Virus record (IMG/VR): IMGVR_UViG_3300025083_000156
Span: 1-29,528 of that record
DNA: 29,528 nt
Direction: 5' to 3' (one strand)
Source: a virus
Positions 1 to 29,528 of this stretch are shown in pieces. Each line of letters starts with the position of its first letter. Position 1 is the stretch's first letter. Below the pieces are notes generated by a model. The model was not told the origin of the DNA and searched no databases. It saw only the letters and a program-made list of their open reading frames with translations. The translations under genes and the position numbers were made by a program.

Positions 1-11
1 TAGTTGAACTA

Positions 12-440
12 ATGCAACAATTCACAGCACAAGAAATAGACCCAAGCATTGTAGAAACAATAGTTGAAAAATGTTGGAAAGGATACCAAAAGAAAGGCAT
101 GAAGACTATGTTTGGTAAACGTGTTCCTAATTGTGTTAAAAAAGAAGCAGTAGAAGAAGATTTAAGAGCATGGTTTGGCAAAGGCAAGAAAGGTGGAGCC
201 GGAGGCGGAGGCTGGGACCGTTACAATACCAAAGGTGAACGTATTGGCAAGTGCGGTGACAGTAAGAAAGGCGAAGGTAAGCCTAAATGTTTAAGCAAAA
301 GCAGAGCGGCAAGTTTAAGAGCCAAAGGTGGTAAGAAGGCTATTGGTAAAGCAGTATCAAAGAAAAGACGTAACGATCCAAATAAGAACCGCAAAGGTAA
401 AGCAAAGAACGTTAGTAATACTGTAGGCAAAAAGAAATAA
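12..440 (+). CDS. Basic Lys/Gly-rich phage protein (DUF5872-like)
   Basis: A 142-residue, strongly basic protein. The N-terminal part carries GMKTMFGKRVPNCVKK (about residues 29-44), a stretch I have seen in T4-like marine phage proteins. The rest resembles DUF5872: a Gly-rich WDRYNTKGERIGKCG segment, then KGEGKPKCLSKSRA and a tail with RRNDPNKNRKGKAKNV. Function is unknown; the high Lys content and four conserved-looking Cys could suit nucleic-acid or metal binding, which is inference. The next gene, acyl carrier protein, starts inside its stop codon (TAATG), so the two are probably translated together. Bases 1-11 are too short to show what precedes it. Confidence 0.8.
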   Translation: MQQFTAQEIDPSIVETIVEKCWKGYQKKGMKTMFGKRVPNCVKKEAVEEDLRAWFGKGKKGGAGGGGWDRYNTKGERIGKCGDSKKGEGKPKCLSKSRAASLRAKGGKKAIGKAVSKKRRNDPNKNRKGKAKNVSNTVGKKK

Positions 441-658
441 TGGATGTAGAACGAATAATAGCAACCCATTTAGATATAGACATCGCAAAAGTTACTGATG
501 ATGCACATCTAATCGACGACTTAGGTGCTGACAGTTTACATACAGTTGAACTTATAATAGAGTTTGAAACACAGTTTAATTTAGATATTTCTGACGATGA
601 CGCAGAAGAATTAGTAACTGTAGGAAAGATTAAAGAATATATCGATCTCTACGGTTAA
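440..658 (+). CDS. acpP: Acyl carrier protein
   Basis: A 72-residue acidic protein with the acyl carrier signature DDLGADSLHTVEL, in which Ser32 is the expected 4'-phosphopantetheine attachment site. The helix II sequence following it and the acidic residues are typical of AcpP, and length is close to the bacterial norm of about 78. Carrier proteins hold acyl chains in fatty acid or lipid synthesis in the cytoplasm. No acyl-carrier synthase or acyltransferase is visible nearby, so a phage protein would depend on host enzymes for activation. It overlaps the upstream gene's stop by one base. Assignment to the family is secure; the acyl group and partner are unknown. Confidence 0.9.
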   Translation: MDVERIIATHLDIDIAKVTDDAHLIDDLGADSLHTVELIIEFETQFNLDISDDDAEELVTVGKIKEYIDLYG

Positions 659-701
659 TAAGTATTTAAACAACTAAATAATGTAGTAATAGGAGAATAC
701 A

Positions 702-857
702 ATGGATTTTATTAAAGCAAGATTAAAAGAAAGGACTAGTTGGGACGGTGGTATCCTAATTGCAGGTGGTATTGTAATGATACTTGCTCCTGTTAATTTA
801 ATTGCATACGGCATGATTGCCTACGGTGCATGGACTATCTGGAAAGAAGAGGACTAA
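702..857 (+). CDS. Small two-helix membrane protein, holin candidate
   Basis: A 51-residue ORF with a good ribosome binding site (AGGAGA) shortly before ATG 702. A charged N-terminus (about residues 1-12) is followed by a hydrophobic stretch, residues 17-48, rich in Gly, Ile and Ala and split by Pro30-Val-Asn, so one or two membrane helices fit. The tail is acidic (KEED). It ends five bases before the lysozyme start. The lysozyme has no signal peptide, so a holin is expected near it; size, topology and position make this the best candidate in the window, but the holin role is inferred from context only. Confidence 0.72.
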   Translation: MDFIKARLKERTSWDGGILIAGGIVMILAPVNLIAYGMIAYGAWTIWKEED

Positions 858-862
858 TTTAA

Positions 863-1324
863 ATGTTTGGATTCGGAAACAAGTTAGATAGAGAAGCAGT
901 ATTTGAACAAATGAAAATAGATGAAGGTGTTGTATATGAAGTATATCACGACCACCTAGGTCTTCCAACATTTGGTGTTGGTCATTTAGTACTGGAATCA
1001 GATCCAGAATATGGTAAACCAGTTGGCACGCCCGTTGATAAAGATAGAGTGAATGAATGTTTTGAGAAAGACTTAGATACTGCCATTTCCGAATGCTCTG
1101 TCTTATATGAAGACTTCGATGACTTTCCAGGAGAAGTTAAAGAAATATTAGTTAATATGATGTTCAACATGGGTAGAACTAGACTAAGTGGATTTAAAAA
1201 CTTTAAGAAAGCATTAGAAGAAAACGATTGGAAAAAAGCCGCAGTAGAAGGCAGAGATTCAAAATGGTACAGGCAAGTGACAAACAGAGCAGAAAGACTG
1301 ATGTCGAGGCTCGAGAACGTCTAG
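863..1324 (+). CDS. e: T4-type endolysin (lysozyme, GH24)
   Basis: A 153-residue muramidase that would cleave the glycan backbone of host peptidoglycan. The catalytic triad of T4 lysozyme (Glu11, Asp20, Thr26) is matched by Glu21, Asp30 and Thr36 with identical spacing; the context is KIDEGVVYEVYHDHLG then PTFGVGHL. The C-terminal domain aligns with T4 lysozyme through NMMFNMGRTRLSGF and SKWYRQVTNRAERL. There is no N-terminal signal or membrane anchor, so release through a holin is expected, and the small membrane protein just upstream is the likely partner. Its 3' end overlaps a possible small gene in another frame. Confidence 0.95.
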   Translation: MFGFGNKLDREAVFEQMKIDEGVVYEVYHDHLGLPTFGVGHLVLESDPEYGKPVGTPVDKDRVNECFEKDLDTAISECSVLYEDFDDFPGEVKEILVNMMFNMGRTRLSGFKNFKKALEENDWKKAAVEGRDSKWYRQVTNRAERLMSRLENV

Positions 1325-1428
1325 TAGAATACGCACTTAAAAAAATCGAACACCCTATATACAGGGGAAAATTCTGGTGCAGTGAACGAAAAGATTATTT
1401 TAATTATATTGATTGGTTATACAAGTAA
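1264..1428 (+). CDS. Small hypothetical protein overlapping the lysozyme 3' end
   Basis: A 54-residue frame starting at ATG 1264 and overlapping the last 61 bases of the lysozyme gene. The unique part reads LVEYALKKIEHPIYRGKFWC and continues with an aromatic-rich C-terminus ending NYIDWLYK. An earlier in-frame ATG at 1228 would only lengthen the overlap, so the later start is preferred. It has no strong Shine-Dalgarno sequence and probably depends on coupling to lysozyme translation. The aromatic, charged composition outside the overlap looks protein-like. Function unknown. Confidence 0.5.
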   Translation: MVQASDKQSRKTDVEARERLVEYALKKIEHPIYRGKFWCSERKDYFNYIDWLYK

Positions 1429-1441
1429 AAACATGTTTTTA

Positions 1442-1449
1442 AATAAATA
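1442..1449 (+). promoter_or_regulatory. T4-like late promoter (AATAAATA)
   Basis: AATAAATA, one mismatch from the T4 late consensus TATAAATA, 25 bases before ATG 1475. The leader contains a clear ribosome binding site (TTAGGAGA), so this unit would have a conventional 5' untranslated region. Confidence 0.55.
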
Positions 1450-1474
1450 GTCACATAATAATTAGGAGACACAC

Positions 1475-1678
1475 ATGCCAACAAAATTCAAACCAAGTCA
1501 AAAGACTGTTCAACGTGGAAGTAAAACAGTTACTACACAAAATTTCTATATCAAAAATATACCACAGCAAGAACTATTTGATTATATTAATAACGGACAA
1601 AAACCAAAAATTAAACAAAAATGCCGCAATGAATTACAAAGACGTGGTGTAAAAATAATTATGGTACCAAAGTCATAA
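1475..1678 (+). CDS. Small basic hypothetical protein
   Basis: A 67-residue Lys/Gln-rich protein with a strong ribosome binding site (AGGAGA) before ATG 1475 and a late-type promoter upstream. Visible stretches include NFYIKNIPQQELFDYINNGQ and a C-terminal basic helix CRNELQRRGVKIIMV. The order of a short beta-like segment, a helix and a strand suggests a small folded domain, perhaps nucleic-acid binding, but no family is recognised. It sits between the lysis genes and a large acidic putative virion protein and is probably expressed late. Confidence 0.75.
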   Translation: MPTKFKPSQKTVQRGSKTVTTQNFYIKNIPQQELFDYINNGQKPKIKQKCRNELQRRGVKIIMVPKS

Positions 1679-1682
1679 AATA

Positions 1683-1690
1683 GATAAATA
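1683..1690 (+). promoter_or_regulatory. Late promoter with 5-base spacing to the start codon
   Basis: GATAAATA followed by GTTGT and ATG 1696. T4-type late promoters start transcription only a few bases beyond the -10 box, so the message should begin at or next to the start codon. There is no Shine-Dalgarno sequence here. Confidence 0.65.
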
Positions 1691-1695
1691 GTTGT

Positions 1696-3189
1696 ATGAA
1701 ATTATATGACTTATTTGAACAGCAAAAACCTTTAAATCAAATTCAAAATTATTCATCTCAAGGTGAATTTATTGATAAAGGTGTGAGTGCCTACAATTCT
1801 GGTGGGTTACCTATGCTGTATAGGTATATAGAAAATCAACTAGGCTTTAAAAAAAATGATGTAGAAAGAGATTTCTTACCTACTAAAGCAGAACATACTC
1901 GCGAAGAAGATGCAGTTATGGCCTTCTTGGGTGAGTTAGAAAGTATGGCAGTTGAGGGTAAGAATTCTCCTAAACAAGTAAATCCAGTTGCAAAACACTC
2001 TCGTAATAAGAGTGGTGCCGGTGCTCATAAGTCACCTAAAGACTATGACAGAAAAGATGCAAAGAAAGACATTAAGCAACAGTTAGGCGAAAAAGGCGAC
2101 ATGATGATTGGTGAGCCAGATGCTTATTATGATGCTGAAGAAAGACGTCAAGCATACAACGATTTACAGGATGCATTAGAACGAAGTAGTAATGTTGAAG
2201 CAATGTATGTTAAAGATGGCCATTGCCCAGAATGTCCTAATGTAGAAGATGATGAAGACTGTTATGGGTTTGGCAACTACGGTTGTGACGATGGTATTTT
2301 AACATACAATGGTGACGATGTAAGTTGGAAAGAAATACAAGATCATGATGAACGTCAAGCACAACGACAAAGTGCTAAAGACAATTATCCAGGTGACGAA
2401 GAAGTTATAAAAGGATTAGCCAACATGATGAAAAACATGGATGATCCTAGACAAGCATATCAACAAATGCAGGCAGACTATCCGCACATGGGTAGAGCAC
2501 AAAGAAGTTCGTTAATTGCAAAAGCAAAAGAAATGGCTTTTCCAAATGAAAGTTTTGACGTAAGTGCAGAACAAAGTCGTGAAGAAGAAGCATACGATGA
2601 ATTAATGGATGCCCTACATAAAGGTGGCGAAGAAGCATACGCAAAAGCATGTGGTTTATCAATGGAAGAACTAGATCAAGAAATGACTGAGATTAGCATA
2701 GACTTAAACTTGCATATGGATGATGACAGAGATGAAATTATTCAAAGACATGCTGAAGATACAGTAGACAATGCAGATTGGAAAGACCATGGCGAAGAAG
2801 ATTTAGAAGAAAATCTAGATGGATACTACCTAGCTCACCGAGCAAAGAAACTTTGGTTAAAAGATAATCCAGGCACAACAGAACGTGACTACTGGCAAGC
2901 AGGCGTTAAAGTCCAAGATGAATATACAGAAAAAGCAGGTGGTATTAAAGGCGATTATCAAGGTAAAGGCGTAAGTAATTGGACTGTAGAAGAGGATATG
3001 GATTCAAACGAAGCAGATGTAAGCAAAATGTTAGCAAAGGCATTGGGCGATCCTAATAAATGGTCTGAAATGACGGCACCAGAATTATATGCAGAACTAG
3101 AAAGTAGAGATACAGAATTCGCTGATGCTATAAAACAAGTTGCAAAAATTGTTTACGGTGTTAAGTTAGAAGAACATCGTGACAATTAA
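1696..3189 (+). CDS. Large acidic protein, possible internal virion protein
   Basis: A 497-residue, Asp/Glu-rich, mostly helical-looking protein of no recognised enzyme family. It opens with MKLYDLFEQQ, which resembles the M-K-x-Y-x-x-F start of T4 capsid-targeting sequences on internal head proteins (IPIII begins MKTYQEFI). Near residues 177-199 there is a Cys cluster (CPECP, then two further Cys) that could bind zinc. A Lys/Ser-rich stretch around 88-120 looks disordered. The start codon lies 5 bases after a GATAAATA late promoter. Expression late in infection and packaging into the head are inferences from the promoter and the N-terminus. Confidence 0.8.
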   Translation: MKLYDLFEQQKPLNQIQNYSSQGEFIDKGVSAYNSGGLPMLYRYIENQLGFKKNDVERDFLPTKAEHTREEDAVMAFLGELESMAVEGKNSPKQVNPVAKHSRNKSGAGAHKSPKDYDRKDAKKDIKQQLGEKGDMMIGEPDAYYDAEERRQAYNDLQDALERSSNVEAMYVKDGHCPECPNVEDDEDCYGFGNYGCDDGILTYNGDDVSWKEIQDHDERQAQRQSAKDNYPGDEEVIKGLANMMKNMDDPRQAYQQMQADYPHMGRAQRSSLIAKAKEMAFPNESFDVSAEQSREEEAYDELMDALHKGGEEAYAKACGLSMEELDQEMTEISIDLNLHMDDDRDEIIQRHAEDTVDNADWKDHGEEDLEENLDGYYLAHRAKKLWLKDNPGTTERDYWQAGVKVQDEYTEKAGGIKGDYQGKGVSNWTVEEDMDSNEADVSKMLAKALGDPNKWSEMTAPELYAELESRDTEFADAIKQVAKIVYGVKLEEHRDN

Positions 3190-3325
3190 AGAAATTACAG
3201 AATTTAAAACTCCCAAAAAAGTATACGATAAACCACAAGACTATGTGGATGCTCGTAATCATAGATTTGACAACATGTTCAGTCTCCCACCTAAAAAGAA
3301 GAAACGTAAAAAGAAAAACAAATAA
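3179..3325 (+). CDS. Small very basic hypothetical protein (GTG start)
   Basis: A 48-residue frame starting at GTG 3179, overlapping the end of the large acidic protein by 11 bases, with a purine-rich GAAGAA just upstream. The first half (ITEFKTPKKVYDKPQDYVDA) looks like coding sequence; the second half ends in an almost pure Lys/Arg tail, KKKKRKKKNK. This suggests nucleic-acid binding or association with the acidic neighbour, as inference only. The next gene starts 9 bases later, so it fills what would otherwise be a 145-base gap in a tight operon. Confidence 0.6.
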   Translation: MTIKEITEFKTPKKVYDKPQDYVDARNHRFDNMFSLPPKKKKRKKKNK

Positions 3326-3334
3326 GTAATACAT

Positions 3335-3904
3335 ATGGACCAATATGTAAAACTAATCAAAGAAAACTTTGACCCAAGTGATATACAAAAAGATATAGAT
3401 AACTTTCTAACAGAGTTAGACTTATGGCATCATGATCAAATTAGTTTAACTTCACATACAGGAAAAGATGACTGGCAATGTAGTGTAGGGAAAATATTTG
3501 ACCTAGAATATCCTGAATATATTTATAGTAAAGTTAATAAGTATTTTAAAAACACATCTATAGAAAAATTAATTTTTGAATATAAAAATTATTATAGATG
3601 GAGATTAATGAAAATTAATCCTAGATCTATATACACTATACACAGAGATGGTACTGGTTCAGATAATATTAAAAATTTAAGAATACATATACCCGTCATT
3701 ACAAACGACCATGCCTATCTAATGTTTTACGATAAACATCCTAAAGACAATAATAGTGTAAATGTTACATATCATAATTTAAAGGCAGGAAATATTTACG
3801 AAATAAATACTACTGACTTCCATACAGCAGTTAACCACGGCTCGGAACCAAGATGGCATATAGTCGGAGTAAGATATGAAGATAGCACTAACAGGACACA
3901 CTAG
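3335..3904 (+). CDS. 2OG-Fe(II) oxygenase, aspartyl/asparaginyl hydroxylase-like
   Basis: A 189-residue protein with the double-stranded beta-helix pattern of 2-oxoglutarate/iron oxygenases. His103-x-Asp105 (YTIHRDGTG) is the proximal metal pair. NLRIHIPVITNDHAYLMF follows, as in the aspartyl-hydroxylase subgroup. The distal His is in DFHTAVNHGSEPRWHIVG (His163 or His168), with Arg173 a candidate 2-oxoglutarate contact. Such enzymes hydroxylate amino-acid side chains or small molecules; the substrate here is unknown. Its end overlaps the following dehydrogenase gene by 29 bases, so the pair is probably co-translated and may act in one pathway. Confidence 0.75.
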   Translation: MDQYVKLIKENFDPSDIQKDIDNFLTELDLWHHDQISLTSHTGKDDWQCSVGKIFDLEYPEYIYSKVNKYFKNTSIEKLIFEYKNYYRWRLMKINPRSIYTIHRDGTGSDNIKNLRIHIPVITNDHAYLMFYDKHPKDNNSVNVTYHNLKAGNIYEINTTDFHTAVNHGSEPRWHIVGVRYEDSTNRTH

Positions 3905-4415
3905 CGGAATAGGTAAAGCCTTATACGACATACTATCAGTAGATAATGAAGTAGTATGTTTTAGCCGTACTAATGGTTACGATATCGGTAAAGTAAGGAT
4001 AATGGAACAAGTAGTGCAAGAGTCAATTGATTGTGATGTCTTTATTAACAATGCTTATGCAGGTATATCACAGGTACATATTTTAAATACACTATGGAAT
4101 TTTTGGAAAAGAGACGAAACAAAAACTATTGTAAACGTTTCCAGTTTAAGTAAATATCCAGGCATCAGTGGAAATGAGTCAGGGTATTCAGCACATAAGG
4201 CCGCACTATCACATCAAGCACTTTTACTAATGTTTAATGGAAGTAGAAAGTGTAGGATGATAAATGTTAATCCAGGATGGGTTGACACTAAAATGACTAA
4301 AAAAGTAACCGCAAATAAACTTACTGCACCAGAATGTGCAGAACAGATTGCATACGCAATCAAACTACCACAACATATAGAAATAGGAGAACTTAGTCTC
4401 TGGCGCCCATACTGA
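3876..4415 (+). CDS. Short-chain dehydrogenase/reductase (SDR)
   Basis: A 179-residue Rossmann-fold oxidoreductase. The nucleotide-binding motif is TGHTSGIG (residues 6-13), the NNAG-like motif is NNAYAG (58-63), the catalytic Ser lies in NVSSLS (about 89-90) and Tyr104-xxx-Lys108 is in GYSAHKAAL. NPGWVDT follows as expected. It is shorter than the usual 240-260 residues; the loss falls in the inter-motif regions and the C-terminus, but all catalytic residues are present. Substrate and cofactor preference cannot be read. It overlaps the upstream 2OG oxygenase gene, suggesting successive oxidation steps on one compound. Confidence 0.85.
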   Translation: MKIALTGHTSGIGKALYDILSVDNEVVCFSRTNGYDIGKVRIMEQVVQESIDCDVFINNAYAGISQVHILNTLWNFWKRDETKTIVNVSSLSKYPGISGNESGYSAHKAALSHQALLLMFNGSRKCRMINVNPGWVDTKMTKKVTANKLTAPECAEQIAYAIKLPQHIEIGELSLWRPY

Positions 4416-4421
4416 TAAATA
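4414..4421 (+). promoter_or_regulatory. Late promoter with 5-base spacing to the start codon
   Basis: GATAAATA followed by GTAGT and ATG 4427, located right at the end of the SDR gene. It repeats the 1683 arrangement, with no Shine-Dalgarno sequence, so a leaderless message is predicted. Confidence 0.65.
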
Positions 4422-4426
4422 GTAGT

Positions 4427-6334
4427 ATGAAGCAAATAGTTATATATCCAGGACGTTTCCAGCCTATGCTGTCTCATCATGCGGAAGTATTTGATAGACT
4501 ACAGGCAAAATTTCCTAATGCGGAAGTTTATATTGGTACATCTGATAAGACTGACGAAGATAAGTCTCCTTTTAATTTTAAAGAAAAGCAGATAATAGCA
4601 CAAGGACATGGCATTGATTCTAATAATGTTCTTTTTGCAAGAAGTCCTTATGTACATACTTTCTATGATATACCTGATCAGGAAAACAAAGTAGTAATAT
4701 TTGCTGTAGGTGAAAAAGACAAAGAACGATTTACATTTGATAATATAGATGATAAAACCGGATTAAATATGAAGAAAAACGGTGAGCCATATTATTATCA
4801 GATGATAAATACATATGACGCAGATAATCCTGTCCCTATGACTGAGAGAGGGTATATCTACAATGTACCTAATATTGAATCTGATGAAGAAGAGATTGCA
4901 AGTGCAAGTGCTTTTAGAAATGCAATGAAGAATGCTCCTGATGAGCAATCTGCAAAAGCAATTTTTAATAAGCAATTTAAAAATTATAATGAATCATTAT
5001 TTAATTTGGTTTATAAAAAAATAGCAGGTAATAAAATGAAAGAAAGCCTAGATACATTAAAAAAATTAGCAGGACTAGAAGTATCTGAAGACGCTCCGGT
5101 TGAGTTTGAAACTCCAATGAACTTAAAAGACATTAAGTTTACTCCCCCAAGTAAGAGCAGTTCTTATATGAGCATAGCAAACAGATTCCCAGAAGGTTCT
5201 GATGTTAATGACCCTGAGGTCAAAAAGGAAGAGTTTATAAAAGTTCTACTTAAAGCACCTTTATCTCTACTTTCTGAAATTAACGAAAGAATATCCCCAG
5301 CAGATGACAACGGTCTTGCAGTAAGTACTAAGTTAAGTCAAGTTATTGATAACTTAGGTAGAGACGGAGATCTTAAGGATCTTAAAGACGACGACAGAGC
5401 ATTTGCAATTAAAATTGTTAAACTTGCTATTGATAAAATGGAACTAGAAGCAGGCGACGATAGTCCTACTTACGATGAATTGGAAGGCACTAAAGAAGAA
5501 AGTTTAGACTTATCAGATATCAGAGATGATTATGGTATAGAGGAAGATAAAGAGTCTGTTGAAGACTGTATTCGTAAAACATTAGAAAAAGAAGGCGGAG
5601 CGGCTGGAAAAGGTGCTCTAGTTGATGCTTGTAAAAAAGCAGGATATTCTGAAGACGAATGTGAAGATGCAATATCTAAAATGTCTAATGTTAAAAAACA
5701 TGAACATGGTGATTATATATTAGAAGACGAAGAAGCACACTTAGAAGAAGGTGGCGATTGTTATCACTGTGATGGAAAAGATGAAGACTGTGATCATTGT
5801 GATGGTGATGGATATGTTAAATTTGATGACGATCCAAATGAGCCTTCACAAGAAGAAATAGATGATCATGAAGCGGCATATAAAAAATATGTAGGTAAGA
5901 ATAAGAAAGACGAAGGTGTTGAAGAAAGCAGTGAAGATTCAGGCGAAGGTTCTATAAACAATATGGATGACGATGAACTTATGGCTTATGTGGGACAAAA
6001 AGAAGAAGACATAATTGATGATATACAAGATCATATTTCTCCAGACTTTTTACACAAAGATAACTATGAAGAAATGTTTGACAGGTACAGAGAAGAAGTA
6101 TTAATACCAGCCGCACATGAGGTTAGCCAAGATGCCGCTGACGGCATGGAACCTGCAGATGCAGACTACGAAGAATCTGTTGAAGCAACATCTAGAAATG
6201 CTTTTGATCAAGCATTAGAAGAACTTAAAAAGTTAGCAGGACTAGAATTAAATGAAGATGAATCAGAAGATTGTCCTAAATGCGGTAAAACAAAACATGT
6301 ATTAAAAGCATGTGCATCATGTGGGTGTAGTTAA
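4427..6334 (+). CDS. Nucleotidyltransferase-like protein fused to a long acidic region with zinc motifs
   Basis: 635 residues. Residues 1-200 form a cytidylyltransferase/NMNAT-type domain starting YPGRFQPMLSHHAEVF; the usual HxGH motif is altered to LSHH, keeping the last His, and IASASAFR (157-164) sits where such enzymes carry the ISxxxIR motif. Residues 205-640 are acidic and modular. LKKLAGL occurs at 211-217 and again at 600-606. A DnaJ-like cysteine pair set (C445, C448, C455, C458) and a C-terminal zinc-ribbon-like set (C616, C619, C629, C632) frame a charged segment. A winged-helix-like stretch lies around 376-432. Late expression from a 5-base-spaced promoter suggests a virion or assembly role; catalytic activity is uncertain. 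Confidence 0.75.
   Translation: MKQIVIYPGRFQPMLSHHAEVFDRLQAKFPNAEVYIGTSDKTDEDKSPFNFKEKQIIAQGHGIDSNNVLFARSPYVHTFYDIPDQENKVVIFAVGEKDKERFTFDNIDDKTGLNMKKNGEPYYYQMINTYDADNPVPMTERGYIYNVPNIESDEEEIASASAFRNAMKNAPDEQSAKAIFNKQFKNYNESLFNLVYKKIAGNKMKESLDTLKKLAGLEVSEDAPVEFETPMNLKDIKFTPPSKSSSYMSIANRFPEGSDVNDPEVKKEEFIKVLLKAPLSLLSEINERISPADDNGLAVSTKLSQVIDNLGRDGDLKDLKDDDRAFAIKIVKLAIDKMELEAGDDSPTYDELEGTKEESLDLSDIRDDYGIEEDKESVEDCIRKTLEKEGGAAGKGALVDACKKAGYSEDECEDAISKMSNVKKHEHGDYILEDEEAHLEEGGDCYHCDGKDEDCDHCDGDGYVKFDDDPNEPSQEEIDDHEAAYKKYVGKNKKDEGVEESSEDSGEGSINNMDDDELMAYVGQKEEDIIDDIQDHISPDFLHKDNYEEMFDRYREEVLIPAAHEVSQDAADGMEPADADYEESVEATSRNAFDQALEELKKLAGLELNEDESEDCPKCGKTKHVLKACASCGCS
5066..5080 (+). repeat. LKKLAGL-coding repeat, copy 1
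   Basis: A 15-base stretch (TTAGCAGGACTAGAA) identical to one at 6233-6247 in the same gene, coding the core of LKKLAGLE. A diverged third copy (LQKLAGI) starts the next protein near 6354. Confidence 0.7.
6233..6247 (+). repeat. LKKLAGL-coding repeat, copy 2
   Basis: Second copy of the 15-base identity with 5066-5080, near the 3' end of the 635-residue gene. The shared protein context (about SLDTLKKLAGLEVSED against ALEELKKLAGLELNED) extends beyond the identical bases. Confidence 0.7.
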
Positions 6335-6335
6335 T

Positions 6336-6713
6336 ATGAGCGAAATAGATAGATTACAAAAATTAGCAGGTATAGTTTCAGAAGGTGACGGTGAACCTGG
6401 AGTTGATTATAGATCAGACACAGGCGAAGGTGAGACTAAGAAAGCCGCAATTGGTCATATTGATAATGAAAGAGGAATGATATCTAAAGAGTTATACCTA
6501 ATTGGTAGAAATGCTATGGATGTTCACAAGATGTTAAAAGACTTACCAGATAGTGATTTCCCTCACTGGTGGCAAGCAAAGATCGTAAAGGCACACGAAT
6601 ATTTAGAAGGTGCTAAAAACTATTTAGATGCTGAACTTAATGCTCCTAGAGGAGATGATGTACAAGCAAGTCCAGAAGTTATGGATAACGAAGACCCTAG
6701 CGGCGTAAGTTAA
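6336..6713 (+). CDS. Small acidic protein with N-terminal LQKLAGI motif
   Basis: A 125-residue protein. ATG 6336 is chosen because it follows the previous stop by one base; an earlier in-frame ATG (6312) would overlap that gene. It begins MSEIDRLQKLAGIVSEG, a version of the LKKLAGL motif found twice in the preceding 635-residue protein. The middle contains a likely helical hairpin (KELYLIGRNAMDVHKMLKDL, then WQAKIVKAHEYLEGAKNYLD), and the tail is acidic. The shared motif suggests a common partner or destination. Its last 17 bases overlap the converging methyltransferase gene, with no terminator between them. Function unknown. Confidence 0.75.
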   Translation: MSEIDRLQKLAGIVSEGDGEPGVDYRSDTGEGETKKAAIGHIDNERGMISKELYLIGRNAMDVHKMLKDLPDSDFPHWWQAKIVKAHEYLEGAKNYLDAELNAPRGDDVQASPEVMDNEDPSGVS

Positions 6714-7524
6714 TATCCTTTAAAAATAATCTACTGACATTCGTATAACCAACAGTTTGTTGCTTATCTATTTCCCAATGGTTTTGTTTCTTTGCAAAAC
6801 TTGAATAAAAATTATCTAAACTAAACCCTGCTTCAAAATAAGTATAAGATGTATTAGAGTTTGTTTTGTAATCTAAGTCTAATAATTTAAATATATCCCC
6901 ACTAAACATTTCTTTATTACTAAGTAGATCTATATTATATTCGTTGTTAAACAATAAACTATTAGGATCTATCTCTTTATTATTAATATCAAAAAACTGC
7001 TTTAAATCGTAATCTAAATCTGATGCATCATATGTTTCTTTAGTAACTGGAACTTTATTTAAAAAATTATCCTTTAAATTACAAGATACTAAATTTAAAA
7101 ATCTAGGTTGTATATTTTCTATATTTTGTCGTTTGCAATTAAGTAAAAATAACATAATACCCTCACCTAAAGCACAATGTCCAAATAATTCATGCAAGTA
7201 TATATCGCCTTTAGGCAAGTCATCAGAAAATACATCACAATGAACTACCTCAATTTCCTCTATTGAGTTGAATCTTTCTTTAAGTTTATTAAATAAATTA
7301 ATACTTTGTTCACAACTATATACTTTTTTGGCTCCATACTTTGCTGATAACCAAGAAAAGAAACCTGTACCTGTTCCACATTCTACTACAACTTTACCTT
7401 TTACATTTTCTTTTATATACTTTATATACGAATTTGTCCTGTTATTATCTAAAAGCATTTCCCAAATAAGCATTTCTTTATCGTACTTTTCTGTAACGTA
7501 TTGTTCTAGTTGTTTAGTTGTCAT
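6697..7524 (-). CDS. Protein arginine methyltransferase-like SAM enzyme
   Basis: A 275-residue class I methyltransferase with features of the PRMT family. Upstream of the SAM motif is EMLLDNNRTNSYIKYI, like the PRMT ML-D-xRT-xxY helix. The SAM-binding motif is VVVECGTGTGFFS (45-57), and Glu72 in SCEQS is the expected ribose contact. HELFGHCALGEG (111-122) forms a double-E loop with Glu112 and Glu121 nine residues apart, as in PRMT1. A late QNHWE (His249-Trp250) matches the THW loop. PRMTs methylate arginine in proteins; the target here is unknown. The gene overlaps the preceding oxygenase by ATGA and closes the late operon that begins with peptide deformylase. An unrelated small-molecule methyltransferase remains possible. 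Confidence 0.75.
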   Translation of the reverse strand: MTTKQLEQYVTEKYDKEMLIWEMLLDNNRTNSYIKYIKENVKGKVVVECGTGTGFFSWLSAKYGAKKVYSCEQSINLFNKLKERFNSIEEIEVVHCDVFSDDLPKGDIYLHELFGHCALGEGIMLFLLNCKRQNIENIQPRFLNLVSCNLKDNFLNKVPVTKETYDASDLDYDLKQFFDINNKEIDPNSLLFNNEYNIDLLSNKEMFSGDIFKLLDLDYKTNSNTSYTYFEAGFSLDNFYSSFAKKQNHWEIDKQQTVGYTNVSRLFLKDINLRR

Positions 7525-8117
7525 GTTATATCAGTTAATTCTGCCCCAAATATAAATCTATAACTATTAATTCCGTTAGGGAATTCAGTACCATGATAAC
7601 TTTTGTTTGTTGCTTTAAATAATAATGCTGTGCCTGGTATAAACTCTACTTCCTTTACAAAGTTTTTATTTTTATCTTTACCATTATATAGTCTAGTACC
7701 CCAGCCACTATAGTCTTGTTTATTATCACCTAAATAAATTAATACCTTAAGAATGCCAGCATTTGGATTTGATTGCCTCACATATTCATATTCGTCTGTA
7801 TGAGGTCCTAAGTATAAATCTGGATTAGTAACATTTAGTCCACCAACCCATTTCCATTCTTTATTAGAAAAACCTAGATCTGTTGATATATCATAAAGTT
7901 GATTAAAAATTTTATCTTCTAATTCATTTGTTACGTCAACACCAAATAGTCCTACTGATGTTTGTATATCATCTAAATCAAATAGACTTCTATCAGTATA
8001 TTTTTGTTCGTTTATTTTATTACAGCAACTATTATAAAGGAATTTAGATTCTTCAGATGTTAGAAAATTAGATATAATTAAATGTTCAAAAGGTTCTTGT
8101 ACATTGTTATAAATCAT
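7521..8117 (-). CDS. 2OG-Fe(II) oxygenase, prolyl-4-hydroxylase-like
   Basis: A 198-residue iron/2-oxoglutarate oxygenase. The iron ligands are His106-x-Asp108 in LYLGPHTDEYEYV and His175 in KSYHGTEFP, and Arg187 (NSYRFIFGAEL) is placed to bind 2-oxoglutarate. KVLIYLGD and GTRLY, followed by PGTALLF, match the core strands of the prolyl hydroxylase-type fold. The substrate may be a protein or a small molecule. It overlaps the upstream GH6 gene by 11 bases and the downstream PRMT-like gene by 4 (ATGA), so the four-gene operon is likely translated as one unit. Confidence 0.85.
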   Translation of the reverse strand: MIYNNVQEPFEHLIISNFLTSEESKFLYNSCCNKINEQKYTDRSLFDLDDIQTSVGLFGVDVTNELEDKIFNQLYDISTDLGFSNKEWKWVGGLNVTNPDLYLGPHTDEYEYVRQSNPNAGILKVLIYLGDNKQDYSGWGTRLYNGKDKNKNFVKEVEFIPGTALLFKATNKSYHGTEFPNGINSYRFIFGAELTDIT

Positions 8118-8961
8118 GTGAATTATTTACCAACTCTGAAGCCATATCTCCCCAAAATCTTCCTGCTCTAGGTCCACCGTTTCCTGTTCCGTCAGACTCA
8201 CCTGGTATCTTAATCCATAAGAATGCATCACATTTTTCTAATCCTGTATCGCATGTAGGTGGCTCGCCTAGTGCTCTTCCAGGAGGATTACACCAATCGT
8301 TACCATGTGGACCATTACCATTACGACTAGTGTCTATCACATATTGATCCATAGGTCTGTATTCACATATTTTATTTGCCCATTTGGCTGATTCTAATGT
8401 AGATCTATAATTACTTACATTAACACTAAACCCTCTTACTTTGTCGTTAGACACGCTCTTAATCAGTCCAGCGGCTTCTTTAGGGTCTAACCAATTACTA
8501 TGTCCAATATCTACATAAACTAATGCATCACTTTCACTTGTAAGTAGACTTAATCCTTCCTTCATTAAGTTTAATCTATATTCTGCTTGAATTGGTTCCA
8601 TTTGTGTAGTATGCGGTAATGCATCAGGTTCGTATATAATTATAGGTTTATGTCCTTTTATTCCTTGACAGAATTCGTTAAGAAACAACATATAATCTGT
8701 ACTTGATCCTGCTCCACCTTTACTGTAATGTCCTAAGTCTCTTTGAGGTAAGTTGTATATTACAAAATAGGGAAGTCCTGGTAGTGTTCTTTTTAAAAGT
8801 CTTTGTAAACTTTGTGTAAGTTTAGAATAAGCATTTTTATTTTTCTTAGCACCATACCAGAATGCTACAGGATGTTCAAATATTTTTGCTACTTCAGGAT
8901 GTGTTAAACGATGGTCTTTAACCCTATCAAAGTTATTGACCCAAAAAGGATAATCAATCAT
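8107..8961 (-). CDS. Glycoside hydrolase family 6 (cellulase-family) protein
   Basis: A 284-residue single-domain protein matching GH6, whose known members cleave beta-1,4-glucan by inversion. YNLPQRDLGHYSKGG contains Asp75, equivalent to Trichoderma Cel6A Asp175. IIIYEPDALPH carries Asp113, the catalytic acid (Cel6A Asp221). KIPGESDGT carries Asp257, equivalent to Asp401. Other bacterial GH6 hallmarks are DIGHSNWL, NVSNYR, VIDTSRNGNGP and DWCNPPGRALGEPPT. There is no signal peptide, carbohydrate-binding module or linker, so cytoplasmic synthesis and release at lysis, or attachment to the virion, are the likely options. It lies second in a late operon, joined to peptide deformylase by an ATGA overlap. 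Its real substrate could be a cellulose-like exopolysaccharide. Confidence 0.9.
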   Translation of the reverse strand: MIDYPFWVNNFDRVKDHRLTHPEVAKIFEHPVAFWYGAKKNKNAYSKLTQSLQRLLKRTLPGLPYFVIYNLPQRDLGHYSKGGAGSSTDYMLFLNEFCQGIKGHKPIIIYEPDALPHTTQMEPIQAEYRLNLMKEGLSLLTSESDALVYVDIGHSNWLDPKEAAGLIKSVSNDKVRGFSVNVSNYRSTLESAKWANKICEYRPMDQYVIDTSRNGNGPHGNDWCNPPGRALGEPPTCDTGLEKCDAFLWIKIPGESDGTGNGGPRAGRFWGDMASELVNNSHDL

Positions 8962-9500
8962 TTGGCTTGTAGCCTACGGTCTAACTCTTTAAAAATTTTA
9001 TCTCGTTTTTTTATGGCTCGATCTAATTTAAACTTACTGACTTTATTTACGAATAGTTCACCTTGTAAATGTTCGAACTCATGTTGAAAGCATCTTGCGT
9101 CCATGCCATCTAACCAACCTTCTACTTCTGTTATACCATCATATAATGTATATTTTACTTTTACTTTTGCTGGTCTTGTTACATGTATATATAACATGGG
9201 AAAGGAAAGACACCCTTCTTCCATACTAACTTCCTCTTCACTGAACTCTAATATTTGAGGATTGTATACACCTACATCACCTGAACCTTCCATATTCATA
9301 ACAAACATGTTATAACTATTTCCTATTTGTGGACTGGCTAATCCTATGCCGTGTCTATCTCGCATAAGTTTAAACATGTCAACCTCTCTTTGAGACCAAT
9401 CACATTTAAAACTAAACGGGTCTATATCTGCAGGTCTATGAAGTGCTGGATGATCCGCTTGTACTAGTTGGCATAGCCATTTATCTTCTGGTTCTAACAT
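8958..9500 (-). CDS. def: Peptide deformylase
   Basis: A 180-residue metalloenzyme removing the formyl group from nascent N-terminal methionine. All three family motifs are present: GIGLASPQ (51-58, usual GxGLAAxQ), EEGCLSFP with metal ligand Cys97, and QHEFEHLQG with His140, Glu141 and His144. The C-terminal helix after the third motif (about 150-180) is kept, unlike very short phage deformylases. It is the first gene of a late operon; a perfect TATAAATA lies 5 bases before the ATG, with no ribosome binding site. Marine phages are known to carry deformylases, possibly to sustain fast protein turnover in the infected host. Confidence 0.95.
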   Translation of the reverse strand: MLEPEDKWLCQLVQADHPALHRPADIDPFSFKCDWSQREVDMFKLMRDRHGIGLASPQIGNSYNMFVMNMEGSGDVGVYNPQILEFSEEEVSMEEGCLSFPMLYIHVTRPAKVKVKYTLYDGITEVEGWLDGMDARCFQHEFEHLQGELFVNKVSKFKLDRAIKKRDKIFKELDRRLQAK

Positions 9501-9505
9501 ATTAG

Positions 9506-9513
9506 TATTTATA
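9506..9513 (-). promoter_or_regulatory. Perfect late promoter (TATAAATA), 5 bases from the start codon
   Basis: Reads TATAAATA-CTAAT-ATG on the minus strand, driving the deformylase/GH6/oxygenase/PRMT-like operon. No Shine-Dalgarno sequence fits between promoter and start, so a leaderless transcript is predicted. Confidence 0.75.
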
Positions 9514-9519
9514 AAAGTT

Positions 9520-9542
9520 GCTCCGCAGATTTACTACGGAGC
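9520..9542 (-). terminator. Hairpin between the 51-residue gene and the late operon
   Basis: GCTCCG at 9520-9525 pairs with CGGAGC at 9537-9542. On the minus strand it is followed by AACTTTTAT, a weak U-rich tail, so it could end transcription of the small basic gene upstream and insulate the late promoter. Confidence 0.5.
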
Positions 9543-9545
9543 GAT

Positions 9546-9588
9546 GATTGGGTAAATTAATTGTATTAGGAGAACAATATTCCCAATC
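9546..9588. other. Second stem-loop in the same intergenic stretch
   Basis: GATTGGG at 9546-9552 pairs with CCCAATC at 9582-9588, and an inner ATTGT/ACAAT pair (9560-9564 with 9574-9578) leaves a loop of TTAGGAGA-like sequence on the plus strand. It lies just after the stop of the 51-residue gene on the minus strand, so it may stabilise the 3' end of that message. Confidence 0.4.
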
Positions 9589-9596
9589 AAGTAAAT

Positions 9597-9752
9597 TTAT
9601 CTTCCTTGACCTTTGTATTTCTTATGAGAACGTTTTTTGTGTTTATTCATTGTAGACATTGCTACTTTAACACGTCTTCCACGTCCACCACTTCCCTGAG
9701 AGGTACTCTTTCTAGTAGGTACAATTGATGTTGTTTTTTTATATATTGCCAT
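9597..9752 (-). CDS. Small basic protein, 51 residues
   Basis: Starts at ATG 9752, directly after the stop of the metallopeptidase gene (TAA-ATG). It begins MAIYKKTTSIVPTRKSTSQG and continues with a GRGRR turn and a C-terminal HKKRSHKKYKGQGR. About a third of its residues are Lys, Arg or His, suggesting nucleic-acid binding. Two stem-loops follow its stop. I believe similar small proteins occur in marine T4-like phages, but this is recollection, not a search result. No function is assigned. Confidence 0.65.
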   Translation of the reverse strand: MAIYKKTTSIVPTRKSTSQGSGGRGRRVKVAMSTMNKHKKRSHKKYKGQGR

Positions 9753-10139
9753 TTATTTCCAATGTTTATTTAAAAGTTTATCTTCTAATAAGTATGCTTC
9801 CTTTTCCCAAGGTGTTTCACTATAAGGTTTTTTACTGTGATTTAAATGTAATTCACCTTTAATAAATTGCTTGGCATGAACTAATTCATGTGCTAAGTTT
9901 AACATCATTTCCTTTAAAGTAAACAATCTATCCTTATCACCACGTGCTAGTTCTATTTCAGCACCGTCCTTATCTCCTGAACATAATCCATAATGATCAT
10001 GCTCACATCTAGTTACTATATTAATATCAACTTCTACATTTCTTCTTACACGAGGTAGTAAGTCATGTAGGATGTCTAAAGTATAAGTAGTAACTTTCTT
10101 TTTATTTTTAATTCTACCATTTATACTTATAGTAATCAT
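9753..10139 (-). CDS. SprT-like zinc metallopeptidase
   Basis: A 128-residue protein with the gluzincin-type motif LAHELVHAKQF (two His zinc ligands and catalytic Glu) near residue 88, and a downstream PWEKEAYLLE whose Glu is placed as a third ligand. A Cys/His-containing segment (TRCEHDHYGLCSG) precedes the motif. Small enzymes of this kind in phages are annotated as putative metallopeptidases; the target is unknown. It is the first gene after a strong sigma70-type promoter (TTGACA, 16 bases, TATAAT), so early expression is likely, and it is followed without spacing by the 51-residue basic gene. Confidence 0.75.
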   Translation of the reverse strand: MITISINGRIKNKKKVTTYTLDILHDLLPRVRRNVEVDINIVTRCEHDHYGLCSGDKDGAEIELARGDKDRLFTLKEMMLNLAHELVHAKQFIKGELHLNHSKKPYSETPWEKEAYLLEDKLLNKHWK

Positions 10140-10145
10140 TAATAT

Positions 10146-10173
10146 ATTATACAGCCTTTGTTATGTTTGTCAA
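10146..10173 (-). promoter_or_regulatory. Sigma70-type promoter for the metallopeptidase gene
   Basis: On the minus strand, TTGACA (10168-10173) and TATAAT (10146-10151) are separated by 16 bases, and the ATG follows 6 bases after the -10 box. Both boxes match consensus fully. Confidence 0.8.
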
Positions 10174-10175
10174 GT

Positions 10176-10213
10176 AAAAAACCTCCACCCTTGTCATATC
10201 AATTTAGTGGAGG
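10176..10213 (-). terminator. Rho-independent terminator
   Basis: CCTCCAC (10182-10188) pairs with GTGGAGG (10207-10213); the minus-strand transcript then runs into six or seven U. It ends the tRNA-Glu/structured-RNA transcript and sits right before the next promoter's -35 box. Confidence 0.8.
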
Positions 10214-10318
10214 TTCGCTCGTCGTCTCTCATTGGTTTTAGTCGCACGGCTTGACTGCAAATTTTGTTCTAAGTATTAACGTGCAGTAAACACCCAGGCA
10301 CCTGGGAAAAGTTGCACT
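10214..10318 (-). ncRNA. Structured non-coding stretch, possible small RNA
   Basis: About 105 bases between two terminators with no convincing ORF on either strand. It holds a strong hairpin (CCCAGG 10293-10298 with CCTGGG 10301-10306) and two overlapping alternatives for the segment 10280-10287: pairing with 10254-10259 (TGCAGT/ACTGCA) or with 10244-10248 (CGTGC/GCACG). These cannot both form, which resembles a switching RNA. No promoter of its own is obvious, so it may come from read-through past tRNA-Glu. No known riboswitch class is recognised. Confidence 0.4.
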
Positions 10319-10319
10319 T

Positions 10320-10347
10320 AAAAAACTAATCTATGATTTCTATTAGT
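10320..10347 (-). terminator. Weak AT-rich terminator after tRNA-Glu
   Basis: ACTAAT (10325-10330) pairs with ATTAGT (10342-10347), followed on the minus strand by six U. The stem is short and AT-rich, so termination is probably partial. Confidence 0.5.
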
Positions 10348-10355
10348 CCTTTAAC

Positions 10356-10431
10356 TGGTACTCCGTAGGGGAGTCGAACCCCTGTTGCCGAGATGAAAAC
10401 CCGGTGTCCTAGGCCTCTAGACGAACGGAGC
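10356..10431 (-). tRNA. tRNA-Glu (anticodon UUC)
   Basis: A 76-base cloverleaf on the minus strand: acceptor GCTCCGT/ACGGAGT, anticodon stem CCGGG/CTCGG around loop TTTTCAT (anticodon TTC), T arm CAGGGGTTCGACTCCCCT. The 3' CCA is encoded. The first acceptor pair is a G-U. It reads GAA and GAG, abundant in this Glu-rich, AT-rich genome. Confidence 0.95.
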
Positions 10432-10437
10432 AAATTA

Positions 10438-10511
10438 GAGCAGGCGGTACACTTAGGGAGTTTACAGGACTATGTCCAACCCAATTTACGCAATACCACT
10501 CGTGCCTGCTC
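10438..10511 (-). ncRNA. 74-base rod-like structured element
   Basis: An 8-base perfect stem (GAGCAGGC 10438-10445 with GCCTGCTC 10504-10511) encloses nested GGTA/TACC, GGG/CCC and GGAC/GTCC pairings. It begins inside the stop codon of the 81-residue gene and ends 6 bases before tRNA-Glu. The length is tRNA-like but no T-loop or anticodon arm can be drawn. It may be a processing signal or a stable RNA released with the tRNA. Confidence 0.4.
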
Positions 10512-10755
10512 AAAACCTTTGCCTAAACTCTCTAGTGAGTTCTTTATCTTTAAGACTTTTAATGAACTCATCTAAATCTTCTACTTCTAAAAGTTTTTTC
10601 ATAGCATCATGTGGTCTTAAATTTAAAGTCCTAGCCACATAAGCCGCAAGTTCTATTAATTGATATCTTCCAATATCTAAATTATTACATACAGACTGAA
10701 CATCTACTTGTTCTTGTTCTTCTGTAATTTCCGTCCTAAATTTTTTCTCTGACAT
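10510..10755 (-). CDS. Hypothetical early protein, 81 residues
   Basis: An acidic, helical protein. After a charged start (MSEKKFRTEITEEQEQVDVQ) comes a helical domain, CNNLDIGRYQLIELAAYVAR then RPHDAMKKLLEVEDLDEFI. This order of short helices could be a protein-binding module; no family is recognised. It has its own consensus sigma70-type promoter and an AAAGGAAC ribosome binding site. Its stop codon overlaps the 74-base structured element that precedes tRNA-Glu, so messenger and tRNA are probably cut from one transcript. Confidence 0.75.
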   Translation of the reverse strand: MSEKKFRTEITEEQEQVDVQSVCNNLDIGRYQLIELAAYVARTLNLRPHDAMKKLLEVEDLDEFIKSLKDKELTREFRQRF

Positions 10756-10774
10756 TTGTTCCTTTTTTAAAGTT

Positions 10775-10802
10775 ATTATAACACCTTTTTAATTATTGTC
10801 AA
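10775..10802 (-). promoter_or_regulatory. Sigma70-type promoter for the 81-residue gene
   Basis: TTGACA (10797-10802) and TATAAT (10775-10780) on the minus strand, 16 bases apart. It overlaps the stop region of the upstream 107-residue gene. Confidence 0.8.
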
Positions 10803-11122
10803 TCATAATTATTAAAGTTTACTTTTCTATTAGTTATTTTTTTCCAAAACTTTCCTATTTTGTCGCCCCATGATTCCTGAGTATATCGTTCTTTAAGTGC
10901 CACATAGTCCTGATCTGTTGGAGGTAAAATTAAAGTCTCACCTTCTTTTACTTTATATTCTTCATATTGTGTGTCTTTTCGTGAGGTTATAGTTTTGCCG
11001 CCATGGTGGTAATGTAATATAAGCATTCCATCTCTACCTTCTAGAGCACTAATTTTTTCATAGTACTCTAGTGTAGCAAAATCTTCTGCTATAGCATTAA
11101 TTTTATCTGTATATTGGCCCAC
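10799..11122 (-). CDS. Hypothetical protein, 107 residues (GTG start)
   Basis: Starts at GTG 11122, five bases after a perfect TATAAATA, with no ribosome binding site; the next Met is 33 codons in. It reads as a helical N-terminus, then a beta-rich middle (GMLILHYHHGGKTITS) and a charged segment EEYKVKEGETLILPP, with a basic C-terminus. No family is recognised. It is the first gene after DNA ligase but has its own late promoter, so its timing probably differs from the ligase. Confidence 0.7.
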   Translation of the reverse strand: MGQYTDKINAIAEDFATLEYYEKISALEGRDGMLILHYHHGGKTITSRKDTQYEEYKVKEGETLILPPTDQDYVALKERYTQESWGDKIGKFWKKITNRKVNFNNYD

Positions 11123-11127
11123 TTAAT

Positions 11128-11135
11128 TATTTATA
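11128..11135 (-). promoter_or_regulatory. Perfect late promoter, 5 bases from a GTG start
   Basis: TATAAATA-ATTAA-GTG on the minus strand, squeezed between the ligase stop (11137) and the start of the 107-residue gene. The same spacing as at 9506, 20012 and 26070. Confidence 0.7.
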
Positions 11136-11136
11136 C

Positions 11137-12402
11137 TTAGATTTTTTCGCCTAGTTCAAAACCTCTAAATGTTTTAAACCTTGGGAACCTAAGACTCCAA
11201 GTGTCGCTGTCTTGTCCTATAGTGGCCGCATCAGCTCTAACTTCAACAAGTTGTCCTATAACTTTATCTTGTGCCGCCCAAACGTCTTTACGCATGTCGT
11301 CACTAAGACCACTACCAACATTTACATGGAAGAACTTACCATCATCTTCGCCCTCTACTACAAGAGCACCTAACATGCCTTCGTTCTTACCTGTACCCTC
11401 TTCAAGTGATACAACTTTAAGTGTAACTTCAATAAAAGGTTTGACCTTTAACCAAGCATGTGAACGTTTACATTTGTACCCTTCACTATCAGGCTTAATC
11501 ATAAGTCCTTCATAGCCTTCTGCAAGAGCATGTTTGTTAAGTTTATCAAACTCTGCTTGGCCTTCTTCAGTATCAAAGTCTACACTAAATGCGTCAACAA
11601 CTTTAATTTTGCTATCCTCGATAACAGTATCAATCATACGTTTACGTCTATCAACTGAATTAATACTAGTACCACCTGCTTCAAACTCTTCAAGTGTTAG
11701 CATATCAAATAGTGCCAAGAATGCATCTTCAGTGTTAGCACCAGACTTCCTGTGTACTTGCTTCATTAGTGTTTGGAAATCCTCTGACATAACTTCACCA
11801 TCAAATACTAATCCATTGTATTCAGGCTTACTAAGTGCCTCTTCAATTAAGTTGAAGTTAGGAAGTATTTTACCATTACGTGAATATAATGTAGCACTAC
11901 CTTTTTGCACAATAGCAATAACTCTTACACCATCATACTTGTATTCAACTGAACAAGCACCTTTAATTTTCTTAGGGTGTTTAGCACCATCATGTGCTAA
12001 CATACAACCAAAGATTGGAACTGTGCCTTTTTGTACACCATTAACTGTACCAACACTAACACCACAACGTAGGTCTTTTAGTAGTATTCTTCTATACCAA
12101 TCGTTCCATTGTTCGTTTGTTGCTAAGTCGCATAAGTCTATAATGGCATCTCTAGCCGCATGACCAGTTAATTCTCTTTCATACAAGCCTTCAGCAAGTA
12201 CATAAAAGTCTGCATTAGTAATGCCTTTACCATCTGTCTCACTGACAGGAACTTGTTGTACACCAAATGTAACTAAAGGATTAAGTGCCCATTGCAAACC
12301 CTGTCTAAAGTCTGCATCAGCGATATGATCAGCAACAACACCTTCTTTAAAAAGTCTGCTGTTATCTGTTTCCAGTTTTTGTATAATATTCCAAGGATTC
12401 AT
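11137..12402 (-). CDS. 30: ATP-dependent DNA ligase
   Basis: A 421-residue ligase of the T4 gp30 kind that seals nicks by an AMP-lysine intermediate. Motif I is EYKYDGVR with Lys155 as the adenylated residue. TLYSRNGK (171-178) is motif III-like, LVFDGEVM motif IIIa-like, EGLMIKP motif IV and AWLKVKP motif V. The N-terminal 140 residues form the helical DNA-binding domain, and the C-terminus ends in an OB-fold region with DTWSLRFPRFKTFR. The ATG overlaps the stop of the upstream 123-residue gene (TAATG), so it is expressed from the early-type promoter at 12808. Confidence 0.95.
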   Translation of the reverse strand: MNPWNIIQKLETDNSRLFKEGVVADHIADADFRQGLQWALNPLVTFGVQQVPVSETDGKGITNADFYVLAEGLYERELTGHAARDAIIDLCDLATNEQWNDWYRRILLKDLRCGVSVGTVNGVQKGTVPIFGCMLAHDGAKHPKKIKGACSVEYKYDGVRVIAIVQKGSATLYSRNGKILPNFNLIEEALSKPEYNGLVFDGEVMSEDFQTLMKQVHRKSGANTEDAFLALFDMLTLEEFEAGGTSINSVDRRKRMIDTVIEDSKIKVVDAFSVDFDTEEGQAEFDKLNKHALAEGYEGLMIKPDSEGYKCKRSHAWLKVKPFIEVTLKVVSLEEGTGKNEGMLGALVVEGEDDGKFFHVNVGSGLSDDMRKDVWAAQDKVIGQLVEVRADAATIGQDSDTWSLRFPRFKTFRGFELGEKI

Positions 12403-12773
12403 TAAACATTCCTCACTAAATTTGAACCTGCATGGTCCATAATGTTACCATCTTTATCTCTACCTGGTGATGTTGAAGCATGTATAATACTATCAAAATC
12501 TCTAACATTAATACCAGTTCTGTTTAACACACTATCAAAAACTCTATCTCTCATTACTTTCATATGAGGAACATTTATACTTACAGGGTATTCACTACCT
12601 TCTGGGTGGTCTATGTTCTCTTCGTGTGTATACCACATTTCTTCAAGTGCTGTAAGTTGGATATTAGCACTAGATTCGTTGTTTGCATTATAGCAAGTTA
12701 AAGTACCAATCCAGTATCCTAATGGTGCTGTAATTTTGTCCTTGCTTTGGTTTGTTGTGTTTAAGTTTTGCAT
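12402..12773 (-). CDS. Hypothetical early protein, 123 residues
   Basis: The N-terminus is polar and Asn/Thr-rich; the middle reads PLGYWIGTLTCYNANNESSA and looks like beta strands, followed by LTALEEMWYTHEE and an Arg/Asp-rich region. No family is recognised. It is the first gene of the ligase transcript, with a TTGACA/TATAAT promoter and a GGGAG ribosome binding site upstream. The stop overlaps the ligase ATG, so it may regulate or accompany ligase expression; this is inference from position. Confidence 0.75.
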   Translation of the reverse strand: MQNLNTTNQSKDKITAPLGYWIGTLTCYNANNESSANIQLTALEEMWYTHEENIDHPEGSEYPVSINVPHMKVMRDRVFDSVLNRTGINVRDFDSIIHASTSPGRDKDGNIMDHAGSNLVRNV

Positions 12774-12807
12774 AATTTAACTCCCTTTTTATTTAAACTA
12801 TACATAT

Positions 12808-12835
12808 ATTATAGCAAGAAAGCACAATTTGTCAA
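12808..12835 (-). promoter_or_regulatory. Sigma70-type promoter for the ligase operon
   Basis: TTGACA (12830-12835) and TATAAT (12808-12813), 16-base spacing, with TGC before the -10 box as at 13780 and 14649. It overlaps the last codons of the upstream gene. Confidence 0.8.
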
Positions 12836-13035
12836 GTGTTTTCTACCACTTTTATGTCACAATATTCATAAAAAGTTGCTATATCTATGTTACTATCCTT
12901 TACTGCCATAACACATAAGGGTTCACCTTGTAAGACTCTTTTTTTAACATTATATGCTCTATCTTCCATATAATCAGACATTGTAAGATCAGCATTAATT
13001 GTTGCTACTTCTAATAATGTAAAATCGTTCATCAT
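12832..13035 (-). CDS. Small hypothetical protein, 67 residues
   Basis: The start is taken at ATG 13035, where it overlaps the previous stop as ATGA; an upstream in-frame ATG at 13053 would need a longer overlap. It reads MMNDFTLLEVATINADLTM, then a basic stretch YNVKKRVLQGEPLCVMAVKD and an acidic end. No family is recognised. It is third in an early three-gene run headed by the 169-residue gene, all joined by overlapping start and stop codons. Confidence 0.65.
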   Translation of the reverse strand: MMNDFTLLEVATINADLTMSDYMEDRAYNVKKRVLQGEPLCVMAVKDSNIDIATFYEYCDIKVVENT

Positions 13036-13241
13036 AGATCTACACGACTCCAAGGATTCTGTTCTCTATGTTCTAATAAATCCTGAATACAATAAATTCC
13101 TAGTTCTTTATAATTGTGTAAATTACGTTTATTAGGATTTTTACCCATTGCAATATCATACGATTTCATATCTTGTATGTAGGACTTTAACCCACTACTT
13201 GATGTAAGTGGGTAGTCACTAGCCATTGGCTTCTGTGCCAT
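13032..13241 (-). CDS. Small hypothetical protein, 69 residues
   Basis: Polar, helical-looking protein beginning MAQKPMASDYPLTSSSG and continuing with a Lys/Asn-rich helix (KSYDIAMGKNPNKRNLHNYK). Starts inside the stop of the upstream gene (TAATG) and overlaps the next gene by ATGA. Function unknown; position in an early operon is the only clue. Confidence 0.7.
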   Translation of the reverse strand: MAQKPMASDYPLTSSSGLKSYIQDMKSYDIAMGKNPNKRNLHNYKELGIYCIQDLLEHREQNPWSRVDL

Positions 13242-13750
13242 TATGCTGTCTCCAGTTTAACTGATGCTAAATCAATATCTTCTAATGATTCTGTAATGTC
13301 TTTGAAACCAAAACTATCAACTATAAAGTATTTTACACTAGGTTCAATGTCTTCAATACTCATTACTTCATATCCTATTTGTGGTACTTCAGCAACAATA
13401 TCTCCTACTGATAAGGAATGCATATTTCTAAACGTAACAACTTCACCGTCTTTGCGAGTAACTGTTTTCATTTCGTAACCTGAAACATGCTTTTCAAACA
13501 CAATATCTTCACCAGTTTCTTCATCAAGATAACATTGATTTAGTATTGAGAATACTTCTTCTTTACTAGTTATAGTATAATCAATACCATCTCCTTGTGT
13601 AAGTCCACAGAATCTTCCGTCTACTTCACATACTTTAGAATAAAAACCAAATAGTTCTGGATTCCAATGTTTATGTCCACTGAATAATCTTCCACCTGCA
13701 TCTTCAAATGCTGTTCTATTTTGGTTTACTTGATAAATTGTATATAACAT
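13241..13750 (-). CDS. Hypothetical early protein with SLSVGDIV...VDSFGF motif
   Basis: A 169-residue protein, probably two small alpha/beta units. The C-terminal part, SLSVGDIVAEV then YFIVDSFGFKDI, resembles a motif (SLSVxDV, later DsfGF) that I recall from YodL-like and large phage polyvalent proteins; the relation is unverified. The N-terminal part has FSGHKHWNPELFGFYSKVCE. First gene of an early operon with a consensus-like promoter at 13780. Early host-takeover proteins are often of this size, but no role can be assigned. Confidence 0.75.
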   Translation of the reverse strand: MLYTIYQVNQNRTAFEDAGGRLFSGHKHWNPELFGFYSKVCEVDGRFCGLTQGDGIDYTITSKEEVFSILNQCYLDEETGEDIVFEKHVSGYEMKTVTRKDGEVVTFRNMHSLSVGDIVAEVPQIGYEVMSIEDIEPSVKYFIVDSFGFKDITESLEDIDLASVKLETA

Positions 13751-13779
13751 ATTAACTCCCTTTTATTTAATATGCTATT

Positions 13780-13807
13780 AGTATAGCACAAAAACACTTC
13801 TTGTCAA
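13780..13807 (-). promoter_or_regulatory. Sigma70-type promoter for the 169-residue gene operon
   Basis: TTGACA (13802-13807) and TATACT (13780-13785), 16-base spacing. It lies in the divergent intergenic region shared with the plus-strand 41-residue gene. Confidence 0.75.
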
Positions 13808-13856
13808 CCGTTATTTTCATACTTTTTTAATTTTTTTGACGGAAATGATAAATAAT

Positions 13857-13889
13857 ATTGTAACAAGATTGTAACAAAACTGTAACGAT
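13857..13889 (+). promoter_or_regulatory. Triple 11-bp direct repeat, Pho-box-like operator
   Basis: Three tandem units ATTGTAACAAG, ATTGTAACAAA and ACTGTAACGAT place TGTAAC at 13859, 13870 and 13881, exactly 11 bases apart. Known Pho boxes are 7-base direct repeats (CTGTCAT-like) separated by 4 bases, the same 11-base period. The last unit would overlap a -35 position for a -10-like CACAAT at 13902-13907. Binding by host PhoB is inferred; the half-site differs from the E. coli consensus (TGTAAC instead of TGTCA). Confidence 0.6.
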
Positions 13890-13964
13890 TCCGTTGCAGT
13901 TCACAATAGTGATAAAGCAATGATCAGTTAGGTACAATTGGTTACCACATTACAGGAGAATGAA

Positions 13965-14090
13965 ATGGCGAAATCCATAGGAATAGTAGCCAGTGCAACT
14001 CATCGTTTAGCATTGGATACTTTGGAAAAATTAGATAAACTTATTAAAGCATCGCGATTTGATAAAGTCGCAAATGAATTTTTATCCTAA
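13965..14090 (+). CDS. Small helical protein, 41 residues, behind the Pho-box-like array
   Basis: Starts at ATG 13965 with an AGGAGA ribosome binding site 9 bases upstream and ends within the converging exonuclease gene (4-base overlap). It begins MAKSIGIVASATHRLALDTL and continues as one amphipathic helix, EKLDKLIKASRFDKVANEF. It is the only plus-strand gene in a long minus-strand block. The upstream triple repeat suggests separate control, possibly by phosphate limitation. Function unknown. Confidence 0.65.
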   Translation: MAKSIGIVASATHRLALDTLEKLDKLIKASRFDKVANEFLS

Positions 14091-14626
14091 CGAGGTAAAA
14101 CTTTAAATTTATTAAAACATTGTTGGACGCATACTGCTTGCCAGTGTGCGTCAGCAAGTGCATCATGTAAGTCCTCTTGTATATCTTTACGAGGATCTTT
14201 AGGCATCATTTTAAATAATGTTCTACAATCACTTACTTGCCAAAAGAACCAATTCATATGCATATCAAAATCTCTAAATAGATTTTCTAATATTACCATA
14301 TCAAACTGAGGACCTTGAGCCCATATAGTATCACAACCTGTAAGCCAAGCATTCATATCTTTCATAAAGTCTAAGTTTTTAACTCTGCCTTCATCAGTAA
14401 AAGAACGTTCTTGTATTTCAGGATCTTGTTTGGACCACCATTCTATAGTTTTATCATCTACAAATCTGCCTTTAGCATCTTGTTCGTCTATATCTAACTT
14501 CCATAGTTTAGGTGTATGTGGTTCTATACTTGTAAATGGATCAAACTTTACAGCACCCACAGTTAATACAACACTATTAGGCATAGTACCTAATGTTTCT
14601 ATATCAATCATCGCATGTGTGGCCAT
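14087..14626 (-). CDS. dexA: DexA-like 3'-5' exonuclease (DEDDh)
   Basis: A 179-residue exonuclease. Exo I is MIDIETLG with Asp8 and Glu10; Exo II is in AQGPQFDMVILENL; Exo III is LHDALADAHWQA, an HxAxxD motif of the DEDDh group. TIEWWSKQDPE resembles the TIEWW segment of T4 DexA and exonuclease VIII-type proteins. Slightly shorter than T4 DexA (about 227 residues). It would degrade single-stranded or host DNA in the cytoplasm. The gene has its own consensus sigma70-type promoter and a GGAGT ribosome binding site, fitting early expression. Confidence 0.88.
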   Translation of the reverse strand: MATHAMIDIETLGTMPNSVVLTVGAVKFDPFTSIEPHTPKLWKLDIDEQDAKGRFVDDKTIEWWSKQDPEIQERSFTDEGRVKNLDFMKDMNAWLTGCDTIWAQGPQFDMVILENLFRDFDMHMNWFFWQVSDCRTLFKMMPKDPRKDIQEDLHDALADAHWQAVCVQQCFNKFKVLPR

Positions 14627-14648
14627 AAATTACTCCATTTAAAGTAAT

Positions 14649-14676
14649 ATTATAGCAGGTTTTAAAAGTTTGTCAA
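14649..14676 (-). promoter_or_regulatory. Sigma70-type promoter for dexA
   Basis: TTGACA (14671-14676) and TATAAT (14649-14654), 16-base spacing, starting just inside the end of the glycosyltransferase gene. Confidence 0.8.
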
Positions 14677-15561
14677 CTACAAAGATATCATTGTATCGTC
14701 AGGTAATTCGTCTTTTCCGTCTATTGGTGCAAGTTGACCAGCACCTTTTACACCATCGCCCCAGACCATTTTCTCAAATGGGTCTTGTTTACCTTCAATT
14801 ACCTCACCCCAGAACTCTGAAGGTTGTCCTATTTTATCTAAGTACCATGCAATTTTGTGTGCAGTATTTACACGAGCCTGTTGCATGTCTGTATGTCCAA
14901 AGTCTTTAGGGTCAGTAGGATTGCCTTCCATATATTTTCTGTTCTTAAATGTTTCGTCATCATTGTTACCGGTAATATCTGCTCTATCATGTATAAACTC
15001 AAAGTCTACTCTTTCAAATATATCTAACATATATGCAATATGACTTAACCAAGCATCGTTCTGTGCATTTTGACTTAAATGTCCCATTAATATAAACCAA
15101 TCTTTTGGTACGATTGGTAATATTGCGTAAGGATGTCCTTCATGATTATCTTTAGGTCCTAGTAATTTAAACTGTCCGTTATATTGATCTATGACCTCGT
15201 CCCAGCCTTCTGAAACCATTAAACAATCATCGTTCCAAAAGAATAACCACTCTCCTGTTGCAGAACCGGCCAATGTATTAACGTAAATATGAAGATTTTC
15301 ATATCCAAGAGGTTTAAAAATACTTGCTCTTGCTTCTACTTTATTTTCGTTTAGCAAAGCAGTCATTTCATTTTTAATAAATTCAACTACACCTTCATCA
15401 TCTTGATCAACTCCAAACAAGATTTCTAATCTTTCAGGGTGTGATGCCTTTTCAACTAAGGACACTAGACTATTTTTTAATACTTCCTGTCTGCCTCGTG
15501 TTGGCAACAATATCGATATTGTTTCTAATTCTTTTTTACTTTTGGGTTGTTGTTTTGCCAC
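14677..15561 (-). CDS. Glycosyltransferase, GT-A fold (family 2-like)
   Basis: A 294-residue nucleotide-sugar transferase. The N-terminus (ETISILLPTRGRQEVLKNSL) is the family 2 opening strand and turn, FGVDQDDEG follows, and EWLFFWNDDCLMVSEGWDE carries Asp111-Asp112 at the place of the DxD metal motif. A Lys-rich leader (MAKQQPKSKKELE) precedes the domain. The acceptor could be phage DNA, a virion protein or a host surface glycan; none can be chosen from sequence. It overlaps the upstream glycosyltransferase gene by 26 bases, so the two are likely made together. Confidence 0.8.
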   Translation of the reverse strand: MAKQQPKSKKELETISILLPTRGRQEVLKNSLVSLVEKASHPERLEILFGVDQDDEGVVEFIKNEMTALLNENKVEARASIFKPLGYENLHIYVNTLAGSATGEWLFFWNDDCLMVSEGWDEVIDQYNGQFKLLGPKDNHEGHPYAILPIVPKDWFILMGHLSQNAQNDAWLSHIAYMLDIFERVDFEFIHDRADITGNNDDETFKNRKYMEGNPTDPKDFGHTDMQQARVNTAHKIAWYLDKIGQPSEFWGEVIEGKQDPFEKMVWGDGVKGAGQLAPIDGKDELPDDTMISL

Positions 15562-16486
15562 TTTTTACCTCTTGTTTTTCTCTGCTGTAATCATTTTCAC
15601 CTGTAAATAATTTTCTAATGTTTCCTCTAAATGTATAATGCCCTACATGATTTAGTGCGGTTCTAGGATCTAAATATACTGTACCGCCCATTTTTTGCCA
15701 TGTTCTACAGAACATGTAATCTTCTGACAAGTAACGTCTGCTATCAGGATCAATCATTGTGTCGAACAATGCATACATAAAAGGTTCAAACTTTTGATCT
15801 ACATTAATATCGTTTACATATTTCCAATCAGGATGTTTGTCAAACATCTTTTGAATTGTATCTCTTCTAATACACATAAATCCTGTACCAGCATCTTTTA
15901 ATTTCACAAGGTTGTCTTCTATTTGTACTTGTGGTGTTGGATTTCCAGCATCATCTTTTAAAAAGTCAAAGTTTACAACATAGTTTGAACTGTGCCCTTC
16001 AATTGTTTGAGAAGTTTCCTCTAAGTTACTTCTTGATGCTCCAATAATACTATCCCAGTTAATTGCTTTCTTAGGATAAGCACCAACAACAATAGGCTTA
16101 TCATATGCTACCATTCTTAAAACATCTTCTGCATTAAATTCTATATCAGCATCAATAAAAAATAAGTGTGTTGCCTGCTTATTTTCCATAAAGAAACTAG
16201 TAAGTGTATTCCTACCTCTAGTAACCAAACTTTCATTTGCTAGTGTGCTTATCGTGTATTGAATATTGTATTTGTTACACAATATTGCTAGTTTAATCAT
16301 ACTCCTAAAGTATGGTTCACCTAACTGTCCACCATAACAAGGAGTAGCAATAAAAATATGCTTTTGCCTTAAAAGTCCTAACGGAATCTCAATCTTCTCA
16401 TCAAGAAGTTTGTACATTACATCTTGTGTTGCTTCTGGTGTGTTCTCTACAGTTTTAGTTTTCTTTGTAGTTTTCTTCTTTGCCAT
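15536..16486 (-). CDS. Glycosyltransferase, GT-A fold with DAD motif
   Basis: A 316-residue protein. A Lys/Thr-rich leader (about 1-40) is followed by HIFIATPCYGGQLGEPYF, a typical start for this GT-A subgroup, then NESLVTRGRNTLTSFF and HLFFIDADIEF with Asp112-x-Asp114 as the metal/nucleotide-sugar site. ALNHVGHYTF near the C-terminus fits a donor-site His region. Sugar donor and acceptor are unknown. It lies downstream of tRNA-Asp, Gly and Ser, probably on the same early transcript from the promoter at 16812, with an AAGGT ribosome binding site. Confidence 0.8.
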   Translation of the reverse strand: MAKKKTTKKTKTVENTPEATQDVMYKLLDEKIEIPLGLLRQKHIFIATPCYGGQLGEPYFRSMIKLAILCNKYNIQYTISTLANESLVTRGRNTLTSFFMENKQATHLFFIDADIEFNAEDVLRMVAYDKPIVVGAYPKKAINWDSIIGASRSNLEETSQTIEGHSSNYVVNFDFLKDDAGNPTPQVQIEDNLVKLKDAGTGFMCIRRDTIQKMFDKHPDWKYVNDINVDQKFEPFMYALFDTMIDPDSRRYLSEDYMFCRTWQKMGGTVYLDPRTALNHVGHYTFRGNIRKLFTGENDYSREKQEVKSGKTTTQK

Positions 16487-16555
16487 TATATACCTTGTGT
16501 ATGTTTTTTTATATACCTATATTTAAGTTTATCTTAATTTATGTTTTATACAAAC

Positions 16556-16645
16556 TGGCGGAAAGGGAGGGATTCGAACCCTCGGTACAGTTACCCGTAC
16601 TCTTCCTTAGCAGGGAAGTGCTTTAAGCCACTCAGCCACCTTTCC
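16556..16645 (-). tRNA. tRNA-Ser (anticodon GCU)
   Basis: A 90-base minus-strand cloverleaf with the long variable arm of class II tRNAs. Acceptor GGAAAGG/CCTTTCC, anticodon loop within CTTCCCTGCTAAGGAAG (GCT), T arm GAGGGTTCGAATCCCTC, discriminator G and encoded CCA. Confidence 0.95.
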
Positions 16646-16648
16646 GTA

Positions 16649-16723
16649 TGGAGCGGATGCCGAGAATCGAACTCGGATCTAAACCTTGGCAAGGTCTCAT
16701 AATAGCCGTTATACTACATCCGC
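16649..16723 (-). tRNA. tRNA-Gly (anticodon GCC)
   Basis: A 75-base minus-strand cloverleaf: acceptor GCGGATG/CATCCGC, anticodon stem around TTGCCAA, T arm CGAGTTCGATTCTCG, encoded CCA. Only 3 bases separate it from tRNA-Ser. Confidence 0.95.
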
Positions 16724-16724
16724 C

Positions 16725-16801
16725 TGGCGATCCAGAAGAGACTCGAACTCTCAACTTCCGCCGTGACAGGGCGGTGCTCTAACCAATTGAACTACTGGAC
16801 C
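16725..16801 (-). tRNA. tRNA-Asp (anticodon GUC)
   Basis: A 77-base minus-strand cloverleaf: acceptor GGTCCAG/CTGGATC, anticodon arm CGCCCTGTCACGGCG, T arm GAGAGTTCGAGTCTCTT, encoded CCA. One base separates it from tRNA-Gly. It is the first RNA after the promoter at 16812. Confidence 0.95.
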
Positions 16802-16811
16802 AATTTAAATA

Positions 16812-16840
16812 AGTATAACAAAGTTTGAATGCTTTGTCAA
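16812..16840 (-). promoter_or_regulatory. Sigma70-type promoter for the tRNA and glycosyltransferase operon
   Basis: TTGACA (16835-16840) and TATACT (16812-16817), 17-base spacing, between tRNA-Ala and tRNA-Asp. It would transcribe tRNA-Asp, Gly, Ser and then the two glycosyltransferase genes. Confidence 0.75.
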
Positions 16841-16841
16841 G

Positions 16842-16917
16842 TGGTGGAGCGAACAGGGGTCGAACCTGCGACCTCCTGGTTGCAAACCAGGCGCTCTCCC
16901 AACTGAGCTACCGCCCC
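16842..16917 (-). tRNA. tRNA-Ala (anticodon UGC)
   Basis: A 76-base minus-strand cloverleaf: acceptor GGGGCGG/TCGCTCC with two G-U pairs, anticodon arm CCTGGTTTGCAACCAGG (TGC), T arm GCAGGTTCGACCCCTGT, encoded CCA. Confidence 0.95.
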
Positions 16918-16930
16918 AACCGTATAGTGA

Positions 16931-17164
16931 TTACTTAAGGTTTCTATTTAAGTATGCAGTCATTCTATCACCGACTGCTTTAGAGTTTTTAGCAACATTG
17001 TTACCGATCATTTCAGCATTCTTCATAATGTTTGCACTAATCTCTTCTGCATTTTTTCTTACATTTTCCCCTACATTGTTCCAGTCAAAAGACGTATCTA
17101 CTTTCTTCTTACTTACTTTCTTTACTGCTTTCTTTGTGGGTGCTTTTGCTTTTGCCTTTGGCAT
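16931..17164 (-). CDS. Histone-like basic protein with 11-residue repeats
   Basis: A 77-residue protein. ATG 17164 is preferred because AGGAAAG lies just upstream; an in-frame ATG at 17212 has no ribosome binding site. The first 25 residues are Lys/Ala-rich (MPKAKAKAPTKKAVKKVSKK), like the tail of histone H1-like proteins. From about residue 31 come four 11-residue units, VGENVRKNAEE, ISANIMKNAEM, IGNNVAKNSKA and VGDRMTAYLNR, the periodicity of an amphipathic 11/3 helix. It sits between tRNA-Ala and tRNA-Thr, downstream of a late promoter. DNA or membrane binding is possible; no family is recognised. Confidence 0.7.
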   Translation of the reverse strand: MPKAKAKAPTKKAVKKVSKKKVDTSFDWNNVGENVRKNAEEISANIMKNAEMIGNNVAKNSKAVGDRMTAYLNRNLK

Positions 17165-17224
17165 TTTCTTCTTTCCTGTGCTTTGCACGTTACGTTTCTG
17201 AAATCTATTCATGAACGTTATTAT

Positions 17225-17301
17225 TGGAGCTCGGAGTCGGATTCGAACCGACGACCTGAGGTTTACAAAACCCCTGCTCTGGCCAACTGAGCTATCCGAG
17301 C
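17225..17301 (-). tRNA. tRNA-Thr (anticodon UGU)
   Basis: A 77-base minus-strand cloverleaf: acceptor GCTCGGA/TCCGAGC, anticodon loop TTTGTAA (TGT), T arm GTCGGTTCGAATCCGAC, encoded CCA. A perfect TATAAATA ends 10 bases before its first base. Confidence 0.95.
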
Positions 17302-17310
17302 CTACGATTA

Positions 17311-17318
17311 TATTTATA
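17311..17318 (-). promoter_or_regulatory. Late promoter just upstream of tRNA-Thr
   Basis: Perfect TATAAATA on the minus strand, 9 bases from the tRNA 5' end, so the primary transcript should start within a few bases of the mature tRNA. It may also serve the basic repeat protein gene further on. Confidence 0.6.
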
Positions 17319-17337
17319 TATGGTTATGCTGGTAGAG

Positions 17338-17418
17338 TCAAAAGAAAGGGCAGAATTAATCTGCCCTTGAGGTTGAATGGATAAAGTTATTACTAACCTT
17401 GAGTCCCTTCAGGATTGT
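17338..17418 (-). ncRNA. Candidate late small RNA, about 75-80 bases
   Basis: No ORF is present. On the minus strand a GATAAATA late promoter (17424-17431) is followed about 55 bases later by a strong terminator (9-bp stem at 17346-17368, then TTTCTTTTG). The implied transcript runs from about 17418 to about 17338. An internal GGTT/AACC pairing is possible. Ends and existence are inferred from promoter and terminator positions only. Confidence 0.45.
17346..17368 (-). terminator. Strong terminator hairpin
   Basis: AAGGGCAGA and TCTGCCCTT form a perfect 9-bp stem with a 5-base loop, followed on the minus strand by TTCTTTTG. It lies between the candidate small RNA and the tRNA-Thr late promoter. 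Confidence 0.75.
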
Positions 17419-17423
17419 AAATA

Positions 17424-17431
17424 TATTTATC
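17424..17431 (-). promoter_or_regulatory. Late promoter (GATAAATA) without a downstream gene start
   Basis: GATAAATA on the minus strand directly after the terminator of the 56-residue gene. The only thing before the next terminator is non-coding sequence, which is why a small RNA is proposed. Confidence 0.5.
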
Positions 17432-17445
17432 ATGCTTTCAGAAGT

Positions 17446-17471
17446 CAAAAAAAGAGCACCTTTAAGTGCTC
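17446..17471 (-). terminator. Terminator of the 56-residue gene
   Basis: GAGCAC (17454-17459) pairs with GTGCTC (17466-17471); the minus-strand transcript continues into seven U. It lies 15 bases after the gene's stop codon. Confidence 0.8.
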
Positions 17472-17486
17472 CTGATTTTATTTACG

Positions 17487-17657
17487 TTACTTGTCTGAAA
17501 AAGGTTTTTTAGATACAAATTCATTTAATCGTTCTGCTTCTTCCAAAACATCTTGTGTGGTCGGCATGTCTTCTGGAGTTTTTGCTCGTGCCTGTAATAT
17601 ATCTTTTGCCTCTCGTACCAAATCCAAACGTATTTCGTATGGTGTTTTATTTGACAT
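17487..17657 (-). CDS. Small conserved-looking phage protein, 56 residues
   Basis: Starts at ATG 17657 with an AAGGGA ribosome binding site. It begins MSNKTPYEIRLDLVREAKDI and ends with an acidic helix, TQDVLEEAERLNEFVSKKPF. I recall proteins of this shape (TPxEIRxDLL..., later EAExLNxFV) in many T4-like phages, but their role is not known to me. A late-type GATAAATA lies upstream and a clear terminator follows, so it is a one-gene transcription unit. Confidence 0.75.
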   Translation of the reverse strand: MSNKTPYEIRLDLVREAKDILQARAKTPEDMPTTQDVLEEAERLNEFVSKKPFSDK

Positions 17658-17690
17658 TTAGTTATCCCTTTGTTACCTGTTACTTACCTA

Positions 17691-17698
17691 TATTTATC
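17691..17698 (-). promoter_or_regulatory. Late promoter (GATAAATA) for the 56-residue gene
   Basis: GATAAATA on the minus strand, 33 bases before ATG 17657, with a ribosome binding site in the leader. Confidence 0.5.
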
Positions 17699-17732
17699 GA
17701 CCGGTAGGTAACTAGTTAAAACTATGTATTGC

Positions 17733-17990
17733 TTACTTTTTCTTTTTAAGTTTCGCTACTTCTTTTTCTAAGTCTACAATACGTTGTCCAAGTAATGGAT
17801 ATTGTTTTAACCATTTTTCTTCGCGACTAGCAATTTCTAAATCATATCTTTTTGCTACCCACTCCATTGTGTTATCCATTTTTACTTGGAACCATACGCC
17901 CATTTTAGTATTTTTAAACCACTGATAAAAACTACTACCAATTATACTTGATAGTATAGCCTTTAATGATAAAATTATTAACCAATTCAT
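17733..17990 (-). CDS. Small membrane-anchored coiled-coil protein
   Basis: An 85-residue protein. Residues 1-24 (MNWLIILSLKAILSSIIGSS and following) form one hydrophobic segment that could be an anchor. The C-terminal third (LGQRIVDLEKEVAKLKKKK) is a heptad-like coiled coil with a basic end. AAGGAAA precedes the start, 10 bases after the lipase stop. An inner-membrane protein with a cytoplasmic helix fits. It shares the lipase transcript and might be its membrane partner or a lysis-related spanin-like factor; neither is shown. Confidence 0.7.
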   Translation of the reverse strand: MNWLIILSLKAILSSIIGSSFYQWFKNTKMGVWFQVKMDNTMEWVAKRYDLEIASREEKWLKQYPLLGQRIVDLEKEVAKLKKKK

Positions 17991-17999
17991 ATATTTTCC

Positions 18000-18821
18000 T
18001 TATTTAGGTAATTGCTCGCCGTTATCGTCCATGTTGTATAAGAATTCATGATATAATCCCATACTGTGATCAGCAAAACCATCTATTAGATTAAATGATT
18101 TTAGTGCCATCCAATGCCCTCTACATTTATCTTTAAAACGTTGAAGCCATGTTGCTGGCCTTATATTACCATATGTATTAATATACCTTAATACACCACC
18201 GTGTTTAAAACATAAGAATGAAGGTGGCACAGCCGTTACAGCATCGTTATTATTTCTATATCTATAATACTTCATGCCTTCTAAGGATTTCAAAAACTCT
18301 TTATTACCTACTCTAGGTTGTCCAAATGTATGTAAGCCACCTGATACTCCTAAAGGACAAGTATTAAGTTCAGCGGCAACCAATACTGCCATTGCTCCAC
18401 CTAAACTATGACCTGTAATCCATAGAGTTTTTGTTTGTTTCTTATCATGATTTTTAAGAGCGTCGTATATACCAGGCATTACTTTTTTGTATTCTGCATA
18501 GAACCCTCTATGTACTCTTCCTGATACATGATGCTTTACTGGAAACATTTTTAAGTCTGCAAGTATGTCATTAATTTGTGTGGGTTCAGTACCTCTACAT
18601 GCAATAAGTACATCGTCTTTATCACTCATTACATACGCCTGAGCACCATCAACATCTATAAATGTAGGTGGTAAAGGTTTATTTAAAAATTTTTTAAGTG
18701 GGGAAAGATCTTTTATCCCTGGTCTTGCTTCTAATAATTCTTCAGGGGACTGATAACATTGATGAGCATACATGCTTAACAATAATCCTCTTTCTCTATA
18801 TGACATATCTTTAACTGACAT
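18000..18821 (-). CDS. Class 3 lipase (alpha/beta hydrolase)
   Basis: A 273-residue lipase. ATG 18821 is chosen because AGGAGT sits 6 bases upstream; a TTG 14 codons earlier lacks such a site. The nucleophile elbow is WITGHSLGGAMA with Ser139. ACRGTEP (75-81) is placed for the oxyanion hole, HTFGQPRVGN is the family's next conserved block, NNDAVTAVPP gives Asp193, and DHSMGLYHEF supplies the His (His252 or His258). There is no signal peptide, so it acts in the cytoplasm or after lysis. Substrates could be host membrane lipids or storage lipids. It has a GATAAATA promoter upstream. Confidence 0.88.
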   Translation of the reverse strand: MSVKDMSYRERGLLLSMYAHQCYQSPEELLEARPGIKDLSPLKKFLNKPLPPTFIDVDGAQAYVMSDKDDVLIACRGTEPTQINDILADLKMFPVKHHVSGRVHRGFYAEYKKVMPGIYDALKNHDKKQTKTLWITGHSLGGAMAVLVAAELNTCPLGVSGGLHTFGQPRVGNKEFLKSLEGMKYYRYRNNNDAVTAVPPSFLCFKHGGVLRYINTYGNIRPATWLQRFKDKCRGHWMALKSFNLIDGFADHSMGLYHEFLYNMDDNGEQLPK

Positions 18822-18872
18822 TTTGTTACTCCTGTGTATTAAATTGCTTATCCTACCTAGCAATTACAGTAG

Positions 18873-18880
18873 TATTTATC
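18873..18880 (-). promoter_or_regulatory. Late promoter (GATAAATA) upstream of the lipase
   Basis: GATAAATA on the minus strand, 51 bases before ATG 18821, directly after the end of the oxygenase gene region. The leader contains AGGAGT. Confidence 0.45.
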
Positions 18881-18887
18881 AGTTATG

Positions 18888-19508
18888 TTAATTATATCTT
18901 ATGGTTAGACCTAACTTAGTTGAGCATTTCATTGCACTTGTACAATGTATTTTCTTTGAATCAAATTGTATTATAGAGCCTGGTAAAAATTCATATGCTT
19001 TTCCTGATAACCCGAACCAATATTTCTCAGGATAGTGATATAAAAAATTATTATAAAGTTCTTTTTCTATAGGATTATTAGTTAGTCCTTTTACTTCGTT
19101 AAAATCACAGGGTCTACCTTTAACTCCTGTATTAACTTTAAAATTTACATTTTCTCTAAATGTCCAAGTTACACTAGGCTCTTCAAAGTATTGATCAAAT
19201 ACTATAAGACTTGGATTTGGGCCACCTTCTACTTCTAAAGGTACAACCAAATTTTGTATTTCATCATTTCTGAAATCTGTATGAGGATAGTAAGGAACCT
19301 CATGTTTATAAAAATGGCATGTTTTTATTTTATCTACTTGTATAACAGAATGACTTTCAAGCAAATCTAATACAGCATCTGTACCAGGTGCTTTCTTCAT
19401 AGATTTAGTCTCGTATTCTTTACTATTATTATATATTTCTATAAGGGATTTTAATAAATCAGAAGTTACTACATTGTTATAGTATACATCTTTAATAACA
19501 TTAGGCAT
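18888..19508 (-). CDS. 2OG-Fe(II) oxygenase-like protein
   Basis: A 206-residue protein with the oxygenase ligand pattern: His76-x-Asp78 in VPYYPHTDFRND, His188 in FDSKKIHCTSAM and Arg204 in GLTIRYN near the end. NLVVPLEV and LPGSIIQFD match core strands. Residues 110-170 are an insert-like region with no recognisable motif. The third oxygenase of the window and not obviously close in sequence to the other two. Its start overlaps the stop of the small membrane protein gene (TAATG), tying it to the ferredoxin transcript; ferredoxin could supply electrons to an iron enzyme, which is speculation. Confidence 0.7.
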   Translation of the reverse strand: MPNVIKDVYYNNVVTSDLLKSLIEIYNNSKEYETKSMKKAPGTDAVLDLLESHSVIQVDKIKTCHFYKHEVPYYPHTDFRNDEIQNLVVPLEVEGGPNPSLIVFDQYFEEPSVTWTFRENVNFKVNTGVKGRPCDFNEVKGLTNNPIEKELYNNFLYHYPEKYWFGLSGKAYEFLPGSIIQFDSKKIHCTSAMKCSTKLGLTIRYN

Positions 19509-19690
19509 TAGACTATGTGCTGTTCTCTGCTTTTTTCTGCTGTATAAATTTTACCTGTTTTTCTACCGTAATACATACTTTTACTAATTCCTTTAGTACC
19601 GCCTTCATTATTAATTACACTAAACATCATAGAAAACAGACCTATTACTGCAGGAACTACTATTGCCACTAAAATTACACCATCAATCAT
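19508..19690 (-). CDS. Small single-pass membrane protein, 60 residues
   Basis: Residues 1-26 ([20 protein letters not shown] and following) form one hydrophobic helix; the rest is polar and basic ([20 protein letters not shown]). The start overlaps the ferredoxin gene by 8 bases and the stop overlaps the next oxygenase start, so translation is coupled on both sides. It would place a short basic tail on one side of the membrane. No family is recognised. Confidence 0.75.
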
Positions 19691-20006
19691 TCTTTACTAC
19701 CTCTATTGCCTCTTCTAATGAGTATGGACTTTCATGTGCCATAGGTTCTTTTGTTTCTGCTATATTAGGCCACACCTGACTCATTGCATCATTTATTTCT
19801 ATAAATGGTATTTGTTCTGGCGGCAGTTCATCGTCACTCCAAATGGCTTCTACTGGACATTCTGGTTCACATAACGCACAGTCTATACACTCATCTGGAT
19901 TAATTACCAGCATATTTGGTCCCTCATAGAAACAATCTACAGGGCAAACCTCTACGCATTTTGTGTCTTTACATCCGACACATGGACTACCTACTACAAA
20001 ACTCAT
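19683..20006 (-). CDS. fdxA: Seven-iron ferredoxin (3Fe-4S and 4Fe-4S)
   Basis: A 107-residue ferredoxin closely resembling Azotobacter FdI/FdxA. Nine Cys (9, 12, 17, 21, 25, 40, 43, 46, 50) match the order of FdI; by analogy C9, C17 and C50 hold the 3Fe-4S cluster and C21, C40, C43 and C46 the 4Fe-4[16 protein letters not shown] and [15 protein letters not shown] are near-verbatim family motifs, and [12 protein letters not shown] is the usual C-terminal block. It carries low-potential electrons in the cytoplasm. Two promoters serve it, one sigma70-type and one late with 5-base spacing. The partner is unknown. Confidence 0.95.
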
Positions 20007-20011
20007 ATGTG

Positions 20012-20019
20012 TATTTATA
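20012..20019 (-). promoter_or_regulatory. Perfect late promoter, 5 bases from the ferredoxin ATG
   Basis: TATAAATA-CACAT-ATG on the minus strand with no ribosome binding site, so a leaderless message is predicted for the late transcript. Confidence 0.7.
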
Positions 20020-20030
20020 AAAATTTATTT

Positions 20031-20058
20031 ATTATACATTGAAAATCTGTAATGTCAA
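20031..20058 (-). promoter_or_regulatory. Sigma70-type promoter for ferredoxin
   Basis: TTGACA (20053-20058) and TATAAT (20031-20036), 16-base spacing, just upstream of the late promoter. The -35 box overlaps the stop codon of the 52-residue gene. Ferredoxin could thus be made early and late. Confidence 0.75.
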
Positions 20059-20213
20059 GTTACTAAACTGGTAAGGACAAGTAATAATGATACACTACCT
20101 AAAAACATACTTGCTACTAGTAATGCGAATAGAATTATTCGCCAAGGGTTGGGGTCAAAAGTTCCGCTATTTTTTCCTACTCCTAAAACGGCTCTTATTG
20201 CATTCTTAATCAA
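20055..20213 (-). CDS. Small membrane protein, 52 residues (TTG start)
   Basis: Begins at TTG 20213, which overlaps the previous stop as TTGA, so translational coupling explains the rare start. It reads (M)IKNAIRAVLGVGKNSGTFD, then PNPWRIILFALLVASMFLGS as the start of a long hydrophobic helix. The FDPNPWRIILF turn before a membrane helix superficially resembles light-harvesting alpha chains, but the pigment-binding His is absent. Function unknown. Confidence 0.6.
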   Translation of the reverse strand: MIKNAIRAVLGVGKNSGTFDPNPWRIILFALLVASMFLGSVSLLLVLTSLVT

Positions 20214-20389
20214 AACAAAAATGTATTCAGATACATTACTGCTAACATCATACCAAACACTACAACCTGTATGACTGCTGGTATAAAAACAAAAAGTTTC
20301 ATTACATCAAAGTCTCCTTTCATAAAGAAGTCTGTCTCAAACCAGTCTGCCTGTTCTTGAGGTGTTGCATCTCTTACATCATTATTCAT
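20210..20389 (-). CDS. Small membrane protein, 59 residues
   Basis: ATG 20389 is preferred, with AGGTAA 7 bases upstream; a longer frame from 20422 would overlap the 21-residue gene without a ribosome binding site. The N-terminal half is acidic (NNDVRDATPQEQADWFETDF) and the C-terminal half is one membrane helix (MKLFVFIPAVIQVVVFGMML and onward). The acidic part would lie on one face of the membrane. It overlaps the next gene as TTGA. Function unknown. Confidence 0.7.
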   Translation of the reverse strand: MNNDVRDATPQEQADWFETDFFMKGDFDVMKLFVFIPAVIQVVVFGMMLAVMYLNTFLF

Positions 20390-20393
20390 ATTT

Positions 20394-20459
20394 TTACCTA
20401 TTATGTGGATGCCAAGGAGCAATCCAATATTTAAAAAAGAACCTTTTAAGTTTTTTCAT
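20394..20459 (-). CDS. Possible 21-residue basic peptide
   Basis: A 21-codon frame starting at ATG 20459, filling the gap between the 44- and 59-residue genes. It has a basic N-terminus (MKKLKRFFFKYW) and an aromatic/His end (APWHPHNR), so it could bind membranes. Too short to be sure, but spacing fits the tight small-gene run. Confidence 0.35.
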   Translation of the reverse strand: MKKLKRFFFKYWIAPWHPHNR

Positions 20460-20466
20460 ATATTCT

Positions 20467-20601
20467 CTAGTTCATCTTTGTTGCATACATGATGAATACT
20501 GGTACTGCAAAAGGTAGTGTAATTAATACTGCAAATTCAATAAAATCACATACCGCACATACATGGTCATCCTGTTTCAACTTTAAAATCAATTCTGTCA
20601 C
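20467..20601 (-). CDS. Small membrane protein, 44 residues (GTG start)
   Basis: Starts at GTG 20601, preceded by purine-rich AGAGAGAATA. It reads (M)TELILKLKQDDHVCAVCDF, followed by one membrane helix (IEFAVLITLPFAVPVFIMYA). The CAVC pair just before the helix could form a disulfide or bind metal or an iron-sulfur ligand. A TATAAATT late-like box is at 20615-20622. Function unknown. Confidence 0.5.
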   Translation of the reverse strand: MTELILKLKQDDHVCAVCDFIEFAVLITLPFAVPVFIMYATKMN

Positions 20602-20612
20602 GTCTATTCTCT

Positions 20613-20717
20613 CTAATTTATACTTGGTGATACTGCCAAAATAGAAACTATAAATATGGAGACTAAAACAGTTAGTTCCAGACTATCTTTTAATTTACTT
20701 AATCGTTTTTCGCTCAT
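20613..20717 (-). CDS. Small membrane protein, 34 residues
   Basis: ATG 20717 follows GGAGCATTAGTA. A charged start (MSEKRLSKLKDSLE) leads into one membrane helix (LTVLVSIFIVSILAV). It overlaps the 3' end of the 43-residue frame in another phase. The size and helix pattern match its neighbours, which supports it, but it is short. Function unknown. Confidence 0.5.
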   Translation of the reverse strand: MSEKRLSKLKDSLELTVLVSIFIVSILAVSPSIN

Positions 20718-20826
20718 TACTAATGCTCCAGTCGACAACCTCTCGCACACTTCGTAATGCACCGTACAAGTTGTCGGAAGTCTGGATAGACATAGACAAC
20801 CATATTGTGAATAAACTTCTTATCAT
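20695..20826 (-). CDS. Possible 43-residue leader protein of the small-gene cluster
   Basis: Starts at ATG 20826, 45 bases after a perfect TATAAATA. N-terminal MIRSLFTIWLSMSIQ is mildly hydrophobic; the rest is soluble (DNLYGALRSVREVVDWSIS). No ribosome binding site is visible. Part of the coding region forms an inverted repeat (CGACAAC/GTTGTCG around 20734-20780), so this stretch could act as RNA instead. Confidence 0.4.
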   Translation of the reverse strand: MIRSLFTIWLSMSIQTSDNLYGALRSVREVVDWSISNERKTIK

Positions 20827-20871
20827 GATGGGAGGTTGATATTAATTTAGTTTATATTATGTTATATGCTG

Positions 20872-20879
20872 TATTTATA
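20872..20879 (-). promoter_or_regulatory. Perfect late promoter for the small membrane-protein cluster
   Basis: TATAAATA on the minus strand, upstream of the 43-residue frame; no other gene start lies nearer. It could transcribe the whole run down to ferredoxin and its oxygenase. Confidence 0.6.
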
Positions 20880-20924
20880 TTAGAATTAATATAAAGGGTC
20901 TAAAAGGCGGTATTTTGGATTATT

Positions 20925-21956
20925 TTAAAATTCTATGTCCCAATGCTCAACAAGATGCATATCATGTTCTCTAAAATATTCATCTAAATCTTCCAGTAGG
21001 TCTGTGATTAATTTTTTGCCTTCTATAAATTTGAACTGAACATACTTTTGTACACTCCAATCCGGTATTATGCCATATGTATTTTTATAATAGTTATAGT
21101 TTATTTCCATACACTTAGATCTATAAGTGTTATTAAAATAATCATACTCCCCTGTTATACTTGCAAAATGATATTTTATCATTTCAAACCCAGTTAGGGA
21201 CATTAATACAGGTTCAAGTTTTTCCTCTAATAGACTATTATAAAAAAGTTCTTTACCATAGTTACCTTGCGTACGACTATTTGATGAACTCATTATTTTA
21301 TGCTCTTTAGCGAATACTACACCTTGTTCAACCGTCTTATATATAATTTCAGGAGAAGAATAGAAAATGTCCTTACACATTTTTACATTATTTTGTTTGC
21401 TAAAATTTAAATACGGAACTATATTATTAATAAAGTACGATGTATCCTGACCTAAATAACTTGTTATTGTATCTGTATCCTCATTCCAAGAAAAATAAGG
21501 AAAATCTCCTCCCATTACAATACTTCTATTTTCAAAATCAAGTTGTTCTAAAAAGTAAAAATGGAAAGCAAGTTGAGGACTTGATGTTTTATATTTAAGA
21601 GCATAGTCTAAATGCAATTCGTTATCTAAAAATTGTTTAAAATCTAATTGGATAACTTCGTGTTCTATATTATGTTTCTTACAAAAATTTCTAGCCATGC
21701 TTACATCAGGTGCATTTACTAAATTAAGACCCCACATAGATTCATAAGTTACTGCTGTAAACTTTATACCTGCCTGCTTTAATAAAAGACATGCGAATTG
21801 ACTATCATACCCGCCACTTAAACATACTAAAGGATTTTCGTATTCTGATATTTTTTCTGTACATAGAGTAATAAGATCTGTATCTGTTTTTCTAACTTTA
21901 AGAGTAAACTGTAACTCATTTAGATCAAGTTGTAGTCCTCCCATATTGTATATCAT
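20925..21956 (-). CDS. PP-loop ATPase, asparagine-synthase-like
   Basis: A 343-residue N-type ATP pyrophosphatase. The signature LSGGYDSQFACLLLKQAG (SGGxDS at 47-52) binds ATP pyrophosphate; strand two follows as FTAVTYESMW. IVMGGDFPYFSW and residues RTQGNYGKELFYN (around 235-250) resemble the active-site area of asparagine synthase C-terminal domains. The N-terminal glutaminase domain of AsnB is absent, so the nitrogen donor would differ. Such enzymes activate a carboxylate by adenylation for amide or other ligation. AAGGATA precedes the ATG. It is transcribed divergently from the subtilase gene; substrate unknown. Confidence 0.7.
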   Translation of the reverse strand: MIYNMGGLQLDLNELQFTLKVRKTDTDLITLCTEKISEYENPLVCLSGGYDSQFACLLLKQAGIKFTAVTYESMWGLNLVNAPDVSMARNFCKKHNIEHEVIQLDFKQFLDNELHLDYALKYKTSSPQLAFHFYFLEQLDFENRSIVMGGDFPYFSWNEDTDTITSYLGQDTSYFINNIVPYLNFSKQNNVKMCKDIFYSSPEIIYKTVEQGVVFAKEHKIMSSSNSRTQGNYGKELFYNSLLEEKLEPVLMSLTGFEMIKYHFASITGEYDYFNNTYRSKCMEINYNYYKNTYGIIPDWSVQKYVQFKFIEGKKLITDLLEDLDEYFREHDMHLVEHWDIEF

Positions 21957-21989
21957 TATCAGTATCCTTTTAAGTTTTCTTCTATATGT

Positions 21990-21997
21990 GATAAATA
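21990..21997 (+). promoter_or_regulatory. Late promoter (GATAAATA) for the subtilase gene
   Basis: GATAAATA 49 bases before ATG 22047, in the 90-base divergent intergenic region. The leader ends with an ACTGGAGT ribosome binding site. Confidence 0.55.
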
Positions 21998-22046
21998 CTT
22001 ATATAAAATAGCAATCATTATACCTATTTACTGGAGTTAAAATAAA

Positions 22047-23678
22047 ATGGCAAGTTATATAGTAGAAATGGACGGAACAGTTCATGCAGATTCGACGGCG
22101 GCACAAACCGCAATTACAAATGCAGGTGGTTCTATTACCACTGCTTTTGATCTTAATATGACATTTGAAATAAGTTGTACCGCTGAACAATTAGCGGCGA
22201 CGACAGGAGTTAAACATTCCTCACTATCAGATGCAAATTCAGGATTAGAAGTTTCAGCATTAGATGTTACACATTTTAAATATATAGACAATAGATTCCA
22301 TAGACAAGATCCTGAAAACGGAAATGCGGCAATTGAACACGGTGAATTTGTTCACTTTTACAAAGGTAATGGAAAAACAGTTTATCTTTTAGACTCTGGT
22401 ATGAATTCAAATCATGTGGAATTTGCAAATGCTTCTATTACTAACTTATGGACAGCATTCGACACTAATCCAAACGGTGATGCTTATGCTAGTGATTATG
22501 AGGATAACGTAGGACATGGTACAGCAGTAGGCTCTCTTATTGTTGGCGAAAATATAGGTACGGCTCCAGACGCAAAATTAATGAATGTTAAATTATATGA
22601 TCAAGCAGTAGGAACAACTACAATAGGTAATGTTGTTACAGCATTTAGTAAAGTACTTGCCCACCATAATGCTAACGACACAACAGATGTTAAAGTATTA
22701 TGTGCTCCATGGATTACAACACAAAACGATCTAATAGATTCCAAGGTTATGGAATTAAATAGTGCTAATGTTGTAGTTGTTGCGGCGGCTGGTAACAAAG
22801 ACGATGATGTAAATAAGTATTCTCCAGCAGGTATAGAAGAAATTATTACTGTTGGTTCTCATGATAGAAACTGGGCAATTTCCGAATTTAATAATACTGC
22901 ATGGGACGGCGGAACACCTAATTCATCATTACCAAACTATGGTGCACCAGTTGATATTTTAACAATCGGTGAAGATGTATGTATGGCAACATCCTTATCT
23001 AATACAAGTTATGTATTAGGAACTGGAACCAGTCTTTCAGCAGGACTAGTTGCAGGTGGTGCCGCGGCATTTATTGAAAAACATAACAATAAAAATTCAA
23101 ACGAAATTAAAGATATCCTAGTTGCAGAAGGTAAATTAAGAGCAAGAACAACATTTACTATATCAGAGACACTTGCTGACAATCACACATTCCATTCATC
23201 AACAGGTGTACAATATGCGGCTTTACAGTTAGATTCTGCAGGCCCTAATGCATCAGTACAACTATTCACGACACCTTCAAGTCTTGTTGGTAATGTACAA
23301 AGAGGACAAAGTCTAACAGTTGACTTAGGTTTAAATTCCTCAGCATCAAATGTTGAAGTATTATCATTCAGTCCTTTATCACCTTGGATGACGTTTAACA
23401 CAAGTACAGGTATACTAGTTGCTGATACAGACGGATTAGCGGCTGAACGAGCACCTGGATTTTATACATTTGGTGTTAAAGGTAAAATAGGTGAGTTGTT
23501 CTCAGTAGAAGAGTTTACAATAGGTGTATATGAAACTAATGAGTCAGAATTAGAAGGTAGTGTAGGCAGTTATTACTATGATACTGAAAATACAGAGTAT
23601 GATTTAAATACAGCAATTAACTATGAACTTTCACCACAATATATGATGAATGTGGAAGTTATTGGTACTAAAAAATAA
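22047..23678 (+). CDS. Subtilisin-like serine protease (S8) with C-terminal beta domain
   Basis: A 543-residue protein. Residues 1-55 resemble an I9-type propeptide (YIVEMDGTVHADSTAAQ and the EQLAATTGV turn). The catalytic triad is complete: Asp116 in LLDSGMNSNHVEF, His157 in VGHGTAVGSL and Ser329 in GTSLSAGLVAGG, with Asn250 (AAAGNKD) for the oxyanion hole. Residues 390-543 form a beta-rich, cadherin-like or Ig-like tail with SPLSPWMTFNTSTGILVAD. There is no signal peptide, so phage release or virion attachment is likely. Late promoter and tail-like domain suggest a structural protease that trims virion or host surface proteins; this is inference. Confidence 0.9.
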   Translation: MASYIVEMDGTVHADSTAAQTAITNAGGSITTAFDLNMTFEISCTAEQLAATTGVKHSSLSDANSGLEVSALDVTHFKYIDNRFHRQDPENGNAAIEHGEFVHFYKGNGKTVYLLDSGMNSNHVEFANASITNLWTAFDTNPNGDAYASDYEDNVGHGTAVGSLIVGENIGTAPDAKLMNVKLYDQAVGTTTIGNVVTAFSKVLAHHNANDTTDVKVLCAPWITTQNDLIDSKVMELNSANVVVVAAAGNKDDDVNKYSPAGIEEIITVGSHDRNWAISEFNNTAWDGGTPNSSLPNYGAPVDILTIGEDVCMATSLSNTSYVLGTGTSLSAGLVAGGAAAFIEKHNNKNSNEIKDILVAEGKLRARTTFTISETLADNHTFHSSTGVQYAALQLDSAGPNASVQLFTTPSSLVGNVQRGQSLTVDLGLNSSASNVEVLSFSPLSPWMTFNTSTGILVADTDGLAAERAPGFYTFGVKGKIGELFSVEEFTIGVYETNESELEGSVGSYYYDTENTEYDLNTAINYELSPQYMMNVEVIGTKK

Positions 23679-23682
23679 GTAA

Positions 23683-24783
23683 TTGATTGATACTTTACAC
23701 ATAGATTTAACATCTTATTCAAAAACTTTTAATAGTTTATCTCCCCAAGGGCAATGGTTTTGTAGTCGTATAGGTAAACGAAAATATCCTGTACAAGAAA
23801 TAAATGTGGATCTATTAATAGAATTCATATCCAAAAATAATCCTAAAAAAGTATTCTGTAATAGTTTCTACGGAGACTCATTAGAATATTCTAAGATAGT
23901 TGAATTGTCTAAATATTGTAAAGAACTAGAAATAGAATTTATAGTATTTACATCAGGAAGTAACTTAGACAAGAACATTGTAGATCAATTATTAGAATAC
24001 AATACAACATTTTATTTATTTTCTTATGGTGTAGAAGACAATGCAAATAAAATTGTTTTAAATGTTGATTGGATAGACATATATAATTTTTTAAAACAAA
24101 CAAAAAATAAATGTATTATAGAATTTTCCTCTTATAAACATAATGTAAACGACATTTATAAAATGTTGGAAATTTGTAAAGAATATGGTAATAGTATAAA
24201 AATAATAAAAGGCAATAATTTTAAAGAAAATGTTACCAATATTTTTAATGCTCAAGGTAAATGGTTATATGATGTCTTACCTATACAAGAGGCTTTGCCT
24301 TTTGAAGATGAATTTTTACATGATGTAACAGAAGCACTAAAAGAATATAAAGATATAAAAATAGAATCTAAAAAGTTATTTAGAAGTACAGAAGGTTATT
24401 TGAATACGAGATACTTCAGAAAAACAGACAGAGGAGAAAATATTTTTGATGCTGGGATTCCAGATTTATGTGATGTATACCCCTTACAATTTTATTCTAG
24501 TGATGAAGTATTTATAAATTCTACTGGACATATTTTTTGTAATCGAGAATCTTATGATATTTTTAATAACTGTTTAGCAAACGACTGGCACTCAAAATTT
24601 ATGTCTCATATTTCTAGCAATGAAAGTAAATATAGGCAAAGTGGCTTACATAAATTGCATATAGAAGAGTCAGAATTTGTTAAAAATGTATTATTTAAAT
24701 ATATATTTTACTTTAAAAAGAAATTACAAGATTGTTCTTTAGAGAAAAATATACAAGATTTCTACTGGTCTAAATCGTCTTAG
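23683..24783 (+). CDS. Radical-SAM-like protein lacking the SAM-cluster motif
   Basis: A 366-residue protein starting at TTG 23683, five bases after the subtilase stop. The predicted barrel follows radical SAM order: KKVFCNSFYGDSLEYSKIVE, then FIVFTSGSNLDKNIVDQLLE and a later helix-strand pair ending KEYGNSIKIIKG. The N-terminal CxxxCxxC that holds the SAM iron-sulfur cluster is absent. Near residue 266 a SPASM-like block keeps LCDVYPLQFYSSDEVFINST and IFCNRESYDIFNNC. It may bind a peptide or assist the true radical SAM enzyme encoded head-to-head with it. The start codon is uncertain because no strong ribosome binding site is seen. Confidence 0.6.
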   Translation: MIDTLHIDLTSYSKTFNSLSPQGQWFCSRIGKRKYPVQEINVDLLIEFISKNNPKKVFCNSFYGDSLEYSKIVELSKYCKELEIEFIVFTSGSNLDKNIVDQLLEYNTTFYLFSYGVEDNANKIVLNVDWIDIYNFLKQTKNKCIIEFSSYKHNVNDIYKMLEICKEYGNSIKIIKGNNFKENVTNIFNAQGKWLYDVLPIQEALPFEDEFLHDVTEALKEYKDIKIESKKLFRSTEGYLNTRYFRKTDRGENIFDAGIPDLCDVYPLQFYSSDEVFINSTGHIFCNRESYDIFNNCLANDWHSKFMSHISSNESKYRQSGLHKLHIEESEFVKNVLFKYIFYFKKKLQDCSLEKNIQDFYWSKSS

Positions 24784-25789
24784 TAATAGATATATCAGAA
24801 ATATTGTTACAGTATTGATAAGGACAAATGACTTTACTAGCAGGTAAACTCCAATTACTATCTGCAACATTACCAAAATTTACAGCACCACACCAACTAC
24901 TATACATATCTCCACTAGCATCTATATTTAAACTTTCAAATCCAAGATGACATTTCATATCCTTAAAGGAATTAAGTCCTTCATTTATAATTTGGTGACT
25001 CTGTACATACTTTGTAGTTCCGTCTTCATATAGAAATTCCGTCATCCAGGATGTATCTGGAACATGCTCTTTAGGTTCCTCATCTTCAATATGATCAATA
25101 TGCTCTACAGGCATTGGTTTTATTCCAGGCCGTTGTAATACTTCTAATTCCTTATCTGTGTACTGCCAATATGTTTCCTGCTTACTCTGATGCCCTAAGA
25201 GCTTCTTATACATTGTTTTTACACATATACTTACATTATCATAGGTATTACGATTACAATTTAAAAATAAATTTCTTAGTTCTTCTACAAAATCACCTAA
25301 ATCTTGAACTTGTCCACCTATTCCTGCTATATTAATATCTATAGTGACGTCTTCTTTAATCTCATTTATAACGTCTATAATATGTTGTTTATCTTGTGTT
25401 TGAGGATGAAATGTTAATACTACTCCGTCCATGTAATACTTTGCTTTACTCCACCAATTGACTGTTCTACTACCGTTCGTGAATACAACATTATGTGTAT
25501 TAAATTGATCTATCTTTCTAATAATATCCTCAAACCCTGGTATTACTGTAACTTCTCCGCCTATTAATTCAAAGTCCACACGTTTATCCAAACTGTTATA
25601 ATGCTTACATAGACGCTCTATGGCCGTTAAATAGGACTCTAAGGGTAACCACGGCTTAGAACCGTCGTGCAGTATAGGGGGACAATATTCGCAATTATAA
25701 TTACATGAGTTGCCCATGTTCCACTGGATTCTTATATTATCCATTGGACCTCGAGCATGTGGGCCTCGTACTGAAACGAGTTTAGACAT
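24770..25789 (-). CDS. Radical SAM enzyme with C-terminal Cys cluster
   Basis: A 339-residue enzyme; ATG 25789 is chosen because it overlaps the PAAR gene's stop (TAATG) and has AGGA just upstream. The SAM-cluster motif is SCNYNCEYCPP (Cys29, Cys33, Cys36), ELIGGEVTVIPGFED is the GGE motif that binds SAM, and FTNGSRTV follows. The C-terminus carries MKCHLGFES, SSWCGAVNF and VICPYQYC, a twitch/SPASM-like set that could hold an auxiliary cluster. Enzymes of this type modify peptides or proteins. Strict coupling to PAAR suggests a role in making or modifying the tail tip, which is inference. Its last 14 bases overlap the converging radical-SAM-like gene. Confidence 0.85.
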   Translation of the reverse strand: MSKLVSVRGPHARGPMDNIRIQWNMGNSCNYNCEYCPPILHDGSKPWLPLESYLTAIERLCKHYNSLDKRVDFELIGGEVTVIPGFEDIIRKIDQFNTHNVVFTNGSRTVNWWSKAKYYMDGVVLTFHPQTQDKQHIIDVINEIKEDVTIDINIAGIGGQVQDLGDFVEELRNLFLNCNRNTYDNVSICVKTMYKKLLGHQSKQETYWQYTDKELEVLQRPGIKPMPVEHIDHIEDEEPKEHVPDTSWMTEFLYEDGTTKYVQSHQIINEGLNSFKDMKCHLGFESLNIDASGDMYSSWCGAVNFGNVADSNWSLPASKVICPYQYCNNISDISITKTI

Positions 25790-26064
25790 TACAGTCCTGT
25801 AATGACGGTGGTTGATCCTGGTGCTAATGTATGCCCACAACTAACAACACCAGGTGCTATGGCAACAAATTTACCTTCTGCCATTACTGTGCCGCTACCA
25901 GTAGCAATAAGACTACTACCTGTTGTATGTGGTGCTTCACCATGTGTTGCTATTCCATCACCTACTACTGATATCGGAACACCTTCAACAAAGACTGTTG
26001 GTGCTCCGGGGCCGATAATCAATCCGCCTCCCGCCATATCAATACCTACTCTACAAGTTGTCAT
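25789..26064 (-). CDS. PAAR-domain tail spike tip protein
   Basis: A 91-residue protein of Gly/Val-rich short strands with the PAAR pattern: GAPTVFVEGVPISVVGDG, then ATHGEAPHTTGSSL and GVVSCGHTLAPGSTTV. The His and Cys residues at strand ends (His41, His46, Cys76, His78) are placed to hold the apical zinc/iron. In T4, gp5.4 is the PAAR tip on the gp5 spike that pierces the outer membrane. The start lies 5 bases after CATAAATA, so late leaderless expression is expected. The stop is fused to the radical SAM gene's start. Confidence 0.9.
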   Translation of the reverse strand: MTTCRVGIDMAGGGLIIGPGAPTVFVEGVPISVVGDGIATHGEAPHTTGSSLIATGSGTVMAEGKFVAIAPGVVSCGHTLAPGSTTVITGL

Positions 26065-26069
26065 ACTAT

Positions 26070-26077
26070 TATTTATG
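26070..26077 (-). promoter_or_regulatory. Late promoter (CATAAATA), 5 bases from the PAAR start
   Basis: CATAAATA-ATAGT-ATG on the minus strand, overlapping the stop of the 104-residue gene, with no ribosome binding site. Confidence 0.65.
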
Positions 26078-26387
26078 CAGTTTCTACTATTTCTTTATCA
26101 ACTTCTTTAGCATTGGCTACTAATTTAAGATAGTCTTCTTCAGGCTTCTGCAATGTAGGGCAAATAGTTAGAACTTTATTAAGGGAAAATATAACTTCAC
26201 TTGAATTTCCTGTATACTGATAAGGTACTGCCGCAACTTCTCCGTCAGTAATTACTATTGTCATAGGATATTCACATGTAACGTTTTTATCTTTTGCAAC
26301 ATATCCTATCATCTTTGTAATAAGTTCTACTCCGGATGTTAGTTTTATTGTTACTGTTTTGCCAATAAGGCTTTTGATGTCATACAT
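26073..26387 (-). CDS. Small beta-rich protein, possibly Sm-like
   Basis: A 104-residue protein opening SLIGKTVTIKLTSGVELITK, a strand-turn-strand that resembles Sm/LSm motif 1, followed by MTIVITDGEVAAVPYQYTG and a C-terminal acidic helix. Similar small Sm-like proteins occur, to my memory, among marine T4-like phage structural genes; this is a weak match by eye. It has its own late promoter at 26414 and a ribosome binding site in the leader. It precedes PAAR in the same direction, so a baseplate or tail role is more likely than RNA binding. Confidence 0.5.
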   Translation of the reverse strand: MYDIKSLIGKTVTIKLTSGVELITKMIGYVAKDKNVTCEYPMTIVITDGEVAAVPYQYTGNSSEVIFSLNKVLTICPTLQKPEEDYLKLVANAKEVDKEIVETA

Positions 26388-26413
26388 AATTTTACTCTGT
26401 GTGTTTGTTCTAC

Positions 26414-26421
26414 TATTTATA
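26414..26421 (-). promoter_or_regulatory. Perfect late promoter for the Sm-like/PAAR/radical SAM unit
   Basis: TATAAATA on the minus strand, 26 bases before ATG 26387, with CACAGAG in the leader. It lies immediately after the SGNH-like gene. Confidence 0.65.
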
Positions 26422-26422
26422 A

Positions 26423-27310
26423 TTAGTTATCTAATAGTTCTTGAATTTTAGGTATTGCAAATTCGTGTGACCATCCTTCTTGTGCTTGTGGACTTAAATG
26501 ATGTGTATACTTTGAGCCTGGTTCTAATTCTAATCCTTGTTCCTGCATACGTTTGTGATCGCCTTGTAATGCATAAGAAATACCGGGTTCTAATAAATTT
26601 GCATCTGGTACAAAATCCCATAAGTGCCCATCTATAGTTAATGTAGGCCTATTATCATGGTCGCTACTTGATAGATTTGTTTGTGTTTGTTTAAATGTAA
26701 ATGTATTTGGGCAAAATAAAAACTTTACATTGTTCTGTTGCATCTGGTGTACAGCACTTTGCATCATGTATATTTGTTTATGTGCTTCTAAATCATGATC
26801 ATACATATTAAGATACCATTTCCTAAATGCATAAAATTGAGATTCTGTAAAGTATTGATCTAGCATCCACCAATTATAACATGCTTCTTCATATGTACAA
26901 GATAAATTATTTTCTAAAATACTTACAAGACTTTGGCTAGTAATTACCGGTGTATCTTCAGGATATTCAGGATGTTGTTTTCTTGTAAAGTTACCCTCAA
27001 GGGAACCATCACTTCCTTTTGTTTCTACATCATAGGATAATTGGGACAAACCCTTTTGTATATCATACTCTTTGCCTGTATTATTCCAACAAATTCTACA
27101 TGCTGTAGTCCAATTTACAATTATAAAATCTGCTTTTAGATGTTTTATTGCATAGTCGATTTGCAGTCTTATACCAAAATTATCACAAGCAGGTCTGGCA
27201 ATATTTTCATAATCCCATCCAAAATGTTTGGAAATGTAATAACCGTATTCTGTATCTAAGTTATTAGGGTCTCTTGAACTCCAACTACACCCACATACAA
27301 CAAGTTTCAT
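26423..27310 (-). CDS. SGNH/GDSL-hydrolase-like protein
   Basis: A 295-residue protein starting MKLVVCGCSWSSRDPNNLDT, where CGCSWSS is the place of the GDS motif (block I Ser). Asn near WTTACRICWNNTG and a C-terminal THHLSPQAQEGWSHEF (the DxxH region, with the Asp replaced) fit an SGNH-type fold. An ester or acetyl group could be the target, perhaps on a polysaccharide, but motif changes make activity unsure. Its start follows directly on the NrdB stop (shared base). Nucleotide metabolism is not indicated by the sequence itself. Confidence 0.55.
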   Translation of the reverse strand: MKLVVCGCSWSSRDPNNLDTEYGYYISKHFGWDYENIARPACDNFGIRLQIDYAIKHLKADFIIVNWTTACRICWNNTGKEYDIQKGLSQLSYDVETKGSDGSLEGNFTRKQHPEYPEDTPVITSQSLVSILENNLSCTYEEACYNWWMLDQYFTESQFYAFRKWYLNMYDHDLEAHKQIYMMQSAVHQMQQNNVKFLFCPNTFTFKQTQTNLSSSDHDNRPTLTIDGHLWDFVPDANLLEPGISYALQGDHKRMQEQGLELEPGSKYTHHLSPQAQEGWSHEFAIPKIQELLDN

Positions 27311-28407
27311 TACAAACTTAGGCCTTTAAATGTATCTTTAGACACATCTTGCTTTGTTCCGCCTATAACATAACTACTTATTTCTGTTTCTTGTGGTGCT
27401 ACTTGCACACTACCTCCAGTGATCCATTGCTGGGTCCAAGGTAAAGGATTAGAGCCTGTGTTATATATCTTTTCTTGTCCTACGGCGTGCATTCTTTTAC
27501 CAGCAATAAATTCTACATACTGACATAATAGTTCTGCATTTAATCCAATAATACTACCATCTTTAAATAAGTATTCCGCCCATGCTTTCTCTTGTTCTAC
27601 AGCATCTACAAACATCTGTGTACACTCTGCATAAGTTTCCTTTTGTATCTTTGCAAAGTCTTTATCATCTTGTGGTAAAAGTTTTAACATTGTCTGTGTA
27701 CTTGCCAAATGAACGTTTTCATCTCTAGCAATAAATTTAATAATTTTAGCATTACCTTCCATTCTTTTAAGTTCAGCAAATGCCCAACTACATGCAAAAC
27801 TAACATAAAAACGTACACCTTCTAATATGTTTACACTCATTAAACACATCCATATTGCTTTCTTATGTTCATATTCGTCATACTTTTTACTACCTTGTTC
27901 TTTTAGTAAATTATGTTCTATAAGTTTATCGTAATTTGCTGTAATACTATCAGCACAATCTACAATTTCTTGTATGTCTAACATTTCATCAAATACTTTG
28001 CTAGGATTTGGATAAACATTTCTTATAATATGTGTGTAACTTCTACTATGTATTGTTTCACTGAACGCCCAAGTTTCAATCCATGTTTCTAATTCAGGAA
28101 GACTTACTATAGGCAGGAAAGCAATATTAGGTGAACGACCCTGCACACTATCAAGTAGTATTTGTCTTTTTAAATTACTTGTAAAGATATGTTGCTCATG
28201 ATCTGTCAAGTTTTTAAAGTCAGTAGCATCTTTAAGAATGTCTACTTCTTCTGGTCTCCAAAAGAAACCTAATTGTTTATCTGTAAACTTATCAAACTGT
28301 TTATATTTAAGTGTATCAAATCTCTGCATGACTGGACCGCCAGTCGGATCTAGAAACATTGTTACTTTAGTATGATCTGCTCTATTTTTTGTATCTAATA
28401 CTGTCAT
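27310..28407 (-). CDS. nrdB: Ribonucleotide reductase class Ia, beta subunit
   Basis: A 365-residue radical-generating subunit. Diiron ligands are Asp86 (LLDSVQGRSPN), Glu117 and His120 (AFSETIHSRSY), Glu196 (NILEGVRFY), Glu230 and His233 (ARDENVHL); the radical Tyr is Tyr124. These align with E. coli NrdB Asp84, Glu115, His118, Glu204, Glu238, His241 and Tyr122. It pairs with NrdA to make deoxyribonucleotides for phage DNA. The start overlaps the NrdA stop (ATGA), so the subunits are made from one message. The length is close to the usual 375. Confidence 0.97.
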   Translation of the reverse strand: MTVLDTKNRADHTKVTMFLDPTGGPVMQRFDTLKYKQFDKFTDKQLGFFWRPEEVDILKDATDFKNLTDHEQHIFTSNLKRQILLDSVQGRSPNIAFLPIVSLPELETWIETWAFSETIHSRSYTHIIRNVYPNPSKVFDEMLDIQEIVDCADSITANYDKLIEHNLLKEQGSKKYDEYEHKKAIWMCLMSVNILEGVRFYVSFACSWAFAELKRMEGNAKIIKFIARDENVHLASTQTMLKLLPQDDKDFAKIQKETYAECTQMFVDAVEQEKAWAEYLFKDGSIIGLNAELLCQYVEFIAGKRMHAVGQEKIYNTGSNPLPWTQQWITGGSVQVAPQETEISSYVIGGTKQDVSKDTFKGLSL

Positions 28408-29528
28408 ATTTTACAACTCTCGCAATCTTCATCGTCAATCATACCTGCTTCTAATTCAGGTAGATTGTCTTCTTTGTTAATATCTATTTCACCTTGTCCG
28501 TCGTATGTGTTATTGTAGTATAACTGTTTGCCACCATATTTATAAAAATTAATGACATCAGTTAGTAGAACACTCATTGGCACTTTTTCATCTTCAAAGT
28601 GTTCTGGATTGTAAGATGTATTTACCGAAATACCCTGGTCTATGTACTTCTGTAATACCGCCATGATTTTTAAATATCCTGCAGGAGACTTTTGTTCCCA
28701 TAGTAAATCATATTTGTTTTTATAATATGGAAATCCAGGTACAACTTGTTTCAATACACCATGCTTACTTTGTTTAATACTAATATAACTTCTTGGTGCC
28801 TCTATACCATTTGTACTATTACTAATTTGTGCAGATGTTTCTGCAGGCATTAGTGCCATTAATGTACTGTTTCTAATACCATGCTCTTTTAAATCGCTTC
28901 GTAATCCTTTCCAGTCTTGTCTCTCTTTATGTTTAACTAAATCGTTAACATCTTCTTTATATGTTTGGTTAGGTGTTATACCATGTCCATATTTTGTTTC
29001 CATATTTTTAGGACATGCACCTTTTTCTTTTGCTAGATCGTTACTTGCTTTAATTAAATAATAACTCCATGCTTCTGCCCATTTATCTACTAAGTTTAAG
29101 TCTGGTTCTTGATATGTACTATTATTTTTGGCTAACCAATATGCAAAATTAATGATACCTATGCCTAAAGGACGTCTATTCATAGTACTTAATTGTGCCG
29201 CTACAACAGGGTACTCTTGATAGTCTAATAGTTCATCTAATGCTCTCACACTTAGATCACAGACCTTTTCAAGTTCCGTTGTATCTTTTAGTACACCCCA
29301 ATTGATTGCACTTAAAGTACATAGACTAATTTCACCTTCAGGATCATTTATATCATTTAATGGTTTTGTTGGTAAATTAATCTCGCAACATAAATTACTT
29401 TGTTTAATAGGAGCAACATCTTCCATAAATGCACCATGCGTATTTGCATGATCTACATTCATTAAATATATTCTTCCTGTGTCTTTACGTTCTGTCATAA
29501 ATGCAGTAAACAATTCTTGTGCAGGTAT
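28404..29528 (-). CDS. nrdA: Ribonucleotide reductase class Ia, alpha subunit (C-terminal part)
   Basis: 374 residues of the large subunit; the frame stays open to the right edge, so roughly the first half lies outside. SNLCCEINLPT is the active-site thiyl-Cys and catalytic Glu block (E. coli C439/E441 region). MALMPAETSAQISNSTNGIE and LYYNNTYDGQG, with the radical-transfer Tyr pair, follow. The protein ends with CESCKI, the C-terminal redox Cys pair that passes electrons from thioredoxin or glutaredoxin. The stop overlaps the nrdB start. No intein or intron is visible in this part. Confidence 0.97.
   Translation of the reverse strand: MPAQELFTAFMTERKDTGRIYLMNVDHANTHGAFMEDVAPIKQSNLCCEINLPTKPLNDINDPEGEISLCTLSAINWGVLKDTTELEKVCDLSVRALDELLDYQEYPVVAAQLSTMNRRPLGIGIINFAYWLAKNNSTYQEPDLNLVDKWAEAWSYYLIKASNDLAKEKGACPKNMETKYGHGITPNQTYKEDVNDLVKHKERQDWKGLRSDLKEHGIRNSTLMALMPAETSAQISNSTNGIEAPRSYISIKQSKHGVLKQVVPGFPYYKNKYDLLWEQKSPAGYLKIMAVLQKYIDQGISVNTSYNPEHFEDEKVPMSVLLTDVINFYKYGGKQLYYNNTYDGQGEIDINKEDNLPELEAGMIDDEDCESCKI

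Follow-up and report, generated by a model that had tools for sequence, protein, structure and literature searches.

A phage cellulase has been verified biochemically in Erwinia phage S6, a podovirus whose gp095 belongs to glycoside hydrolase family GH5 (PMC9544554). Together with gp094 (GH48) this enzyme acts on cellulose of the host, and both are multi-domain proteins of families unrelated to GH6. A phage-encoded GH6 domain is found in gp72 of Streptomyces phage Gilgamesh, a protein of 444 residues annotated as a glycoside hydrolase, with an N-terminal extension and a gene in the tail module, and two metagenome papers include GH6 in their lists of viral AMGs (PMC8725595, PMC9948696). A literature search on phage-encoded cellulases returned nothing, though S6 gp095 and the viral GH6 hits are published. 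The statement in the first-pass annotation that GH6 has no well-studied phage member thus requires qualification by Gilgamesh gp72, by the AMG lists and, outside the family, by the S6 GH5 cellulase. The characterized GH6 enzymes closest to the protein described here are bacterial endoglucanases, Cel6/CelA1 of Mycobacterium tuberculosis (1UP0, 1UOZ) and Cel6A of Thermobifida fusca (TfCel6A, 1TML), with which it shares fold, catalytic aspartates, substrate-site residues and a length of about 285 residues at approximately 33–38% identity. Unlike them, it has no signal peptide for secretion, lacks both disulfides and is encoded in a putatively late phage operon.

The window, a stretch of 29,528 nucleotides (positions 1 to 29,528 of IMG/VR virus record IMGVR_UViG_3300025083_000156), contains the gene within the following group of features.

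4427..6334, plus strand: convergent conserved neighbor c4, about 635 residues, with a nucleotidyltransferase-like N terminus (phrog_395, 2.2e-6); in 31 loci
6336..6713, plus strand: convergent conserved neighbor c1, about 127 residues; present in 38 loci
6697..7524, minus strand: SAM methyltransferase-like, last gene of the run (PF00398, 7.1e-7, 29 bits, above the cut-off of 24)
7521..8117, minus strand: 2OG-Fe(II) oxygenase-like, overlapping the GH6 stop (PF13640, 5.2e-5, a weak match of 24.6 bits, below the cut-off of 27)
8107..8961, minus strand: predicted GH6 endo-beta-1,4-glucanase, a bare catalytic domain (Pfam profile, alignment and model)
8958..9500, minus strand: peptide deformylase, at the head of the run (Pfam PF01327, 8.7e-37; phrog_2890, 3.8e-33)
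9506..9513, minus strand: putative T4-type late promoter core TATAAATA, followed by CTAAT and the ATG, 5 nt before the deformylase start codon

The GH6 open reading frame begins with ATG and encodes 284 residues, the stop codon being counted within 8107..8961. The protein matches Pfam PF01341 (Glyco_hydro_6) over positions 15–298 of the 305 in the profile with 165 bits (E = 4e-48), well above the curated family cut-off of 27, and the Pfam search revealed no domain besides the catalytic one. PHROG and NCBIfam profile searches gave no match, so the gene would be missed by the usual phage annotation libraries. The best solved relative by sequence is M. tuberculosis Cel6 (2.4e-52), and the closest solved relatives, which also include a compost GH6 and TfCel6A, are all bacterial GH6 endoglucanases.

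Alignment with TfCel6A gives 93 identities in 247 aligned positions and places D75, D113, D151 and D257 of the phage protein on D79, D117, D156 and D265. The three key aspartates named in the first-pass annotation (75, 113 and 257) therefore map exactly to D79, D117 and D265. Also intact are W35, Y69, H154, W157, S183, N184, W223, R229, K251 and E255, which align to TfCel6A active-site residues; the roles of the aligned active-site and substrate-site residues are presumably those generally known for TfCel6A. The four catalytic-site aspartates do not vary in 64 distinct phage proteins, and among the other mapped positions only H154 (63/64) and S183 (62/64) do, so that the catalytic aspartates and sugar-contacting residues expected of the family are present.

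Structure prediction and comparison with GH6 enzymes, which had been proposed as a check, were carried out with AlphaFold2. A first model, built from an alignment of the phage sequences alone, had active-site loops of low confidence, and GH6 enzymes were already its top matches (TM 0.77). A second model, from a deeper alignment that includes four GH6 sequences from outside the phage clade, reached a pLDDT of 90.3 and a pTM of 0.91; it has the distorted barrel of the family and superposes on M. tuberculosis Cel6 (1UP0) with a TM of 0.90 and on TfCel6A with 0.86. A search of a viral structure library found no GH6-like fold. From sequence and model the phage gene apparently encodes a complete, functional GH6 cellulase.

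With respect to the mode of cleavage, endoglucanases outrank cellobiohydrolases in both the sequence and the fold searches, and the phage protein does not have the extra 60–80 residues of the cellobiohydrolases, differing from TfCel6A only by short insertions and deletions. The absence of long tunnel-forming loops places it in the open-cleft endoglucanase subgroup, and endo action is likely from these two observations, length and structural neighbors. An inverting endo-beta-1,4-glucanase activity is predicted from sequence and model, as part of an overall explanation to which we give an even chance. A shift of specificity within a conserved GH6 fold, for example toward a different beta-1,4-linked glycan of the host's wall or capsule, would be compatible with an identity of only about 35% to characterized enzymes and with consistent differences such as K81, which replaces TfCel6A S85 and is invariant in the 23 phage proteins checked. 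Since every mapped sugar-contacting residue is kept, such a shift is considered improbable.

Secreted bacterial cellulases have a signal peptide, two disulfides and often a binding module. None of these is present in the phage protein, in agreement with its earlier description as a bare catalytic domain without signal peptide or binding module. Across the phage family no hydrophobic, signal-like N-terminal stretch was seen. The TfCel6A disulfides pair C80 with C125 and C232 with C267; C80 and C267, one from each pair, are absent in 64/64 phage proteins, the equivalent of C125 is absent in all 23 checked, and C232 is the sole cysteine of the two pairs that has been kept. The loss of both disulfides and the lack of a signal-like N terminus suit folding in a reducing cytoplasm, and the phage enzyme therefore probably folds there. 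Cellulose is exported while it is being synthesized; an enzyme in the cytosol would thus have access to it only once the cell has lysed, or on the exterior of the next cell.

The search of viral metagenomes that had been suggested yielded 38 loci in IMG/VR with a single-sequence scan; an alignment-based scan gave 90 relatives, and 80 of these were retained. Nearly all are 43–100% identical to the window protein and about 282 residues long. In the tree, 51 phage sequences lie on one side of a branch (SH-aLRT 99) and 14 other GH6 sequences on the other; among these 14 are two phage sequences and one doubtful viral contig, with a small sampling of bacterial GH6 and long branches, and this outgroup leaves the donor of the phage gene unassigned. 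One IMG/VR contig (L126, 1–1011), which may be a prophage or of cellular origin, carries a secreted GH6 of actinobacterial type; this sequence falls outside the phage clade and was left out of the clade count. Among 50,697 phage records GH6 matches were found only in Gilgamesh (two records) and in an unannotated faecal scaffold, at 32–33% identity. Gilgamesh gp72 (32.5%) groups with bacterial GH6 in the tree, as does the gene on the faecal scaffold, listed as ‘Bacteriophage sp.’ (L042, 742–1635 of MT836874.1; 32.6%).

The ratio dN/dS was approximately 0.05–0.14 in the non-identical pairs tested, larger distances being saturated at silent sites, and selection on the phage gene, as read from these ratios, is purifying. 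A decayed or inactive copy was rejected in view of the low ratios and the invariant active-site aspartates in 64 proteins. Recent transfer from a known bacterium was also considered, and no close relative was found: a genome scan with two narrow peptide patterns gave only Glycomyces, at 39–42%, and the best match in a search of plasmids was at most 40%.

The deformylase, GH6, oxygenase-like and methyltransferase-like genes each overlap by a few bases in the window. In 61/64 distinct loci that have an upstream gene, this gene is on the same strand as GH6; a deformylase lies directly upstream in 40/64, while another 13 have it at a distance of two genes on that side, and where the two are adjacent the gap between them is −14 to +8 bases. 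The oxygenase-like gene recurs beside GH6 in other loci (cluster c24). The methyltransferase-like protein has generic methyltransferase matches in NCBIfam, all below cut-off, and a longer relative of c1 has a weak, sub-cut-off match to the DnaJ CXXCXGXG repeat. The possibility that the contig is chimeric at 8961/8117, which had been raised, was checked and is excluded by an independent 37-kb contig with the same gene order and by the deformylase upstream in most relatives. A T4-lysozyme-like gene is found at 863–1324, approximately 7 kb from GH6. Taken together, these loci appear to represent a coherent and so far undescribed lineage of bare, disulfide-free GH6 proteins, encoded in a deformylase operon of jumbo-type phages.

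The earlier placement of the gene in a late operon agrees with the promoter core 5 nt ahead of the deformylase, the leading gene of the overlapping run, and late timing of the GH6 operon may be inferred from that element. A late promoter element at 5–6 nt precedes 22/50 homologous deformylase genes. In related loci 127/844 open reading frames have TAAATA ending exactly 5 nt ahead of their ATG, compared to about 3 at most other spacings, and in its extended form, GATAAATACTAGT-ATG, the consensus is similar to the T4 late promoter. The element stands exactly 5 nt before a start codon at 9506–9513, 11128–11135 and 20012–20019 of the window, all on the minus strand, and in loci L047–L125. At this spacing of 5 the TAA of the motif is not in frame with the start codon, and the peak is thus no artefact of the calling of open reading frames. 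Controls with T4 and PA5oct gave no peak at 5 nt, the element lying mostly 14–39 nt upstream. Late transcripts of T4 begin about six bases past the promoter element, from which the late mRNAs of these phages are predicted to be leaderless. A literature search on leaderless late promoters returned nothing.

The NrdA, NrdB, DNA ligase and exonuclease encoded in the window match phage PHROGs, and NrdB is closest (61%) to that of Rak2/GAP32-type jumbo phages. At 29.5 kb the window is a fragment and has no gp23 of its own. T4 gp23 is present in the two GH6 contigs of greatest length, G001 (339,794 bp) and G029 (328,096 bp), which exceed 200 kb and so belong to T4-superfamily jumbo phages. The attribution to a T4-like phage is therefore upheld in a broad sense, the nearest isolates being of the PA5oct/GAP32 type. 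In the 340-kb contig, gp23 is 70% and terminase 56% identical to the proteins of PA5oct-type phages, and a structural block at approximately 185–324 kb is syntenic with PA5oct; no GH6 was found in PA5oct/GAP32-type phages in the search of phage records. A 250-kb contig, the sole other terminase relative above 200 kb that was checked, has no GH6, though it may be incomplete; GH6 would then not be essential to the group of jumbo phages and is probably not universal in it. A cyanophage origin is unsupported, no psbA having been found in 18 related contigs, most of which are fragments. GH6 appears to be a gene that this clade of aquatic jumbo phages, members of the T4 superfamily, has kept as its own.

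Other genes were observed in the window. A radical SAM protein (24770–25840, minus; PHROG 13987) has a sub-cut-off NCBIfam match to viperin (3e-9, 36 bits against 180), and there are a subtilase-family S8 protease (22047–23678, plus; 3.7e-23) and a class 3 lipase (18000–18863, minus; 3.7e-26). Six tRNA genes are present, for Ser, Gly, Asp, Ala and Thr in a cluster at 16556–17301 (minus) and for Glu at 10356–10431 (minus), near the GH6 operon. In the 340-kb relative (L133), a run of genes at approximately 128–135 kb resembles, by eye, an iron–sulfur (SUF) assembly operon.

The position of GH6 in the 340-kb contig bears on where the enzyme might act. The gene lies at 167.7–168.6 kb, outside the PA5oct-like structural block, approximately 17 kb away from the gene at which PA5oct matches begin in the structural/replication block, and approximately 12 kb from open reading frames whose placement resembles that of the PA5oct RNR genes. 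An enzyme held on the tail or capsid by other proteins could clear beta-1,4-glucan during entry, and cellulose might then be the first receptor, as in S6, a phage that depends on cellulose of its host and has genes for two putative beta-1,4-glucosidases, of which one has been verified (PMC9544554). The GH6 domain in the tail module of Gilgamesh and the late promoter before the GH6 operon would fit attachment to the virion. Against it, GH6 nearly always consists of the bare domain alone, about 282 residues long, with neither the anchor domain nor the tail-module location of S6 gp095-type depolymerases, its neighbors are deformylase, oxygenase-like and methyltransferase-like genes, and no tail genes were recognized beside it in the neighboring loci or in the 340-kb relative. 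Virion attachment and the receptor role that goes with it are together regarded as rather unlikely, although they form the chief alternative to release at lysis. Of the two functions first suggested, the degradation of a beta-glucan around the host is retained as the best reading, and a virion depolymerase is possible but not favored.

Viral GH6 genes have been read as metabolic in the two surveys cited above (PMC8725595, PMC9948696), such that cellulose or its oligosaccharides would serve as a source of carbon during infection, either for the infected cell or for an aggregate under co-infection. Other metabolic-looking genes in the window and in the 340-kb relative are in keeping with this, but no cellulose is expected in the cytosol, the predicted location of the enzyme, no beta-glucosidase or transporter was recognized beside GH6, and a late promoter suits genes of the lysis stage better than the feeding of an infection. 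There is little probability, in our estimation, that the gene serves in this way.

The best reading, which we consider an even proposition, is that the gene encodes an endo-beta-1,4-glucanase which is produced late, stays in the cytosol until lysis releases it, and then cuts cellulose around the host. GH6 would be transcribed late together with peptide deformylase, and the enzyme would fold and build up in the host cytoplasm and leave at lysis along with the endolysin, the simplest route and the one preferred, though belief in it is equally balanced. Its target once outside would be cellulose or some similar beta-1,4-glucan, either in the coat of the host and neighboring cells or in the matrix of their aggregates; the cutting of this glucan would set progeny free and clear a path to fresh cells. 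There is a verified precedent for a phage cellulase that degrades cellulose of the host matrix (PMC9544554). The lack of a binding module to hold the enzyme on its substrate speaks against this reading, and the rapid dilution of a soluble enzyme in open water would favor virion attachment unless the hosts live in aggregates. More tentatively, GH6 may be a second lysin in a large clade of aquatic jumbo phages, a cytosolic cellulase expressed from a leaderless late operon that exits with the endolysin; this presupposes that a beta-1,4-glucan coat, overlooked by current marine microbiology, is a habitual feature of their planktonic hosts.

Phage cellulases have until now been represented by single isolates and isolated metagenome matches, and here there is an old, conserved and apparently active phage lineage. 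The protein should be cheap to express, and it adds a candidate to the matrix-degrading enzymes for work on biofilms. The occurrence of close GH6 relatives in dozens of uncultured jumbo-type phages suggests that their bacterial hosts are surrounded by cellulose-like sugar chains which the phages must cleave. The conserved lineage predicts a trait of the hosts, an extracellular beta-1,4-glucan, and the gene may serve as a marker for finding them.
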